Shown here piece after piece: positions 1 to 64,000 of a stretch of 64,000 nt of DNA (positions are counted from its first letter, which is position 1; each line of letters opens with the position of its first letter). The translations under genes were made by a program, and so were the position numbers. Source of the stretch: Pseudomonadota bacterium (GTDB taxonomy: Bacteria; Pseudomonadota; Alphaproteobacteria; GCA-2746255); contig JBFMHN010000005.1 in the NCBI GenBank assembly GCA_040752895.1, positions 62,001-126,000 of the forward strand, given 5' to 3'. The notes beneath the pieces are model-generated. The model was given only the letters and a program-made list of their open reading frames with translations, searched no databases and was not told where the DNA came from.

Positions 1-2638
1 TGATCGAGCCTTCGCTGATTTTCTGAAGACGATAGTATTCTAGCCGGACTTCGTCATCGAATTGGTAGGACGGGCCGCTATCGCGCCTGGGCAGCTTGGA
101 AGCCAGGTGGCGAAGGAACACGTAGAGGCGTTCTAGATCGGAATCCTGATAGGGAATTATCTGGCTCAGGAAACCATAAAGGCTGCCGAACGCCAGCATC
201 TTTCCGCGCCACAACTCCGCTTCGTCCGGAGCTGAGCTCTGCAGATCCTTGAAGCGAGCAACAGCTGGATCTAGGGCAGCGTTCATCAGCTGATGATCGG
301 ATGAACTCTGGCGCTGTTTCGGCTTGAAATAGACTGAACAGAACTTTTCCACATCGACGGCTTCGTAGACGCCGTCTGCATCCAGCTCGCTCTTGATTTG
401 ATACATCCGCGCGGGGTCGACCTCATCGCCGATCTCCGCGCCCTCGAAGTAGGTCTTGAATGCTTCGCGGATTTCGTCTCGATCGTTGACGAAATCCAGA
501 ACGAACGTGTCCTCCTTCAACGGGTGGATTCGATTGAGGCGCGATAGAGTCTGGACTGCCTGAATGCCTGCCAGTCTTCGATCTACATACATTGTATGAA
601 GGAGCGGCTGATCAAAGCCGGTCTGATACTTCTCGGCAACCAGAAGGACCTGATACTCCTGCGTGGCAAAAATTTCCGGGAGCTCCTTCTCACGCACCCC
701 AAGGTTCATGCCCTCTTCGGTGTAAGTCACGTCTTCAAGTTTGTCGTCCGTCACAACGCCGGAGAACGCGACCAATGACTTGATCGCGTAACCCTTTTCC
801 TGAATGTAGCGGTCGAAACTCTGCTTATAGCGAACCGCCTCAAGGCGGGAGCCGGTTATCACCATGGCCTTCGCCCGGCCGCCAATCTTGTGCTGGGTGG
901 CGGCATGAAAATGCTCGACCATTACCTCGGTCTTCTGCGCGATGTTGTGAGGATGAAGCTTCAGGAAACGTGCTAGCGCGCGCGCCGCCTTTTTCCGCTG
1001 CACGTTCGGATCGTCTTCGCTCGCCTTGAGTAGCCGGAAATAGGTGGCGTACGTGGTGTAGTGCTTAAGCACGTCGAGGATGAAGCCTTCCTCGATCGCC
1101 TGGCGCATCGTGTAGCGGTGCGCGGGCTTGCCGTCCTGGCCGCCGAACACCTTGAGCGTCTTGTGCTTGGGTGTGGCGGTGAACGCGAAGAAGCTGAGAT
1201 TCGCCTGCCGGCCGCGTTTGGCCATCGAGCGATATAGCTCCTCCATGTCCGTCTCATCGTTCTCGGCCATGTACTTCGCGGCCTCTTCGCGCAGGCCCTG
1301 GCCACCGAGAACCTCCTTGAGATCGGTCGCCGTCTCGCCCCCTTGAGAGCTGTGGGCCTCATCGATAATGACCGCGCACCGCCTCGATTTCAGCGTGGCG
1401 CTTTCCGCATCGTTTCGCTCCTCCGCCATCTTCGCAAGCTGGCGGGAGACAAACGGGAACTTCTGCAGCGTTGTGATGATAATCGGAACGGCGCTCTGAA
1501 GGGCTTCGGCCAGCTGGCGCGAGTCTTCATCGATCTTTTGCACGACCCCATGCTTGTGTTCAAACTGGTAGATCGTGTCCTGCAGCTGCTTGTCGAGCAC
1601 CACGCGATCGGTGATCACGATGACGCTGTCGAATACCCTCTCGTTGTTCGCATCGTGGAGCGAGGCTAGTCGGTGCGTCAGCCAGCCTATCGTGTTGCTC
1701 TTTCCGCTGCCGGCCGAATGCTCGATCAGGTAGTTGTTGCCGACACCATCCCGCCGTGCCTGATCGACAAGAACGCGAACCGCCTCCAGCTGATGGAAAC
1801 GCGGGAAAATCAAGGTCTCCTTCTTGACCTTTCTTCCCTGATCGTCCCGCTTCTCGTCGATCTGCATATGGATAAATCGCGCAAGCAGATCGAGCAGGCT
1901 GTCCCGCTGCAGCACCTCCTCCCAGAGATAAGCGGTGCGATAGCTCCGCCCCTTGGCGTCGGGTGGGTTGCCTGCGCCACCGTCGCACCCGCGATTGAAA
2001 GGCAGAAAATGGGTCGCCGACCCGGCGAGCCGCGTTGTCATAAACACGGATTCCGTATCGACGGCGAAATGGACGAGCATTCGCCGCTTGAACTCGAAGA
2101 TGGGTTCGCGCGGATCGCGGTCATTGCGATACTGGCGCAAGGCAGCTTCCACCGTCTGCCGCGTCATCGGATTTTTGAGTTCCAGGGATGCCACTGGAAT
2201 TCCATTGATGCTCAACACGACATCGAGCGACTTCTCGGAACCCTTGGAATAGTGCAGTTGCCTGGTGATCCCGACGCGGTTCGCCGCGTAGCGCGCCTCA
2301 AGCTCGGGATTGAGCGCGTGGGCGGCCTTGAAGAAGGCTACTCGAAGGGTCTTGCCATAGCATTTGAAACCGTGGCGCAGAGTCGCCAATGAGCCGTTCG
2401 CATCCATCCACTTGGTGAGATCTGTGATGATCTGTGCCCCGGTCTTTGCGCCGTGCAGCGCTTCGAGCGCCTTCCACTCTTTGGGTTGTGTCGCGCGAAT
2501 AAATCCCAGAACGGTTTCCGGAAAGATCGCCCTCTCGCGATCGAAACGTTCCTCAAGCTCGCGGACGTAGCCGTTGGACAGTAAGTGCGCTTCGATGACG
2601 GTCTCGAATGCGCCCTCCGAATGCCTGGCGTGGTTCAT
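1..2638 (-). CDS. hsdR: Type I restriction enzyme R subunit HsdR (C-terminus off the window)
   Basis: ATP-dependent translocase and endonuclease subunit of a type I restriction-modification complex, acting with HsdM and HsdS on unmodified DNA in the cytoplasm. Reading leftward from the ATG at 2638, about 879 codons stay open to the window edge. The N-terminal nuclease domain has the E-x-K element LELKNP near residue 153; the SF2 motor has Walker A SAGSGKS near 308, DEAH near 424 and FTATP near 485. The start overlaps the ptuB stop in an ATGA, so it is the last visible gene of the operon phd-hsdM-hsdS-ptuA-ptuB-hsdR. The C-terminus lies beyond base 1. No internal break is seen, so it is probably functional. 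Confidence 0.95.
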   Translation of the reverse strand, partial: MNHARHSEGAFETVIEAHLLSNGYVRELEERFDRERAIFPETVLGFIRATQPKEWKALEALHGAKTGAQIITDLTKWMDANGSLATLRHGFKCYGKTLRVAFFKAAHALNPELEARYAANRVGITRQLHYSKGSEKSLDVVLSINGIPVASLELKNPMTRQTVEAALRQYRNDRDPREPIFEFKRRMLVHFAVDTESVFMTTRLAGSATHFLPFNRGCDGGAGNPPDAKGRSYRTAYLWEEVLQRDSLLDLLARFIHMQIDEKRDDQGRKVKKETLIFPRFHQLEAVRVLVDQARRDGVGNNYLIEHSAGSGKSNTIGWLTHRLASLHDANNERVFDSVIVITDRVVLDKQLQDTIYQFEHKHGVVQKIDEDSRQLAEALQSAVPIIITTLQKFPFVSRQLAKMAEERNDAESATLKSRRCAVIIDEAHSSQGGETATDLKEVLGGQGLREEAAKYMAENDETDMEELYRSMAKRGRQANLSFFAFTATPKHKTLKVFGGQDGKPAHRYTMRQAIEEGFILDVLKHYTTYATYFRLLKASEDDPNVQRKKAARALARFLKLHPHNIAQKTEVMVEHFHAATQHKIGGRAKAMVITGSRLEAVRYKQSFDRYIQEKGYAIKSLVAFSGVVTDDKLEDVTYTEEGMNLGVREKELPEIFATQEYQVLLVAEKYQTGFDQPLLHTMYVDRRLAGIQAVQTLSRLNRIHPLKEDTFVLDFVNDRDEIREAFKTYFEGAEIGDEVDPARMYQIKSELDADGVYEAVDVEKFCSVYFKPKQRQSSSDHQLMNAALDPAVARFKDLQSSAPDEAELWRGKMLAFGSLYGFLSQIIPYQDSDLERLYVFLRHLASKLPRRDSGPSYQFDDEVRLEYYRLQKISEGSI

Positions 2639-3339
2639 GCCCGCCTCCTTCCGTCACGAATTTTCTCGATGCGCTGGATCTGCCGTTCCAGCGCCTGCAC
2701 CAAGACAAATGAAAAGGGTTCAAGCGGTCCGGCCTGATCTTCGGCTTGCTCCAGGGCGCGGAGGCGACGTCGCGCATTTCCCACGTCGATTGACGCCGGC
2801 CCCTTGCCACGGATCTGCAGCGTGGCATCGATTACTGCCTTGCGAAGTTGGACCAGTGAGGGGTCGTTGAGACCCAACCGCTCTATGGTTTCACTTGCTG
2901 CTGCATCCCCCGCCTGCGCTGGAGCGATCTCGCCCTTCAGGTTGAAGGCGAATCGGGAGCCGCATCCCCCCGATAGAGGCGATACGAACAAGTATTCGTC
3001 GGGTATCGGCGGCCAGCTATCCTTCTTGTGCGCACCATAGGGCAGGCGTGGCGTGTTCGGCGCGGGAACCCCCGCTACGAGATTTCTGTAATCAACGTCC
3101 TCGCCTGGCCCGCAATGGCATTGGGGACGAAGGTGCTCGATATGACAGGTGCTGCTTTCGATCCGGCGTCCGGTGTAGGCACAAAGGCCGCGCTGTTCGG
3201 CAACCAGAGCAGTCCGAATCTCGTCGCGGTGCGCCGCAGACAAAGAGGCATAGCAGTAGTTTGGAAGGGCACGATTCGCGGCCTTCCATGCCGTCATCAC
3301 ACCCGGCTCCGCGCCCTTATTGATCTGCCGCATCGCCAA
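2635..3339 (-). CDS. ptuB: HNH endonuclease, PtuB-like (TIGR02646 family)
   Basis: A 234-residue protein with the His-Asn-His nuclease core of the TIGR02646/PtuB family, the nuclease partner in Septu systems and in retron Ec78. Visible motifs are LCAYTGRRI, CHIEHLRPQ and a following DYRNLV, a spacing typical of that family; the second Cys of the usual CAYC is Thr here. It overlaps ptuA by 23 bases and its TGA overlaps the hsdR ATG. It presumably cuts nucleic acid when released or activated by the PtuA ATPase. Placement between hsdS and hsdR is unusual. Family assignment is by motif and by pairing with the ATPase; substrate is unknown. Confidence 0.8.
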   Translation of the reverse strand: MAMRQINKGAEPGVMTAWKAANRALPNYCYASLSAAHRDEIRTALVAEQRGLCAYTGRRIESSTCHIEHLRPQCHCGPGEDVDYRNLVAGVPAPNTPRLPYGAHKKDSWPPIPDEYLFVSPLSGGCGSRFAFNLKGEIAPAQAGDAAASETIERLGLNDPSLVQLRKAVIDATLQIRGKGPASIDVGNARRRLRALEQAEDQAGPLEPFSFVLVQALERQIQRIEKIRDGRRRA

Positions 3340-4594
3340 GCGCCTCGAGATTGTTGATTGTCGCCTCGAGGGCTACGACGGTCGGATCATCACCGTGAAT
3401 CAGTTCTCTCAACCGCGCCAAACCAGCCCGGGCGCTCTTCAGGTCGCCGTCATCGAGCGCGGTTTCGATATGGTCGATCGCCTCGCGAACCGGCTTGGCG
3501 CGCGAGGGGGTTCCCATGATCTGCTCAAGAATCGCGTTGGTATCGAGCCCGAACGCCTGTCCGCATCGATTTGCGACGATGCGTTCGCCATCGGACTGTA
3601 GCAGTAGAATCCGTTCCGGTTGCGTTTCCCCGATGATCTGCGGTGAATGCGTGGTGGCGATGAACTGACACTTGGGAAATGTACTGGTCAACAAGCTGCC
3701 GATTTGGCGCTGCCACTGCGGATGCATGTGCATGTCGAGCTCATCGATCAGCACGATGGCCGCCCCGTCCTTTACAGGATCGTCCAGGTCGGGGTTCGCC
3801 TGCGACAGCCTTCGCGCCAGATCGAGCACCAGGGCGAGCAAACCGCGTTCGCCGTCTGACAGCTGGCGAACATCGAGTGTCAGCCCCTGCTTCTCGATCA
3901 AGAGGGTTGGTCGCCCTTCAGCTTCAGCCCGCAGCCCATCGCACTCCGGCAGGAAGCTCCTAGCGGCGGTTCGCAGGGCGTCGAGGTGATGACCGGCTCG
4001 TGGAAACTCCGCCGATAGCGACCCCTGTGCATGCATCCAGGACGCAAGTTCCGCAAGCCGGAGCGGACGTGCCACAAGGGCGTCGGCGAACGCCGCAGCC
4101 TGCCCACCGCTCGCTCTCCCGGACTTCGGCTGCTCGTCGGAAATCAGCGACCGACGCGTCGCAAAGTAAACCCCTATCGGTTGGCGCCGCGCGCTCTTCA
4201 AGGCTTTTGCGGCCTTGCCGGGTCCGGGCGTCATGCTCTCGCGATCGGGCGTGGCCAACGTCTGTTCCCGGACCACACCCGGCTTGTGGCCAATACTCTG
4301 TTCACGCTGCTTATGGACGAGGAGATTCTGCGCAGTGCCATCGAACTCCAGATGGAGGTCCACCGTGAGGGCAGAGCGGCCGACCCGAATATCGTCGATC
4401 GTGAATGGCTCGGGGCGTGCTCTGCTGGCCGTGAACTTGGGAAGCACCCGCGACAGGGCGATGCGCAGCGTCTCAAGAACGGTGGTTTTGCCGACACCGT
4501 TGACGCCGACGAGCAACGTCAAGGCCGGATCGAACTCGAACGCCGCCTGCTCGAAGGCGCGAAGACCGGCGACATCAAGGCGCGTGATCTTCAT
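3317..4594 (-). CDS. ptuA: RecF/SMC-like AAA ATPase, PtuA-like
   Basis: A 425-residue ABC-type ATPase of the RecF/OLD-like AAA_21/AAA_23 group. It has Walker A GVNGVGKTT (Lys36), the ABC signature LSDGERG near residue 247, Walker B IVLIDELD near 280 and the switch His in ATTHSPQ near 313. An ATPase of this size directly followed by an HNH gene is the Septu (PtuAB) arrangement. The ATG at 4594 overlaps the hsdS stop (ATGA) and begins MKITRLDVAG, the usual start of the family; the reading frame is open further upstream but that part lies inside hsdS. It likely senses or holds the complex and controls PtuB. A role in anti-phage defence is inferred from family and context. Confidence 0.8.
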   Translation of the reverse strand: MKITRLDVAGLRAFEQAAFEFDPALTLLVGVNGVGKTTVLETLRIALSRVLPKFTASRARPEPFTIDDIRVGRSALTVDLHLEFDGTAQNLLVHKQREQSIGHKPGVVREQTLATPDRESMTPGPGKAAKALKSARRQPIGVYFATRRSLISDEQPKSGRASGGQAAAFADALVARPLRLAELASWMHAQGSLSAEFPRAGHHLDALRTAARSFLPECDGLRAEAEGRPTLLIEKQGLTLDVRQLSDGERGLLALVLDLARRLSQANPDLDDPVKDGAAIVLIDELDMHMHPQWQRQIGSLLTSTFPKCQFIATTHSPQIIGETQPERILLLQSDGERIVANRCGQAFGLDTNAILEQIMGTPSRAKPVREAIDHIETALDDGDLKSARAGLARLRELIHGDDPTVVALEATINNLEALGDAADQ

Positions 4595-5880
4595 GCAGCC
4601 TCCGGGATTGCGATCTGGCCTGTGACGGCCGCAGCAATAAGCGCTCCCCGGCGCTCCTTCAGCAGGGTGATGGAATGCTCGGTGGCGGCGCGAAGGCGGT
4701 CGATCTTCGCGGTTTCGGCGGCGATGTGGCGGACGATCTCGTGCTGCTCCCCGATCGGCGGCACAGGCCAATAGGTCTGAAAGAAACCCTCCGGATAGAG
4801 CCTCAGGCGCGACGACCAGACGCCTTTGGAGTAGCGCGTAACCTCCTGAGCAAAGACCGGGATGCGCACAAGGGCGTCGACGTAGTCGGGTATGAGGCGA
4901 GGGCCTGGCGTGTAGACATTGTAGGCTGGGCTTACGATGCCATCGACGCGGGCGGTGCCCATGGCCCCCATCCACGCCCAGAGGGTATTGATGACAAGGT
5001 CACCAGCAAAGCATAGCTTGTAGCCGGCTGTCGTCTCCGCCTCGAACATGTTGACGTCTTTCTCGGACCGCGGCGTGACGCCCGTCAAATGAGAGACGGT
5101 CAGCATCTCCTCTTCGCCGGTTTCCGAGCGTTCGTCGCGCTCCTGGAACAGCCAACGGGACCGTTCCAACTCCCAATGCGCGGGGATGTCGCCGAGCCAG
5201 TCGATGCCGGAGGCGCGCAGCGGGGCGGCGGGGTTCAGCCCGCGCATGACCGCCTCGGCTATGACGGCTCGCCGCTTTTCGGCCAAGAGATCGAGCAGCC
5301 GCTGCTTGGCCGCGATCAGTGTGTCGATGCCCGCGGTTTCGCGGTCGAGGTAATGAGCGATCGCCTGCTGAATGGATGTAGGCGGCACGGGCAGAGCCAT
5401 CGAACCGATAGCATTTTTCGGGATGCCAAAGCGGGTAATACCATTGGCGGCAAGCTCCAGCTGGATCCGCAAGGTCTTGGATTGCAAACAGCGGAGGAGA
5501 AAGGCCCCTATCAGTTTCTCACGATGCGGACGGATCATGGCCAGGTGATAGCCGCACACCAGGTCGTCCGCCGCCTCGGTCACCAAAGCCGGAATGGCGA
5601 TGTCGTCCCAGGCCTCCGAATCCTTGGTGATAACCACATCATCAACGAACAGGCGAAACTTCTCGATCTCTGCCTCGGATGCTGTCCCCGCCATAAATTC
5701 CAATCCGAGATGGATCATCTCGTTGTTGTAGACGTCTGTGTAATTGCATAGGCGGACCGAAATTTCTTGGTTAGATACAATCTTGTCGACATTGCTGACG
5801 GCATAGTCTGCGACGGAACGAAGCGGTTGCACCGTCCAGTTCTTCGGGATTTTCGTACGCCAGGCGTCAAGACCGCTCAT
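4591..5880 (-). CDS. hsdS: Type I restriction-modification specificity subunit HsdS
   Basis: DNA-recognition subunit (429 residues) that directs HsdM and HsdR to a split target. It has two target-recognition domains, each followed by a conserved coiled-coil segment: KQRLLDLLAEKRRAVI near the middle and a matching TLLKERRGALIAAAVTGQI at the C-terminus. The usual length for two-domain HsdS is about 400-450 residues, so it is complete. It shares ATGA overlaps with hsdM upstream and ptuA downstream. The recognition sequence cannot be read from the protein. TRD sequences differ strongly between strains, so this gene alone sets the system specificity. Confidence 0.95.
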   Translation of the reverse strand: MSGLDAWRTKIPKNWTVQPLRSVADYAVSNVDKIVSNQEISVRLCNYTDVYNNEMIHLGLEFMAGTASEAEIEKFRLFVDDVVITKDSEAWDDIAIPALVTEAADDLVCGYHLAMIRPHREKLIGAFLLRCLQSKTLRIQLELAANGITRFGIPKNAIGSMALPVPPTSIQQAIAHYLDRETAGIDTLIAAKQRLLDLLAEKRRAVIAEAVMRGLNPAAPLRASGIDWLGDIPAHWELERSRWLFQERDERSETGEEEMLTVSHLTGVTPRSEKDVNMFEAETTAGYKLCFAGDLVINTLWAWMGAMGTARVDGIVSPAYNVYTPGPRLIPDYVDALVRIPVFAQEVTRYSKGVWSSRLRLYPEGFFQTYWPVPPIGEQHEIVRHIAAETAKIDRLRAATEHSITLLKERRGALIAAAVTGQIAIPEAA

Positions 5881-7889
5881 TCGGTCACCTCCCGCAGAAG
5901 CCGGAGGATTTCGTCTTCCGCTTTCTTCAGGTCCACATCGATCTCAGCCAGCTTGCGAGGCGGAGTGAACTTGTAAAAGTGCCGGTTGAAATTGATCTCG
6001 TAGCCGACCTTGTCCTTCGTTCGGTCCATCCAGGCGTCGGGGATGTGCGGAAGAACCTCGCGTTTGAAATAGGCGTCGATGTCTTCCTTGAGCGGCACGT
6101 TCTCGAAATCGCGAAGGTCGGGATCGGGCTCGAAGCCCTCGCTCCGTCCGCCCTTTTCGACCGGCTCGGCCGCGGGGTCCTTCGCCGTGAACACTGAGCG
6201 GAACAGCTTTTCTTCCGGCGCCTTCCAGCGCGACCCGCGTTTCTTGAGCAGCTTCCCGATGCTTGCTGAGACGGAATTCCAGTCGAGCTTCGGCTCGCGA
6301 CCAAGCGCCTTGTCGATGGCCTGAATATCGTCGAGCAGATGAGGCGCGGCATCGAGGAATCGCGCCTTGTCCTCCACCGACATCCGGTACCGCAATCTCA
6401 GCGGCCGTTCGATGGTGACGCGCGTGTAGCCGAAATCGGCGTTGTCGAAGATTTTCGACCGTTCGCCCCGGGCGAACCGGCCATAGAGTTTGACGATATC
6501 GCCGATCTGATCCGGCTCGTCTGCGCGATCCTCGCCCTCGCGCGCCGGTCCCTCGCCAATCTTGCGACGCTTGTCGCCCTGGCTGCGCCGCATGGGGATC
6601 CAGATATCTCTGGCGTCAACCAGCTGGACCTTGCCCTTGCGCTCCTTCGCCTTCCGGTTCGTAACGATCCAGATGTAAGTGCCAATTCCGGTGTTGTAGA
6701 ACATCTGCTCCGGCAGGGCGACGATCGCTTCCAGCCAGTCGTTCTCGATGATCCACCGGCGGATTTCGCTTTCGCCGCCGCCGGCGCCGCCTGTGAACAA
6801 TGGCGATCCGCTGAAAACGATCGCGGCACGCGAGCCATGCTTGTGGTTTTTCGGGTCGACGTCCTCGAACTTCGAGATCATGTGCTGGAGAAACAGCAGC
6901 GAGCCATCGTTGACCCGGGGCAAGCCGGCTTTGAAACGGCTCTTCTCGCCGCCCTTTTCGTGCTCGCGGACAATCTCTTTCTGCTGCTTCTTCCAGTCCA
7001 CGCCGAAGGGTGGGTTGGCGATCAGGTAGTCGAACCGCTGCCCCTCGAACCGATCCTCCGTGAAGGTGTCGCCGAATTGGATGTTCTCGCCGCCTCCATT
7101 GTGGTCGACCTCCTTCATGAGCATGTCTGACGCCGCCGTCGCGAATGCCCGCTTGTTGTAGTCCTGCCCATAGACGTAGAGCTTCGCGGCGGCGTGGTGC
7201 TCGCGCATGTATCGCTGTGCTTCTGCAAGCATCCCGCCCGTGCCGCAGGCGGGATCAAGCATCCGCATCACGGTGCCGGGCTTGCTGAGCAGATCGTCCG
7301 CGTCCATGAAGAGGAGGTCGACCATCAGGTGGATCACTTCCCTCGGCGTGAAGTGATCGCCCGCCGTCTCGTTCGCCAGTTCATTGAAACGCCGGATGAG
7401 GTTTTCGAACACGAGGCCCATGTCCCGGTTCGGCACCTTGCTCGGATGCAGATCGACGTCGCAGAACTCGCTGACGACGAGATAGAGGATGTTGGCCTCG
7501 CGCATCCTCTCGATCTCGTTTCCGAACTCGAAGTATTCGAAGATGCGGCGGACGTTGGCGGAAAAGCCGTTGATATAGCTGGTCAGGTGTTTGTCGATGT
7601 TGTCCGGGTCGCCTTTGAGGCGCTGGAAGTCGAGGCCCGACCGGTTGTGGAACCGATGACCCGACGCCTTGTTCAGAATGCGGTCCAGAGCATCGTCAGC
7701 CAGCTTGCCGGTCTTTCGACGCTCGTACTCCGCCAGGACCTTTGCCTTCGTGTCAGCGAGGACGCAGTCGAACCGACGCAGAACGACAAGCGGCAGCATT
7801 ACGCGCTCATACTGCGGCGGTCGGTAGGGACCGCGAAGCAGGTCCGCGATCTGCCAGATCAGATTGGCGAGATCAGAATGGCTCGCCAT
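5877..7889 (-). CDS. hsdM: Type I restriction-modification methyltransferase HsdM
   Basis: N6-adenine methyltransferase subunit (670 residues) that protects host DNA and forms the core of the complex. The AdoMet motif DPACGTGGM lies near residue 211 and the catalytic NPPF in IANPPFGVDW near 290. The N-terminal helical domain is the HsdM_N type (LANLIWQIADLLRGPY). Length is at the long end for HsdM, with a charged C-terminal extension of about 150 residues. The start follows the phd-like stop after a single base and the stop overlaps hsdS. Expression is probably driven from upstream of the phd-like gene. Confidence 0.95.
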   Translation of the reverse strand: MASHSDLANLIWQIADLLRGPYRPPQYERVMLPLVVLRRFDCVLADTKAKVLAEYERRKTGKLADDALDRILNKASGHRFHNRSGLDFQRLKGDPDNIDKHLTSYINGFSANVRRIFEYFEFGNEIERMREANILYLVVSEFCDVDLHPSKVPNRDMGLVFENLIRRFNELANETAGDHFTPREVIHLMVDLLFMDADDLLSKPGTVMRMLDPACGTGGMLAEAQRYMREHHAAAKLYVYGQDYNKRAFATAASDMLMKEVDHNGGGENIQFGDTFTEDRFEGQRFDYLIANPPFGVDWKKQQKEIVREHEKGGEKSRFKAGLPRVNDGSLLFLQHMISKFEDVDPKNHKHGSRAAIVFSGSPLFTGGAGGGESEIRRWIIENDWLEAIVALPEQMFYNTGIGTYIWIVTNRKAKERKGKVQLVDARDIWIPMRRSQGDKRRKIGEGPAREGEDRADEPDQIGDIVKLYGRFARGERSKIFDNADFGYTRVTIERPLRLRYRMSVEDKARFLDAAPHLLDDIQAIDKALGREPKLDWNSVSASIGKLLKKRGSRWKAPEEKLFRSVFTAKDPAAEPVEKGGRSEGFEPDPDLRDFENVPLKEDIDAYFKREVLPHIPDAWMDRTKDKVGYEINFNRHFYKFTPPRKLAEIDVDLKKAEDEILRLLREVTE

Positions 7890-7890
7890 G

Positions 7891-8142
7891 TTAGATCACC
7901 TTTTTCGACGGCTTGCTGGACCGCTTCTGTTTCGACAGCAACTTCTTGTCCCCCTCAGGCTCTTTGAGCTTTGAAGCCGACAGCTTCGTGCCCGTCTTGC
8001 CGGAGAGGCGCTCATACTCTTCGACAGCGATAACCACGACGACGGATCGCCCATACTTTTCGATGGCGACGGGCTCGGCCCTTGCCAGATCGATCAGCCG
8101 GCCGAATCCGTTCTTGGCGTCGCGCGCCGACATGCGATGCAT
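7891..8142 (-). CDS. Phd/YefM-type antitoxin-like protein heading the hsd operon
   Basis: An 83-residue protein with the N-terminal Phd/YefM DNA-binding fold: MSARDAKNGFGRLIDLAR followed by EPVAIEKYGRSVVVVI. Members usually repress their own operon and neutralise a RelE or Doc toxin through a C-terminal tail. Here the tail is Lys/Ser-rich (KKLLSKQKRSSKPSKKVI) and no toxin gene follows; hsdM begins one base after the stop. The start at 8142 has a GGGGGTG ribosome site; 8133 is an alternative. A likely role is as repressor of the restriction-modification operon, which is inference. The family call is good, the function uncertain. Confidence 0.75.
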   Translation of the reverse strand: MHRMSARDAKNGFGRLIDLARAEPVAIEKYGRSVVVVIAVEEYERLSGKTGTKLSASKLKEPEGDKKLLSKQKRSSKPSKKVI

Positions 8143-8158
8143 GAATCACCCCCGACCA

Positions 8159-8179
8159 GTTGGAGCTACTTTAGCCAAC
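8159..8179. promoter_or_regulatory. Imperfect dyad upstream of the phd-hsd operon
   Basis: GTTGG-AG-CTA and TAGCCAAC form an imperfect inverted repeat 17 bases upstream of the phd-like start. Phd/YefM proteins bind short palindromes at their own promoters, so this is a candidate operator for the antitoxin-like protein and hence for the whole restriction operon. No clear -35/-10 pair was fixed. Confidence 0.4.
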
Positions 8180-8219
8180 AATCTGGCGGCTGGATAGGGC
8201 GGAAATCGAGCTCGGGAGG

Positions 8220-8627
8220 TCAGGAAAGGTCGATATAGCGCCTCTGCTTGGCCCATTCGGACGGAAGCGGCCCCAGAAGCGCGCCGAGCTGCAATCCAGC
8301 TGGCTGCCTCCCATCAAGGATCGCCTCAACGATGTCCGGGGCCAGCAGGGTCAGGCGCAGAACCCGGCACAGGTAGGACTGGTTGATCTTCTCCGCTTCG
8401 GCCAGTTCGGTCACCGAGGCGAATCGGCCGCTCTCCATGAGGCGCTTCCAGCGGTGGGCCCGGGCGATCGCCTTGATCATGGTGTTGTCGACGCGCGGGC
8501 GCGGCTGGCCCCAACATGCTCCGTCGGGCATCACCACCTGCTTGCGCCCGCCACGCTTCCGGAGGGTCAGAGGCACACGGACCGTCAGCGTGCGCCCGTG
8601 ATCGGTGGTGGCGTCACCGGCTCTCAT
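8220..8627 (-). CDS. Recombinase-associated putative DNA-binding protein
   Basis: A 135-residue protein that overlaps the recombinase stop by an ATGA and is the last gene of the cassette. The central part (HRWKRLMESGRFASVTELA, then EKINQSYLCRVLRLTLLAP) has the helix-turn-helix look of ParB/KorB-type DNA-binding segments, with a basic N-terminus. Small proteins of this type often follow serine recombinases in alphaproteobacterial islands. It may be an accessory or directionality factor for the recombinase, but that is inference; no enzyme motif is visible. Confidence 0.65.
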   Translation of the reverse strand: MRAGDATTDHGRTLTVRVPLTLRKRGGRKQVVMPDGACWGQPRPRVDNTMIKAIARAHRWKRLMESGRFASVTELAEAEKINQSYLCRVLRLTLLAPDIVEAILDGRQPAGLQLGALLGPLPSEWAKQRRYIDLS

Positions 8628-9951
8628 GCTGCCCTCCGCGGATCGTCGGCCATGCCGCCAAGCTCATGAACCAGACGGGCCAGCCCATCGACGCGGAGGC
8701 GGATGTCCACGCCCTCCTGTCCAACCTCGACGCGCTCGACCAGCAGCTGGACGACGCGCGCCTGCTCGGCCGGGAACAGCTCGTCCCACAGGGGGTCCAG
8801 CCCTTCCAAGGCTTCCCTGACCTCAGCCTCGGACAGACCATCGATCTCGGGTCGTGCCGATCGCCATGTGCCGACGATCACCTCCGGGGCGCGAAGGAGG
8901 CCGCGCAGCTGGTCGACCACGGCGCCCTCGATCTCGGCGGCGGGTACGCGCCCCACCGGGCAGGCATCCGCGCCGCGTTTCAGAACGGACTGACTGACGT
9001 AGTAGCGGTAGAGCTTGTCGCCGCGCCGCGTGTGCGTCGGCGTCATGGCGCAGCCGGTCGGCCCGAAGATGAGGCCCTTCAGAAGAGCCGGGGTCGCGGC
9101 CCGTGTCCGGCCCGCGCGCATCCTCGGGCTCTCGCGCAGGATTCCGTGCACCTTGTCCCACAAGGCGCGCGTGATGATGGCTTCGTGCTCGCCGGGATAG
9201 GCCGTGCCCTTGTGCACGGCGTCACCGATATAAACCCGGTTGTTGATCAGCTTGTAGAGAAACCCCTTGTCGACGAGCCGACCGCGCCGCGTCCGCACGC
9301 CCTCGGCCGCGAGCGCCCGGGCCAACGCGGTCGCCGAACCGACCTCGACGAAGCGCTCGAAGATCATCCGGACCGTCGCGGCCTCGGCATCATTGATCAC
9401 CAGCTTGCGGTCCCTGACCTCGTAGCCGAGCGGCACGAAGCCGCCCATCCACATGCCGCGTTTGCGCGAGGCGGCGATCTTGTCGCGGATGCGCTCGCCG
9501 ATCACCTCGCGCTCGAACTGGGCGAAGCTGAGCAGGATGTTGAGCGTAAGCCGCCCCATGGACGTCGTGGTGTTGAACGACTGGGTCACGCTGACGAAGG
9601 TGACCCCGCCGCGATCGAACACCTCGACCAGCTTGGCGAAATCCATCAGCGAGCGGCTGAGCCGGTCGATCTTGTAGACGACGACCACGTCGATCCGGCC
9701 GTCCTCAATGTCGGCGAGCAGGCGCTTCAGCGCCGGCCGGTCGAGCGTCCCGCCCGAGAAGCCGCCGTCATCATAGGACTCAGGATAGAGCACCCAGCCT
9801 TCGGCCTTCTGGCTGGCGATATAGGCCTCACAAGCCTCGCGCTGGGCGTCGAGGCTGTTGAATTCCATCTCCAGCCCTTCTTCCGTCGACTTGCGGGTAT
9901 AGACCGCGCAGCGCAGCTTGCGGATGGGTTTGGCGGATGCGGGCGATTTCG

Positions 9952-9955
<4 letters not shown>
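8624..9955 (-). CDS. Large serine recombinase (site-specific integrase/resolvase)
   Basis: A 443-residue serine recombinase. The catalytic domain begins RCAVYTRKST, giving nucleophile Ser23, continues with FNSLDAQREAC and DDGGFSGGTLDRPAL, and has the conserved VVVYKIDRLSRS. It is followed by a recombinase domain (FVPLGYEVRDRKLVIN) and a Zn-ribbon-like part ending in ADACPVGRVPA. The ATG at 9955 is chosen because it overlaps the DUF2924 stop (ATGA) and leads into MTKSPASAKP; the upstream in-frame stretch is inside DUF2924. It probably mobilised this island. It is also the only integrase-like gene in the window, so it could serve the prophage at 16 kb. att sites not located. Confidence 0.93.
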
Positions 9956-10400
<445 letters not shown>

Positions 10401-10404
<4 letters not shown>

Positions 10405-10616
10405 GCGTCTCCTTTGCAAATTGGAGTTCCATGACCGCTCCGGTCGGGCGGGAAGTGAAGGCAACTTTCTCCGCGGTCGCCAGATACTTGCCTTGACTGG
10501 CGTGCTTTGAGCCGAACCAGCCCGCGCGCAAGAATCCTGCAGACCTCCCCGATTCGCTCGTCCGGCGTCATATGCCCGGGGTGGATCGGGTTCGGCATGT
10601 CCATCGCAGAGATCAC
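10401..10616 (-). CDS. Small conserved protein at the head of the recombinase cassette
   Basis: A protein of up to 71 residues (alternative starts at 10604 and 10598) containing NPIHPGHMTPDERIGEVCRI. Its TGA overlaps the DUF2924 ATG. Similar short proteins commonly precede DUF2924 in alphaproteobacterial recombinase cassettes. The N-terminal two thirds could form a helix-turn-helix; the C-terminus (PPDRSGHGTP) looks disordered. No function is assigned. Confidence 0.6.
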
Positions 10617-10699
10617 CTAAGGGATTGGATTCCCTTGGCCTCTACTCACGGTGCGGACGATCCGTCCCAAGGCGATGGCTTTTGAATCGACTCCGCTAG

Positions 10700-10733
10700 G
10701 CATTTGCGATAAGAACGTAAGATGAACAAATGC
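10700..10733. promoter_or_regulatory. Inverted repeat upstream of the unknown two-gene operon
   Basis: GCATTTG at 10700-10706 and CAAATGC at 10727-10733 are perfect 7-bp inverted arms separated by 20 bases, 23 bases before the ATG at 10756. The spacing suits a dimeric repressor on an upstream promoter. The winged-helix protein encoded by the second gene is the obvious candidate binder. No unambiguous -35/-10 pair was fixed. Confidence 0.45.
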
Positions 10734-10755
10734 GAGGCAATTATGGGCGGCTGAG

Positions 10756-12003
10756 ATGGCTAAGAACCTGAAGAAATTCGTCAATCCCAAGTTTACCCGA
10801 ACCGTCGACCTCGGCCTGTTGGGCCGCCTGTTCGAGCGCCACAGCGATGCCCTGAACGGGCTGGACCTTGGGGTCTTCAGGGGCGAGGCCGCGCAGGACG
10901 AGGCACGAAGCGCCGTCCAGGATTTCTTCGCGGGGCCGGAAGAGAACTATCCGGAAGGGCTCGTCGCCGACCTGCACCGGATCGCGGAGATCGGCAACGC
11001 GGCAGGCCTCGACATCATCCTTCAGCAGGCCGCACGGCTCGGGATACGCGTGACACCCGAAGCGAAGGGTGACGAGCCGGAGGCTCACCAGGATCCCAAG
11101 CACGTCGCCTTGCGCGTCTTCCTCGAACATCCCGATGTCTTTGACGCCGCGTCGGACATGATGGCGCTCATGGCGCGCACGTCGCTCGCCGAGTTCGTGG
11201 GCCGCGACGAAGGCGTCGAGGCGATCATGGATGATCGCGCAAAGGCCGAGTTTGAAACCGCCGCCGCCGCGATGTTCGAGCAGGATCTCCGCAGCAACTA
11301 TTGCCGCGCCGGCTGGTATGACGATGCCGACGAGCTCGTCCTGGTGATCGAGCACGGATCTCCGATCACCACGACCGATGTCCTGCAAAAGGACCAGAAG
11401 CGCGTAATCAGCTTCCGCGCCGCCGAACACGCGGTGCTGTCCTACAACTCCACGACGGGGCTGTTGAAGATCGGCGGCGTCGCCAAGGCGCGCCGCGCCG
11501 ACCTCGCGGAACTGTTCGCCGGCAAGATTCTGGGCAAGCCCGAATTCTTCGCCGGCGACGACGCGCAGAACCTCTACACGCTCGACCCGGTGCAGCGCGC
11601 GGGCTTCGGCTTCGCGTTCAACCATGACTTCGATCCGGGCATCCATCGGGTCCAGATCACCGAGGTCCAGGTCGACCGCGTCGGCGCCGATCCGAAGACC
11701 GGCGAGACACGAACCTTCTACTCCTATGTTGCGCGCGACGGACGCGACAATGCCCTGGCCAGATTGGGCGAGATGATGCGGGACGCTCGTCTCGGGTCGG
11801 ATTGGCGCCTCAACCACATCGTCATCCGCGTTCATTTTGCGACCGGCGGCAAGTCGGCGAAGAAGGTGACCGTCAAGCTGAAACCGCCGGCACACGCCAT
11901 GTTCAAGCGTCAGCAGTTCGAGGGCCGGATCATGACGCTCCTTCGCCGCAACGGACTGCTCAATGACCGAGACGCTGCCCAGGCTGCTGTTGCGGCTGAG
12001 TGA
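10756..12003 (+). CDS. Unrecognised protein, first gene of a two-gene unit
   Basis: A 415-residue soluble protein with no family that I recognise. It starts MAKNLKKFVNPKFTRTVDL. The N-terminal half (residues 1-170) is mostly helical and acidic; the middle has a beta-rich stretch (DELVLVIEHGSPITT, then VLSYNSTTGLLKIGG); the C-terminal part is basic (VTVKLKPPAHAMFKRQQF). No signal peptide, membrane segment, Walker motif or HxH/DxD nuclease motif is evident. It overlaps the next gene by 41 bases, so the two are surely co-expressed. Position beside a restriction/Septu operon and a recombinase suggests a defence or island-maintenance role, which is inference. Confidence 0.8.
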   Translation: MAKNLKKFVNPKFTRTVDLGLLGRLFERHSDALNGLDLGVFRGEAAQDEARSAVQDFFAGPEENYPEGLVADLHRIAEIGNAAGLDIILQQAARLGIRVTPEAKGDEPEAHQDPKHVALRVFLEHPDVFDAASDMMALMARTSLAEFVGRDEGVEAIMDDRAKAEFETAAAAMFEQDLRSNYCRAGWYDDADELVLVIEHGSPITTTDVLQKDQKRVISFRAAEHAVLSYNSTTGLLKIGGVAKARRADLAELFAGKILGKPEFFAGDDAQNLYTLDPVQRAGFGFAFNHDFDPGIHRVQITEVQVDRVGADPKTGETRTFYSYVARDGRDNALARLGEMMRDARLGSDWRLNHIVIRVHFATGGKSAKKVTVKLKPPAHAMFKRQQFEGRIMTLLRRNGLLNDRDAAQAAVAAE

Positions 12004-12943
12004 GGCGGGCGATCCCGCAATTCTATGGGGCCGACAGGCGGCGCCTCATGCCGGGCGCGATTTCGAGCGGCTGCTCGATCGGGGCGTCCTGGTCGAGCAG
12101 GCGCCGGCAACGGAATGGGATGTGTGCCCAGCCTGTGATTGCGGTCTCGACGCGCGGCTTGTCCAGCAGGTCAATGGGCAACATATCGCGGTTTGCCCGA
12201 CGGACCGGCACAGCGACGTCATTCTCGGCGATGACGACCTGCGGAGCTTTCGGATTCATCCCTCCGCACTGGTCCGCGAAATCGTCATGGCGTCCGGGTT
12301 CGGAGGCGAGCCGACGCCGGTCGCGGCGGGTGTCTGGCATCTGGGGGAAACATCGAATCAGCGGGCGCTGTTCCTCGCACTGTCGCAGGATGCAGTGCTT
12401 CAACCGGGATTGATCGGCCTGATGCGTTCGGTCGCCCGGTCGGTGCCCATCACGGTTATCGCGCCGGCGATGGCTGCGGATGACCAGGCGCGTCTGGTCG
12501 ACGCGGGGCTTCATCTTGTGTCTGGATTGGATTGCATTGCTTGCGATGGAGCGGCATCTGGATTCGCCATCGATCAGTCCAAACTAGAGTCGCGACCGAG
12601 CCTGGCGCCCCGATTGGTAATTCGGCGTACCGCCAAGACCGTATCTCTCGACGGAATGCCGAAGACACTTTCCGACCAAGAGTTTCAGCTCTTGGTCCTT
12701 CTGGCGGAACATGCATTGAAGTCGCCCGCCATCGTCGAGAATCGTGCGATCGAGGCGCACATCTGGGGAGCGAGCATCCATAGGATTTCGTCGCAGGTGC
12801 GCGAGCCCGTGCGCGCGCTTCGGGATGCGCTGGCTCACGGCAGCGCGGATGCCACGTCCGTACGCGCATTGATTGAGAATCGGCGAAATCCAAACGGCTA
12901 TCGATTGGCCATCGAACCGGATGAGATTGCCATTACCGACTAA
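11963..12943 (+). CDS. Zn-site plus winged-helix protein, second gene of the unit
   Basis: A 326-residue protein. Residues about 50-85 have a Cys cluster (CPACDCG, then AVCPTD about 20 residues later) that looks like a zinc site. The central part (residues 110-200) has alternating hydrophobic segments such as VPITVIAPAMAAD. The C-terminal 100 residues (LSDQEFQLLVLLAEHA, HIWG, SSQVREPVRALRDAL, NPNGYRL) match the OmpR/Trans_reg_C winged helix. It therefore probably binds DNA. There is no receiver domain or membrane segment. Translation is coupled to the upstream gene by a 41-base overlap. It may regulate the pair through the inverted repeat at 10700-10733. No known system is recognised. Confidence 0.8.
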   Translation: MTETLPRLLLRLSEAGDPAILWGRQAAPHAGRDFERLLDRGVLVEQAPATEWDVCPACDCGLDARLVQQVNGQHIAVCPTDRHSDVILGDDDLRSFRIHPSALVREIVMASGFGGEPTPVAAGVWHLGETSNQRALFLALSQDAVLQPGLIGLMRSVARSVPITVIAPAMAADDQARLVDAGLHLVSGLDCIACDGAASGFAIDQSKLESRPSLAPRLVIRRTAKTVSLDGMPKTLSDQEFQLLVLLAEHALKSPAIVENRAIEAHIWGASIHRISSQVREPVRALRDALAHGSADATSVRALIENRRNPNGYRLAIEPDEIAITD

Positions 12944-12960
12944 CAAACAGGCGTTGCCAT

Positions 12961-12973
12961 ACACCTATCCGAT
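12961..12973. repeat. Short repeat left of mer (copy 1)
   Basis: ACACCTATCCGAT, matched at 16009-16021 by ACACCTATCGGAT (12 of 13 bases). The two copies lie just outside the two ends of the mer locus. They could be chance or a remnant of insertion. Confidence 0.25.
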
Positions 12974-12975
12974 GT

Positions 12976-13389
12976 TCAGCCCGATAGTGCCTCCAATACC
13001 GGACACTCAGGCACCTGCTCGCCGGAACACTGGGCCGCCGTCGTCGCCAGCACCTTCTCGATTCGCTTCAGGTCGGCAATCTTCGTGCGCACCTCGGCGA
13101 GATGTCGCTCGGTCCGTTCCTTCACCTCCGAGCAGGTATGAGTGCCGCCATCGACAAGCGCGAGCAGGCCGCGGATTTCCTCAATGGAGAAGCCAAGCTC
13201 CCGCGCCCGCAGAATGAAACGCAGCCGCGCCACATGCGTCTCGTCATAGACGCGGTAGCCAGACGCCGTGCGCGGCGGCTCCGGCATCATATCGATCTTC
13301 TCGTAGTAGCGGATTGTTTCCAGGTTGCAGCCCGTACGCCGAGCCAGCGCCGCGCGCTTCAGTACCCTCCCGGTAACGTGATTGGTCAT
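12976..13389 (-). CDS. merR: Mercury-responsive regulator MerR
   Basis: A 137-residue MerR-family regulator that represses and, with Hg(II), activates the divergent mer operon by untwisting its promoter. The N-terminal HTH-wing is NLETIRYYEKIDMM followed by ASGYRVYDE. The three Hg-binding cysteines of MerR are present: Cys in GTHTCSEV, Cys in AAQCSG and Cys in VPECPVL, at MerR spacing along the dimerisation helix. Start 13389 (MTNHVTGRVLKRA) lies 15 bases from the promoter; the longer in-frame reading would run into merT and is rejected. It converges with the gene ending at 12943. Confidence 0.95.
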   Translation of the reverse strand: MTNHVTGRVLKRAALARRTGCNLETIRYYEKIDMMPEPPRTASGYRVYDETHVARLRFILRARELGFSIEEIRGLLALVDGGTHTCSEVKERTERHLAEVRTKIADLKRIEKVLATTAAQCSGEQVPECPVLEALSG

Positions 13390-13403
13390 GTCATCGATAA
13401 TCC

Positions 13404-13434
13404 TTGAGCCTGTAGTCACTACAGACCTTATCTT
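13404..13434 (+). promoter_or_regulatory. merT promoter and MerR operator
   Basis: TTGAGC (-35, 13404-13409) and TATCTT (-10, 13429-13434) are separated by 19 bases, the overlong spacer typical of MerR-activated promoters. Inside the spacer is a perfect dyad CTGTAGT-C-ACTACAG (13410-13424). It lies between merR and merT, drives merTPFA, and should also autoregulate merR. Known MerR promoters share this exact layout. Confidence 0.9.
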
Positions 13435-13465
13435 CAAATCAGAACGAAGGCGAGGACCACGACGC

Positions 13466-13861
13466 ATGAACTCAACGCGAACGGAAACCCAGGCGCTGCA
13501 AGGCGACAGCGAGGCGAACAACCGGAGAGGCTGGTTCGCCGCTGGCGGCGTCATCGGCGGCGTCCTGGCCTCGACCTGCTGCATCGCGCCGCTGGTGCTG
13601 CTGACGCTGGGAATCTCTGGCGCCTGGATCGGCACGCTCACGGCGCTGGAGCCCTACAAGCCGTACTTCGCCGTCGTGGCGCTCATCTTCATTGGGCTTG
13701 GCTTCCGGCAAGTCTACTTCAAGGCGAAGCGTGTCTGCGTGGACGGCTCCTACTGCGCCAAACCCCAATCCGCTCTCATCACCAAGACCGCTCTCTGGAT
13801 CGCGACCGTGTTGGTCGTTCTAGCGCTGACGATCGACTGGTGGGCGCCGTTTTTCTACTAA
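13466..13861 (+). CDS. merT: Mercuric transport protein MerT
   Basis: A 131-residue inner-membrane importer that passes Hg(II) from MerP to cytosolic MerA. The first membrane helix carries the vicinal pair in STCCIAPLVLLTLGISG and a cytoplasmic loop has a second pair, CVDGSYC; a third helix ends the protein (ALWIATVLVVLALTIDWW). The start at 13466 (MNSTRTETQ) is the first ATG after the promoter; upstream in-frame codons overlap the promoter itself. It is the first gene of merTPFA. Confidence 0.95.
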   Translation: MNSTRTETQALQGDSEANNRRGWFAAGGVIGGVLASTCCIAPLVLLTLGISGAWIGTLTALEPYKPYFAVVALIFIGLGFRQVYFKAKRVCVDGSYCAKPQSALITKTALWIATVLVVLALTIDWWAPFFY

Positions 13862-13873
13862 GGAGAATCCGAC

Positions 13874-14206
13874 ATGAAACGACCACTTATCCTCGCCGCC
13901 ACACTGCTTGCCGTGGGCGGGCTCGGCGCTCTGGGCCTGACGGCGATCCCATCCGTTTCCGCTCAAACCGCAGCCATTCAGATCGCCGCCGCACAATCGG
14001 CGACATTCGCGGTGGAGAACATGACCTGCGCGCTCTGCCCGGTCACGGTGAAAAAGGCCATGGAGAAGGTGACCGGCGTGCAGTCGGTTCAGATCGATTT
14101 CGCCGCCAGAACGGCGACCGTCGTCTTCGACCCGGCCGTGACGTCCGTTGAAGCCATAGCCGCCGCTTCGGCCGACGCAGGCTATCCGGCGGAGGTCAGA
14201 GGCTGA
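13874..14206 (+). CDS. merP: Periplasmic mercury-binding protein MerP
   Basis: A 110-residue secreted HMA-domain protein. A signal peptide (residues 1-30, ending SVSAQ) precedes the metal site ENMTCALCPVTVKKAM, whose MTCxxC pair binds Hg(II) and hands it to MerT. The remainder is a standard beta-alpha-beta HMA fold ending in ADAGYPAEV. It begins 12 bases after merT with an AGGAG site. Complete and typical. Confidence 0.95.
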   Translation: MKRPLILAATLLAVGGLGALGLTAIPSVSAQTAAIQIAAAQSATFAVENMTCALCPVTVKKAMEKVTGVQSVQIDFAARTATVVFDPAVTSVEAIAAASADAGYPAEVRG

Positions 14207-14210
14207 ACTG

Positions 14211-14459
14211 ATGAAGGATGCGACCATCGTCAAAACGGGCATCGTCGGCTCTGTCATCGCCGCCATCTGCTGCGCAACGCCGGTTCTAGTGATCGCGCTT
14301 GGCGCTGTCGGGCTGTCCGCCTGGCTCGGCTGGATCGATTATGTGCTGCTGCCAACGCTCGCAGTCTTTCTGGCCATGACGGTTTATGGACTCTGGCAGA
14401 GGCAACGTGCGGCAGCCTGTTGCGCAAACGAAACGCAAACCACCAAGGAAAGCGCCTGA
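14211..14459 (+). CDS. merF: Mercury transporter MerF
   Basis: An 82-residue two-helix membrane protein. The first helix has the vicinal cysteines AAICCATPVLVIALGAVG, the second helix is IDYVLLPTLAVFLAMTVYG, and the tail ends with a second pair AACCANE. This is the MerF pattern; it supplies an additional Hg(II) import route to MerA. It starts four bases after merP and ends one base before merA, so all are in one transcript. Confidence 0.9.
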   Translation: MKDATIVKTGIVGSVIAAICCATPVLVIALGAVGLSAWLGWIDYVLLPTLAVFLAMTVYGLWQRQRAAACCANETQTTKESA

Positions 14460-14460
14460 C

Positions 14461-15888
14461 ATGGCCGATTGCTGCACGACTGACGGAAAGAAGAACACCT
14501 ACGACCTCGCCGTCATCGGTGCGGGCTCGGCAGGCTTTTCAGCGGCCATCACTGCGGCTGAGCACGGGGCGAGCGTCGCCCTGATCGGCCACGGCACCAT
14601 CGGCGGGACCTGCGTCAATGTCGGCTGCGTGCCGTCGAAGACCATGATCCGCGCCGCCGAGGCTCTGCACGGCGCGCGGGCGGCGGGGCGGTTTCCGGGG
14701 ATTTCCGGCGAAGCAACAGTGAACGACTGGCGCAGCCTGATCGCCGCCAAGGACGACCTCGTCTCGACGCTGCGGCAGAAGAAGTACGCCGACCTGCTGC
14801 CCGAGTACGACGGGATTACCTATTTGGAGGGCGCGGCGCGATTGAACGGCGCCGGCGTCCTCGTCGAAGGCGGCCCTGTCGCCGCCGACAAGATCATCAT
14901 CGCCACGGGCGGACGACCTGCCGTGCCGCCGATTCCCGGCATCGAGACCGTGGCCTACCTGACCAGCACGACACTGCTGGAACTGGAGAAGCTGCCCAGG
15001 AGCCTGATCGTCATCGGCGGCGGGTATATCGGCGCGGAGCTTGCCCAGATGATGGCGCGCATGGGCGTTGCGGTCACCGTCGTCTGTCGCTCCCGTCTGT
15101 TGCCGCAGGTGGAGCCAGAAGTCTCCGACGCGCTGGCTGCGGCCTTTCGCGCCGAAGGCATCACGCTCCATTGCGGCATCACCTACGATGCCTGCCGCGA
15201 GGATGAAACCGGCGTCACGGTGTGCGTCGAGGAGGACGGCGATCTCGTCGAACTGACGGCGGAGCGCCTTCTGGTGGCGACGGGCCGCGCCCCCAACACC
15301 GAGCAGCTCGGCATCAAGGAGGCGGGTATCGAGCAGGACCGCCGCGGCGCCGTCGTCGTCGATGATCACATGCGCACGTCCCGGCCGGGCGTCTACGCCG
15401 CGGGCGACGTGACGAACCGCGACCAGTTCGTCTACATGGCCGCTTTTGGGGCAAAGTTGGCTGCCCTCAATGCTCTCAACGGCGACAGCTTGCGTTACGA
15501 CAATGCCGCCATGCCCTGGGTGGTATTTACTGATCCTCAGGTGGCGGGGGTCGGCCTCGGCGAGGTCGCGGCCAGAGAAGCGGGCTTTGAGGTCAAGACC
15601 TTGGTCCTCCCGCTCGACCAGGTGCCGCGTGCGCTGGCCGCCCGCGACACACGCGGGCTCATCAAGCTGGTGGCAGATGCGAAGAGCGACCGCTTGCTCG
15701 GCGGCCAGATCCTTGCACCCGAGGGCGCAGACAGCATTCAGACGCTGGCCATGGCGGTCAAGTTCGGCATGACCGCAAAGGCACTGGGCGAGACGATCTT
15801 CCCGTACCTGACCACGGTCGAGGGGCTGAAGCTCGCTGCCCAGACCTTCGATAAGGATGTAGCCAAGCTTTCCTGCTGTGCCGGGTGA
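14461..15888 (+). CDS. merA: Mercuric reductase MerA (short form without NmerA domain)
   Basis: A 475-residue FAD/NADPH-dependent reductase of Hg(II) to volatile Hg(0). FAD binding is at AVIGAGSAGFSAA, the redox-active pair is GGTCVNVGCVPSK (Cys51, Cys56), NADPH binding is at VIGGGYIGAELA, and the C-terminal substrate pair is KLSCCAG (Cys472, Cys473). The N-terminal HMA (NmerA) found in longer forms is missing; instead the protein begins MADCCTTDG, with a Cys pair at residues 4-5. The ATG at 14461 directly follows merF. A broken second copy of the C-terminal third lies at 62900-63370. Confidence 0.96.
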   Translation: MADCCTTDGKKNTYDLAVIGAGSAGFSAAITAAEHGASVALIGHGTIGGTCVNVGCVPSKTMIRAAEALHGARAAGRFPGISGEATVNDWRSLIAAKDDLVSTLRQKKYADLLPEYDGITYLEGAARLNGAGVLVEGGPVAADKIIIATGGRPAVPPIPGIETVAYLTSTTLLELEKLPRSLIVIGGGYIGAELAQMMARMGVAVTVVCRSRLLPQVEPEVSDALAAAFRAEGITLHCGITYDACREDETGVTVCVEEDGDLVELTAERLLVATGRAPNTEQLGIKEAGIEQDRRGAVVVDDHMRTSRPGVYAAGDVTNRDQFVYMAAFGAKLAALNALNGDSLRYDNAAMPWVVFTDPQVAGVGLGEVAAREAGFEVKTLVLPLDQVPRALAARDTRGLIKLVADAKSDRLLGGQILAPEGADSIQTLAMAVKFGMTAKALGETIFPYLTTVEGLKLAAQTFDKDVAKLSCCAG

Positions 15889-15903
15889 CTGCCGCAACAG
15901 CGA

Positions 15904-15924
15904 AATGTTCAAGGCGCGAACATT
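15904..15924. promoter_or_regulatory. Perfect dyad downstream of merA
   Basis: AATGTTC (15904-15910) and GAACATT (15918-15924) form a perfect 7-bp inverted repeat around seven bases. It may be a weak terminator for mer, though no T tract follows, or an operator upstream of the phage sigma-like gene. The rest of 15889-16075 shows no gene. Confidence 0.35.
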
Positions 15925-16008
15925 ATTGATGCGTCGAGTCATCGAGATAGGCCGCACCTGACGCAGCCAACAAACCCACATTCTACCCACGTACTCCCCA
16001 CGCCCCGC

Positions 16009-16021
16009 ACACCTATCGGAT
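16009..16021. repeat. Short repeat right of mer (copy 2)
   Basis: ACACCTATCGGAT, one mismatch from the copy at 12961-12973. It lies in the leader before the first prophage gene, between merA and the sigma-like factor. Confidence 0.25.
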
Positions 16022-16075
16022 CGGCGGCTTCGGCAGGCTTGAGGTCATCAACAGCGATGACCCGAGGCCATACCG

Positions 16076-16651
16076 ATGCACTCTTCGATTTCCCGAGACG
16101 ACCTTCAGATCCTTCTTCATGAGGCGGACATTGCCGCCCGCCGTCTGGTGCGCCAGCTGCGGCTTCCCCGTGCTGATCTCGACGATGTCCGCCAGGACCT
16201 GCTTGTCGACCTGATCGCGCGTCTTCCCGCCTACGACGCTGATCGCGGCACGCTCGGCGCCTTTGCCGGCGCCATCCTCGCCAACAGGGCGACGCGCATC
16301 GCCAACAAGGTGAAGCGGGAGCGCCGGATGTATGGCGCGACGCCGATCTCGCTCGATGAGGTCATTCCCGAGAGCGACGGGCTGACCCGCGGCGACCTCA
16401 TCGCCGAAGCCGACGGGCTGTCAGCACTCTTCGGCCAGCCCGTCGATGTATTCGCCACCGCCGAGGAGCGTCTCGATGTCGAGCGCGGTCTTGGCTCGCT
16501 CGAACCCGCAGACGGCGCTCTCTGCGCAGCCCTTTCCCGCACCACCGTCGATCGCCTCGCCGCGAGCGGGCATGGCGCCCGCAGCAGCCTCTACCGCCGC
16601 GTCAAGGACATCCGCCTCGCCCTGACGGCGATCGGCGTCCGGGCCGCGTGA
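16076..16651 (+). CDS. Phage-encoded sigma-70-like factor
   Basis: A 191-residue protein with a sigma region-2-like segment (LDDVRQDLLVDLIARLPAYD, then GTLGAFAGAILANRATRI) and a C-terminal segment (ARSSLYRRVKDIRLALTAIG) that could be region 4. Such sigma-like proteins open the early region of many alphaproteobacterial prophages and may direct RNA polymerase to phage promoters. It is the leftmost gene of the prophage; the following genes run in the same direction. Whether it is an active sigma factor cannot be told. Confidence 0.75.
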   Translation: MHSSISRDDLQILLHEADIAARRLVRQLRLPRADLDDVRQDLLVDLIARLPAYDADRGTLGAFAGAILANRATRIANKVKRERRMYGATPISLDEVIPESDGLTRGDLIAEADGLSALFGQPVDVFATAEERLDVERGLGSLEPADGALCAALSRTTVDRLAASGHGARSSLYRRVKDIRLALTAIGVRAA

Positions 16652-16685
16652 GACGGTTCGGCGAGCGCGTGAGTAGGAGCCCATC

Positions 16686-17027
16686 ATGAACGTCATTGCA
16701 TCCAGATTCCCCGCTGTCCGGAACCCGCTCACCGAGGTTGAACTCTGTGGCTGGATCGGCCAGGCCGCGCCCGGCGACATCCTCGAATATCACCGTGGTT
16801 TCCTCGCGCTCGACACCATGCCGCAGGGCACGCGCCTTGCCGAACGGGAGCGCGCGGAACTCGCCCGCGTCGCGCGCCGCGCCTGGTGGGCGGCCGAGCG
16901 CGGACTGATCCATCTCGTGCAGCGTCGCCACCGGTCGGACGATTACAGCTATCTCGCCATCGCCCGCCCGAAGCCGAAGCAGGCCTCGGTCTCGCTGTCC
17001 TCGCTTCTGCTGGCGGAGGTGGCGTGA
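16686..17027 (+). CDS. Hypothetical phage early protein (113 aa)
   Basis: A small protein starting MNVIASRFPAVRNPLTEVEL with PGDILEYHRGFLALDT. The segment RVARRAWWAAERGLIHLVQRR resembles a short helix-turn-helix. Its stop overlaps the next gene (TGATG). No function is recognised; it belongs to the early operon. Confidence 0.65.
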   Translation: MNVIASRFPAVRNPLTEVELCGWIGQAAPGDILEYHRGFLALDTMPQGTRLAERERAELARVARRAWWAAERGLIHLVQRRHRSDDYSYLAIARPKPKQASVSLSSLLLAEVA

Positions 17028-17521
17028 TGGCATCTGATCGCAACAACCGCCCCAGCCTCGACGACATCCGCACCATGCCGGTCGGCGAGATCGCAAAGCT
17101 TCCGGCGGAGCATCTGGCGCTGCTCCAGGAGGATGCCGACGCCGCCCTGGATGCCGCCAAGCGGCTCAAGGAGTGGCTCGAAGGTGCGATCGCGCTTCGC
17201 TACGCCGACGCGGCAGCGACGGTGCGCCGGGCCGAGGGCAAGGACACCGGCCTCGTCCGTTTCGAGGACGGCGCCGTCGTCGTCGCTGCCGATCTCCCGA
17301 AGAAGGTCGACTGGGACCAATCGCTGCTCGCCGCACTCGTCGAGCGCATCCGTGCGAGCGGGGAGAACCCGACCGATTACGTCGACATCGGCTTCAAGGT
17401 CCCCGAACGCAAATACACCGCCTGGCCCGCCGCCATCCGCGAGGCCTTCGCCGCCGCCCGCACGGTGCGGACCGCCAAACCCACCTTCCGTCTCACCATC
17501 AAGTCCGAGGATGCCCGATGA
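17027..17521 (+). CDS. Hypothetical phage early protein (164 aa)
   Basis: Starts MASDRNNRPSLDDIRTMPVG; residues 20-60 are a probable coiled coil (LQEDADAALDAAKRLKEWLE), followed by a compact domain with VVAADLPKKVDWDQSLLAAL and VPERKYTAWPAAIREAF. The start at 17027 is set by the one-base overlap with the previous stop; in-frame codons upstream lie within that gene. It overlaps the next gene by four bases. It sits just before the recombination genes, but no function is recognised. Confidence 0.7.
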   Translation: MASDRNNRPSLDDIRTMPVGEIAKLPAEHLALLQEDADAALDAAKRLKEWLEGAIALRYADAAATVRRAEGKDTGLVRFEDGAVVVAADLPKKVDWDQSLLAALVERIRASGENPTDYVDIGFKVPERKYTAWPAAIREAFAAARTVRTAKPTFRLTIKSEDAR

Positions 17522-17817
17522 CCAGCTCTGCTGCCCTGACCGAGATCCGCAAGCGCCACTACGCGCTCGAAGCGCTGCCCGACACCATCGTCATCCCGGT
17601 GCTCGGCGAGATCCGCCGCGAGCAGGTGGTCAAGCCGATCGAGGACGCCACGCTCGACGATATCGCCTTCGCCTTGCTGGGCGTCGAAGCCGAGTTCAGC
17701 GCGGTCGGCGACCGCCTTCACGCCTTGCGCAAACTCTATGGTCTTGCCCGGCAGGCGGGTGCCCGCGGAAGCGAGTGCGCTCTTGATATGGCGTCACGCG
17801 ACGCTGGAGGCCGCTGA
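17518..17817 (+). CDS. Hypothetical phage early protein (99 aa)
   Basis: A helical protein (TEIRKRHYALEALPDTIVIP, IRREQVVKPIEDATLDDIAF) with ATGA overlap to the preceding gene and a one-base TGATG overlap to the Sak4-like gene. Tight packing shows that it is translated. No domain is recognised. Confidence 0.65.
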   Translation: MTSSAALTEIRKRHYALEALPDTIVIPVLGEIRREQVVKPIEDATLDDIAFALLGVEAEFSAVGDRLHALRKLYGLARQAGARGSECALDMASRDAGGR

Positions 17818-18650
17818 TGGCGCTGCGCATCGTCAGCGCCGACGAACGGCTGTCCGCGGCCGGCGCCAAGACCACCATGGCGATCTTCGGTCCGAGCGGT
17901 GTCGGCAAGACGTCCTTGCTGAAATCGCTGCCGCCGGCCGAGACGCTCTGCATCGACCTCGAGGCAGGCATGAAGTCCGTCCAGGACTGGCGCGGCGACA
18001 GCATTCCGGTGCGCACCTTCGCCGATGCCCTCGACATCGGCTGTCTCGTCGGCGGGGTCAATCCGTCGGCCGACCCGAGCGGCTTCTTCTCCGAGGCGCA
18101 TTACCAGCATCTCAGGGAAAGCTATCCGGATCTCGTTCAGATGATCGCGGGCAAGCGCATCATCTTCGTCGACTCGATCACCGACCTCACGCGCCAGGCC
18201 ATGGCCTGGGCGAAGACCCGGCCCGAGGCCTTCTCCGACAAGACCGGCAAACCCGACACCCGCGGCGCCTACGGGCTGCTCGCCCGCGAAGTCATCGGCC
18301 TGCTCAAGCATCTGCAGCACGCCTCCGGAAAGACCGTGATCTTCGTCGGCATCCTTGAGCGCGTCACCGACGAGTTTAACCGCACGACCTGGCAGCCGCA
18401 GATGGAAGGCGGCAAGGCCGGCCGCGAGCTTCCCGGCATCGTCGATCAGGTCATCACCATGAGCCTGTTCGCGCGCGACGGGGACGGCTGGCGGCATGAG
18501 CCCGAGCGCGGCGAAGACCGCCGCCTCGTCTGCCGCGCCGGCAATCCCTTCGGCCTGCCGGCGAAGGATCGCAGCGGCCGTCTCGATGTCACCGAGCCGC
18601 CCGACCTCGGCGCGCTGCTCTCCAAGATCAACGCAACCCCGAAAGGATGA
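17817..18650 (+). CDS. Sak4-like RecA-fold ATPase (AAA_24)
   Basis: A 277-residue ATPase with Walker A FGPSGVGKTSLLK near residue 25 and Walker B-like RIIFVDSITDLTRQA near 115. This matches the phage AAA_24/Sak4 group, RecA-like single-strand annealing and recombination proteins. The next gene encodes a probable ssDNA-binding protein, and a Cas4/RecB-like nuclease, helicase and RuvC-like resolvase follow, making a phage recombination module. It acts in the cytoplasm on phage DNA. Confidence 0.8.
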   Translation: MALRIVSADERLSAAGAKTTMAIFGPSGVGKTSLLKSLPPAETLCIDLEAGMKSVQDWRGDSIPVRTFADALDIGCLVGGVNPSADPSGFFSEAHYQHLRESYPDLVQMIAGKRIIFVDSITDLTRQAMAWAKTRPEAFSDKTGKPDTRGAYGLLAREVIGLLKHLQHASGKTVIFVGILERVTDEFNRTTWQPQMEGGKAGRELPGIVDQVITMSLFARDGDGWRHEPERGEDRRLVCRAGNPFGLPAKDRSGRLDVTEPPDLGALLSKINATPKG

Positions 18651-18656
18651 CGAGCC

Positions 18657-19397
18657 ATGAGCTTCGACATGAACGACGCCGAGCCGCAGAAGAGCGGCGA
18701 ACTGATCCCCGACGGCACCTTCGCCAAGGTCACCATGACCATCCGGCCGGGCGGGACAGACGGCCAGAGCGAGATCGACCGGGGGCTGCTCAAGGCCTCG
18801 AACGCGCCCGGCAGCGACGTGCTGATGGTGGATGCCGAGTTCACCGTCGCGGAGGGCCCTCACGTCCGACGCAAGTTCTGGCAGATGTTCACCGTCTCCG
18901 GCGGCAAGGTCGACGAGCAGGGTGTCTCGATCGGCTGGAAGATCTCGAAGGCCAGCTTCCGCGCGATGATCGACAGCGCGCTCGGGCTCGATCCGCAGGA
19001 CATGAGCGAGGCGGCGAAGGCGAAGCGAATCCTGCGCGGTCTGGCCGACCTCAACGGCATCACCTTCGTCGCCAAGATCAAGGTCGAGCCCAGCGACGAC
19101 CCGCGCTACGGCGACAGCAACAAGCTCGACCGTGTGGTTCTGCCGAGCGAGCCGGAATGGCGGAAGGTGATGGACGGCGAGGTCCTGGCGCCGAGCCCCA
19201 GCACCCGCGCGCGGCCGAAGGCTGCATCGCCCGCATCGCCCGCATCGCCCGCAGCTCCGGCCTGGGGGCAGCCCGCCGCATCGCCGCCTGCGAGCGCTGC
19301 CCCGGCCTGGAGCCGGCCGGCACAGCCGGGCACGGCCCCGGCAGCCGCACCTGCAGCGACGCCGGCCCCGAGTGGCCCGGCCTGGCTCAACACCTGA
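18657..19397 (+). CDS. Probable phage ssDNA-binding protein
   Basis: A 246-residue protein: an N-terminal folded domain (residues 1-185, with GELIPDGTFAKVTMTIRPGG, VRRKFWQMFTVSGG and NGITFVAKIKVEP) resembling the DUF669-like group of phage SSB proteins, then an Ala/Pro-rich tail of about 60 residues made of ASPASPAAP-like repeats. The location directly after a Sak4-like gene fits an SSB partner. The disordered tail is longer than usual and contains a tandem DNA repeat (19224-19250). Function by context only. Confidence 0.65.
   Translation: MSFDMNDAEPQKSGELIPDGTFAKVTMTIRPGGTDGQSEIDRGLLKASNAPGSDVLMVDAEFTVAEGPHVRRKFWQMFTVSGGKVDEQGVSIGWKISKASFRAMIDSALGLDPQDMSEAAKAKRILRGLADLNGITFVAKIKVEPSDDPRYGDSNKLDRVVLPSEPEWRKVMDGEVLAPSPSTRARPKAASPASPASPAAPAWGQPAASPPASAAPAWSRPAQPGTAPAAAPAATPAPSGPAWLNT
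19224..19250. repeat. Tandem 9-bp repeat in the SSB-like tail
   Basis: Three exact copies of GCATCGCCC in a row, coding for Ala-Ser-Pro units. The array could change copy number by slippage without breaking the frame. Confidence 0.8.
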
Positions 19398-19402
19398 CCG
19401 TC

Positions 19403-19630
19403 ATGACGGCCGATGAGTGGCAGGCGCACGTCACGCGCGAGGCAGCGAAGGCGATGGGACAATGGCTCGAAGGACGCGGAAGGCTTCACCAGCCCATCGC
19501 CGCTCTCACGCTCCCCGAACTGGAAGCCATGGCGGCGAACGCGATCGCGCGGTTCATCGTCCTGGCCTCACACCGGATCAAGGATCAGCCGGACGACGCA
19601 GAGGACCTGACCCGGCTCTTGCTCGGGTAG
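19403..19630 (+). CDS. Hypothetical phage protein (75 aa)
   Basis: A short helical protein, MTADEWQAHVTREAAKAMG, then LTLPELEAMAANAIARFIVL, starting six bases after the SSB-like stop. Its 3' half overlaps the next gene in another frame. No family recognised. Confidence 0.6.
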   Translation: MTADEWQAHVTREAAKAMGQWLEGRGRLHQPIAALTLPELEAMAANAIARFIVLASHRIKDQPDDAEDLTRLLLG

Positions 19631-19986
19631 CCGTCTGCGCCGTCTGCGGACGCGAGGCGCGGGGCTTCGGCTACGTCCACCAGCTGCGCTGGGACCGCTT
19701 TCCTTACCACCGCTTCTGCTCGATGCGCTGCCTCGATGTCGGCGCGGCGCTCGCCAACAGGAACAACGGGATGATCGACAAGACCGACATGGAGACCCGA
19801 GCGATCAAGGAGGCGCGCCGGTTTTTCGCCGAGACGCTCACCGAGCTCGACCTGATGGCGCCGTTCTACGACCGGAAGCCGGAAGAGATCGATCGCATCA
19901 TCGAAGCCTGCGTCGACGGGTTTCAGGAATCGATGCAGCGCCAGGCAGCCGCCCGCGACCCGCTCGACGATCCCTTGCCCCTTTAG
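19462..19986 (+). CDS. DUF6511-like Zn-site protein
   Basis: The recognisable domain spans about residues 57-174: AVCAVCGREARGFGYVHQ, then YHRFCSMRCLD, giving a CxxC...CxxxC zinc site, followed by a helical C-terminus. This fits DUF6511, common in alphaproteobacterial phages. No good start lies next to the domain. The ATG at 19462 overlaps the 75-residue gene in another frame, 19417 is also in frame, and a frameshift from the upstream gene is possible, so the first 55 residues are doubtful. Confidence 0.6.
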   Translation: MARRTRKASPAHRRSHAPRTGSHGGERDRAVHRPGLTPDQGSAGRRRGPDPALARVAVCAVCGREARGFGYVHQLRWDRFPYHRFCSMRCLDVGAALANRNNGMIDKTDMETRAIKEARRFFAETLTELDLMAPFYDRKPEEIDRIIEACVDGFQESMQRQAAARDPLDDPLPL

Positions 19987-20001
19987 AGACGACGAATAGC
20001 C

Positions 20002-20421
20002 ATGACCAATGGAGAAATCTGGAGAGATATTCCGTCCCTGCCTCGCGTTCTCGCCAGCAATGAGGGACGTATCATGCTGGTCCCTTATCGTGGCGCGATG
20101 CCGCGTGGTGGGCAGCGCCCCTATGGTGGAACGCCGACCTTTGGCGTTTGGAACAAGGCCGATGGGCGTTTTATCGTCACGATTGGCGACCGCACCTACA
20201 AGGTCGCCCGGCTGGTAGCCGAGGCATTCCATGGCGGCCCGCCCTTCGAGGGCGCCGTGGTCATGCACCTCGATGAGAACGCAGCCAATAATCGCGCTGA
20301 CAATCTGCGCTGGGGCACGCAGCAGGAGAATCTCAACGCACCGGGATTCCTGGATTACTGCCGTTCGCGCACCGGAGACCAGCACCCCGCTGCCAAGGCC
20401 CGGGCGAGGTCGCGCCCATGA
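20002..20421 (+). CDS. HNH endonuclease (NUMOD4-HNH type)
   Basis: A 139-residue homing-type nuclease: an N-terminal NUMOD4-like segment (EIWRDIPSLPRVLASNEGRI) and the HNH core VVMHLDENAANNRADNLRWG. It lies between the DUF6511 gene and the nuclease gene, overlapping the latter by four bases. Single-copy HNH genes of this type are frequent selfish insertions in phage early regions. It has no link to packaging here, since terminase is 10 kb away. Confidence 0.8.
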   Translation: MTNGEIWRDIPSLPRVLASNEGRIMLVPYRGAMPRGGQRPYGGTPTFGVWNKADGRFIVTIGDRTYKVARLVAEAFHGGPPFEGAVVMHLDENAANNRADNLRWGTQQENLNAPGFLDYCRSRTGDQHPAAKARARSRP

Positions 20422-21188
20422 TCGTCGATCTCAACCACGGCTCCGGCTTCGTCTATGGCCGCATCGGCCACGCGATCGGCGTGTCCGATAGAGTTAATGC
20501 GCTGATCGATGTGGCGCTCGTCGCACGCAATCGGCGGCAGCAGCCGCGCGACTATCTCGGCGGCAGCCGGATCGGCGAGCCCTGCGCGCGCAAGCTCGTC
20601 TACGAGGTGACCCATACGCCCAAGGATGAGGGACGGGATTTCGATGGCGCGATCCTGCGCATCTTCGACGCCGGCCACCAGTTCGAGACGCTCTCCATCA
20701 GCTGGCTGCGCGGCGCGGGCTTCGACCTTCGCACCGAGCGCGCCGACGGCGGACAATTCGGATTCGAGGCGGCGGGCGGCAAACTGCGCGGCCACATCGA
20801 CGGCGTGATCGTCGCCGGCCCCGACGTCGGTCTGCGCTGGCCCGTGCTCTGGGAGCACAAGGCGCTCAACGCCAAATCCTGGAACGACCTGGTCAAGCGT
20901 GGCTTGTGCGCCTCCAAGCCGGTCTACTTCGCGCAGGTCCAGCTCTACATGGGCTATCTGGAGCTGGAGACCGCCCTCGTCACGGCGCTCAACAAGGACA
21001 CCGAGGCGCTCCACCACGAGGCGGTCGGGTTCGATCCGCCCTGCGCGCAGGCGCTGTCCGACAAGGCCGTCGATATCCTGCGCGCCGCGGAAGCCGGCGA
21101 ACTCCCACCGCGGATCGCCGCAGCCCAGGACTTCTATCTCTGCCGCATGTGCGCCTATGCGGAGCGCTGCTGGGAGGGCGAGCGATGA
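20418..21188 (+). CDS. PD-(D/E)XK exonuclease, Cas4/RecB-like
   Basis: A 256-residue nuclease. Active-site elements are the Asp in RGHIDGVI, E-x-K in LWEHKALN, and Q-x3-Y in AQVQLYMG. Cysteines in GEPCARKL and the C-terminal CRMCAYAERC suit a Cas4-type iron-sulfur site. It overlaps the helicase gene by four bases. With Sak4, SSB-like and RecD-like neighbours it probably resects phage DNA ends for recombination or replication. Confidence 0.82.
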   Translation: MIVDLNHGSGFVYGRIGHAIGVSDRVNALIDVALVARNRRQQPRDYLGGSRIGEPCARKLVYEVTHTPKDEGRDFDGAILRIFDAGHQFETLSISWLRGAGFDLRTERADGGQFGFEAAGGKLRGHIDGVIVAGPDVGLRWPVLWEHKALNAKSWNDLVKRGLCASKPVYFAQVQLYMGYLELETALVTALNKDTEALHHEAVGFDPPCAQALSDKAVDILRAAEAGELPPRIAAAQDFYLCRMCAYAERCWEGER

Positions 21189-22465
21189 GCTTCATCCCGT
21201 CTCCGCAGCAGGCGGCGGCAATCGCCGCGATCGAGGACTGGTTTCGGCGCCGCACGCGCGAACAGCAGGTGTTCCGCCTGTTCGGTTACGCAGGAACGGG
21301 CAAGACAACCATCACCCGCCATGCAATCGGCGAGCTCGGTCTCGAACCGATGGATCGCACGGGTGGCGCGGGCGGCGTGCTCTATGCCGCCTTCACCGGC
21401 AAGGCGGCCCTCGTGATGACCCGGAAGGGAACGCCGGCCTCGACGATTCATAGCCTGATCTACAAGGTCTCCGAGGCGACACCGGAAGAAATCGAGCGCG
21501 TCACCCGCGAGTTGGAGACGCTGCGCAAAGGCTTGCGCAGCATGGGACCGGCAGAGCGCTCCTTCGCCGAGACCCAGATCCGCCGCCTCGAGCTCCGGCT
21601 CGCCGATATCCATCAGCCCCGTTTCATTCTGAACGAGCAGTCGTTGGTCCGCGACGCCGACCTGATTGTGCTCGACGAAGTCTCCATGGTCGGCGCCGAG
21701 ATGGCGAGCGATCTGCTTGCCTTCGGCAAACCGATCCTCGTGCTCGGCGACCCCGGCCAGTTGCCACCGATCAAGGGCGACGGCGCCTTCACAGACGCCG
21801 ATCCCGACGTGATGCTGACCGATATCCATCGCCAGGCCGAGACCAGCGCGATCATCCGCCTCGCGACGCTCGCGCGGCAAAGCATGCCCATTCCCTACGG
21901 CGAGCACGACGACTTCGTCTGGAAGATGCGGCGCTCCGACATCGGCCCGCATCAATTTCTCAAGGGCGGTCAGGTGATCTGCGGCCGCAACGCGACGCGG
22001 CTCTTTCTGAACACCGCGATGAAACAGGCGGCCGGCTTTCCGTACGCTTACCCGCGCGGGCTCGGCGAGAAGATCATCTGCCTCAAGAACCGGCACGATC
22101 TCGGTCTCGTCAACGGCATGTTCCTCGACCTGTCGGACATCCGCGACGAAAGCCCGCTCGCCTTCAGCGCATCGGTGCGGACGGAGGACGGAGCGAGCGT
22201 TCCCGGCCGCCAGCGGTTCTACAAGGGGCATTTCGACGACCACGTCGCCTACGACGCCGAGCGCCTGCGCCGTGATTGGCGTGACATGCGGGGGCTTGTC
22301 GAGAGCGTCTGGGGCTACGCCATCACCTGCCACAAGGCCCAAGGGTCGCAGTGGGAGAACGTGATCGTCTACGACGACGGTCTTGGGCGGACCGCCGAGG
22401 ACCGCGCCCGCTGGCTCTACACCGCCATCACGCGCGCGGAGCAAGGGCTGGTGATCCTTGATTGA
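21185..22465 (+). CDS. RecD/Pif1-like SF1 DNA helicase
   Basis: A 426-residue helicase with Walker A GYAGTGKTT near residue 33, Walker B LIVLDEVSMVGAEM near 163, and the C-terminal UvrD_C_2 motif AITCHKAQGSQW with YTAITRAEQGLVI. The start at 21185 (MSFIPSPQQAAA) overlaps the nuclease stop; the reading frame is open upstream but antiparallel to nothing real. It probably unwinds phage DNA during replication or recombination with the adjacent nuclease. Confidence 0.9.
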   Translation: MSFIPSPQQAAAIAAIEDWFRRRTREQQVFRLFGYAGTGKTTITRHAIGELGLEPMDRTGGAGGVLYAAFTGKAALVMTRKGTPASTIHSLIYKVSEATPEEIERVTRELETLRKGLRSMGPAERSFAETQIRRLELRLADIHQPRFILNEQSLVRDADLIVLDEVSMVGAEMASDLLAFGKPILVLGDPGQLPPIKGDGAFTDADPDVMLTDIHRQAETSAIIRLATLARQSMPIPYGEHDDFVWKMRRSDIGPHQFLKGGQVICGRNATRLFLNTAMKQAAGFPYAYPRGLGEKIICLKNRHDLGLVNGMFLDLSDIRDESPLAFSASVRTEDGASVPGRQRFYKGHFDDHVAYDAERLRRDWRDMRGLVESVWGYAITCHKAQGSQWENVIVYDDGLGRTAEDRARWLYTAITRAEQGLVILD

Positions 22466-25385
22466 CTTCAACGACATCGCACCCGCCAGAACGCCTGCGG
22501 TCCATTACGATCTCGACGCCATCGTGGCTGGCCTGCGTGACAGGACCGGCGCCTGGGTGCCGCAGCACTTTCCGAACGGTCGGCGCAACGGCGACGAGTG
22601 GCGTCTCGCCAACATCAATGGCGCTGCGCCGCGAAAGAACGGTTCCTGCGTGATCACGCTCAGAGGCGAGCACGCCGGCGACTGGATCGACTTCGACGGC
22701 GGCCAGGGCGGCGGACCGCTCAGCACGCTGGAACAGGCGACCGGCCTCAAGGGCCGCGACCTTTTCGCCTATGCCGCCGATCTGGTCGGATGGTCGGCCG
22801 CGGCGCCAGCCAGGCGCGAACCCTCGGCGGCTTCCGCGAAGCCGGAGAAAGACCCTGCGCGAGAAATCGAGATCATCCTCTCGCGGGCCCTCCCGATCGC
22901 CGGCACACCGGGTGAGGCCTATCTGCGCGCACGAGGACTGACGGTCCCGCCACCGTCCGACCTCCTGTTCCATCCGGATCTCGCGCATTGGGATACGAGG
23001 ACCGGGTTCCCGGCCATCGTCGGGCTGGTTCGCGACCGCGCCGGCAGCGTGGTTGCCCTGCACCGCATCTACCTGCGCCCGGATGGGGCGGCGAAAGCCG
23101 AGGTCGAAAAGCCGAAGAAGATGCTGGGCCGGGTCGGCGGCGGCGCCGTGCGCCTGGCGCCGATCGCCGACGATGCTGTCCTTGGTCTCAGCGAAGGCAT
23201 CGAGACGGCGCTCGCCGTGATGACGGCCTGCCCGGGCATGGCGGTATGGGCAACGCTCTCGGCCACCAATCTCGAACAGGTCGTCCTGCCGCCGGAGGCC
23301 CGGCGTGTCATTCTGCTCGCCGACCACGATGCGTCGGGCGCTGGCCTTCGTGCGGCCGAGGCGGCGGCGCGGCGGCTCCTCGCGGAAGGCCGCAGCGTCG
23401 CTATCGCCCTGCCGCGAGTGGAAGGCGAGGATTTTAACGACGTTCTGCTGCGCGACGGCGCGGATGCGGTCCGTCAGATCATCAACGCGGCCGAGCCGTG
23501 TGCAGTGGCGGATGGCACGGATGCGCAGGATGGCGCCCGAAACCGTCCGATCGGCTTCGTCGAGCCGCCGGGCCGCTTGCCGCAACTGCGCGCCGATGAG
23601 GGCGATCTCGCCCGCGCCCACGCACGCAGCTGGAGTCTGCTGCTCGCGTCGAACAGGACGCCCTGGCTCTTTCGCAGCGGCGGCATGCCGACCTGGGCCG
23701 TGCATGACGATGACGGCCTGCCCATGGCCCGGCCCGTCACGGAAGAGCGCCTGCGCCACATGCTGGCCAAGCTCGCCGATTGGCGGCGTCTGGCGCGCAA
23801 TGGCGATCTCGTTCCCGCGCATCCGCCGACGCCGCTCATCAAGTCACTGCTGGCGACGCCCGATCCCGGCCTGCCGGTCCTGGCGGGGATCGTCACCACG
23901 CCGGTCTTCGGCCGCAACGGCGCGCTCCTGACCGAGCCCGGCTACCACCCCGATGCCCGGCTGCTCTACCAGCCGACACCGGGCTTTGCCGTGCCGCAAG
24001 TTCCGGAGCGCCCGTCGCCGGCGGAGATCGCGACGGCGCGCAGTCTCATCATCGACGACATGCTGGGCGAGTTCCCCTTCACTAGCCACGCGGAGCGGGC
24101 ACATGCGGTGGCGTTGCTGCTGCTTGGCTTCCTGCGGGCGATGATCGACGCGCCCACGCCGCTCCACCTGATCGAGAAGCCGACGCCCGGCACCGGCGCG
24201 ACGCTGATGGTCGACGCAATCGCGACCGTGCTCACCGGCGTCAGCGCCTCCGTGATGACCGAGGGCCGCGACGACGAAGAGTGGCGCAAGCGGCTGACCG
24301 CCAAGCTGCGTCAGATTCCCTCGATCGTGCTCATCGACAATCTGCGTCACCCGCTCGACTCCTCGGCGCTTGCGGCAGCGCTCACCGCGCCCTTCTGGGA
24401 GGACCGCATTCTCGGGGCGTCTGAGATGACGCGATTGCCGATCCGCTGCGTCTGGATCGCGACCGGCAACAATCCCGAATTCTCCAACGAGATGGCGCGC
24501 CGCATCGTGCGCATCCGCCTCGACGCCCGCGTTGATCAACCCTGGCGGCGCGAGGGGTTCCGCCACCCCGATCTCATGAGCTGGGTCCGCGCCAACCGGC
24601 CGCGCCTCGTCACGGCCTGCCTCACGCTCTGCCGGGCCTGGATCGCCTCCGGCCGTCCACGGGGCGCGCGCATGATCGGCAGCTACGAGAGCTGGTCGCG
24701 CATCATGGGCGGCGTCCTCGAGGTCGCCGGGATCGAAGGGTTTCTCGCCAATCTCGACGAGATGCTCGCTGCCGCCGATGGCGAGGGCGCGATCTGGCGC
24801 AGTTTCATCGGCGCCTGGTGGGACCGCTTCGGGACCGCGGAGGTCGGCACCAGCGATCTCTATGAGGTGGCGTTGGCCTGCGAGCCGCCGCTGCCGCTGG
24901 GCGCCGGGGGCGACCGGTCACAGCGCACACGGCTCGGCAAGGCGCTCGCCCGCATGCGCGACCGGGTCTTCGATATCGACGGCCGCAAGATGCGCGTGCG
25001 CACGCTGGGCGTCTCCCATCAGGCCAAGCGCTGGCAGCTCACGATCGAAGGGGAACGTGGGGAACGTTTTCCGCAAGGTGTCGCGGCATCGGGCGGGGAA
25101 CGTTGCGCCGAAAAGGGGAACGTCGAAATCCAACGTTCCCCGGCACAACCCATTGAAACAAAAGGCTCCGGGGAACGTGGGGAACATGGGGAACGTTTTT
25201 CGACACTAACGCATGTGCGCGGCTGCGCCCACGCGATGGAGGATGGGGAAAAACGTTCCCCACCTTCGTCACCTTCCCAAAGCGCTTGTTTCTCAACGGC
25301 TTGCACCGGGGAACATGCGGGGGAACATCGCTCGCCACGTTCCCCGAACGGCGCAGCGCCGGACTGGCTCAAGGAGGTGCTCTGA
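22458..25385 (+). CDS. Phage primase-helicase (Toprim/DUF7146 with AAA-like C-terminal part)
   Basis: A 975-residue replication protein started by TTG at 22458, eight bases inside the helicase stop. Residues 1-120 include a zinc-less primase-type N-terminus (GDWIDFDGGQGGGPL). The Toprim domain has LSEGIETALA near 243 and LLADHDASG near 288. A motor-like region around 570-760 has EKPTPGTGATLMVD, where the usual P-loop Lys is absent, then IPSIVLIDNL and WIATGNNPEF. The last 110 residues are low-complexity (GERGERF-type), because the DNA there carries the iterated GGGGAAC(G/A)T motif. It likely primes and opens phage DNA at an origin. Confidence 0.85.
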   Translation: MIDFNDIAPARTPAVHYDLDAIVAGLRDRTGAWVPQHFPNGRRNGDEWRLANINGAAPRKNGSCVITLRGEHAGDWIDFDGGQGGGPLSTLEQATGLKGRDLFAYAADLVGWSAAAPARREPSAASAKPEKDPAREIEIILSRALPIAGTPGEAYLRARGLTVPPPSDLLFHPDLAHWDTRTGFPAIVGLVRDRAGSVVALHRIYLRPDGAAKAEVEKPKKMLGRVGGGAVRLAPIADDAVLGLSEGIETALAVMTACPGMAVWATLSATNLEQVVLPPEARRVILLADHDASGAGLRAAEAAARRLLAEGRSVAIALPRVEGEDFNDVLLRDGADAVRQIINAAEPCAVADGTDAQDGARNRPIGFVEPPGRLPQLRADEGDLARAHARSWSLLLASNRTPWLFRSGGMPTWAVHDDDGLPMARPVTEERLRHMLAKLADWRRLARNGDLVPAHPPTPLIKSLLATPDPGLPVLAGIVTTPVFGRNGALLTEPGYHPDARLLYQPTPGFAVPQVPERPSPAEIATARSLIIDDMLGEFPFTSHAERAHAVALLLLGFLRAMIDAPTPLHLIEKPTPGTGATLMVDAIATVLTGVSASVMTEGRDDEEWRKRLTAKLRQIPSIVLIDNLRHPLDSSALAAALTAPFWEDRILGASEMTRLPIRCVWIATGNNPEFSNEMARRIVRIRLDARVDQPWRREGFRHPDLMSWVRANRPRLVTACLTLCRAWIASGRPRGARMIGSYESWSRIMGGVLEVAGIEGFLANLDEMLAAADGEGAIWRSFIGAWWDRFGTAEVGTSDLYEVALACEPPLPLGAGGDRSQRTRLGKALARMRDRVFDIDGRKMRVRTLGVSHQAKRWQLTIEGERGERFPQGVAASGGERCAEKGNVEIQRSPAQPIETKGSGERGEHGERFSTLTHVRGCAHAMEDGEKRSPPSSPSQSACFSTACTGEHAGEHRSPRSPNGAAPDWLKEVL
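25050..25345. repeat. Twelve-copy GGGGAAC(G/A)T array, candidate replication origin
   Basis: Plus-strand copies begin at 25050, 25059, 25095, 25115, 25170, 25179, 25188, 25308 and 25320; minus-strand copies lie at 25133-25141, 25253-25261 and 25337-25345. The pairs at 25050/25059 and the triplet at 25170/25179/25188 are head-to-tail with a 9-bp period. The copies fall in different reading frames (giving GER, GNV or RSP), so the DNA motif, not the protein, is conserved. A segment GGGGAAAAACGTTCCCC (25245-25261) is a near-perfect palindrome. Iterons inside or beside a primase-helicase gene are typical of initiator-bound origins. Confidence 0.75.
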
Positions 25386-26032
25386 TGGGCATGCTCCGTC
25401 AACTCGGCCGTCTTCAGGCGGCAGCGACCGGTCCGCCGCGATGGGTATTCGATCCGAAACCCGACCCTTGCTCCCGCTCCTTGGAGAGAACCATGGCTTC
25501 GACCATCGAACCCGGCCCCGCCGCAGCAGGGGCCATCGTATTCCGTCCGCATCCGGCTCATGCGCATCGCGCCATCCTCGCCCTCGACCTCGGTACCTCG
25601 ACCGGCTGGGCACTGCGCAGCCATGACGGCCTTATCACCAGCGGCACCGTCTCGTTCCGCCCCGGCCGCTTCGACGGGGGCGGCATGCGCTACCTGCGCT
25701 TCACGAACTGGCTCACAGAGATCGATCGGCTGTCCGGACCCATCGCGGCGATCTGGTTCGAGGAGGTCCGCCGCCACGCCGGCACCGACGCGAGCCACAT
25801 CTACGGCGGGCTCATGGCCACGCTGACCGCATGGGCCGAACTGCGCGGCGTTCCCTACGAGGGCGTCCCGGTCGGCACGATCAAGCGGCACGTCGCCGCC
25901 AAGGGCAACGCCGACAAGGCTGCCGTCATGGCCGCCGTTCGCGCCCGCGGCTTCTCGCCCGCGGACGACAATGAAGCCGACGCCATCGCCATCCTCCTCT
26001 GGGCCATTGAAACCGAGGGAGGTGTGCGATGA
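25385..26032 (+). CDS. RuvC-like Holliday junction resolvase
   Basis: A 215-residue protein whose residues 60-215 form an RNase H-fold resolvase: ILALDLGTSTGWAL (first Asp), IWFEEVRR (Glu), and PADDNEADAIAILLW (acidic pair). The ATG at 25385 has a strong AAGGAGG site and overlaps the primase stop by one base; an internal ATG at 25494, also with a GGAGA site, would remove a 36-residue disordered leader. It probably resolves branched phage DNA before packaging. Confidence 0.82.
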   Translation: MGMLRQLGRLQAAATGPPRWVFDPKPDPCSRSLERTMASTIEPGPAAAGAIVFRPHPAHAHRAILALDLGTSTGWALRSHDGLITSGTVSFRPGRFDGGGMRYLRFTNWLTEIDRLSGPIAAIWFEEVRRHAGTDASHIYGGLMATLTAWAELRGVPYEGVPVGTIKRHVAAKGNADKAAVMAAVRARGFSPADDNEADAIAILLWAIETEGGVR

Positions 26033-26286
26033 GCGGGGAGACGATGCTCAAACATGCCGCGTCGGTCGTCGCCGAGCGCCGTAAGATATACGGCGAACCG
26101 GCCACCGCGATGGCCGTGGTCGCCAGACGCTGGTCGATCACGCTCGGCCGGCCCATCACGCCGGCGGAGGTCGTGCTCTGCCTCATCGATCTGAAGCTGG
26201 CGCGGCTCGGGCACGATCCGAAGCATCAGGATTCGATCCTCGACATCGCCGGCTATGCAGCGGTGCTGCAGGAGGTCGGACGATGA
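26029..26286 (+). CDS. DUF6378 family protein
   Basis: An 85-residue protein with the DUF6378 pattern ERRKIYGEP, ITPAEVVLCLIDLKLARL and DSILDIAGYAAVLQEV. The family is widespread in phages next to replication genes; function unknown, an all-alpha fold like MazG-type nucleotide enzymes is possible. Four-base overlaps join it to both neighbours. Confidence 0.8.
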   Translation: MSGETMLKHAASVVAERRKIYGEPATAMAVVARRWSITLGRPITPAEVVLCLIDLKLARLGHDPKHQDSILDIAGYAAVLQEVGR

Positions 26287-26483
26287 GATGGCTGCCGAAA
26301 GGATATGGCGGCGAACGCCGGTCGGCCGAAGAGGTCAAGCGGGAGGGCTGGCGCGAGCAGGGCCTCCTCGTCGTCAGCCCCACCGATCCGCGCCTCACCT
26401 GGCCCGAGCGAGAACTCGTTCGCCAGCTCGGCGAGAAGCTCTATGGCGGACGGCGCCAGCCGACGGAGCATCGGCATGGCTGA
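26283..26483 (+). CDS. Hypothetical phage protein (66 aa)
   Basis: A basic, short protein (MRWLPKGYGGERRSAEEVKR) between the DUF6378 and DUF6362 genes, overlapping both. Tight packing supports expression. No known domain. Confidence 0.6.
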   Translation: MRWLPKGYGGERRSAEEVKREGWREQGLLVVSPTDPRLTWPERELVRQLGEKLYGGRRQPTEHRHG

Positions 26484-26916
26484 TTGGACTCGTGAACTGG
26501 TCGAGGAGCGGTTGATCGAAGCTGCCGACGTCATGAAGCGCCTGCCCGAGGTTCGGGTGCAGGGCTATTTCTCGGTGTGGCCGAAGATCGTGCACGAGTT
26601 CGCTGATCTCGTCGGTCAGGAGCCGCCGCGCATGAAGCGTCCGCCGCCCTTGCCGGACGCCATCAGCCGCATGGAGGCGACGCTGCCCTGGCTCAGATGG
26701 CTGGAGCCCGACGATGCGCGGCTTGTCTGGGCGCGCGCCGAGGGCACACCGTGGAAGCCGATCTGTTGGCGCTTCGGGATCTCCCGCGCCACGGCGTGCC
26801 GCCGCTGGGAGTACGGCCTCAGCGTCATCACCTGGAAGCTCAACGGACAGAAAGTGCCGGCGAAGCGCTCGCGCGCTTTCCTCGTCGACCGCGTTCGCTC
26901 GTCAAGTTCATTTTGA
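26476..26916 (+). CDS. DUF6362 family protein with helix-turn-helix
   Basis: A 146-residue protein of the phage DUF6362 family. Residues 95-125 (GTPWKPICWRFGISRATACR) form a helix-turn-helix like that of terminase small subunits and phage regulators, followed by a basic tail. The start at 26476 overlaps the previous gene by eight bases. It is the last gene of the early block; triple GAGACA repeats lie six bases past its stop, so it may bind there, which is inference. Confidence 0.75.
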   Translation: MADWTRELVEERLIEAADVMKRLPEVRVQGYFSVWPKIVHEFADLVGQEPPRMKRPPPLPDAISRMEATLPWLRWLEPDDARLVWARAEGTPWKPICWRFGISRATACRRWEYGLSVITWKLNGQKVPAKRSRAFLVDRVRSSSSF

Positions 26917-26921
26917 TGCGT

Positions 26922-26957
26922 GAGACAATTTTCGCTGAGACATTTCCCGGCGAGACA
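26922..26957. repeat. Three GAGACA direct repeats, 15-bp period
   Basis: GAGACA occurs at 26922-26927, 26937-26942 and 26952-26957, exactly 15 bases apart, each preceded by T, T and C. They lie between the DUF6362 gene and the methyltransferase gene. Regular phasing suggests a protein-binding array, perhaps an operator or packaging-related site. Confidence 0.6.
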
Positions 26958-27310
26958 CACATCGTCGATTTGGGCTAGTTCTCCGTTATGCTCAGGCGAG
27001 CCGCGTGCGGGGATGATCACCGACCGGCGAGATGCACGGTTCCTCCCTGGCCGAAATCGTATGCTGGCGGCAATGGCGCGACGCTTTCCCAGTGACCGCG
27101 CCGAAATAGGCCATTTCGTTTCGCCCGCATCCTTGGCCTCGTGAATCCAAACACTTGGGCGTCTGCGTGCCTCGGCGATGGCGAAGCCGCCAGTCGGGGG
27201 CGTTTCGTTTCGAGCGCATAGGCGAAGCGGGCCCCGTTTCGCCGGCACAGCGCATCGGCTGGTTTCGCGACCGCCGGATCAGATCCTTCACCCATCGCAC
27301 CGGACCGACC
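26958..27310 (+). other. Gene-free gap with TTTCG repeats
   Basis: About 350 bases without a convincing gene on either strand. TTTCGTTTCG occurs at 27114-27123 and again at 27203-27212, with further TTTCG at 27237-27241 and 27263-27267. Open frames here lack typical codon use or start signals. It probably holds the promoter and regulatory sites for the methyltransferase gene, or decayed sequence. Confidence 0.5.
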
Positions 27311-28633
27311 ATGGACGTCGTCGAAACGCCGATCGACAAGCTCGTGCCCTATGCGCGCAACCCGCGGCGCAACGAGGAGGCTGTCGCCACGGTCGCCGCG
27401 TCGCTGGCCGAGTTCGGCTGGCGTCAGCCGATCGTCGTCGACGAGGACATGGTGATCGTCGTCGGCCACACCCGCTACGAGGCGGCCAAGCGCCTCGGCA
27501 TGACGAGCGTGCCGGTGCATGTCGCGCATGGCCTGACGCCGGCGCAGCTGCGCGCCTACCGGCTGATGGACAACCGCTCGCATCAGAATGCGAGCTGGGA
27601 CGACGAGCTGCTGAAACTCGAACTGGCCGATCTGAAGCTCGACGAGTTCGACCTGGCGCTGACCGGTTTCGAGGACGATGAACTGGCCCGTCTCCTGGCC
27701 GAGGCGCCCGTCGAGGGGTTGGTGGACGAAGACGATGTTCCGGAGCCGCCCGCCACGCCCGTCACCCGCCGCGGCGATCTCTGGATCCTCGGGGGCCACC
27801 GCCTGCTCTGCGGAGACTCGACCTCGGCCGAGGACGTCACCCGCCTGATGAATGGCGAACGCGCCGCACTGTTCGCGACCGATCCGCCCTATCTCGTCGA
27901 CTATGACGGCACCAACCATCCGACGAAGAAGAACGCGTCCGCCCGCGCCAAGAAGATCGCGAACAAGGACTGGTCTGAGGACTACATCGAACAGAAGCAC
28001 TGGGACGATTCATCCCAGGGGCCGCAGTTCTATGAAGCGTTCATGCAGGTCGCCATCGACTGCGCCATCAAGGAGGACGCGGCCTGGTATTGCTGGCATG
28101 CCTCGCGGCGCCAGGCGATGCTGGAAGCCTGCTGGTCTAAATTCGACGTTCTGCATCACCAACAGATCATCTGGGCCAAGAGCCGTCCGGTGCTCACGCG
28201 CTCGATCATGCTATGGGCGCACGAGCCCTGCCTGTTCGGCTGGCGCTCGGGCAACAAGCCGCGCGTCAATCGCGAAGGCTTCGAAAACTGGCCGACGACG
28301 GTGTGGTCCATCCCCTCGAGCGAGATCGAGACGCGGGAGCACCCGACCTCGAAACCGGTCCGCGTGTTCACGCTGCCGATGGAGCTGCACACCGTGCCGG
28401 GGGAAATCTGCTACGAGCCGTTCTCGGGCTCGGGCTCGCAACTCATCGCAGGCGAGCGGACGGGGAGACGCGTCTACGGCCTCGAGCTCTCCGAGACCTT
28501 TTGTGACGTGATCGTCAACCGCTGGCAGGCCTTCACCGGGAAATCGGCAAGGCTGGAGGGTGAGAATCGCAGCTTCGACGAGGTGAAGACCGAGCGCGTC
28601 GGCGCTCGTGACAGCGATCAGGACGCCGCATGA
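27311..28633 (+). CDS. ParB-like domain fused to DNA methyltransferase
   Basis: A 440-residue phage protein. Residues 1-95 are a ParB/Srx-type domain (PIDKLVPYARNPRRNEEA, IVVVGHTRYEAAKRLG). Residues 150-430 are a DNA amino-methyltransferase with DPPY near 190 before the AdoMet motif EPFSGSGSQ near 371, the order of the beta class. The start at 27311 (MDVVETPIDKL) matches the domain; a longer in-frame reading passes into the repeat gap. No partner nuclease is present, so it likely protects phage DNA from host restriction or marks it for replication control. Confidence 0.88.
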   Translation: MDVVETPIDKLVPYARNPRRNEEAVATVAASLAEFGWRQPIVVDEDMVIVVGHTRYEAAKRLGMTSVPVHVAHGLTPAQLRAYRLMDNRSHQNASWDDELLKLELADLKLDEFDLALTGFEDDELARLLAEAPVEGLVDEDDVPEPPATPVTRRGDLWILGGHRLLCGDSTSAEDVTRLMNGERAALFATDPPYLVDYDGTNHPTKKNASARAKKIANKDWSEDYIEQKHWDDSSQGPQFYEAFMQVAIDCAIKEDAAWYCWHASRRQAMLEACWSKFDVLHHQQIIWAKSRPVLTRSIMLWAHEPCLFGWRSGNKPRVNREGFENWPTTVWSIPSSEIETREHPTSKPVRVFTLPMELHTVPGEICYEPFSGSGSQLIAGERTGRRVYGLELSETFCDVIVNRWQAFTGKSARLEGENRSFDEVKTERVGARDSDQDAA

Positions 28634-28851
28634 TGCAGTCGCGCCGAATGTCCCTGATCGAGGCGTTGAGCAATGTCGCGATCGGTTACGGCGTGGCCGT
28701 GCTGACCCAGATCGCGGTCTTCCCGCTGTTCGGTCTGCAGGTGTCCCTGAGCGACAATCTGTTGATCGGCGCTCTATTCACGCTGGTATCCGTGGCGCGC
28801 AGCTATGCCGTGCGGCGCATGTTCGAGAGGATGCGCTCTTGGACTGCATAA
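28630..28851 (+). CDS. Small phage membrane protein (DUF7220-like)
   Basis: A 73-residue protein with two probable membrane helices (VAIGYGVAVLTQIAVFPLFG and LLIGALFTLVSVARSYAVRR) and a basic end. It overlaps the methyltransferase stop by four bases. Similar small proteins follow methyltransferase genes in related phages. Function unknown. Confidence 0.7.
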   Translation: MMQSRRMSLIEALSNVAIGYGVAVLTQIAVFPLFGLQVSLSDNLLIGALFTLVSVARSYAVRRMFERMRSWTA

Positions 28852-28858
28852 GCGAAAC

Positions 28859-28886
28859 GCCGCCGCCCATGGTGGGCAGCGGCGGC
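28859..28886. terminator. Bidirectional hairpin between convergent genes
   Basis: GCCGCCGC (28859-28866) pairs with GCGGCGGC (28879-28886) across a 12-base loop. It sits between the plus-strand early genes and a minus-strand block, where a two-way terminator is expected. No long T tract. Confidence 0.45.
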
Positions 28887-28903
28887 TCAGTGATGATGAC
28901 GTG

Positions 28904-29149
28904 TCAGCTGGTCGTTATGCCGAGCAGCTTCACCCGGAAGTCGGCGTCCACCGGCCGGCTCTCGCCAACGGTGCGGCCGGCACGGAGCGCGCCGGCACGG
29001 CCGACAAAATAGAAGCCGACCTGCTCGCCGGTTTCCCGGCGCGTTCGCGTGAGGACCGTGTAGCGGGTCGAGCGTGCATCAGCGATGATCGCTTCGCCTC
29101 GGTGCTGCAGGGCGGCGACGAGACGGTCGTGGATGGTGATCCTCGCCAT
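28904..29149 (-). CDS. Small conserved protein of the DUF3489 block
   Basis: An 81-residue protein, MARITIHDRLVAALQHRGEA, with RYTVLTRTRRETGEQVGFYF and RVKLLGIT, mostly beta-stranded. It starts four bases after the DUF3489 stop. It belongs to a minus-strand block of three genes inserted between the early genes and terminase. Function unknown. Confidence 0.65.
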   Translation of the reverse strand: MARITIHDRLVAALQHRGEAIIADARSTRYTVLTRTRRETGEQVGFYFVGRAGALRAGRTVGESRPVDADFRVKLLGITTS

Positions 29150-29153
29150 AGCC

Positions 29154-29699
29154 TCAGCCCTCCCGACTGAGGCGGTAGACCCGACCACGCCCCTCGACCT
29201 TCTCGGAGGTCACATCGAGCCCGAGCTTCTTCTTGAGCGCCCCGGCGATGGCGCCGCGCACGGTGTGCGGCTGCCACCCGAATGCGGCGGCGATCTCGGC
29301 GACGGTTGCTCCGTCGGCGCCCTGCAGCATGGCGATCAGCTGGGCCTGCTTGCTGCCTTCGCGGGCATTTGGTTTCGTTGGCGTCTTGACGGCAGCGTGA
29401 TCGCTTTGCGTCGGCTCCGCAGCGTCGCGCGAGGCCTCCGGCTCGATGCCGATGGCGGCGAGCCCGTGCTCGGTGATCGCGAGTGTGACGCCGTGGCCGT
29501 CGCCGGTCTCGCGCCAGACGTGCTCGCCGATCCGCGAGTCGGCATCGATCTCTTCGAGCAGGCCCTGCTTGAGCAGCGGTGCAATCACCTTCTGCGCGGC
29601 GCCGCCCTTGAGGTTCTTCGGGAGCGGTAGCGCCAGCATGTTCGCGCGCTGCGCGGCGGCGCTGAGGACGATCGTCTGTGTGTCGGAGAGTTTGGTCAT
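29154..29699 (-). CDS. DUF3489 family protein
   Basis: A 181-residue protein with an N-terminal helical domain (TQTIVLSAAAQRANMLALPL) and a C-terminal winged-helix segment (DGATVAEIAAAFGWQPHTVR, then LGLDVTSEKVEGRGRVYRL) typical of DUF3489. The family is common in alphaproteobacterial mobile regions and often accompanies DUF2924/recombinase cassettes such as the one at 8.6-10.6 kb. Probably a DNA-binding regulator. Confidence 0.85.
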   Translation of the reverse strand: MTKLSDTQTIVLSAAAQRANMLALPLPKNLKGGAAQKVIAPLLKQGLLEEIDADSRIGEHVWRETGDGHGVTLAITEHGLAAIGIEPEASRDAAEPTQSDHAAVKTPTKPNAREGSKQAQLIAMLQGADGATVAEIAAAFGWQPHTVRGAIAGALKKKLGLDVTSEKVEGRGRVYRLSREG

Positions 29700-29801
29700 G
29701 GGGCAATCCTTCTTCAGGAGAGGCGCGCGACCATCGCGGACCTTCTACTGCCCCGAGCCCCGAGGGCGAGCCCATCGGGGCGAAGGCGGGAAGCGGCGCG
29801 C

Positions 29802-30023
29802 CTAATCGGCGTGCTCGCCCTCCTTGAAGGCGGCGTCGGTGATGCGCTTCAGGAGTTCGGCGTAGTGGCTGAGCGTTCCGACGTGGCCCCAGTTGATCTC
29901 GTCGGGGCTGGTGTCGAAATGGTCGTCGCTCAGCAACTTGATGCGCTCCAGCATCGCGTCGATCTCCGCCTTCTTGGCGATGAATGCGTCGAGGGCGGAA
30001 GCGGTGCTTCGGGACTTGGTCAT
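29802..30023 (-). CDS. Hypothetical protein upstream of DUF3489
   Basis: A 73-residue protein, MTKSRSTASALDAFIAKKAE, with HFDTSPDEINWGHVGTL; helical and acidic. A start 12 bases upstream (30035) is also in frame. It is the first gene of the minus-strand block, 102 bases before DUF3489. Function unknown. Confidence 0.65.
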   Translation of the reverse strand: MTKSRSTASALDAFIAKKAEIDAMLERIKLLSDDHFDTSPDEINWGHVGTLSHYAELLKRITDAAFKEGEHAD

Positions 30024-30124
30024 GGCGGTCTCCAATGCTCGATGGTGACCCCATACAGGCTCTGATCGGCACCCTCATCAAGTCGATAAGTGCATCATTT
30101 CATTGCTTTTTCTGCAGTGATGGC

Positions 30125-30165
30125 GGGGCTCCCGACATGACCTGATCTTGCCCGGGAGCGGCCCC
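30125..30165. promoter_or_regulatory. GC-rich inverted repeat before terminase, possible cos region
   Basis: GGGGCTCCCG (30125-30134) faces CGGGAGCGGCCCC (30153-30165), pairing with a small bulge. It lies immediately before the small terminase start and next to an AT-rich stretch (30068-30115). In lambda-like phages cos lies just upstream of this gene. The region also divides two opposite transcription units. Confidence 0.35.
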
Positions 30166-30170
30166 CGTTC

Positions 30171-30740
30171 ATGGCGACCAATACCCAACCCATCGCGGTC
30201 ATTGCCCGGCTCCTGGACCTGACCGAAAGGCGGGTCCAGCAGCTGGCGCGCGACGGGATCATCCCGGCGTCAGCTCGCACCGGCCCCGAACGCGGGCGCT
30301 ACGACCTCGTCGGCACGGTGCGCGGCTATGTGCGCTACCTGCGCGAGCTGGCGACGCGGTCGCAGACGGGCGCCGCGGACTTCGGTGTCGAGCGCGCCCG
30401 GCTGATCAAGGCCAAGGCCGATCTCGCCGAAATGGACGCAGCTGTCCGGCGCGGCGATCTCTTGCCGGCCGCTCAGGTCGAGGAGGCGTGGATCGCCGTG
30501 CTGGCCCGCCTGCGCGCGCGTTTGCTGGTCCTGCCCGACAGGCTGGCGCCGCTGGTCCATGAGGAGTCCACCATTGCCGGCACGCGCGCGCAGATCCGCG
30601 ACGCGATCACCGAAGCGCTCGCGGAACTCGCCAACCTCCCGGCCATCGCCGTTGATGCTGAAGGGGCCGGCGCGGCTGGCGCAGGCGACGCGCAAGGCGC
30701 TGACGATCCTGGCGCCGCCGCCGACCCTGACGATCAGTGA
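30171..30740 (+). CDS. Terminase small subunit (Nu1-like)
   Basis: A 189-residue packaging protein. The N-terminal helix-turn-helix (VIARLLDLTERRVQQLARDG) and the following LRELATRSQ..ERARLIKAKADLAEMD coiled segment are the Nu1/gpNu1 pattern; the C-terminus is Ala/Asp-rich. It binds the packaging start on phage DNA and recruits the large subunit, whose gene overlaps its 3' end by 86 bases. Confidence 0.85.
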   Translation: MATNTQPIAVIARLLDLTERRVQQLARDGIIPASARTGPERGRYDLVGTVRGYVRYLRELATRSQTGAADFGVERARLIKAKADLAEMDAAVRRGDLLPAAQVEEAWIAVLARLRARLLVLPDRLAPLVHEESTIAGTRAQIRDAITEALAELANLPAIAVDAEGAGAAGAGDAQGADDPGAAADPDDQ

Positions 30741-32631
30741 GTGGGCCGACGCCAGGCGCCGCCTGAGTTCCGAAGCCAGCGCCGAGCCCGGCCGCTGGCG
30801 CACCGAGCGGGCCATCTACCAGCGCGGCATCATGGACGCGATCTCCGATCCGGCGGTCGAAAGCGTCGTCGTGATGTCGTCGAGCCAGACCGGCAAAACG
30901 GAGGTGCTGCTCAACACCGTTGCATTCCACATCGACCAGGACCCGGCGCCGGTGATGGTGGTGATGCCGACGGAACGCGATGCGGAGACCTGGTCGAAGG
31001 ACCGTTTCTCGCCGATGGCGCGCGATACGCCCTGTCTGCATGGGCGCATCTCGGATCCGAAGTCGCGTGACGGTTCGAACAAGATCCTGCACAAGAAGTT
31101 TCCCGGCGGGCATCTGACCATCGTCGGCGCCAATGCACCCTCGGGCCTGGCCAGCCGGCCGATCCGCATCCTCCTGTGCGACGAGGTCGACCGCTATCCG
31201 TTCAGCGCCGGCGCCGAGGGCGATCCGGTCAATCTGGCGAAGAAGCGCACGGTCACCTTCTGGAACCGCAAGATCGTCCTGGTCTCGACGCCGACCATCC
31301 GTGGCGCGAGCCGGATCGAGACCGCCTATGCCGAAAGCGACAGGCGCCGCTTCTTCGTGCCGTGCCCTGAATGCGGCGAGCATCAAACGCTGGTCTGGGA
31401 GCAGGTTCGTTGGGACCGCGAGGCGGACGGCGCCCACCGGCCGGAGACCGCGCGATACCAATGCCGCCATTGTGGCGCGCATTGGAGCGACGCCGAACGC
31501 TGGGCCGCCGTACGCAGGGGCGAATGGCGGGCCGAGGCGGCCTTCGATGGCATCGCCGGCTTTCACCTGAACGAGGTCTACTCCTCCTGGGTCCGTCTGG
31601 AAGCCATGGTGCGCACCTTTCTGTCAGCGAAGGATCACGGCGACGAGGCGATGAAGACCTTCGTCAACACCTCGCTGGGCGAGACATGGGTCGAGACGGG
31701 CGAAGCGCCGGACTGGCAGCGGCTCTACGATCGCAGGGAGAGCTGGCCGGCCGGCACGGTGCCGATGGGCGGCTTGTTTCTCACCGCCGGCGCCGACGTC
31801 CAGAAGGATCGCATCGAGGTCGATGTCTGGGCATGGGGGCGCGGGCTGGAGAGCTGGCTCGTCGACCACATTGTCATCGAGGGCGGCCCCGAACATGCCG
31901 CCGCATGGTCCGCGTTGGACGGTCTCTTGGGCCGCAACTGGCCGCACGCCTCGGGGACGGCGATGGGCCTGTCGCGCCTCGCGATCGACACCGGCTTCGA
32001 GGCGCCTTCGGTCTACGGCTGGGCCCGGCGCGCCGGCTTCGCGCAGGTGGCGCCGGTCAAAGGCGTCGAGGGTTTCAATCGGGCGAGCCCGGTCTCCGGC
32101 CCGACTTATGTCGATGCGACTGCCGGCGGCAAGCGACTGCGGCGCGGCGCGCGTCTGTGGTCGGTCGCGGTCTCGACTTTCAAGGCCGAGACCTATCGCT
32201 ACCTCCGGCTCGAACGGCCGACCGACGAGGAGCGTGCCGGAGGCGCGCGCTTTCCCGCAGGGACCATCCACCTGCCGGCTTGGGCCGACAGCGAGTGGTG
32301 CAAGCAGTTCGTCGCCGAGCAGCTGGTGACGGTGAAGACCAGGCGCGGGTTTCAGCGGCTCGAATGGCAGAAGCTGCGCGAGCGCAACGAGGCGCTGGAT
32401 TGCCGGGTCTACGCGCGAGCCGCCGCCTGGATCGCCGGCGCCGACCGCTGGGGCGAGGAGAAATGGCGCGATCTCGAACGCCAGGTCGGCTCGTTCGATC
32501 CGAGCAACACAGCGGCGCCAGAGACCGCGGCCCCTGACCCCGGCGCGCCAGAGATCGCCTCCGCGGGTCTGGTGCGACGAGCACCAGCCCGGCGCGGCCG
32601 ACGGGTGTTCACGCCCAGCTATCTGAGTTGA
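30655..32631 (+). CDS. Terminase large subunit (GpA family)
   Basis: A 658-residue lambda gpA-type packaging motor and nuclease. Walker A-like SSSQTGKTEVLL and Walker B RILLCDEVDRYP lie in the ATPase half; a zinc pair set CPECGEHQ...CRHCGAHW follows; the nuclease half contains GADVQKDRIEVDVW and AIDTGFEAP. The start at 30655 (MLKGPARLAQ) is the first good ATG and overlaps the small subunit gene. It cuts concatemers, probably at cos, and pumps DNA into the prohead. Confidence 0.93.
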   Translation: MLKGPARLAQATRKALTILAPPPTLTISEWADARRRLSSEASAEPGRWRTERAIYQRGIMDAISDPAVESVVVMSSSQTGKTEVLLNTVAFHIDQDPAPVMVVMPTERDAETWSKDRFSPMARDTPCLHGRISDPKSRDGSNKILHKKFPGGHLTIVGANAPSGLASRPIRILLCDEVDRYPFSAGAEGDPVNLAKKRTVTFWNRKIVLVSTPTIRGASRIETAYAESDRRRFFVPCPECGEHQTLVWEQVRWDREADGAHRPETARYQCRHCGAHWSDAERWAAVRRGEWRAEAAFDGIAGFHLNEVYSSWVRLEAMVRTFLSAKDHGDEAMKTFVNTSLGETWVETGEAPDWQRLYDRRESWPAGTVPMGGLFLTAGADVQKDRIEVDVWAWGRGLESWLVDHIVIEGGPEHAAAWSALDGLLGRNWPHASGTAMGLSRLAIDTGFEAPSVYGWARRAGFAQVAPVKGVEGFNRASPVSGPTYVDATAGGKRLRRGARLWSVAVSTFKAETYRYLRLERPTDEERAGGARFPAGTIHLPAWADSEWCKQFVAEQLVTVKTRRGFQRLEWQKLRERNEALDCRVYARAAAWIAGADRWGEEKWRDLERQVGSFDPSNTAAPETAAPDPGAPEIASAGLVRRAPARRGRRVFTPSYLS

Positions 32632-32641
32632 GACCAAGACC

Positions 32642-32854
32642 ATGACGCTTGAGGACATGATCGCGCGCCGCGATGCGCTGCTTGCAGCCCGATGGCGCGG
32701 CGTGCGCACCGTCGAGGTCGAGGGGCGCCGCATCACCTATGCGAGCGATGCCGAAATGGCGGCCGCCCTCGGCGACCTCGAACGGCGGATCGCCGAGGAG
32801 CAAACCGGCGCGCGCCGTCGCATCGTTCGCACGACGGCAAGCAAGGGGCTCTGA
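32642..32854 (+). CDS. gpW-like head-tail joining protein
   Basis: A 70-residue protein with EDMIARRDALLAARWRGVRT and ALGDLERRIAEEQ, the size and helix-hairpin-helix layout of lambda gpW. It lies between terminase and portal, as in lambda. It is a head completion protein that stabilises packaged DNA and forms the site for the head-tail connector. Confidence 0.8.
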   Translation: MTLEDMIARRDALLAARWRGVRTVEVEGRRITYASDAEMAAALGDLERRIAEEQTGARRRIVRTTASKGL

Positions 32855-32857
32855 CCC

Positions 32858-34318
32858 GTGCTGGAATCGATCACACGGTGGCGCCGCCGCATCGGCGCTC
32901 TGGTGGGCGGCTTTGAAGCGGGACAGGGAAGCCGAAGGCTGCGGCACTTCCAGCCGAGCCGGGCGCATCTCAACACGCTGATCGCCGCCGCCGGCGCCGA
33001 CATCACCGCGCGCGCCCGTTGGCTCGTGCGCAACAACGGCTATGCGGCGAACGCGATCGAGAGCTGGGCCGGCAATGTGGTGGGCGACGGCATCAAGCCA
33101 TCGTCCCTGATCGCCGATGCCGATCTCAAGGCGCGCGTGCAGCGCCTCTGGCTCGACTGGACCGACGACAGCGACGCCGAGGGGTTCACCGACTTCTACG
33201 GCCAGCAGCGGCGCGCCGCGCGCGAGGTATTCATTGCCGGCGAGGTGTTCTTCCGCTTCCGTCCGCGCCGGCCCGAGGACGGGCTCATGGTGCCGCTGCA
33301 GCTGCAGATGATCCCCTCCGAGATGCTGCCGCTCACGCGCAACGAGCAGATCGCGGGCGGCAACGTCATCCGCCAGGGCATCGAGTTCGATCGGATTGGC
33401 CGGCGCGTGGCCTACCACTTCCTGCGCCGCCATCCGGGCGACGTGACCGATCCCGGCCTTGCGGGCGAGACGGTGCGGGTTCCGGCGTCCGAGGTCATCC
33501 ACGTCATCGATCCGGTCGATGCGGGGCAGTTGCGCGGGATCTCCCGCTTCGCGCCGGGCATCGTGAAGCTGTTCCTGCTCGACCAGTACGACGACGCCGA
33601 ACTCGACAGGAAGAAGGTCGCGGCGATGCATGCGCTGTTCATCACCACGCCGGCGCCGGCGGAGCCCTTCGACATTGCCGAGAGCGATGAGAGTGGCGAG
33701 CGCACGATGGATCTGCAGCCCGGCCAGATCGTGATGCTGGAACCGGGCGAGGAGGTGCAGACCTCGGCGCCGGCCGATGTCGGCCAGACTTACGAGCCTT
33801 TCCAGTACCGCACGCTGCTGCAGGTATCGGCGGCGCTCGGCATTCCGTATGCGTATTTGTCGAACGACATGCTGAAAGCGAACTACTCGAACTCGCGGCT
33901 CGCGCTCCTCGAGTTTCGCCGCCGCATCGAGGCCTACCAGCACTCGGTCATGGTCTGGCAAATCTGTCGACGGGTCTGGGCGCGATGGCTCGATACGGCG
34001 GTCATGGCGGGCGCGATTGCCTTGCCCGATCACGAACAGCAGAGGCGCGTTTATCTCGGATGTTCCTGGCTTCCGCCCAAATGGGACTGGGTCGATCCGC
34101 TGAAGGACGCGCGCGCCGAGATCGAACAGATCGAGGCGGGGCTGAAGAGCAGGACGCAGGCGCTCGCCGAGCGCGGCTATGACGCCGATCAGGTCGATGC
34201 CGAGATTGCTGCGGACCGTGCGCGAGAGCGTCAGCTTGGCCTCTCCTTCGGCAGCGCCGCGGGAGGGATTGGAGAACAGCCGGACAGTAATCCGATCCTG
34301 GAGGAACAGCCCTCATGA
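32858..34318 (+). CDS. Portal protein (lambda gpB family)
   Basis: A 486-residue portal subunit; twelve would form the ring through which DNA enters. Typical elements are ARWLVRNNGYAANAIESW, AREVFIAGEVFFRFRPR and GIPYAYLSNDMLKANYSNSR. Length and order (TerL-W-portal-protease) match lambda. Its stop overlaps the next gene (ATGA). Confidence 0.92.
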   Translation: MLESITRWRRRIGALVGGFEAGQGSRRLRHFQPSRAHLNTLIAAAGADITARARWLVRNNGYAANAIESWAGNVVGDGIKPSSLIADADLKARVQRLWLDWTDDSDAEGFTDFYGQQRRAAREVFIAGEVFFRFRPRRPEDGLMVPLQLQMIPSEMLPLTRNEQIAGGNVIRQGIEFDRIGRRVAYHFLRRHPGDVTDPGLAGETVRVPASEVIHVIDPVDAGQLRGISRFAPGIVKLFLLDQYDDAELDRKKVAAMHALFITTPAPAEPFDIAESDESGERTMDLQPGQIVMLEPGEEVQTSAPADVGQTYEPFQYRTLLQVSAALGIPYAYLSNDMLKANYSNSRLALLEFRRRIEAYQHSVMVWQICRRVWARWLDTAVMAGAIALPDHEQQRRVYLGCSWLPPKWDWVDPLKDARAEIEQIEAGLKSRTQALAERGYDADQVDAEIAADRARERQLGLSFGSAAGGIGEQPDSNPILEEQPS

Positions 34319-34653
34319 CGGAGCGCACTTTCACAGTTGCCGAGGTCTGCGCTGCGGTGGGCATCAGCCCGCCGCGCCTGCATCAGTGGATCGAGCGAGG
34401 TCAGTTCGATCCGGTCCGGGTAACACGGTCCGGTGTGGCTCGCGATTACACACTGCGCGATGCCATCCATCTGGCCGCGATCACCCGCCTGCAAACAGCG
34501 GGCCTGCCGATATCGCGAGCGGCAGAGCTGATCGGCACGTCTCCCTTGCAGACTGCCGGGCAGGATATCGTCAGCGCACGGAAAGGAGACGTCGAGGTCG
34601 TAATCGATCTGGCCTCCGTCACCCGCGATGTCCGCGCCAGCTTGGGGGCCTGA
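34315..34653 (+). CDS. MerR-like helix-turn-helix protein in the head operon
   Basis: A 112-residue protein. Residues 5-75 (FTVAEVCAAVGISPPRLHQW, ARDYTLRDAIHLAAITRLQT) form a MerR-type HTH. It overlaps the portal stop by four bases, so it is made with head proteins, an odd place for a regulator. It immediately precedes the inverted higBA cassette. It could control the cassette or late genes; no other clue. Confidence 0.7.
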   Translation: MTERTFTVAEVCAAVGISPPRLHQWIERGQFDPVRVTRSGVARDYTLRDAIHLAAITRLQTAGLPISRAAELIGTSPLQTAGQDIVSARKGDVEVVIDLASVTRDVRASLGA

Positions 34654-34682
34654 GGTGATCATGGTCCTGTTCATTTCAGCGG

Positions 34683-34976
34683 TCAGGCCGCTCTGGGATG
34701 AACCCTCGCCTCGATTTCGGGGCCAACTTGGTCGCGCGCCAATTCGAGGTCGTAGGTCGCCTGCATGCCCATCCAGAGTTCCGGGCTGGTCCCGAAGTAG
34801 CGCGCAAGCCTGAGCGCCGTGTCGGGCGTGATGGCCCGCTTGGCGTTGACGATCTCGCTGATCCGGATCTGCGGCACGTCGATTGCCTTGGCGAGTGCGT
34901 ACTGGCTCATGCCGAGCGGCTTGAGAAAGTCCTCGCGTAGAACCTCACCGGGATGGGTTGGGGCAAAATCAGCCAT
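34683..34976 (-). CDS. higA: HigA-type antitoxin
   Basis: A 97-residue XRE-family antitoxin: HPGEVLREDFLKPLGMSQYA followed by VPQIRISEIVNAKRAITPDT and RYFGTSPELWMGMQ, the standard HigA core. It starts 11 bases after the higB stop with a GAGGAG site. It neutralises HigB and represses the promoter to its right. The cassette runs opposite to the surrounding phage head genes. Confidence 0.92.
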   Translation of the reverse strand: MADFAPTHPGEVLREDFLKPLGMSQYALAKAIDVPQIRISEIVNAKRAITPDTALRLARYFGTSPELWMGMQATYDLELARDQVGPEIEARVHPRAA

Positions 34977-34987
34977 GGGTTTTCTCC

Positions 34988-35269
34988 TCAATGATAATCG
35001 ACGATCTCAACGTCATGGGCGTCACCGTCCTGCCAGACAAAGCATACGCGCCATTGGTCGTTGATCCGGATGCTGTGCTGGCCTTTTCGGTCTCCAGTTA
35101 GAGCCTCGAGGCGATTGCCCGGTGGCGCCCTGAGGTCTTCGAGAGTTCGGGCGTTGTGGAGTTGCATCAGCTTTCGGTTCGCGACCTTCACGATGTCGTT
35201 TGGGACGCCCTTGATGAAGCGGCGAGCCCAGGCGGCCTCTGCCGCAGCGTTCCGAAACGACTTGATCAT
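34988..35269 (-). CDS. higB: HigB-type toxin (RelE superfamily)
   Basis: A 93-residue ribosome-dependent mRNA interferase: MIKSFRNAAAEAAW, AYLLL-less core LEDLRAPPGNRLEALTG, and HSIRINDQWRVCFVW with the C-terminal HDVEIVDYH. This is the HigB pattern. The start at 35269 is ATG; an in-frame TTG two codons earlier is less likely. Toxin-first order is normal for higBA. Confidence 0.92.
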   Translation of the reverse strand: MIKSFRNAAAEAAWARRFIKGVPNDIVKVANRKLMQLHNARTLEDLRAPPGNRLEALTGDRKGQHSIRINDQWRVCFVWQDGDAHDVEIVDYH

Positions 35270-35277
35270 ACCCAATA

Positions 35278-35300
35278 CTAACGCACTTCGTTAGCTAACG
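35278..35300 (-). promoter_or_regulatory. higBA operator
   Basis: Three half-sites: CTAACG (35278-35283), CGTTAG (35289-35294) and CTAACG (35295-35300). The last two make the perfect palindrome CGTTAGCTAACG. The position just upstream of higB is right for HigA autorepression. It also lies 24 bases before the protease start. Confidence 0.7.
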
Positions 35301-35323
35301 CAATACATAAGCATGGATCGGAT

Positions 35324-36631
35324 ATGATCAACCCTCTCATGGCCCGGCTATCGGGCCGGCTCTTGGCGATCGCCCCGCGAGCGCTCGACGGCCTGCTCGC
35401 CGCCGGCCCAATGCTCGATGCCCGTCCGGTCATGCTTCCGGCCCGCGATGCACCGCCGGTGGCGAGCCATTCCGTTACCGGTCCCGGCATCGCCGTGGTG
35501 CCGATCCTCGGACCGTTGGTGACGCGTGGCGACTGGCTCACCAGTCTTCTGGGCGCCAGCGACTATGACGAGATCGCCTCCGCCGTGGAAGCCGCGCTGG
35601 CCGATCCTTCTGTGCGGGCCGTGTTGTTGGAGATCGACTCGCCGGGCGGCGAGGTCGGCGGTCTCTTCGACCTGGTCGATCGCCTCGTGTCGTTGCGCGA
35701 AGCCGCGCAGAAGCCACTCTGGGCTGTCGCGAGCGAAAGCGCGCTGTCGGCTGCCTTTGCCATCGCCAGCGTGGCGGACCGCCTCTACGTCACCCGGACG
35801 GCGGAGGTCGGATCCATCGGCGTCGTGGCCATCCATGTCGACGAGAGCGTCGCCGACGTCATGGCCGGCCTCAAATGGACGCTCGTTCACGCGGGCGACC
35901 GCAAGATCGATGGCAATGCCCACGAACCGCTCTCGGATGCGGCGTTGTCGGCGATCCAGGCGGATGTCAACGCGCTCCATGCCGACCTCGTCACTCTGGT
36001 AGCGCGCAACCGGAACATGAGCCCCGACGCTGTCCACGCGACACAGGCCGCGATCTATCGGGGCCAGCGGGGCATCGACGCCGGCCTTGCCGACCAGGTC
36101 GGCACCGTCGGCCACGCACTTGCCGATCTCACCCGGATGCTCGACCCGCCACGCCTCATCACGGGCGCATCGCAACGTGCCCGAGCCCATCAACCGTCAA
36201 GGAGAAAGACCGCAATGACAGTAGAACCCGACCTCAACCCGGCTGCCGAAGACGCGGCTGTCGAGGAGACGAACGCGTCTGATCCGGAAACTCTCGGAAC
36301 GCCGCAACCAGCGCCGCTCGCCGCGTCGCCGGAGGCGACGGAGGCGCAGACCGATCAAACCGCCGAGCGGCTGCGCGCCGAATATGCGGAGATCGCCGCC
36401 ATCGCCGCCCAAGGGGCCCGGCTGGGCGTCGCCATCGACGCCGCCGACGCCATGGCGAAGGGGATTGCGCCGCATGCGCTGCGAAGCTCCATCCTTGATG
36501 CGCTCGCAGCACGCGCCGAGGCGAGCTCTGTGGTCGCCGTGGCGCCGTCACTGGCCGGCTCGCCGGTATCGAACGGCGAAAGCCCCATCGTGCGTCGTGC
36601 GCGTGAGCGCGCCTCGGCCAACCGCAGCTGA
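35324..36631 (+). CDS. Capsid maturation protease (S49/SppA family, gpC-like)
   Basis: A 435-residue prohead protease. The ClpP/SppA fold is seen in VRAVLLEIDSPGGEVGGLFD and the nucleophile region VASESALSAAFAIAS, with RTAEVGSIGVV following. The C-terminal 138 residues form an acidic, Ala-rich coiled region that is also a separate scaffold product (36215). It processes the scaffold during lambda-type head assembly. The upstream ribosome site is weak, perhaps because higBA landed just before it. Confidence 0.9.
   Translation: MINPLMARLSGRLLAIAPRALDGLLAAGPMLDARPVMLPARDAPPVASHSVTGPGIAVVPILGPLVTRGDWLTSLLGASDYDEIASAVEAALADPSVRAVLLEIDSPGGEVGGLFDLVDRLVSLREAAQKPLWAVASESALSAAFAIASVADRLYVTRTAEVGSIGVVAIHVDESVADVMAGLKWTLVHAGDRKIDGNAHEPLSDAALSAIQADVNALHADLVTLVARNRNMSPDAVHATQAAIYRGQRGIDAGLADQVGTVGHALADLTRMLDPPRLITGASQRARAHQPSRRKTAMTVEPDLNPAAEDAAVEETNASDPETLGTPQPAPLAASPEATEAQTDQTAERLRAEYAEIAAIAAQGARLGVAIDAADAMAKGIAPHALRSSILDALAARAEASSVVAVAPSLAGSPVSNGESPIVRRARERASANRS
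36215..36631 (+). CDS. Nested head scaffold protein (Nu3-like), in frame within the protease gene
   Basis: An ATG at 36215, in the protease frame, is preceded by AAGGAG nine bases upstream and opens a 138-residue product (MTVEPDLNPAAEDA) of acidic, Ala-rich sequence with a helical middle (AERLRAEYAEIAAIAAQGAR). Lambda makes its Nu3 scaffold from an internal start at the 3' end of gene C in the same way. Independent translation is inferred from the ribosome site. Confidence 0.75.
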   Translation: MTVEPDLNPAAEDAAVEETNASDPETLGTPQPAPLAASPEATEAQTDQTAERLRAEYAEIAAIAAQGARLGVAIDAADAMAKGIAPHALRSSILDALAARAEASSVVAVAPSLAGSPVSNGESPIVRRARERASANRS

Positions 36632-36648
36632 AGACAAGGAGGATCATC

Positions 36649-37038
36649 ATGACCGTTCTCACCATGTCGCCGACCCTAGGCGACCTGCTCAAATACGAGC
36701 TCAATGCGAGCTACTGCCGCGAGGCTGTGACCCTCAAGGCTGGCACGAACTACGCGCTCGGATCCGTCCTCGGCCGGATCACCGCGTCGGGCAAGTACCG
36801 CCTATCGCCGGACGCCGAGGTCGTCGGAGATGAGGGTGCGGAGGTCGCAACGGCCGTCCTGATCGAGGCGGTCGACGGGACGGCCGGCGACAGGACTGGC
36901 CTCGTCGTCGCCCGCGGGCCCGCGATCGTCTCCAAGGCGGCGCTCGCCTTCGACGCCTCCGTCGATGATGCGGCGAAGACGGCCGTCAAGCACGCCGAGC
37001 TGAGCTCTGCCGGCATCGTGCCACGCGACACCGCCTGA
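36649..37038 (+). CDS. Head decoration protein (gpD family)
   Basis: A 129-residue capsid-stabilising protein: MTVLTMSPTLGDLLKYELNA, then LGSVLGRITASGKYRL and AAKTAVKHAELSSAGIVPR. It is typical of the HDPD/gpD family; trimers would cap the capsid three-fold sites. It has its own AAGGAGGATC site. Confidence 0.88.
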   Translation: MTVLTMSPTLGDLLKYELNASYCREAVTLKAGTNYALGSVLGRITASGKYRLSPDAEVVGDEGAEVATAVLIEAVDGTAGDRTGLVVARGPAIVSKAALAFDASVDDAAKTAVKHAELSSAGIVPRDTA

Positions 37039-37067
37039 TCCACGCTCGTCAGACCCAACCCGTCACC

Positions 37068-37098
37068 GGCTCCGAGGCGTCCGCCTTCGGGGCCTTTT
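37068..37098 (+). terminator. Hairpin with T run between gpD and capsid genes
   Basis: GGCTCCGAGGC (37068-37078) pairs with GCCTTCGGGGCC (37083-37094), followed by TTTT. Between two strongly expressed structural genes it may attenuate or process the transcript. Confidence 0.6.
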
Positions 37099-37131
37099 CA
37101 TGCCCGTTCCATCCCAAGGAGACCCGACCCC

Positions 37132-38154
37132 ATGGTCGCCATGATCAATCCGTTCGACGCGGGCGGCTACTCGCTCGCCGAGATGACCCAGGCCATCAAC
37201 ATCCTGCCCAACGTCTACACCCGGCTCGGGCAGATGGGCCTCTTCCGCTTCGAGGGCGTGACCCAGCGCTCCGTCGTCATCGAGCAGGCCGAAGGCGTGC
37301 TGAACCTCCTGCCGACCGTGCCGCTCGGCGGTCCCGCCACCGTCGCCAACCGCGACACGCGCTCCATGCGCTCCTTCACCGTGCCGTGGATTCCCCACGA
37401 CGACGTGATCACGCCACAGGACATCCAGGGCGTGCGCGGCTTCGGTGTGGCCGACGCCGCCGATCCGCTCGCCACCGTCATGGAGCGCAAGCTCACCCGC
37501 ATGCGGGTAAAGCACGCCCAAACGCGGGAATACATGGAGGTCAACGCGCTGCGCGGCATCGTCAAGGACGGCGCCGGCACCACGCTCTACAACTACTTCA
37601 CCGAGTTCGGGCTGGCGCAGCTTGAGACGGACTTCGTGCTCGGCACCGCCGGCACCCAGGTCCAGGGCAAGGTGCGCGACGTGCTCAGGAAGGTCGAGAC
37701 CGAGCTCAAGGGCGAGACCATGACCGGCGTGCTGGCGATGGTGAGCCCGGAGTTCTTCGACAAGCTGATCGGCCACGCCAAGGTCGAGGAGGCCTACAAG
37801 TACTATTCCTCGACCGGGGCGCAGCCGCTGCGCGAGGACACCCGCCGACGTTTTCCCTTCGCCGGCATCCTGTTCGAGGAGTACAACGCCACCGTCACGC
37901 TCTCGACCGGCGCAACGGAAACCCTGATCCCCTCCGGCGAGGGCATCGCCTTCCCGCTCGGCACGCTCGACACCTTCGTCACCCACGGCGCCCCGGCCAA
38001 CCTGATCGAGACGGTCAACACGGTGGGCCTGCCGATTTACGCGCGGCAGATCGCCCGACCCGACGGCAGCGCCATCGAGGTCAAGACCGAGGCCTCGATC
38101 CTGCCGATCAACAAGCGTCCGCGTCTCGCCGTGCGCATCTTCTCCAGCAACTGA
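37132..38154 (+). CDS. Major capsid protein (lambda gpE family)
   Basis: A 340-residue HK97-fold capsid subunit. Family marks: NPFDAGGYSLAEMTQAINIL near the start, RSFTVPWIPHDDVITPQDIQ, MLAMV-type GVLAMVSPEFFDKLIGH, and a C-terminus ending INKRPRLAVRIFSSN. It forms the icosahedral shell with the decoration protein. Complete and typical. Confidence 0.95.
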   Translation: MVAMINPFDAGGYSLAEMTQAINILPNVYTRLGQMGLFRFEGVTQRSVVIEQAEGVLNLLPTVPLGGPATVANRDTRSMRSFTVPWIPHDDVITPQDIQGVRGFGVADAADPLATVMERKLTRMRVKHAQTREYMEVNALRGIVKDGAGTTLYNYFTEFGLAQLETDFVLGTAGTQVQGKVRDVLRKVETELKGETMTGVLAMVSPEFFDKLIGHAKVEEAYKYYSSTGAQPLREDTRRRFPFAGILFEEYNATVTLSTGATETLIPSGEGIAFPLGTLDTFVTHGAPANLIETVNTVGLPIYARQIARPDGSAIEVKTEASILPINKRPRLAVRIFSSN

Positions 38155-38156
38155 GC

Positions 38157-38471
38157 ATGAGCGTCTTCGCAGAGGCGATCGACGACCTCTTCGCCGATCC
38201 CAATCTCGCGCGGGATGCCATCTGGCGGGCAGGCGGCACGGGCGCGCCGGTGACCGTCCGGATTGTCTTGCGACAGCCGGATCGTGTCGAGAGCTTCGGC
38301 GAGACGCGCATCTGGAGCGAAAGCATCATTGGCGATGTACGAACGCGCGACGCCCCGAGCCTGGCGGAAGCGGATGCCTTCGAAATCGACGGCGCGAACT
38401 ACGTCGTGCAGGGAGAGCCCGTGCGCGACAGCGAACGCCTTGTCTGGAGCGTGGAGCTGAGACCGGTATGA
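38157..38471 (+). CDS. Head-tail joining protein (gpFII-like)
   Basis: A 104-residue beta-rich protein (RIVLRQPDRVESFGETRIWS, FEIDGANYVVQGEPVRDSER) directly after the capsid gene, where lambda encodes FII. It starts two bases after the capsid stop and overlaps the next gene by four. The size and strand pattern fit FII; the call rests on position. Confidence 0.65.
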   Translation: MSVFAEAIDDLFADPNLARDAIWRAGGTGAPVTVRIVLRQPDRVESFGETRIWSESIIGDVRTRDAPSLAEADAFEIDGANYVVQGEPVRDSERLVWSVELRPV

Positions 38472-39115
38472 GGCTGTCCGCGACCATCATCGGTGACCTT
38501 GGTCGCATCATGGCCGAGGAGGTGAAGGCGGCCGAAGAGGCTGTCACGGCCGGTGTCGGTGAGGCGGCGGAGGGACTCAAGACCGAGCTCAGGACGCAGA
38601 TCACCAATGCGGGGCTCGGCCCTCGGCTGGCCCGTACCTGGCGGTCCGAGACCTTCCCCAAGGGCCAGAACAGCATCCGGGCGGCGGGGCTCGTCTGGTC
38701 GAAGGCGCCCGGCATCATTCGCATTTACGAAGACGGCGCGACCATCCGGTCGACCAAGGGTTTCTTCCTGGCCATTCCGACCGCTGCTGCCGGACGCTTC
38801 GGCGACGGTGGCCGCAAGATTACGCCCGGCGGATGGGAACGGCGTACCGGGCAGCGGCTGCGCTTCGTCTACCGGCGCAACGCTGCGTCTCTGCTCGTCG
38901 CCGACAACATGCGGGCGCGGACGGGGAAGCGGGGCGGATACGCCAGAGCCAGTGCCGCCGCTGTGCGGAGCGGGCGCGGCTTGGTGACCGTGCCGATCTT
39001 CATTCTGGTGCCGCAGGTGACATGCAGGAAGCGGCTCGATGTCGCCTCCGCCGCGAACAGTTGGCAGGAGCGGCTGCCCGGCCTGGTCGTCCGCAACTGG
39101 GTCGAAGGGCGGTAG
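38468..39115 (+). CDS. DUF6441-like minor tail protein (gpZ-like)
   Basis: A 215-residue protein with ARTWRSETFPKGQNSIRAAG and FLAIPTAAAGRFGDGGRKIT; the family is found at the tail-completion position of alphaproteobacterial phages. It probably finishes the head-proximal end of the tail. The C-terminus (QERLPGLVVRNW) is hydrophobic. Confidence 0.72.
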   Translation: MRLSATIIGDLGRIMAEEVKAAEEAVTAGVGEAAEGLKTELRTQITNAGLGPRLARTWRSETFPKGQNSIRAAGLVWSKAPGIIRIYEDGATIRSTKGFFLAIPTAAAGRFGDGGRKITPGGWERRTGQRLRFVYRRNAASLLVADNMRARTGKRGGYARASAAAVRSGRGLVTVPIFILVPQVTCRKRLDVASAANSWQERLPGLVVRNWVEGR

Positions 39116-39209
39116 CCCCGTCTTCGCCTTCTTCGCATCCCGGTGCATGTGCGCGCCGCACCGTGTGCGGAGAGATCACCTGCATTGGCCGCAAGTTTAA
39201 GGAAAACCA

Positions 39210-39644
39210 GTGTCCAGCCGCCGTGAAGCCATCCTCGGAGCCCTCTTCCAGACGCTCGACAACACGTTGGACGCGAACGTGCGTCGCAACGAGGTGCTGC
39301 CCGAGAAGGTGCCGGCATCCGGTCTCGTCATCCTGCGGGACGGCGATCCGGGCGAGCCGGACGTGACGCTCAATCCGCGCACGGAGTTCTACGCCCACAG
39401 GATCGAGCTCGAGGTCTATGTGCCCCGCGATCCGACGGGCGGAGGCGAAGCGGCGCTCGACACGCTGCTCGGCGCCATCGGCTCGGCACTCAGGATCGAT
39501 CCCTCGCTCGGTGGTCTCGCCGAGAACCTGACGCCGTCGGCGCCCGAGACCGGGGCGCTCGCCATCGAGGGTGCAGCCCCGATCCTCACCGCCCGGCTCG
39601 TCGTCACCGTCGAATATCTGGTGAGCGATCCGCTCACTGCCTGA
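39210..39644 (+). CDS. Tail terminator (gpU-like)
   Basis: A 144-residue protein started by GTG at 39210 with an AAGGAAA site. It contains RREAILGALFQTLDN and FYAHRIELEVYV; alpha-beta order and position before the tail tube fit gpU/tail terminator proteins. It caps the tail and joins the head. Between 39116 and 39209 no gene is seen. Confidence 0.72.
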   Translation: MSSRREAILGALFQTLDNTLDANVRRNEVLPEKVPASGLVILRDGDPGEPDVTLNPRTEFYAHRIELEVYVPRDPTGGGEAALDTLLGAIGSALRIDPSLGGLAENLTPSAPETGALAIEGAAPILTARLVVTVEYLVSDPLTA

Positions 39645-39665
39645 ACCTGGAAATAGGAGTTCTCC

Positions 39666-40943
39666 ATGCCCAAGGTGCGCGCTTACGGCGCGGACGCCAC
39701 GCTGAAGGCTTGCCGCGAGGCGAGCTACGGCGTGGCTCCGCTCTCCGGCTATCGAAGCCTTGATTTCAAGTCGACCGATCTCTCTTCGGCGCAGCCGCTT
39801 GGGGACGACCCGCTGCTCGGACGCGGGCGCAATGCGCAGGATCCCTATCGCGGCCTCATCACCGACGAGGGCCAGCTCGACATCCCGCTCGACCTGCGTG
39901 GAACGGGCTTTTGGCTGACGGGCCTTTTCGGAGACCCGGTGACCACGCCCACGAACGCCAGCGGCTCGATCGTCTTCGCCGTCAATCCCACGGCGGGGGA
40001 CACGATCACCTTGAACGGTACGGCCTGGACGTTCGTCTCCGGTACGGCGGGCGCAGAGGAGACGCAAATCCAGGGAACGGCCACGCAGACCGTCGATCAG
40101 CTGGTCAGCGACCTCAACGCTTCGGCCGATCCCGAAATCGCCAAATGCACGTATTCCCGGCCGACGAGCACGCAGACCCTCGTCATCGCATTTGATGTCG
40201 TCGGGCCGACCGGGAACGCCTTCACGATCTCTGCCTCTGCCTCTGCCGCGGCAGCTTCGGCGGGGACACTGACCGGCGGCGGTTATGCGCATGTCTGGGA
40301 GAGCGGCGCCGACGACATCCCGAGCTACACGATCGAGGTCGGCCATCCGAAGCTCACGACACCGGTGTTCTTCCGTCACCTCGGCACGGTGATGGAGAGC
40401 CTGAACTTCGAGATGGGTCAGGAGGGACCGGCAAACGCCCGTCTCCAGCTCGTGGCCCAAGGCGAGGAACGCTTCTCGGCGACGGTCGACGCCAATCCGA
40501 CGGCCTACGCGCTCCGCCGCTTCAGCCAGGGGCGCGGCTTCATCCGACGCGGCGGTGCGGCGCTCGCCGGCGTCACTGGCGGCAGTCTGACCTTCTCCAA
40601 CAATCTCGAACGCGTCCGGGTCATTCGCGAGGACGGCAAGATCGAGGCGGCCGATCCCACTTTCGCCTCGGCGGAAGGATCGATGTCGGTACGCTTCGAT
40701 GGCGCGACGCTCGTGGCCGAGGCCGCCAATGGCGATCCCGTCGGACTCGAATACGGGTTCACCTTCCCGGAAGGCTACGCGCTGCGGTTCGAGCTGCCGC
40801 GGGTCTTCCTGCCCAAACCAAAATATGCCGTCTCCGGCCCCGGCGGAGTCGAGGCGAGCTTCGACTGGCGCGCCGCCTACGATGACAGCGAAGGCACGAT
40901 GCTGCGCGCCCACCTCCTGAACGACGTCACGAGCTACACCTGA
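39666..40943 (+). CDS. Major tail tube protein
   Basis: A 425-residue protein, longer than most tube proteins. The N- and C-terminal parts (VAPLSGYRSLDFKSTDL, PSYTIEVGHPKL, LERVRVIREDGKIEAA) form the tube fold. Residues about 105-205 are an inserted Ala/Thr-rich beta domain (GSIVFAVNPTAGDTITLNGT), probably surface-exposed. It polymerises around the tape measure. Confidence 0.85.
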   Translation: MPKVRAYGADATLKACREASYGVAPLSGYRSLDFKSTDLSSAQPLGDDPLLGRGRNAQDPYRGLITDEGQLDIPLDLRGTGFWLTGLFGDPVTTPTNASGSIVFAVNPTAGDTITLNGTAWTFVSGTAGAEETQIQGTATQTVDQLVSDLNASADPEIAKCTYSRPTSTQTLVIAFDVVGPTGNAFTISASASAAAASAGTLTGGGYAHVWESGADDIPSYTIEVGHPKLTTPVFFRHLGTVMESLNFEMGQEGPANARLQLVAQGEERFSATVDANPTAYALRRFSQGRGFIRRGGAALAGVTGGSLTFSNNLERVRVIREDGKIEAADPTFASAEGSMSVRFDGATLVAEAANGDPVGLEYGFTFPEGYALRFELPRVFLPKPKYAVSGPGGVEASFDWRAAYDDSEGTMLRAHLLNDVTSYT

Positions 40944-40953
40944 GGCCATTCCC

Positions 40954-41391
40954 ATGATCCGCCTGAACCTGTCGCGCGAGCCGACCTGGCTCGACCTCGG
41001 ACATGACGTGCGTGTGCGCGTCGCTCCCCTGACGACCTCGCTCATGGCCGCCGCCCGCAGTGATCCGGCGGTGGCTGCCTTGCCCGAAGGCGCGTCGAAC
41101 GAGACCATCGCGGTCACCATGGCCAAGGCCCTGGCACGGCTGGTCGTGCTGGAATGGGAGGGGGTGGGCGACGCCGAAGGCAATCCGGTGCCCGTCACAC
41201 CGGAAGGCATCGACGCGCTGTTGGACATCCTGCCGATCTTCGAGGCCTTCCAGCTCCGCTACGTGTCGAAGGGCCTGTTGCTGGAAGCGGAAAAAAACGG
41301 CTCCGCGCCCTCGCCGAATGGCACTTCAGCGGGGGCGACCAGTATTGCCGATCCTGTCGCGGCACCTGCAGCGAATGCCCCGCCGTCCTGA
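40954..41391 (+). CDS. Tail assembly chaperone, short form (gpG-like)
   Basis: A 145-residue product of normal termination. The fold region (MIRLNLSREPTWLDLGHDV, AVTMAKALARLVVLEWEGVG) and the region near FEAFQLRYVSKGLLLEAEK lie before the slip site; after it this frame reads an Ala/Ser/Pro tail with little structure. It helps load tail tube subunits onto the tape measure. The partner long form is listed separately. Confidence 0.85.
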   Translation: MIRLNLSREPTWLDLGHDVRVRVAPLTTSLMAAARSDPAVAALPEGASNETIAVTMAKALARLVVLEWEGVGDAEGNPVPVTPEGIDALLDILPIFEAFQLRYVSKGLLLEAEKNGSAPSPNGTSAGATSIADPVAAPAANAPPS

Positions 41392-41621
41392 ACCGTCCAC
41401 TGACGGTCGAAGGATGGCAGGTCTGGGATCTCGCCAAAAAGCTCACAGGGCAGCTGCGCGCCGTCCCCGGTGCGGTCCTCGGCCTCGACATGACGGCCGC
41501 TCTCGCCTGCGCGCACGCGCTTGGAGTGGACACCCTCGTCTGCGCGGAACTGCTGCCCGAGGTGGAGGGCATGATGGTGCGCGGGCTGAACGCGCAAATC
41601 AGGACTGATCAAGATGGCTGA
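40954..41621 (+). CDS. Tail assembly chaperone, -1 frameshift fusion (gpGT-like)
   Basis: Ribosomes that slip back one base on A-AAA-AAC (41292-41298) continue in the -1 frame to 41621, giving about 222 residues. The extension reads RLRALAEWHFSGGDQYC, a Cys-rich stretch CRSCRGTCSECP, then a helical domain (WDLAKKLTGQLRAVPGAVLG, ACAHALGVDTLVCAELLPEV). It has no plausible independent start. The stop overlaps the tape-measure ATG by eight bases. This is the lambda G/GT design. Confidence 0.82.
41292..41337 (+). promoter_or_regulatory. Programmed -1 frameshift signal with hairpin
   Basis: The heptamer A-AAA-AAC lies at 41292-41298 in the correct frame. Seven bases later CGCCCTCGC (41306-41314) can pair with GCGGGGGCG (41329-41337), nine pairs with one G-U, around a 14-base loop. 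A slippery heptamer, a 5-9 base spacer and a stem are the standard elements of such sites. Confidence 0.82.
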
Positions 41622-44103
41622 GAAACGCGTCTCCGTTCGCCTTGCCGTGGTCGGAGGGCGCGAGGTCCGTGCTGAACTGCAGGGCATCGGCGATGCCGGC
41701 GAGCAAGGGTTTCGTCGGCTATCGCGGGAGATGGACGCTGCGAACAGCCGTGTCGCGGCCTTTTATCGGCGCGTGCAGATCGCGGCCGCCGCCGCAGCGA
41801 CCGCCTTCGCCGCGGGCGCTGCGGCCATGATCCGCTCCGGCCTTCAGGTCGTTGACGCACAGGCCAAGCTCGCCCAGTCGCTCGGGACCACCGTCGAGAG
41901 CATTCAGGTTCTCGAACGAGCCGGCGAATTGGCCGGCGTGTCGATGTCCGGCATCGAGCAGGCGACCAAGGACCTCACCCGCCGCCTCAGCCAGGCGGCC
42001 GCCGGGACCGGTCCTGCCGTCGCGGCGCTCGAACGGCTCGGGCTCTCGGCCTCGGCCTTGCTTGCCCTGCCGCTAGATGAGCGTGTCGGTCGTATCAATC
42101 AGGCGATTGAAGACTTCGTGCCCGCGGCTGAGCGTGCAGCGGTCGCCGGGCAGCTGTTCGGGGAGGAAGGCAGCATCGCCATCTCCCGGATCGACACGGC
42201 GACCCTCCGGCAGGCGACACAGGACGTTCGCGATTTCGGCGTGGTCGTGTCCGAGCAGGACGCCGATCAGATCGAGCGGACGAACGATGCGATCTCTCGC
42301 CTTAGTCTGATCTGGCGCGGGCTGTCGAACCAACTCGCCGTTGCCGCCGCCCCGGCCCTCGAAGCCGTCGCCGACGCGCTGGCGGCGATCTCGCGCACCA
42401 CCGGTCCGCTTGGTCAGGCGATCCGGCTCCTGTTCGACAACATCGGTCGCCTCGCCTCGATTGCCGCGGCCTTCGCCGCTTTCATCGCAGGGCGCTGGGT
42501 CGCCGGCATGGTTGTGGCCGCCGCCTCGGTGCGCGGCCTCGCCACCGCGCTGGTCTTTCTGCGCGGCGCGTTGATCCGAACCGGGATCGGCGCGCTCGTC
42601 GTTGCGGCGGGCGAACTGATCTACCAGTTCAGTCGCCTGGTGCAGGCGACCGGCGGCTTCGGCGCTGCGCTCGGCCTGCTGGGTGACGTGGCAGCCGAGG
42701 TCTGGGACAGGATCGGACTGCTGGCCGGCGTCCTGAAAGCGCGCATCGACGCCGCCTGGAGCGGCATTCAAGCGAGCATCGCCGACGCGCTGCAGGCGTC
42801 GCTCGAGGCCGTCGTCGCCTTCGGCAATCGCACCATCGGGACGTTTCAGGGCGCTTTCGATGCAATGGTCGTCATCTGGGGCAACCTGCCTCGGGCCATC
42901 GGCGATCTGACGATCCAAGCGGCGAACGCGCTGATCGCCGGGCTGGAGTCGATGCTGAACGGTGCGGTCGACGGCATCAACGCGCTCCTCGAAGGCGTCA
43001 ATGCGGGTCTGGCGGCGATCGGCATCGAGCGGGCCATCGAGCTGGTGCCGGACGTCGATCTCGGCCGGATCGAGAACGAGTTTGCGGGTGCCGCGAGCCA
43101 GGCTGGCAACGCCGCGCGTGATGCCTTCGCCGCTGCGTTCGAGACGGACACCTTCGCGGCACCGGATTTCGGTCTGTCGGCTTTCGCCGAGGATGCGCGC
43201 GCTGCCGCCGACAGTGCGCGAGAGACGGCGACGGCGCTGGGAGAGCTGGCAGGCGCGCCCCTCGCGTCAATCGCGGCGCTCCGGGAGGCCATGGCGGGCG
43301 CGAACACCGAGATCGACAATGCGGCCGGGGCGACCGACCGCCTCGATGAAGCCTTCGCAGCCATCGGCGGCGCCGGGGGCGATGCCGCAGGAGACGGCGA
43401 GGGCTCGGCCGGTTCCGCCGCACGCGCCGCGGAAGCAAGCCGCGCCGCTGGTGAGGCGGCGGCAACGGCGGCCACGCAGGCGGCAACCGGCTGGGCGGCC
43501 GTTCGCGAGGAGCTGTCCCGCTATGCCAGCGAGGCGATGGACTGGGGCAAGGGTCTCGGCAGCGCTCTCACCAGCGCCTTTCGCAGCGCCGAGGACGCCA
43601 TCGCCAGCTTCGTGACCGGCGGCAAGATCGACTTCAAGGCGCTCGCCGACAGCATCCTCGCCGACATCACCCGCATCGCGGTTCGTTCCGCGATCCTCGG
43701 GCCTCTAGCCAATGCACTTGGCGGAGGCAGCGGCGGACTGCTCGGCGGCTTGTTCGGCGGCGGAGGCGGGCTGTTTGCCGGCATCTTCCATCAAGGCGGC
43801 GTCGCCGGGGGGCCCGCTCAGCAGCGGCTCGTCCCGGCATTCGCTTTTGCGGGTGCGCCGCGCTTCCACGACGGCGGTCTCGCGGGGCTTCGTGCCGACG
43901 AGGTGCCCGCGATCCTGCAGCGTGGTGAGATGGTGCTGTCACGGGCTCAGCTCGCCGCGATCGGCGCCGCACGCGAAACCCGTCCACCGGTCAACGTGGT
44001 GATGAACATCTCCACCCCGGATGCTGGCAGCTTTCGCTACGCCCAGGGGCAGATCGCCGCCGACGCCGCCCGCGCCATGGAGCGGGCCCGACGTAATCTC
44101 TGA
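41614..44103 (+). CDS. Tail tape measure protein
   Basis: An 829-residue protein that sets tail length. It is rich in Ala, with long helices, hydrophobic segments (residues 45-75, 280-340) and a Gly-rich C-terminal part (GGGSGGLLGGLFGGGGGLFA), ending in a conserved GEMVLSRAQLAAIG-like lambda C-domain. Residues 60-200 match tape-measure repeats (SLGTTVESIQVLERAGELAG). Predicted tail length from this size is roughly 120 nm by the usual 1.5 angstrom per residue rule, an inference. Confidence 0.9.
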   Translation: MAEKRVSVRLAVVGGREVRAELQGIGDAGEQGFRRLSREMDAANSRVAAFYRRVQIAAAAAATAFAAGAAAMIRSGLQVVDAQAKLAQSLGTTVESIQVLERAGELAGVSMSGIEQATKDLTRRLSQAAAGTGPAVAALERLGLSASALLALPLDERVGRINQAIEDFVPAAERAAVAGQLFGEEGSIAISRIDTATLRQATQDVRDFGVVVSEQDADQIERTNDAISRLSLIWRGLSNQLAVAAAPALEAVADALAAISRTTGPLGQAIRLLFDNIGRLASIAAAFAAFIAGRWVAGMVVAAASVRGLATALVFLRGALIRTGIGALVVAAGELIYQFSRLVQATGGFGAALGLLGDVAAEVWDRIGLLAGVLKARIDAAWSGIQASIADALQASLEAVVAFGNRTIGTFQGAFDAMVVIWGNLPRAIGDLTIQAANALIAGLESMLNGAVDGINALLEGVNAGLAAIGIERAIELVPDVDLGRIENEFAGAASQAGNAARDAFAAAFETDTFAAPDFGLSAFAEDARAAADSARETATALGELAGAPLASIAALREAMAGANTEIDNAAGATDRLDEAFAAIGGAGGDAAGDGEGSAGSAARAAEASRAAGEAAATAATQAATGWAAVREELSRYASEAMDWGKGLGSALTSAFRSAEDAIASFVTGGKIDFKALADSILADITRIAVRSAILGPLANALGGGSGGLLGGLFGGGGGLFAGIFHQGGVAGGPAQQRLVPAFAFAGAPRFHDGGLAGLRADEVPAILQRGEMVLSRAQLAAIGAARETRPPVNVVMNISTPDAGSFRYAQGQIAADAARAMERARRNL

Positions 44104-44130
44104 ACTGGGCAATCTCTGACGGATCGACAG

Positions 44131-44733
44131 ATGAGCGGCTTTCACGAAGTTCAGTTCCCGCCGGACATCTCCTACGGGGCGTCTGGCGGCCCCGGCTACT
44201 CGACCACCGTGGTGACGACGGTTTCGGGACACGAGCGGCGCAACGCGAACTGGGCCGCCGCGCGGGGCAAATGGAACGTGGCGCACGGCCTGAAGAAACG
44301 CGATCAGGTGGCCGCCCTCATCGCCTTCTTTCGCGCGCGACGCGGGCGAGCCTACGGCTTCCGCTTCAAGGACTGGACCGACTACCAGGCGCTGGCCCAG
44401 CTGATCGGGCAAGGCGACGGCGCGAGCAAGACGTTCCAGCTCGTGAAGACCTACGCCAGCGGCGGCGAGGTCGAGACCCGGGTCATCACCAAGCCCGTTC
44501 CCGGAACGGTGAAGATCTACCGCAACGGCGTCGAGGCGGTCTCTGGCTGGAGCGTCAACACGGCGACCGGGCTCGTGACCTTCACCGTCGCCCCCGCATC
44601 CGGCGTCCAAGTGACGGCGGACTTCGAGTTCGACGTGCCCGTCCGCTTCGACAGCGATCAGATGGACCTCACCATCGAAACCTATCAGCTCGGCAGTTGG
44701 GGCCAGATCCCGGTGCTGGAGATCAGACCATGA
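44131..44733 (+). CDS. Distal tail protein, DUF2460 (RcGTA gp12-like)
   Basis: A 200-residue protein: FHEVQFPPDISYGASGGPGY, RGRAYGFRFKDWTDYQA and MDLTIETYQLGSWGQIPVLE are the DUF2460 hallmarks. In the Rhodobacter gene transfer agent this is the distal tail subunit, followed by the same three genes as here. ATGA overlap with the next gene. Confidence 0.92.
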   Translation: MSGFHEVQFPPDISYGASGGPGYSTTVVTTVSGHERRNANWAAARGKWNVAHGLKKRDQVAALIAFFRARRGRAYGFRFKDWTDYQALAQLIGQGDGASKTFQLVKTYASGGEVETRVITKPVPGTVKIYRNGVEAVSGWSVNTATGLVTFTVAPASGVQVTADFEFDVPVRFDSDQMDLTIETYQLGSWGQIPVLEIRP

Positions 44734-45791
44734 AATCGACTTCGGCAGCCCTCGCGGCGCACCTCGCCGGACCGGTGACGACACTCGCCACCTGCTGGCG
44801 CATCTCGCGCGTTGACGGCAAGGAGTTCTTCTTCACCGACCACGACCGGGATCTGTCGTTCGAGGGCAACGTCTACAAGGCGAGTTCCGGCTATTCGCGC
44901 ACGGCCATTGCCAACGATGCGAGCCTGAGCGTCGACAATCTCGACGTCGAGGGCGTCTTCGACAGCGCGTCGATCACCGAGGAAGAGCTGCGCGCGGGTC
45001 TCTTCGACCAGGCCGAGGTGCGGATTTTCCTGGTCAACTGGGCGGACCCCGCCATGGGCGCTCTTCGGATGCGCCGCGGCTGGTTCGGCGAGGTCGTTCT
45101 GACCGAGCAGGGCATTTTCCGGACCGAACTGCGTGGCATGACCCAAGCGCTGCAGCAACGCGTCGGCGAACTCTACAGCCCCGAATGCCGCGCCGATCTC
45201 GGAGATCACCGCTGCAAGGTGCCGGTCAATCCGCCAGAAATCGCCCGGTCGACGGCGTACTCCGTCGGTGACGTGGTGCGCGTGCGTACGGGAATGGGAA
45301 CCGGCTCGCAGATGTTCGAGAACCGCGTCTATCGGTGCGTGACCGATGGAACGACCGCATCCGAGCCACCGAGCTTCGACACCAATGTCGGCGCGCAAAC
45401 CACCGATGGCGGTGCGGTGTTCGAGGCCGAGGAAGCCTGGAGCCGGTCGGGCATCGTGACGGCAGTCACCGACCGGGCCGTCTTCAACGCCACGCTCGAT
45501 GAACCGCGAGCGGCCGACGGTTGGTTTGCTGGCGGCGTGCTGACCTGGGAGACCGGCGCCAATGCCGGTCGCTCCATCGAGGTCAAGGGCTGGACCCAAG
45601 GCAGCGGGCGGATCGAGCTGTTCCTGCCGATGGGATACGCGATCGAGCCCGGCGACGCCTTCCGCGTTCATCCCGGCTGCGACAAGCGGTTCGACACCTG
45701 CATCGACCGCTTCACCAACGTCCTGAACTTTCGAGGCGAACCCTACGTGCCGGGCCAGGACGCCATGATGAGTTATCCCGATGCACGCTGA
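44730..45791 (+). CDS. Tail hub adaptor, DUF2163 (RcGTA gp13-like)
   Basis: A 353-residue protein with WRISRVDGKEFFFTDHDRDL, RRGWFGEVVLTEQGIFRTEL and the Cys-containing YSPECRADLGDHRCKV...HPGCDKRFDTCIDRF, the DUF2163 iron-sulfur-like pattern. It connects the distal tail ring to the hub. The start at 44730 overlaps DUF2460; the upstream open frame is antiparallel to no signal. Confidence 0.92.
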   Translation: MKSTSAALAAHLAGPVTTLATCWRISRVDGKEFFFTDHDRDLSFEGNVYKASSGYSRTAIANDASLSVDNLDVEGVFDSASITEEELRAGLFDQAEVRIFLVNWADPAMGALRMRRGWFGEVVLTEQGIFRTELRGMTQALQQRVGELYSPECRADLGDHRCKVPVNPPEIARSTAYSVGDVVRVRTGMGTGSQMFENRVYRCVTDGTTASEPPSFDTNVGAQTTDGGAVFEAEEAWSRSGIVTAVTDRAVFNATLDEPRAADGWFAGGVLTWETGANAGRSIEVKGWTQGSGRIELFLPMGYAIEPGDAFRVHPGCDKRFDTCIDRFTNVLNFRGEPYVPGQDAMMSYPDAR

Positions 45792-46245
45792 CCGCCCACC
45801 ATCAGCGACCGCCACCGCGATCGGGGATCTGGCCGATGCGATCGTCGCCGAGGCCCGGACCTGGCTGGGTGTTCCCTGGCGACACCAGGGGCGAAGCCGC
45901 GCCGGTGTTGATTGCGCGGGGCTCGTGGTCCTTGTCGCGCGGGCGCTCGAACTCGCCGACCACGACAGCACGGCCTATGGGCGCCGCGCGCAGGGACAGG
46001 GCTTCGTCGAGCACTTTCGCGGGCACATGGACGGCATTGCTGTCACACAAGCGAAGCCCGGTGACGTCCTCGTCTTCGCTGATCAGGCTTATCCCTGCCA
46101 TTGCGGCTTTCTGACGGAACGGCTCGGACGGCTGCATCTCCTGCACGCGCACGCCACGCGCAGGCAGGTGATCGAGGAACCCTATGTCGGCGAATGGCCG
46201 GCCAAGATCAAGTTCGCATTTCGCTTTCGCTCTCTCGGATCCTGA
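45781..46245 (+). CDS. NlpC/P60 peptidoglycan peptidase (RcGTA gp14-like)
   Basis: A 154-residue cell-wall peptidase carried by the tail tip. The catalytic Cys is in GVDCAGLVVLVARAL and the His in CHCGFLTE, with W at GVPWRHQG. It helps the tail cross the wall of the target cell. It overlaps the DUF2163 gene by 11 bases. Confidence 0.9.
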   Translation: MHADRPPSATATAIGDLADAIVAEARTWLGVPWRHQGRSRAGVDCAGLVVLVARALELADHDSTAYGRRAQGQGFVEHFRGHMDGIAVTQAKPGDVLVFADQAYPCHCGFLTERLGRLHLLHAHATRRQVIEEPYVGEWPAKIKFAFRFRSLGS

Positions 46246-46311
46246 CCTCGGGACTTTGTGTGTCGCGTTCTCGGACGCGAAACCGGTCCCCACTTTCGCT
46301 GAGAACGCTCA

Positions 46312-49300
46312 ATGGCCATCCTCGTCGCAGTGGGCGGAGCCGCGCTCGGCTCCGCGGTCGGCCTCGGCTGGCAAGCCGGCTGGCTCGTCGGCTCGGTGGT
46401 CGGCAGCCTCTTGTTTCCCGCCAAGGGGCAGAACGTCACCACCGAGGGACCGCGCCTCGGTGACCTGACCGTCTCCTCGTCCGCCTATGGCGCAGCGATC
46501 GCCATCGGCTACGGCACCTTGCGCATGGCCGGCAACATGATCTGGTCCTCCGGCATTCGCGAGCAGCAGAACGTCACCCGGACCCGCTCGGGCGGCAAGG
46601 GCGGCGGCGGAGCCACCCAGACCTCGGTCACATATTCGTACTTCGCGTCCTTCGCCCTCAGCTTCGGCGAAGGGCCGGCCGAGGACGTGCTTCGGATCTG
46701 GGCGGACGGCAAACTCATCTACGACAAGACCGGCGCAAGCCCCGACGTCGCCAAACCCGATCTCAAGTTCCGGTTCCATTCCGGGGCGGAGGATCAGCTG
46801 GCCGATCCGCTGATCGAAACGCACGTCGGCGCAGGCCGTGCGCCCGCCCATCGGGGTCTCGCCACCATCGTCTTCGAAGATCTGGCGCTCGCGGACTTCG
46901 GCAACCGCATCCCCAACATCACGGCTGAGATCACCTACCAGCGGGCGGCTCAGCAGCCCTACCAGCTGCTCGATTTCATCACGACGGGCGAAGGCGGATA
47001 TTTCGGCACCTACCAGATCGACGATCTGGCCGTCGATTGGCGCCGCGGATACGGCTACTTCCTGGACAGCGACGTCAACGCCGCCGAGGCCGGGATCCGC
47101 CGCTTCAGCCTGCGGACCATGAAAGAAGACCACCAGGCGCGGATGACGGACATCACGGCCGTCGCGCCGAACAACTTCCCGAGCACGCTGTTCTGTGGCG
47201 AGGACGGTCACCTCTATGTCGTGACCGGATCGAGCAACTCACGCCCGATCCTGCGCATCGAACCGAATGCCCTCAAGGAAGTCGGCCGCTTCGGCTCCAC
47301 CAGCAACGGCCTGACCAACTCGACCCTGCGGTTCGTCGCCACGACGTGGATGGGGATGCTTTCAGCCTACGGCCCCTCTGGCCGCGTCGACTTCGTTCTC
47401 ACCGGATCGCTCTTCGACGATGTCGGACTCATCCGTGCCGACACCATGGGCTATGTCTGGGGCGCCGGGCAGAGCGTCACCGAACCTCGCGTTCGGGGCG
47501 TCATTGGTGGTGAGGTCGGCGAAGGCTTCGGGGATGGCTGGATCCTCGGCAGCGGGACGAGCACGAACCATGGAAGCCTCGGCCTCTATCGCCTGCGGGT
47601 CTCCGCGCTGGCAGAGTACGACGGCCTCACCGGCCAATCCCTCGGCGTCACCTTCGAGAAGGTTGCCACCTTCTCGCCGTCGGATGTCGAGAGCGGCGCC
47701 ACCGGCTTCTACGGCAGCGCGGGCGGGCTCACCTATGACGCGACCGACGACAGCGTCATCTTTCAGGCGCGCATCTCGAACGGGGGATCGCCCGGCGCCA
47801 TCTATACGCTGAAATGGCGCAGCGACACCGGTATCGTCTGGAAGACGGTCGTTCCGATCCAGATCAACTACGAAGGGCCCTACTACGGTCAGTGCCGCCT
47901 GCGCGGGCAGCGTTGGACGCTGATGCGGGGCACGCGCGTCATCCAGCTGGACACCGCCACAGGCGCTCTCGTTCTCAATGAGATCTGGCCGGGTGCGGTC
48001 AGCGAAGGCGGTGCTCAGGTTTACGATGCCGTCACCGACACGCATCTGGTCCGCGGCAGCCAGGGCTGGGCGAAGCTCTTCCTCAATCGCGGCGGCGGTG
48101 GTGGAGAGACGCTCTCCGGCATCGTCTCCGACCTTTGCGCCCGTGCCGGCCTTGGTCTGTCCGACATAGACGTCGCCGATCTCGGGGCGACGGTTCCCGG
48201 CTATGTCATCGGGCGGCAGACCACCGTGCGGGGCGCCATCGAGCCGCTGGCACAGGCCTATTTCTTCGACGCTGCGGAAAGCGACGATGCGCTGCGGTTC
48301 CGGACGCGGGGACGACCGCCCGCCGCGACCATCGACGCGGATCTTCTGCTGCCGCTGGATGAGCGGACCGGCGAAAGCTGGCGTGAGCGTCGCACGCAAG
48401 AGGTCGAGCTGCCGGAACGCGTCAGCGTCGTCTACATGGATCGCGGCGCCGACTACCAGCAGGGCACGCAGAGCGAAAAACGCACATCCCTGCCGCTGCC
48501 GACCATGCATTCGCGCAACCAGTCCAGCGTAGAGCTAGCCCTTGCGCTGGACGCGACGACGGCCAAGCAGATCGCCGCCAAGACGCTCTACAGCGCATGG
48601 ATCGAACGCAGCGCGTACGAAGCAGAACTACCGGCCGACTGGCTGCGCCTCGATCCGACCGATGTCGTGGACGTGCTCTTCGAGTCGGGCTCGACCTTCC
48701 GGACCCGCATCACCCGTCTCGATGTCGGGGCCGATTTCTCGCTCGCGGTGAAGGGAGTCTCTGAAGCTGCCGCCACCTACGTCTCCAACGTGGCTGCCGA
48801 TGGCGGCTCCGGAAAACCGGTACAGCTCGTCGGCAGTCAGGCCGCGACGCGGCTGATCCTGCCGGACCTTCCGCTGCTGCGCGATACCGATGACACCGGC
48901 GGGTCGGGGTCGCGGATCTATTACCTCATGGGCGGCTTTGGAGGCCCGGGCTGGCCCGGTGCCTCTCTCTACCGGAGCGCCGACGGCACGGCGTGGGCTC
49001 AGGTGGGGCGATCCCTGAGCGAGGCGGCCTGGGGCGCCACGGCGACCCCCCTTGGCACGCCCACGTCCCCGTTCGCGACCGATGAGACGAACAGCCTCAC
49101 GGTGTTCATGACCACCGGCGGTGAACGGCTGGAGAGCGTCACACAGGACTCGATGCTCAGCGGCGCCAACGCGGCCCTCGTCCTCAAGGCCAACGGCGAG
49201 CCCGAGATCATCCAGTTCCGCGACGTGACGCTGAACCCGGACGGCTCATACACCCTGTCCGGGCTTTTGCGCGGCCGACGTGGCTCTGATGTCTTCGTGG

Positions 49301-49815
49301 AGGGGCACGAGGCCGGCGAGTTGTTTGTCCTCCTCGACCCCGACGATGTCGAGACCATGGTCACATCGCTCGGCGATCTCGATCTACCCCGGTCCTGGAG
49401 AGCGGTCGGCTTCGGCACGATCTTCGAGGATGCCGAGACGCTGGTCGTCAGTCACTCAGGGAATGACCTCAAGCCCTACGCGCCTTGGAACGTGCAGGCG
49501 GCTCTGACCGGGAATCCGGTCAACATCAGTCTCTCCTGGGTCCGGCGGACCCGGATCGGTGGCGAGTTGAAGGACGGCACCGGCCTCGTGCCGATCGGCG
49601 AGACCTCCGAGGTCTACGAGGTCGACATCCTCTCCGCCCCGGGCGGAGTGGTGAAGCGGACGCTCACCGCGACGAGCCCGAGCGTCGTCTACGCCAATGC
49701 CGACATCCTCGCCGACTTCGGTGCGGTCCCGTCGTCCCTGACCGTCGCCGTCTTCCAGATCAGCGCCGTCGCGGGCCGCGGCTTCCCGCGCACCGTCACT
49801 TTGGAGATCAACTGA
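46312..49815 (+). CDS. Tail hub / baseplate protein (RcGTA gp15-like)
   Basis: A 1167-residue tail-tip protein. The N-terminus has hydrophobic Gly-rich helices (AALGSAVGLGWQAGWLVG) and AYGAAIAIGYGTLRMAGNM, then SYFASFALSFGEGPAEDVLR, followed by a middle beta region that replaces the GTA TIM-barrel, a Phage-tail_3 domain near 650-850, and a C-terminal part with LRGRRGSDVFVEGHEAGELF. It forms the tip spike and binds receptor-related fibres. Confidence 0.88.
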   Translation: MAILVAVGGAALGSAVGLGWQAGWLVGSVVGSLLFPAKGQNVTTEGPRLGDLTVSSSAYGAAIAIGYGTLRMAGNMIWSSGIREQQNVTRTRSGGKGGGGATQTSVTYSYFASFALSFGEGPAEDVLRIWADGKLIYDKTGASPDVAKPDLKFRFHSGAEDQLADPLIETHVGAGRAPAHRGLATIVFEDLALADFGNRIPNITAEITYQRAAQQPYQLLDFITTGEGGYFGTYQIDDLAVDWRRGYGYFLDSDVNAAEAGIRRFSLRTMKEDHQARMTDITAVAPNNFPSTLFCGEDGHLYVVTGSSNSRPILRIEPNALKEVGRFGSTSNGLTNSTLRFVATTWMGMLSAYGPSGRVDFVLTGSLFDDVGLIRADTMGYVWGAGQSVTEPRVRGVIGGEVGEGFGDGWILGSGTSTNHGSLGLYRLRVSALAEYDGLTGQSLGVTFEKVATFSPSDVESGATGFYGSAGGLTYDATDDSVIFQARISNGGSPGAIYTLKWRSDTGIVWKTVVPIQINYEGPYYGQCRLRGQRWTLMRGTRVIQLDTATGALVLNEIWPGAVSEGGAQVYDAVTDTHLVRGSQGWAKLFLNRGGGGGETLSGIVSDLCARAGLGLSDIDVADLGATVPGYVIGRQTTVRGAIEPLAQAYFFDAAESDDALRFRTRGRPPAATIDADLLLPLDERTGESWRERRTQEVELPERVSVVYMDRGADYQQGTQSEKRTSLPLPTMHSRNQSSVELALALDATTAKQIAAKTLYSAWIERSAYEAELPADWLRLDPTDVVDVLFESGSTFRTRITRLDVGADFSLAVKGVSEAAATYVSNVAADGGSGKPVQLVGSQAATRLILPDLPLLRDTDDTGGSGSRIYYLMGGFGGPGWPGASLYRSADGTAWAQVGRSLSEAAWGATATPLGTPTSPFATDETNSLTVFMTTGGERLESVTQDSMLSGANAALVLKANGEPEIIQFRDVTLNPDGSYTLSGLLRGRRGSDVFVEGHEAGELFVLLDPDDVETMVTSLGDLDLPRSWRAVGFGTIFEDAETLVVSHSGNDLKPYAPWNVQAALTGNPVNISLSWVRRTRIGGELKDGTGLVPIGETSEVYEVDILSAPGGVVKRTLTATSPSVVYANADILADFGAVPSSLTVAVFQISAVAGRGFPRTVTLEIN

Positions 49816-51095
49816 TGCCCAGCCCCAATCTGGCCGTGACCCATGTCGCGGCCGCCCAGAACCAGAAAGAGGTCACGATCAACGACGCGGTCGATGCCCT
49901 CGACAACGCCATGAACCGGGCACTGTCGGTGGCGATGGCCGACGCCAACCTGACGCTGACTGGCACCCAAGCCAACCGGAACGGCCTCATCATCCTCACC
50001 GGTACGCTGACGGCATCGCGGACCCTGACGCTGCCCGCCAATCACCGGCGGCTCGCAATCCGAAACGCGTGCCAAGGCGGCCATGACGTCCGTGCCAAAT
50101 ATGCAGGCTCCGGCGCGGAGGTCGTCATCGCCCCTAGCGCGACGGTGCTGGTTCAAGGCAATGGCGGCGATCTCTACGGGGTGGGCGGCGGCGCTGGCGC
50201 GCTGGGTGATCTCACCGACGTTTCCATCGCCGGCGCCGCCAATGGCGACGTGCTCCAGTTCGATGGAGCCGCGTGGGGCGCCACAGGTGTCGCCATCTTC
50301 AACCGCGCTCTGCTGCCCTTCCGGGGCGCGCTGCTGCGACGCTCGACCAATTTCAGCGTCGCGACGACCGGCGTTTACGTCGCCGTGCCATGGCAAAGCG
50401 TCGAGTACGACAGCGACGCATTCTGGGATGCGGGCCAGCCCTCCCGCCTGACCATTCCCGCCGGGGTGACGAAGGTCCGGATCGTGGGCAACATCGAGTG
50501 GCAGACCTCGCCGACCAGTCAGCTGGTCGAGGTGCGCAAGAACGGAAACAGCGTGCCGGGCGGCGGCGCCGTCATCGTCCGCGGCGACAGCGGCTACTCC
50601 AACCAGATGCGCAATCTGTCGAGCGCCGTCCTGCCGGTGTCGGCGGGTGATTGGTTCGAGCTGGCCGTCTATGTCGGCACGGCCGGGGAGCTGCGCGGCC
50701 TCGAGCGCACGTGGCTGGCGATCGAGGTTGTCGAGACTGCGGATGCGGCCGATCCCCCGGCCGACATCAGCGGCTACAAGGCCGGGCAGCCGGCCGCGGA
50801 CGAGGTGATCGTGCGGGTGCCGGTGGCGCGACGCACCCGGCTGAAGATTGATCTTGCCGGTAGCCATGCCAGCGCCGAGGCGGCGGCAACCGCCCAGACG
50901 GACTTCGACATTCGGGTCGATGGCGTGAGCAGCGCCGCCATGCGCTTCGCCGCCGCCAGCACGAGCGGCACCTTCATCGCCGCCAGCGAAACCGTGCTGG
51001 AGCCCGGCCAGGTGCTCAGCGTGGTCGCGCCTTCGACGCCCGACGCCACGCTCGCCGGGATCGGGTTCACGCTGGCCGGCTCGCTTGTCCTCTGA
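49815..51095 (+). CDS. Tail fibre / receptor-binding protein
   Basis: A 426-residue protein. The N-terminus (MPSPNLAVTHVAAAQNQKEV, DAVDALDNAM) is of the DUF2793 attachment type found after hub genes. A beta-rich middle and a C1q/TNF-like C-terminal half (RSTNFSVATTGVYVAVPWQS, GNIEWQTSPTSQLVEVRKNG) suggest a trimeric receptor-binding knob. It begins one base inside the hub stop. Confidence 0.75.
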   Translation: MPSPNLAVTHVAAAQNQKEVTINDAVDALDNAMNRALSVAMADANLTLTGTQANRNGLIILTGTLTASRTLTLPANHRRLAIRNACQGGHDVRAKYAGSGAEVVIAPSATVLVQGNGGDLYGVGGGAGALGDLTDVSIAGAANGDVLQFDGAAWGATGVAIFNRALLPFRGALLRRSTNFSVATTGVYVAVPWQSVEYDSDAFWDAGQPSRLTIPAGVTKVRIVGNIEWQTSPTSQLVEVRKNGNSVPGGGAVIVRGDSGYSNQMRNLSSAVLPVSAGDWFELAVYVGTAGELRGLERTWLAIEVVETADAADPPADISGYKAGQPAADEVIVRVPVARRTRLKIDLAGSHASAEAAATAQTDFDIRVDGVSSAAMRFAAASTSGTFIAASETVLEPGQVLSVVAPSTPDATLAGIGFTLAGSLVL

Positions 51096-51113
51096 TCACT
51101 CCCGAATTGCGTC

Positions 51114-51404
51114 ATGGACAAGGAACCAGACAGCGGGGCGCTGATCGCGCTGCCGGCCGCCGAGTTTGAAGCCCTGCTGGAGCGGGCGGCCGAGACGGGT
51201 GCGCGGCGCGCCCTGCATGAGGTCGGTCTCGATGGCCAGGATGCCGCCGAGGACATCCGCGATCTTCGCTCGTTGCTCGCGGGTTTCCGCCTCGCGAAAC
51301 AGACGGCCGTACAGACCGCCGTGCGGCTGATCACCACCGGCGTCCTGCTCGCCCTGATGGCCGGCATTGCTATCAAGCTGAAGCTCTTCGGGCCGACGCC
51401 TTAA
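51114..51404 (+). CDS. DUF6127-like membrane protein, holin candidate
   Basis: A 96-residue protein with a soluble helical N-terminus and one C-terminal membrane helix (AVRLITTGVLLALMAGIAIK). Its place between the fibre and the endolysin suits a holin or regulator of lysis, but only one helix is evident. A terminator follows. Confidence 0.65.
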   Translation: MDKEPDSGALIALPAAEFEALLERAAETGARRALHEVGLDGQDAAEDIRDLRSLLAGFRLAKQTAVQTAVRLITTGVLLALMAGIAIKLKLFGPTP

Positions 51405-51431
51405 CCCATCCGCCCGACTTATCAGACCATC

Positions 51432-51461
51432 GCCCGCCCTCGCCGAGGAGCGGGCTTTTTT
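51432..51461 (+). terminator. Rho-independent terminator
   Basis: GCCCGC (51432-51437) and GCGGGC (51450-51455) form a stem followed by six T. It separates the late tail genes from the endolysin. Confidence 0.85.
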
Positions 51462-51478
51462 GCGCCTGGAGACCTGCG

Positions 51479-52153
51479 ATGACGACCATGACCTACAAAC
51501 ACTGGCGCGACATGCCCGAGCGTTCGTGGCGCTGGAAGGATTTCTCCCCCGCGGAGATCGCCTGCCGGGGCAGCGGCTCCCTGCGGATCAACGAGGAGGC
51601 GCTCGACAAGCTCCAGGCGCTGCGCGACCGGCTTGGCAAGCCGCTCATCGTCCGTTCGGCCTACCGCAGTCCGGCACATAACCGCGCTGTAGGCGGCGCG
51701 CCGCGCTCGAAGCACATGGACGGCACGGCCTTCGACATCGCCATGGCCAACCACGATCCGGTCGCTTTCGAGGCTGCCGCCCGAGCCGTCGGCTTCCTCG
51801 GCTTCGGCTACTATCCGCGCTCGGGCTTCATGCACATCGATCTCGGCCCGGCTCGGCAATGGGGCGAGCGTTTCCCGGTGCGGGCGACGGCGTTCGCCGC
51901 GGAAACGGCGCCCGTGCGGGAGGTCTTGGCCGACAGTCGCACGATGAAGGGCAGCGGCGCAGCAGGCGTGGCGACGCTTGGCGCCGCTGGCGTCGAGGTG
52001 GCGCAGAACGTCCTGGCGGAGACCCAGACCGCGATCCTGCCGCTCGTGCCCTATCTCGACACCTTGCGCTGGGTGTTCATCGCCGTGGCGCTCGCGGGCC
52101 TTGCCGTGACGATCTACGCCCGCATCGACGACTGGAAGCGGGGGCGTCGATGA
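51479..52153 (+). CDS. Endolysin, M15 peptidase with C-terminal membrane helix
   Basis: A 224-residue lysis enzyme. Residues 1-130 are a Peptidase_M15_3 domain with the Zn ligands in RSKHMDGTAFDIA and FMHIDLG. The C-terminus has a hydrophobic helix (TLRWVFIAVALAGLAVTIYA), so the enzyme may be membrane-tethered, as in signal-anchor-type endolysins but at the other end. It cuts peptide cross-links of the wall. Confidence 0.88.
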   Translation: MTTMTYKHWRDMPERSWRWKDFSPAEIACRGSGSLRINEEALDKLQALRDRLGKPLIVRSAYRSPAHNRAVGGAPRSKHMDGTAFDIAMANHDPVAFEAAARAVGFLGFGYYPRSGFMHIDLGPARQWGERFPVRATAFAAETAPVREVLADSRTMKGSGAAGVATLGAAGVEVAQNVLAETQTAILPLVPYLDTLRWVFIAVALAGLAVTIYARIDDWKRGRR

Positions 52154-52407
52154 TCGCCGCTCTGCTCACCGGGATCGCCGCCAGCCCGTGGGCCCGTGTC
52201 GCGCTGCGATACGGCGCGCTCGCCCTCACCGTCCTCCTGTTCCTGCTGTCGATCCGCCGCGCCGGCGAGCGCGCCGGGCGTTTGGCGGAACGTCTCGAAA
52301 CCATGGAGAACGCCAATGACGTGCAGCGCCAGATGCTGGATGCCGCGGCTCGCCGCCCTCGCGATCGCGGCGAGCTTGCTGAGCGGATGCGCGACGGGCG
52401 TTTCTGA
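52150..52407 (+). CDS. Inner-membrane spanin (Rz-like)
   Basis: An 85-residue protein with one N-terminal membrane helix (LRYGALALTVLLFLLSI) and a periplasmic coiled-coil helix (GRLAERLETMENANDVQRQ). This is the i-spanin layout. It overlaps the endolysin stop and contains the o-spanin gene in another frame. Confidence 0.8.
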   Translation: MIAALLTGIAASPWARVALRYGALALTVLLFLLSIRRAGERAGRLAERLETMENANDVQRQMLDAAARRPRDRGELAERMRDGRF

Positions 52408-52573
52408 GCCGAGCGTCGTCACCGTCTGCCCGCCCGTGGCCGAGTATAGCCGCGAGTTCCAGGCGCGGGCAGCCGACGAGCTCGATCTGCTGCCGAAACA
52501 TTCGGCCATCGCCGAGATGCTGCGTGACTACGCCGTCATGCGGGATCAGGCGCGTGTGTGTCCTCGCCCCTGA
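52316..52573 (+). CDS. Outer-membrane spanin lipoprotein (Rz1-like)
   Basis: An 85-residue lipoprotein in a different frame, overlapping Rz for 92 bases. The signal peptide LAALAIAASLLSGC has the lipobox LLSGC. The start at 52316 has a GGAGA site; 52340 is an alternative with a shorter signal. Together with Rz it spans the periplasm and fuses the membranes at lysis. It is the last prophage gene; DUF411 ends 26 bases beyond, on the other strand. Confidence 0.78.
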   Translation: MTCSARCWMPRLAALAIAASLLSGCATGVSEPSVVTVCPPVAEYSREFQARAADELDLLPKHSAIAEMLRDYAVMRDQARVCPRP

Positions 52574-52599
52574 TCAGGAGCGAAATTGCAGCTTCAAGG

Positions 52600-53079
52600 T
52601 CACGCGGCAGCGTAGCTGGTGAAGACTTCGGTCGATCCGCCGCCCCGAACGAGGAACACGTCATAGGCTTCGCGTTCGCTTTCCGGCCCCATGCTAGGCG
52701 ATCCGTAGGGCATACCGGGCACTGCGAGGCCCACTGCGTCAGGGCGCTCATCCAGCAGGCGACGAATCTCGGCGACAGGGACATGGCCCTCGATCATGTA
52801 GCCCTCGACGCGGCCCGTATGGCAGGAGACCATCTCCTGCGGAATGCCGTTGTCCAGCTTGTAGCGCATCAGAAGAGTCCCGGCGCTCGGCTCGGTCGTG
52901 ACGGTAAAGCCAACGTTCTCGAGGATCTCGATCCAAGCCGAGCAGCAGCTGCAATTCGGGTCCTTCATCACATGGATCGCCGGTCCGAAGCCCTGCGCGA
53001 GGGTCCTCAGCGGCGATGCAGCCAGCAATGCTGCTCCGCCGATCAGGATCGCGCGCCGAGAAAGAGCATCTGGAGTCAT
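52600..53079 (-). CDS. DUF411 periplasmic metal-binding protein
   Basis: A 159-residue secreted protein with a twin-arginine-like signal (LSRRAILIGGAALLAASPLR) and metal-binding motifs CSCCSAW, VSCHTGRVEGYMIEGHVPV and the C-terminal FLVRG. DUF411 proteins accompany copper exporters. It is the last gene of the minus-strand copper cluster, 38 bases after the P-type ATPase. Confidence 0.88.
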   Translation of the reverse strand: MTPDALSRRAILIGGAALLAASPLRTLAQGFGPAIHVMKDPNCSCCSAWIEILENVGFTVTTEPSAGTLLMRYKLDNGIPQEMVSCHTGRVEGYMIEGHVPVAEIRRLLDERPDAVGLAVPGMPYGSPSMGPESEREAYDVFLVRGGGSTEVFTSYAAA

Positions 53080-53117
53080 CTGGTTTACCTTTCCAGATTG
53101 GACGTTTTTTTATGCGG

Positions 53118-55451
53118 TCAGAGGTCTATCTGCCGGAGCCGCAGGGCGTTGGTGATCACCGAAACGGAGGACAGACTCATTGCCGCCGCCGCGATCATCG
53201 GCGACAGCAACATCCCGGTGACCGGGTAAAGAAGCCCCGCCGCGACCGGCACGCCGAGCGCGTTGTAGGCGAAGGCGAAAAACAGGTTCTGCCTGATGTT
53301 ACGCAAGGTGGCGCGCGCTAGCTTGCGCGCGCGGACAATGCCCATCAGGTCGCCGCCCAGCAGGGTGATGCCCGCGCTTTCCATCGCCACATCGGCCCCG
53401 GTTCCCATGGCGATGCCGACATCGGCGGCGGCCAGCGCGGGCGCATCGTTCACCCCGTCGCCCGCCATCGCGATCTTGTGGCCATCGCGGCGCAACTGGT
53501 CGATCAGGTCTTTCTTGCCCTCGGGCAGGATGCCCGCGCGCACCTCGTCGATGCCGAGCTTGCCCGCCACTGCCTGCGCCGTGCGCTCGTTGTCACCCGT
53601 CGCCATGATGACGCGCAGCCCTTGGGCGTGAAGTTCCTTGATCGCTTCCGCGGTGCTGTCCTTGATTGGGTCGGCCACCGCCACGATGCCGGCAAGCGCG
53701 CCGTCGACCGACACGAACATGGCCGTCTTGCCCTCGACGCGCAGAGCGTCGGCCTTAGCTTCGGCCGCTGCCGTGTCCAGACCCATCTCCCGCATCATCG
53801 CGGCATTGCCGAGCGCCACCTCGCGTTCGCCAACCTTGCCACGTACGCCCTTGCCGGTGACGGCGTCAAAGTCCTTGGCCTCCTGACGCGGGGCGTCATG
53901 CGCCTCGGCGCCCTCGACGATCGCCTCTGCCAGGGGGTGTTCAGAGCCGCGCTCCAGGGCCGCAGCCAGCGACAGCAGGTCAATCTCAGTGACCTCCCCA
54001 AGCGCCACGGTGTCGGTCAGCTTCGGCTTGCCCATGGTCAGGGTGCCGGTCTTGTCCACGATGAGCGTATCGACACCCGCCATACGCTCCAGCGCCTCGG
54101 CGTCCTTGATCAGCACGCCCGCCTGTGCGCCTCGCCCCGCTGCCGTGGTGATGGAGATCGGCGTCGCCAACCCCAGAGCGCAGGGGCAGGCAATGATGAG
54201 GACTGAAACGGCGGATGCTATGGCGAAGACTAGCGCGGGTTCCGGGCCGAAGATCATCCAGACGATGAAGGCTATGATGGCGATGACGACCACGGTTGGC
54301 ACGAAGACCGCCGACACGCGGTCGGCCAGCCCCTGGATCGGCGCGCGGGACCGCCGCGCCTTCGACACCATCGAGACGATCTGCGCCAGCACGGTATCGG
54401 ACCCGACCTTGCCGGCCTCGATCACCAGAGAGCCGTTCTTGTTGATCGTGGCGCCGGTCACCGCATCCCCCGGACCTTTCTCAACCGGCATCGACTCGCC
54501 GGTCAGCATGCTTTCATCCAGCGAGGATCGCCCCTCGATCACCGTCCCGTCGACAGGGACAGCATCGCCCGGGCGCACGCGAAGCCGATCGCCCTCCATG
54601 ATGTTTTCCAGCGGAGCGTCGTATTCGCTGCCGTCCGGCAGAATGCGCCGCGCGGTTTTCGGCGCGAGGTCCAGAAGTGCGCGGATCGCATCCCCGGTGC
54701 GTTCGCGCGCGCGCAGTTCGAGAACCTGGCCGACGAAGACCAGCGCCACGATCACGACCGCCGCCTCGAAGTAGGTGCCGACGCCGTGGCCCATCCGATA
54801 CTCTTCGGGAAACACACCCGGCAGGAAGGTGGCGACGATCGAGTAGAGGTATGCCGCCGCCACACCGATGCTGATCAGCGTCCACATGTTGGGGCTGCGG
54901 TTCACGACCGAATCCCAGCCGCGCCGGAAGAATGGAAGCGCCGCCCAGAGGATGATCGGCGTGGCGAGCACGAACTCGAGGTAGCTGGCCATCTGGTGCC
55001 CGATCCAGTCGCGTACCGGCAGCGCCACCAGTTCGCCCATGGTCAGGATGATGAGCGGTACTGCGGCAGCCGCTGAGATCCACATCCGGCGAGTGAAATC
55101 CGTCAGCTCTTCACTTGGCTCGTCCGAAGGCACCATCGGTTCCAGCGCCATGCCGCAGATCGGGCATGAACCCGGCGCATCGCGCACGATTTCGGGATGC
55201 ATCGGGCAAGTGTACCGGACGTTGGCCGGGGCTGCCTTCTTTTGACTGGCCGCGCGGCCTGAGGCATAGAACCAAGGATCGGCCTTGAACTTCGTGTGGC
55301 ATTTCTCCGAGCAGAAATGGAAGGTCTTGCCCTGGAACTCGGCGCGACGTCCGTCCGGCTTGATCGCGACCGTCATCCCGCAAACCGGGTCCGTTGCAGT
55401 GTTCGCTCCCGCCGGTATGTCGGGCGCTGCGTGATGATGATCGTGCTCCAT
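53118..55451 (-). CDS. Copper-translocating P1B-type ATPase with YHS domain
   Basis: A 777-residue inner-membrane exporter. Order: a His-rich start ([12 protein letters not shown]), YHS domain about 20-65 ([20 protein letters not shown]), heavy-metal-binding domain about 80-108 ([19 protein letters not shown]), then eight membrane helices with TGES near 316, CPC in [13 protein letters not shown] near 420, DKTGT near 465, the HP locus in SEHPLAEA and GDGVNDAP near 665. CPC with MSxxS-type end ([15 protein letters not shown]) indicates Cu(I). It pumps copper to the periplasm for CopA. Confidence 0.95.
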
Positions 55452-55516
55452 GGTCTGCCAGCCTTTCGGTAATTCGTTTCAGCTTGCGGCGTCCACTCGT
55501 TGGAAGCTCAAGCACT

Positions 55517-56824
55517 TTAATGGTGGTCGTGCGCACCTTCGGGGGCAGGATTGCGCGCGAGGAAAACACGCTCGAACACGAACACCGCCATCATGCCTAC
55601 AATGGCAAGTACGACAATCAGCGGATCGGTCTGCCACTTCATTGCCGCAAAGGCCGCCAGAACCACCGTGTCTAGCGCGATCGCGGTCAGCAACACCCCG
55701 CCGCGTGCTCCGATGTCCTTGCGGAGCGTCCGATAGACGCCCCAGTGAATAATGATGTCCATTACGAGATAGAAGAATGCGCCGAGCGAGGCGATCCGGC
55801 TAAGGTCGAAGAACACTGTCAGGAAGCCGGCGATGACGACGGTGTAGACGAGCGTGTGGTCCTTGATCGCGCCCGACATGCCAAAGTGGCTGTGCGGGAT
55901 CATCTTCATGTCCGTCAACATGGCCAACATGCGAGAGACCGCGAAGACGCTCGCAATCAGGCCAGAAGCAGTCGCCACGACGGCAAGAGCCACCGTCAGG
56001 TAAAAGCCGGTTTGCCCGAGCGCCGGCTCGGCCGCCTCGGCCAGGGCATAGTCCTTGGCCTCCACGATTCTATCGAGCGGCAGGCTCGATCCGACGGCGA
56101 ACGCGACGAGCAGATAAACGACAACGCAGATCGCAATGGAAAAGACGATGGCCCGACCCACGTTGCGGTGCGGATTCGTGACCTCCGCTCCGCTGTTGGT
56201 GATCGTCGTGAACCCCTTGAAGGCAAGAATCGACAGCGCCACCGAGGCGATGAAACCGCCTTCACCCGTGTCCCCACCCGTCGCCTCGAAGGAAATGCCG
56301 CTGGCCCAGAGGCCTGCCGCGCCGAACAACGCGATGCCGCCGACCTTGAGCACAGCCATGAGGATGGACAACAGCCCGACCGATCGGTTGCCCGAGACGT
56401 TGACGAGATAGGCGAAGACGATGAGCCCGACTCCTAGCAAGGGAACCAGGAAGCTGTCCGGGTCGGCGCCGAAACCGCGCAACACGTAGGTGCCGAACGT
56501 CCGGGCGACGAGGCTTTCGTTGATGACCATCGAAAGCGCCATCAGCAGCGCCGCACCCGCCGCAACTGTCGTCGGCCCGTAGGCTTTCTTCAGGATCATC
56601 CCGATGCCGCCTGCCGACGGATAAGCGTTCGACATCTTGATGTAGGTGTAGGCGCTGAACGCGGTCACGACCGCGCCGACAACGAATGACAGCGGAAAGA
56701 GCGGTCCGGCCAGTTGCGCAATCTGTCCCGTAAGCGCGAAGATCCCCGCACCGATCATGACGCCGGTGCCCATAGCCACCGCTCCGGAAAGGCTGATGCT
56801 CTCTTTCTGGTATTCTTCTGTCAT
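55517..56824 (-). CDS. APC-superfamily amino-acid permease
   Basis: A 435-residue membrane transporter with about 12 helices; the first has the family motif GTGVMIGAGIFALTGQIA. The start at 56824 (MTEEYQKES) is chosen because it matches the usual N-terminus and is downstream of an A/T-rich leader. Its substrate is unknown. In copper islands of this kind an APC permease is often next to the P-type ATPase; the reason is not known. The end has a His-rich tail (EGAHDHH). Confidence 0.88.
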   Translation of the reverse strand: MTEEYQKESISLSGAVAMGTGVMIGAGIFALTGQIAQLAGPLFPLSFVVGAVVTAFSAYTYIKMSNAYPSAGGIGMILKKAYGPTTVAAGAALLMALSMVINESLVARTFGTYVLRGFGADPDSFLVPLLGVGLIVFAYLVNVSGNRSVGLLSILMAVLKVGGIALFGAAGLWASGISFEATGGDTGEGGFIASVALSILAFKGFTTITNSGAEVTNPHRNVGRAIVFSIAICVVVYLLVAFAVGSSLPLDRIVEAKDYALAEAAEPALGQTGFYLTVALAVVATASGLIASVFAVSRMLAMLTDMKMIPHSHFGMSGAIKDHTLVYTVVIAGFLTVFFDLSRIASLGAFFYLVMDIIIHWGVYRTLRKDIGARGGVLLTAIALDTVVLAAFAAMKWQTDPLIVVLAIVGMMAVFVFERVFLARNPAPEGAHDHH

Positions 56825-56912
56825 CGGCGACCCATACTCTTTGCACAGATTTCTCTTATCGGACAATCCCTTCGCACGTCGTTGGTCAGGCGAATTTTAG
56901 GGTTCCTCTTAG

Positions 56913-57460
56913 TTAGTGAACGTGAACGTCTGTCATAACGCGCGCATTCACAAGATCGAGTTCAAGATCGAAGACGTCCCCCGTTTCGAGCTTATTGCGT
57001 AGAGGAGACAGCTCATACCAAAGGTGCGAAGTCGTGGATCGAGTACTTCCCCTGCAGGCACGCTGATCGATTGGAGTTCAGTGGTGTCCGAGGCTCCGAT
57101 TCGGGCGATGAGTCTTGAGTTTTCGGCGATCCGGGAACTCACCCCCAATAGCACGACGGTTGTGCCGCTTTCGTTTACCAGTCGGAACCGAACTTCCGTC
57201 GAACTTCCTGCAGGACCGCTTGTGGCATAGGCGGTCTCGACCTGGACCTGGTCCCCCAACGACAGCGTCGGGGCGTCGGCATAGACACTTTCAAGGCCCG
57301 CAAGAAGGTTGAGAGAAACGGTAGCGACCAACACTCTGAGGACCTGTCCCAGCCGCCGCTTGCCGGGTCGCGCACCATCCAGTGTTGGACTAACCTCCGT
57401 CGATGGAGACGGAGGGGCGCACTTTAGGCGCCCCTCCTGCTCTGTTCGGGCCACGGACAT
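56913..57460 (-). pseudogene. Secreted PCu(A)C-like protein, frameshifted near the C-terminus
   Basis: The frame from 57460 reads a signal sequence (RVLVATVSLNLLAGLESVYA) and a beta domain (EVRFRLVNESGTTVVLLGV) up to about VPAGEVLD; after that it turns to non-typical sequence and stops at 56948. One frame away, starting near SHLWYELSPLRNKLETG, a sensible C-terminus (DVFDLELDLVNARV) continues to a stop at 56913. A one-base change near 57035 is the simplest reading. The fold resembles PCu(A)C chaperones, but the Met/His copper ligands are not evident. Call is tentative. Confidence 0.55.
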
Positions 57461-57903
57461 CAGGAACGCCCGACCTGTCCGAGCAGCAATTCGAGCCGCT
57501 GGCGTGCCTTAGGCGGAAGCTTTGCGATGCTCGCGCGCGCTGCCTCCGGCACCTCGACCTCGCCTACGACGATGATGCCGACCATGCCGAGCCCGACATG
57601 GGGCGTGCATTTCACGCCGTAGATGCCGGGCTTGTCGAAGGTGACCGATACCTCCTTGTTGAAGCCGACATTGATCGACTGATCGGCGCCGGTGCCAAAC
57701 CCGCCGATGGAGACGGCATTGTGGCCTTTGTCGATGGGGACGAAGACGACCGTATCGCCCGGCGATACCCGGATGAAATCCGGCTCATAGACGAACCGCT
57801 CGCTTCCAGACTGATTGCGCATCTCCATGCGCACTTCGTCAGCCGCCGCCGGAGTACCGAGCAGCAGTATGGTGGCGAAAGCGAATAAACTTCTTGGCAG
57901 CAT
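57460..57903 (-). CDS. Pseudoazurin-type blue copper protein
   Basis: A 147-residue periplasmic cupredoxin. Signal peptide at residues 1-21 (LFAFATILLLGTPAAA). Type-1 copper ligands are His in DKGHNAVS, then Cys and His in GVKCTPHVGLGM and its Met. The C-terminal helix pair (EAARASIAKLPPKARQRLEL) is pseudoazurin-like. It could carry electrons or buffer copper beside CopA and CopB. Confidence 0.92.
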   Translation of the reverse strand: MLPRSLFAFATILLLGTPAAADEVRMEMRNQSGSERFVYEPDFIRVSPGDTVVFVPIDKGHNAVSIGGFGTGADQSINVGFNKEVSVTFDKPGIYGVKCTPHVGLGMVGIIVVGEVEVPEAARASIAKLPPKARQRLELLLGQVGRS

Positions 57904-57917
57904 ACCAATCTCCTGCT

Positions 57918-58655
57918 TCAGAACCAGAAACGAATGCCAGTGACGAAAGAAAGGGTGTCGATATCCTCTCCTTCATCCTGCGCAATGTCAGCCGTCTCGC
58001 CGATCTTTCGCTCCCAACTTATGCCGATATAGGGCGCGAACTTCCGCTCGATTTCATAGCGGAGGCGAAGCCCGAGTTCGACATCGTTGATGCCGGAGCC
58101 GATGCCCCTCTCCCGGACGCTTTGGACTGCAAAGTTGACCTCTGTCGTTGGCTGCAGGATCAGCTTTTGTGTGATCAGGAGGTCGTACTCGGCCTCGAAA
58201 CGAGCCGAAACCTCGCCTTCGTTGCTGACGAACGCGGAGGCATCGATTTCGAACCAATAAGGGGCCAGTCCCTGCAGGGCGAAGACGCCGAATCCCCGTT
58301 CGGGGCCGGGTTCGATGTCGTAGCGTACACCCGCCTGCGCATCGAAGAAGTCGGAGATCCGGCGGCTGTAGAGGAGCTGGATCTCTCCCTTCTCCAGTCG
58401 TCCATCCGTCGGTTTCTCGCCTTCGGTTTTGAGCCAGGCCTTGTGGTCGTCGTTCCCGATCCAGCCCTGGGCATCCCAGTTGAGACTGTCGTGCCCATCG
58501 TTAGCCCTGTATTCGAATTGCTCGGCCTGAAAGAAGGTGAACAGCTGACCGGGCTCGGCGGACTGGGCCGGGCCGAACAGGAACACGGCGGGGAGAAAAC
58601 CGGCAAGGAACGCAAGTTCCTGCCGAGAATTGTATCGTGCAATCATCGATTTCAT
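57918..58655 (-). CDS. copB: Copper resistance outer-membrane protein CopB
   Basis: A 245-residue beta-barrel protein with a signal peptide ending GPAQSA and alternating strands (IQLLYSRRISDFFDAQAGVR, LAPYWFEIDASAFVSNEGEV) closing in the C-terminal Phe (GIRFWF). Shorter than many CopB because the Met/His-rich N-terminal part is missing. It follows copA with a nine-base gap. It may sequester copper or export it across the outer membrane. Confidence 0.92.
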   Translation of the reverse strand: MKSMIARYNSRQELAFLAGFLPAVFLFGPAQSAEPGQLFTFFQAEQFEYRANDGHDSLNWDAQGWIGNDDHKAWLKTEGEKPTDGRLEKGEIQLLYSRRISDFFDAQAGVRYDIEPGPERGFGVFALQGLAPYWFEIDASAFVSNEGEVSARFEAEYDLLITQKLILQPTTEVNFAVQSVRERGIGSGINDVELGLRLRYEIERKFAPYIGISWERKIGETADIAQDEGEDIDTLSFVTGIRFWF

Positions 58656-58664
58656 CGTTCTGCC

Positions 58665-60410
58665 TCACGCGCTTTTCGGCTCGACGATGAAACGCGTCAT
58701 CATCCCAGCTTCCATGTGATAGATAAGGTGGCAATGGAACGGCCAGTCGCCCGGCTCGTTCGCCGTCAACACCGCAGAGACGGTCTTGCCGGGAGGTACC
58801 ACGACAACGTGCTTGCGCGGCTTCCTGTCGGTCTGGCCGTTCTCCAGTTCGACAAACATGCCGTGCAGGTGCATTGGGTGCGCCATCATCGTCGTGTTGA
58901 CGAACTTCAAGCGCACCCGGTCCCCGTAGGCCACACGGATCGGCTCGTCCTTCCCGAAGGGACGGCCGTTCAGGTTCCACATGTACCGTTCCATGATGCC
59001 TGTCAGCCGCACTTCGATCTCGTGATTCGGTTCACGGCCGTCCGGGTTCGGGGTCGACGCTTTCAGATCCGCGTAGTCCAGAGCCTTCGCCCCCGGCGGC
59101 GTGCTTGCGTCGGCCCAACCGAAGGGGCGGCGTTCTCCTCCCTCCGCCGCGGCTCCGCCATGACCCATGGCGCCGTGGTCCATGCCAGCCATGGGAGCCC
59201 CGCCCATCTTGCTATGGTCCATGCCAGCCATCGCGCCACCGGACATGGCGCCGCCCGCCATCGAGCCATGATCCATCCCCGTCATCGAACCGTGGTCCAT
59301 GCCACCGTGTGCCATGCCCATGTCCGCCATGCTGAGGATCGTGCGCGGTCGCTGTTCGGGGATAGCAGCCTCCATACCCTCACGCGGCGCCAGCGTCGCC
59401 CGGGCATAGCCCGAACGATCGATCGGCTCTGCGAAGATCGTGAACGCCTTGTCATCGCGTGGAAGCACGATGACGTCGTATGTCTCGCCGACGCCAAAGC
59501 GGAACTCGTCGACCCGAACCGGCTGGACATTCTGCCCATCGGCCGAGAACACGGTCATGGGAAGGCCCGGTATGCGGACGTCGAAGAAGCTCATGGCGGA
59601 TGCGTTGATGAATCTGAGGCGGACACGCTCACCGGGCTTGAAAAGAGCGGTCCAGTTGTCTTTCGGTCCACGGCCATTGATCAGGAAGGTGTAGCCGGTG
59701 ACATCCGCGAGGTCGGTCGGGTCCATCCGCATGTCGCCCCAGTCGAGGCGGTCCTTCAGAGCGGTATTGAACCCGTCGCGGTTTGCGTCCCGAAAGAAAT
59801 CGATGAGGGTTCGTTTCCCGTAATTGTAGTACCCGGCATCGGCCTTCAGGTTGGACAGCACGCGCATCGGGTCTTCTTGGGTATGGTCGGAGAGGACCAC
59901 GACATAGTCGCGGTTCGCCCGTACCGGTTCGCGTCCGGAGGGCTCGATGACGATGGCGCCGTACATGCCCTGCTGCTCCTGCATCGCGGAGTGGCTGTGG
60001 TACCAATAGGTACCGGCCTGGCGCAGCTTGAAGCGGTAGGTGTAGGTCTCGCCGGGCTGGATGGCGACATAGCCGTTGAAGCCGGGTGCGCCGTCCATGA
60101 CGCCTTCAATGAGGAGGCCGTGCCAGTGGATGGACGTGGGCACATCCAGACGATTGGTCGCATAGACCACGACCTCGTCGCCCTCGCGCCACCGCATCGT
60201 CGGCGCCGGCACGGAGCCGCCCATCAGTATGGCGTTGCTGCCAATCCCGTCGACGGCGATGCGACCGGCATCGACGTTCAGCGTGTACTCCTTCGTCGAA
60301 GAGGCGAAGCTGCGGCGGCCGGGATAGACCGCGAGGGTGCCGGCCAAGCCCGCCGCTCCGGCGAGTTTGAGTGCGTCTCGTCGGGAGACGCCGGAGATTG
60401 GTTTGTTCAT
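58665..60410 (-). CDS. copA: Periplasmic multicopper oxidase CopA
   Basis: A 581-residue Cu(I) oxidase exported by the Tat system (SRRDALKLAGAAG). All four copper motifs are seen: HWHG near residue 93, HSH near 136, HPMHLHG near 512 and HCHLIYHMEAGM near 560. A Met/His-rich segment about 360-418 (MDHGSMTGMDHGSMAGG) binds extra copper. The start at 60410 is right before the Tat signal, with GGAGGAG upstream; the longer frame runs through the upstream gene. Detoxifies copper with CopB and the cupredoxin. Confidence 0.96.
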   Translation of the reverse strand: MNKPISGVSRRDALKLAGAAGLAGTLAVYPGRRSFASSTKEYTLNVDAGRIAVDGIGSNAILMGGSVPAPTMRWREGDEVVVYATNRLDVPTSIHWHGLLIEGVMDGAPGFNGYVAIQPGETYTYRFKLRQAGTYWYHSHSAMQEQQGMYGAIVIEPSGREPVRANRDYVVVLSDHTQEDPMRVLSNLKADAGYYNYGKRTLIDFFRDANRDGFNTALKDRLDWGDMRMDPTDLADVTGYTFLINGRGPKDNWTALFKPGERVRLRFINASAMSFFDVRIPGLPMTVFSADGQNVQPVRVDEFRFGVGETYDVIVLPRDDKAFTIFAEPIDRSGYARATLAPREGMEAAIPEQRPRTILSMADMGMAHGGMDHGSMTGMDHGSMAGGAMSGGAMAGMDHSKMGGAPMAGMDHGAMGHGGAAAEGGERRPFGWADASTPPGAKALDYADLKASTPNPDGREPNHEIEVRLTGIMERYMWNLNGRPFGKDEPIRVAYGDRVRLKFVNTTMMAHPMHLHGMFVELENGQTDRKPRKHVVVVPPGKTVSAVLTANEPGDWPFHCHLIYHMEAGMMTRFIVEPKSA

Positions 60411-60426
60411 CGTCTGCTCCTCCCGT

Positions 60427-60981
60427 TCACTTCGTAAAGTTGATGGGGCCGGCCATACCGGACTCGTAGTGACCCGGGATGTTGCAGGCGAACTCCAGTT
60501 CAGTCGGCTGCGTAAATTTCCAGACCAGTTCGGCCGTCTTGCCGGGCTCAACCAATACGCTATTGGGGTCGTCATGCTTCATATCGCCCATGTTCATGCC
60601 GCCCATCTTTGAATGGTCCATCTTCGACATGTCATGGTTCATGCCCGTCGGCGTCAGCATGCCGTGTTCCATCATCATCGCCATTTCTTCTTGGTGCTTG
60701 GCGTGCATGGCGGCGGTACCGATGTTGAACTCGTGAAGCAGCTCGCCCTTGTTCACGAGCACGAAGCGGACGATCTCGCCCGGCTTCACGGTCAGACTTT
60801 CGGGTTCGTACAGATTGTCGCGCATAGTGATCGTCACGGTGCGCGTCGCCTGCTCGGCCTTGGCGGCCTCGCCGAATGCCAGGCTATGACCGGGAGATGC
60901 GAAAGCGGCGCTCGTGGCGGCGATCGTCGTGAGGCCGGCGAGCAAAGAGATGCGGAGAAGGTTCGGGAGCGTCTTCGACAT
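60427..60981 (-). CDS. Plastocyanin/CopI-like cupredoxin
   Basis: A 184-residue secreted cupredoxin: signal residues 1-28 (ISLLAGLTTIAATSAAFA), a beta sandwich with GELLHEFNIGT and the Cu ligands in FACNIPGHYESGM, and an inserted Met/His-rich loop (MDHSKMGGMNMGDMKHDD). It is the first gene of the minus-strand copper operon. The region upstream (60982-61217) has no gene and must hold the promoter. Confidence 0.92.
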   Translation of the reverse strand: MSKTLPNLLRISLLAGLTTIAATSAAFASPGHSLAFGEAAKAEQATRTVTITMRDNLYEPESLTVKPGEIVRFVLVNKGELLHEFNIGTAAMHAKHQEEMAMMMEHGMLTPTGMNHDMSKMDHSKMGGMNMGDMKHDDPNSVLVEPGKTAELVWKFTQPTELEFACNIPGHYESGMAGPINFTK

Positions 60982-61217
60982 TTTGCGAATCCTGTTTGTC
61001 ACATTGATGAGAGTGTCGAGGCTGTTTGAGGACACAGACCTCCAGCGGCCGGGAGCAAAACCTCCGGCGGGCGTGACAAGCGAATTGGAAGGGAGACGGG
61101 ACGTGCGATAGTGCACTTCCGGACCTGCCGCGCCCGAACGAGCGCAGATCTTAAGTCAGCAGGAACGCGAAGTTCTCGATGTCCGAATCCCGCCCGAGCA
61201 GGGCAGCCGCGCGGAGA

Positions 61218-61598
61218 TCAGACGCGAGCGCGGGGAGGACGGAAAAGGCCGTCCGGGGCATTCGAGCCGGCGAACCGGTCTACATGAACACCCAGCCGTA
61301 TCCCGGAAAAGGTGATGACGGCGACTTCCGCAATGGCGGCGACGATAACAGTCGGAGAGCAAGCGACGACGCAGCAGTTTCCAAGGGTCCCGTGCGTCGC
61401 GGGCTGCCCTTGGTCCTGCTGTGCTGCGGTTTCGCCGCAATCCTCCACTTGCGAGACGCGCGCATGACAGTCGTCCGCATGGGGCGATGTGGTCTCGACC
61501 GGATGGTCATGGGGACCTGATGCGGGCATGGAGTGGCCAATGCCGACGCTCGCCATGAGAAATGCCACAGCGACGAGTGCGCCTAATAGGCGCCTCAT
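61218..61598 (-). CDS. Small secreted Cys/His protein (unknown)
   Basis: A 126-residue protein with a signal peptide (LLGALVAVAFLMASVGIGHS), a His/Asp loop (GPHDHPVETTSPHADDCHAR) and Cys motifs (EDCGETA, NCCVVACSP), ending with a hydrophobic segment. Start 61598 is an ATG; an in-frame ATG 33 bases upstream is also possible. It looks like a periplasmic metal-binding or membrane-anchored protein of the copper cluster. No family recognised. Confidence 0.65.
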   Translation of the reverse strand: MRRLLGALVAVAFLMASVGIGHSMPASGPHDHPVETTSPHADDCHARVSQVEDCGETAAQQDQGQPATHGTLGNCCVVACSPTVIVAAIAEVAVITFSGIRLGVHVDRFAGSNAPDGLFRPPRARV

Positions 61599-61675
61599 AC
61601 CATCACTCAGCGTGAAGAAGGTACTTCCCATGGAGCTTGGCTAGCATGATGCTTCTGGCAGGTCAACGGTTCTAC

Positions 61676-61685
61676 CTCATCAAAT
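61676..61685. repeat. IS target-site duplication, left copy
   Basis: CTCATCAAAT, identical to 62872-62881, flanks the IS exactly. Confidence 0.9.
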
Positions 61686-61740
61686 CTTAGCATCCCTCAG
61701 TTTTTTCTTGCCCTGAAGAATCCGGGTGTGATTCAAGGAG

Positions 61741-61760
61741 TCCGCCTTTTTTCAGGCGGA
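61741..61760 (+). promoter_or_regulatory. Hairpin covering the transposase ribosome site
   Basis: TCCGCCT (61741-61747) pairs perfectly with AGGCGGA (61754-61760) across TTTTTC. The 3' arm contains part of the GGAGG site (61758-61762) before the ATG at 61770. Read-through transcripts from outside would fold it and reduce transposase translation, as known for IS10 and IS50. Confidence 0.6.
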
Positions 61761-61769
61761 GGAACCGTG

Positions 61770-62860
61770 ATGGGCGGGATCGAACACGTTGCTCGTGGGA
61801 TCATAGCGGACCTTGAGGCGAAGCTGCCGGGCCAGCGCAGGACGCAGCGCGGCAAGCTGGGTCTTCTGGTGGCGACGATGCTGGAGGTGCGCAGCGCCAA
61901 TTGCATGGACCTTGCGGCCTCACTGCCACGGCCGTGCAAGCTGGTCATCAAGCGCTATCAGTGGATCGAGCGTTTTCTGTCCAATGATCTGGTGGATGTG
62001 GACGCGGTGATGGCGCCTTATGGTCGCGAGGTGCTGAAGCATCTGGCGGACGCCGGACAGACCGTTGTGCTGATGATCGACCAGAGCAAGGCGACCGATC
62101 TGCACCAGATGGTGATGGTCTCGGTGCGCCTCGGCAACCGGGCGCTGCCCTTGGCCTGGCGAGTGAAGGAGACGCAGGGCGCCATCGGCATTGCCGAACA
62201 GCGCAAGGCGCTGGAAGCGGTGCGGGCCATGCTGCCCGAGGGAGTGAGGGTGGTGCTGATGGGCGACCGTTTCTATGGCAGCCCCGATCTCATCGCCTGG
62301 TGCCGGAAGCAGGGGTGGCACTGGCGGCTGAGGCTCAAGCAGGAGCTGCTGGTGTTCGAGCAGGACGGCGAGACGACGCTTGGCGAGTGCTTCGCCCGTG
62401 GCGAGCGCATGCTCAGCGACATCGAACTCACCCACAAGCGCGTGCGGACCCATGTCGCCATGGTTCACGAGGAGGGCCACCCCGAACCCTGGATCATCGC
62501 CCTCTCCGAAGCCCCGACAATACACCGTGCCTTCGATTATGGGCTGCGCTGGGGCATCGAGGCCATGTTCTCCGACTTCAAGACACGGGGCTTCGGGCTG
62601 GAGGACAGCCAGATCCAGTACCCGGACCGCCTTGCACGGCTGATCCTGGTCATGGCGCTGGCCCTCTACTGGGCCGTCTCCACCGGCATGTGGGATGCCG
62701 AGCACAATCCCACCCCCGCCGAAAAAAAGACCCGCGGGACCGTCCGCGCAAGGCGGGGCGCAGCCTGATCTCCCTGTTCAAACGCGGCATACGACGGCTT
62801 CAGGCCATCTTCCAGTCCTTTGCCCCGTTACCTCGCCTCTGGGGGGCGTGGAGAAACTGA
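61770..62860 (+). CDS. IS4-family transposase, possibly with -1 frameshift at the 3' end
   Basis: DDE transposase; the frame from 61770 (MGGIEHVARGI) reads to a stop at 62768 (332 residues). Core motifs are VLMIDQSKATD (first Asp), LMGDRFYGSPDL (second Asp) and YGLRWGIEAMFSDFKTRG with the Y-(2)-R-(3)-E-(6)-K signature. Near the end A-AAA-AAG (62723-62729) would allow a -1 shift into the frame DPRDRPRKAGRSLISLFKRG...LWGAWRN ending at 62860, which resembles the C-terminus of related transposases. The choice between a programmed shift and a one-base mutation in the A run is open. Confidence 0.9.
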
Positions 62861-62871
62861 GGGATGGTAAG

Positions 62872-62881
62872 CTCATCAAAT
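62872..62881. repeat. IS target-site duplication, right copy
   Basis: CTCATCAAAT, identical to 61676-61685. Confidence 0.9.
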
Positions 62882-62899
62882 GGATGCCGTGCCGCTGCG

Positions 62900-63370
<471 letters not shown>

Positions 63371-63432
63371 GGTCCTCAAGAAGGCGTGACACCTTGGAAC
63401 TCGACAAGAATTCTGCGGCGGTCTATGAATAC

Positions 63433-63777
63433 ATGATGGTCAAGCTCGTACGGATATTCGTGTTCGCCTTGCTCACCGCATTCGCGGTGGGTTCGGTCGC
63501 GCACGCGGCGAGCACAACCACCATGTCGATCAAGATGGCGCTCGCCGATGGCGGCGCCATGGATATGGCCGACTGTCAGGGCTGCGGCTCCGAGAGTGAC
63601 GGGGACGAGGGCGGGCTTGACTGTGACATGGTCTGCGTCGCTCCGGTTCTGGCCAATCTCAGTCCGGAGGGCGGTGTCCCAGCGGTGACAGGTTTAACAC
63701 CGTCGGTCCGAGCCTTTTACAACCTTGTCGGACGGACAGGTCCGCCCGAACCCTACCCTCCCCGAACGCTCATCTGA
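63433..63777 (+). CDS. Small secreted Cys-rich protein (unknown)
   Basis: A 114-residue protein with a signal peptide (KLVRIFVFALLTAFAVGSVA) and a Cys cluster (MADCQGCGSESDG, GLDCDMVCVAP), resembling the gene at 61218 in design. Start 63433 (or 63436) is the first ATG; a TTG at 63394 is in frame but less likely. It precedes a probable second copper oxidase gene, so a metal-binding periplasmic role is plausible. Not recognised. Confidence 0.65.
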   Translation: MMVKLVRIFVFALLTAFAVGSVAHAASTTTMSIKMALADGGAMDMADCQGCGSESDGDEGGLDCDMVCVAPVLANLSPEGGVPAVTGLTPSVRAFYNLVGRTGPPEPYPPRTLI

Positions 63778-63865
63778 TCGGACGCCGGTCGGGGTGCGCT
63801 CCGACCGCTGCGCCCTGCTGCGCTTCCCGGGCAATCGCGCGGGCAGTCGCTGCTCAATGCCTGTG

Positions 63866-63878
63866 CAGACAGTGTCTG
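63866..63878. promoter_or_regulatory. Perfect dyad before the right-edge gene
   Basis: CAGACA-G-TGTCTG, a 13-base perfect palindrome 40 bases before the ATG at 63918; candidate operator for a metal-responsive regulator. Confidence 0.4.
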
Positions 63879-63917
63879 TACATCTGAAGCACAGCGGAAA
63901 TCAGATGAGAGCGAACC

Positions 63918-64000
63918 ATGTCACCGATGACCTTGGCGCTATCGCGCCGAACTTTACTGAAGGCGTGCGCCGCCGGCGCTGCAAGCCTGAGCATGCCTGG
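63918..64000 (+). CDS. Start of a Tat-exported protein, possibly a second CopA
   Basis: Only 27 codons are visible: MSPMTLALSRRTLLKACAAG, then Ala/Ser-rich sequence. The SRRTLLKA twin-arginine motif is typical of multicopper oxidases of the CopA group and of other Tat substrates. The copper context favours CopA; the fragment cannot prove it. Confidence 0.55.
   Translation, partial: MSPMTLALSRRTLLKACAAGAASLSMP

Follow-up and report, generated by a model that had tools for sequence, protein, structure and literature searches.

Are two overlapping genes, lying between a recombinase gene and a mercury-resistance cluster in an alphaproteobacterial genome, part of a new anti-phage defence system, or do they serve some other element? 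The question is raised by a stretch of 64,000 nucleotides (hereafter the window), in which the initial annotation had singled out the genes here called A and B as an unrecognised two-gene unit in a defence island. Both open reading frames were confirmed, on the same strand and with an overlap of 41 nt:

10756-12003, plus strand: gene A, 415 aa, of no known family, with a fold that weakly resembles RdgC, RexA and CENP-N
11963-12943, plus strand: gene B, 326 aa, with a winged-helix-like and cysteine-containing (zinc) part, a receiver-like domain and an OmpR/PhoB-type winged helix

The description of A as a protein without a known family holds, in that no Pfam, NCBIfam or PADLOC match was obtained, and the zinc-site and winged-helix character given to B is borne out by an invariant cysteine cluster and a C-terminal winged helix. 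Relatives of A were found at ten bacterial genome loci and at more than 100 loci on viral contigs, with 40-98% identity among the related loci and a nearly constant length of 410-416 aa, and B follows A at all related loci whose sequence reaches that far. Collections of plasmid and phage records gave no homologue of A, and plasmid records gave none of B. Only three of 385 genomes drawn from the class matched A, one of them marginally, and A is therefore not a housekeeping gene. One locus (L014) that had been considered as a distant A-B pair was rejected, as it holds an ordinary pair of sensor kinase and response regulator.

The setting of the pair was addressed through its neighbours. The flanks are real, with the recombinase to the left and mer to the right, and the region in which A and B lie contains the following:

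8220-52560: whole prophage, with integrase, A-B-SIG, replication, terminase, portal, protease, capsid, tape measure, tail and endolysin genes
8220-8627, minus strand: P136, a small integrase-operon protein (phrog_14161, E 1.5e-44), marking the left boundary of the conserved phage region
8624-10063, minus strand: serine integrase (Resolvase, Recombinase and Zn_ribbon_recom domains)
9952-10464, minus strand: DUF2924 protein (E 6.4e-52), the partner gene of the integrase
16076-16651, plus strand: SIG, a sigma-like gene of 191 aa and the proposed target of B (Pfam Sigma70_r2, E 1.5e-4, just under the cut-off), syntenic in relatives

The order P136, integrase and DUF2924, followed by A, B, SIG and the replication genes, is kept in about 150 related loci, the first three genes being on one strand and the remainder on the other. 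After SIG the relatives carry a small unknown gene, an AAA_24 (Sak4-like) ATPase, an unknown gene, a helicase and a primase, and in the window the replication genes are followed downstream by genes for a terminase, portal, head protease, major capsid protein, tape measure, tail protein and endolysin. The gene order in the relatives and these structural genes together identify the region as a prophage; judged from its sequence, the setting of A and B is a complete prophage of siphophage type and not a free-standing defence island. It extends from about 8.2 to 52.6 kb. Several IMG/VR viral contigs have their start at the P136 gene, about 2.5 kb to the left of A, and the right end was placed by our own reading of spanin-like ORFs. 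Direct repeats were sought at the prophage ends as att sites, and none was longer than 11 bp. Prophages with serine recombinases have been listed in silico for Paracoccus (PMC6536676).

This setting bears directly on the proposal that A and B are an effector and a DNA-binding sensor that make up a new, stand-alone anti-phage system. In its favour, A is of no known family and type I restriction genes do lie nearby, to the left of the integrase; these genes, however, are outside the prophage, beyond the integrase, and absent from the set shared by the relatives. No match to a defence family, including those of PADLOC, was obtained, and the neighbourhood comparison placed the pair with integrase and replication genes, in the phage backbone, rather than with defence genes. 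We therefore regard a stand-alone defence system as highly improbable. The accompanying suggestion of island control came close, as the evidence favours a lysis-lysogeny control pair under LexA, one that belongs to a prophage backbone.

A link to defence nearby is nevertheless real, for the slot between B and SIG is a cargo site. In most relatives it is short, at about 110-150 nt, and 46 of the 148 loci have other cargo in it; in the window it is filled by mercury resistance:

12976-15888: mer genes (merR, merA and mer transport genes), lying in the cargo slot after B and before the repeat array

The appearance of a defence island is thus explained by a prophage with a cargo slot. In the relatives the cargo includes GmrSD-type, PDC-S68, PDC-S36, HNH and Beta-protein defence candidates. 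Slots with defence candidates, a phosphoesterase and AAA_27 pair among them, were noted at L062, L065, L071, L075, L078, L080 and L083.

How, then, is the pair controlled? An inverted repeat upstream of A (GCATTTG...CAAATGC, 7 bp, 10700-10733) had been pointed out as shared by the two genes; it is present but is not conserved in relatives (for example at L004, L005 and L022). The part inside it that is conserved is a direct repeat:

10713-10727, plus strand: LexA/SOS box GAAC-N7-GAAC (GAACGTAAGATGAAC), conserved before A and found likewise upstream of lexA and recA in the host

Among 99 loci with distinct upstream sequence, which are related and so are not independent events, GAAC-N7-GAAC stands 31-53 nt before A in 93, as against 0.4 expected by shuffling, and in most of the remaining six it is one base off. 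The box is kept while its flanks diverge. A perfect copy lies 74 nt upstream of host lexA and another 147 nt upstream of host recA, and the LexA box of Caulobacter is GTTC-N7-GTTC (PMC9578287, PMC4211646). Because the GAAC repeats are 11 bp apart, binding by an OmpR-type protein is conceivable in principle, but they do not vary along with the winged helix of B; the box is unchanged across all types of B, that of locus L054 included, and the region upstream of A has no site specific to B type. A simple scan gave no sigma-70 consensus promoter near the box or near the repeat array before SIG. From the position and conservation of the box, A and B are very probably under SOS control.

The product of the second gene was modelled with a mean pLDDT of 85.8. 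The model begins with a winged-helix-like part at the N terminus, followed by a Cys-rich part, an alpha/beta domain and an OmpR-type winged helix. Within the cysteine cluster C55, C58 and C78 are invariant, and C60 is also invariant in the closer set. Taken alone, B of the window matches Trans_reg_C at its C terminus with an E of 1.1e-4, below the Pfam cut-off, and beyond this sub-threshold match nothing was found in Pfam, NCBIfam or PADLOC; among 49 members of the B family, however, the Pfam Trans_reg_C winged helix is found in 26, at best with an E of 5.8e-11. Profile searches of the PDB with B returned PhoB/OmpR-type regulators, to an E of 2.8e-7, as did Foldseek, and the C-terminal domain of B is an OmpR/PhoB-type winged helix. 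B is also like the OmpR/PhoB response regulators in the receiver-like domain that precedes this helix and in the 11-bp direct repeats proposed as its target, but differs from them in its extra N-terminal winged-helix-like and Cys-rich part and in the lack of the phospho-acceptor Asp. When B is aligned to a true response regulator, the match spans the second half of the receiver together with the winged helix, and by our reading of this alignment the receiver-like domain of B has no Asp at the phospho-acceptor place; B was for this reason not classed as a phosphorylated response regulator.

The direct repeats in question lie on the far side of the cargo slot, before SIG:

15975-16018, plus strand: four tandem direct repeats with a period of 11 bp (CCCAC, CCCAC, CCCAC, CACAC), the proposed binding array of B
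16043-16062, plus strand: inverted repeat GGTCATC-N6-GATGACC, just before SIG, found with altered arms in most of the relatives

Averaged over 103 loci, the repeat score before SIG is 18.9 at period 11, compared with 13.9-14.9 at the other periods from 7 to 15, and nowhere else in the window is there a second array with at least 17/20 matches to CCCAC. No consensus RNA fold was predicted before SIG, for the inverted repeat or otherwise. The half-sites vary by phage, being mostly CCCAC, else CCCAT, CCCAG or CACAC, and GAGGA in L054. In the nearest relatives residues 1-165 of B are 75-95% identical to those of the window, and the winged helix is either of the window type (86-93% identity) or of a swapped type (31-37%); where it is swapped, the rest of B stays at about 90% identity (78-95% over residues 1-165), the array goes from CCCAC to repeats containing CCCAT, and in L054 the GAGGA repeats accompany a very divergent winged helix. 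Half-site distance is correlated with winged-helix distance when A distance is given (partial r 0.28, permutation p 0.001; without L054 0.20, p 0.001), and is not correlated with A distance when the winged helix is given (p 0.81). The joint change of winged helix and array could partly be linkage, since the two lie close together on the DNA. The period-11 geometry and the case of L054, as patterns in sequence, favour direct recognition of the array by B over linkage alone, and B is likely to bind it. For SIG itself, with its near-threshold Sigma70_r2 match, we lean towards a role as a sigma factor.

Does B then switch SIG on or off? It could be the lysogeny repressor, which would hold SIG off through the array, while SOS control would be a feedback that re-establishes or times repression and the winged helix would define immunity groups. 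Phage immunity regions typically swap the DNA-binding domain together with the operator, which is the pattern seen here; the array is placed right before SIG, and in the scanned genes we recognised no further obvious CI-like repressor. On the other hand, DNA damage is not expected to switch on a repressor of lytic genes, and PhoB-type activators are the usual users of tandem 11-bp direct repeats. We accordingly consider B unlikely to be a repressor, and its activation of SIG, as suggested by the arrangement of box and array, to be reasonably probable. In the window B must act from a distance, because mer separates it from SIG by 3.1 kb.

The first gene of the pair is less readily placed. Its structure model is of moderate quality (mean pLDDT 73.7), and the best matches in the PDB by Foldseek are E. 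coli RdgC (E 4e-4, TM about 0.3-0.4), CENP-N/Chl4, Iml3 and RnlA, with lambda RexA retrieved weakly; several of the best matches among viral structures are phage RdgC proteins. All of these matches to PDB and phage proteins have a TM of 0.4 or lower and 7-13% identity. A profile comparison with RdgC gave an hhalign probability of 0.1%, and because this sequence-profile relation to RdgC fails, A is assigned neither to RdgC nor to RexA; no RdgC was found in 41 genomes of the host's relatives. RexA, RdgC, IML3 and CHL4 have been grouped in one DNA-binding fold, and in the same work RexA was reported to bias lambda to the lytic state and RdgC to lower the RecA-dependent cleavage of LexA (PMC11077077). 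It is suggestive that the structures retrieved with the model of A are much the same set as this fold group. A role for A like that of RdgC or RexA can be put forward tentatively at most.

The same structural matches raise another possibility, namely that A and B form an SOS-inducible unit of superinfection exclusion or abortive infection, in which A would be the RexA-like effector and would be regulated by B. In lambda, RexA serves in phage exclusion (PMC11077077), the model of A retrieves it together with RdgC, CENP-N/Chl4, Iml3 and RnlA, and the neighbouring slot of relatives holds defence genes. The pair is, however, backbone throughout and not variable cargo, and the proposed array of B lies before SIG and not before A, so that we think an exclusion unit improbable.

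The reading that we prefer is that A and B constitute the first lytic-side operon of a serine-integrase prophage, repressed by host LexA, and that B activates SIG; on the sequence evidence this is probable. The prophage setting, the conserved gene order, the SOS box, the array, the domain types and the joint change of winged helix and repeats are observed, and from them we infer binding by LexA and by B, activation as opposed to repression, the sigma function and the whole of the action of A. In the lysogen, host LexA would sit on the GAAC-N7-GAAC box before A. Upon DNA damage RecA would bring about the cleavage of LexA, and A and B would be expressed. B, which has no phospho-acceptor Asp, would bind the four 11-bp repeats through its OmpR-type winged helix and so turn on SIG, and SIG would open the early (replication) operon. 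A would be a DNA-binding helper, possibly RexA- or RdgC-like, acting to stabilise the choice of lysis or to moderate RecA.

Prophage induction operons under LexA control are known, examples being those of Tum in 186, AntC in N15 and the antirepressors GfoA/GftA in Gifsy, and in the Gifsy and 186 operons the switch function is paired with a RecA-modulating, DinI-like protein (PMC3121763). Like these, A and B lie in a prophage as an operon behind a LexA box of the host type, and they fit the group by position and by box. They differ from it in that the putative switch protein is of OmpR type and has its own array before SIG, and in that its partner is a 415-aa protein of no known family. A second comparison is with phage GIL01, where host LexA and gp7 together keep the lytic genes repressed (PMC4551915). 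The likeness here is that host LexA would itself be the prophage repressor, whereas GIL01 is a non-integrating linear Bacillus phage with another LexA box and a LexA co-factor.

If correct, this reading would give a large family of alphaproteobacterial prophages, whose control genes were previously unannotated, a lysis-lysogeny circuit that can be tested and that links the host SOS response to a phage activator and a sigma-like gene. As DNA-binding domain and repeats change together, they would form a natural set of specificity variants. A stronger version, in which host LexA is the sole repressor, the phage has none of its own, and an Asp-less activator signals to a phage sigma factor through an exchangeable pair of winged helix and array, seems doubtful to us; if true, the swapped pairs would serve related phages as a code of immunity or wiring.

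The A-B-SIG segment is also bracketed by a second type of DNA element:

10643-10669, plus strand: bipartite motif TACTCA-N14-CGTCCCA, upstream of A, with exact spacing
16649-16675, minus strand: second, inverted copy of the same bipartite motif, overlapping the stop codon of SIG

These are the only two copies in the 64-kb window. In the relatives the consensus is TACTCA-N14-CGTCYCA, and both copies are present in 104 of 146 loci and the copy at the end of SIG in 130. The motif is kept as a DNA element, because the reading frame of SIG relative to it differs between groups.

Three further observations concern the body and surroundings of the prophage. Between the portal and head protease genes, at 34683-35275 on the minus strand, the translations show two small genes that resemble a HigBA-type toxin-antitoxin pair. 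Directly to the right of the prophage, at 53118-61631, a copper-type P-type ATPase and other metal-related genes were recognised, likewise by reading of translations. Elsewhere on the same contig, a stretch (G000:C5:182597-182875, L183) is 70% identical to the spanin end of the prophage and perhaps belongs to another prophage.
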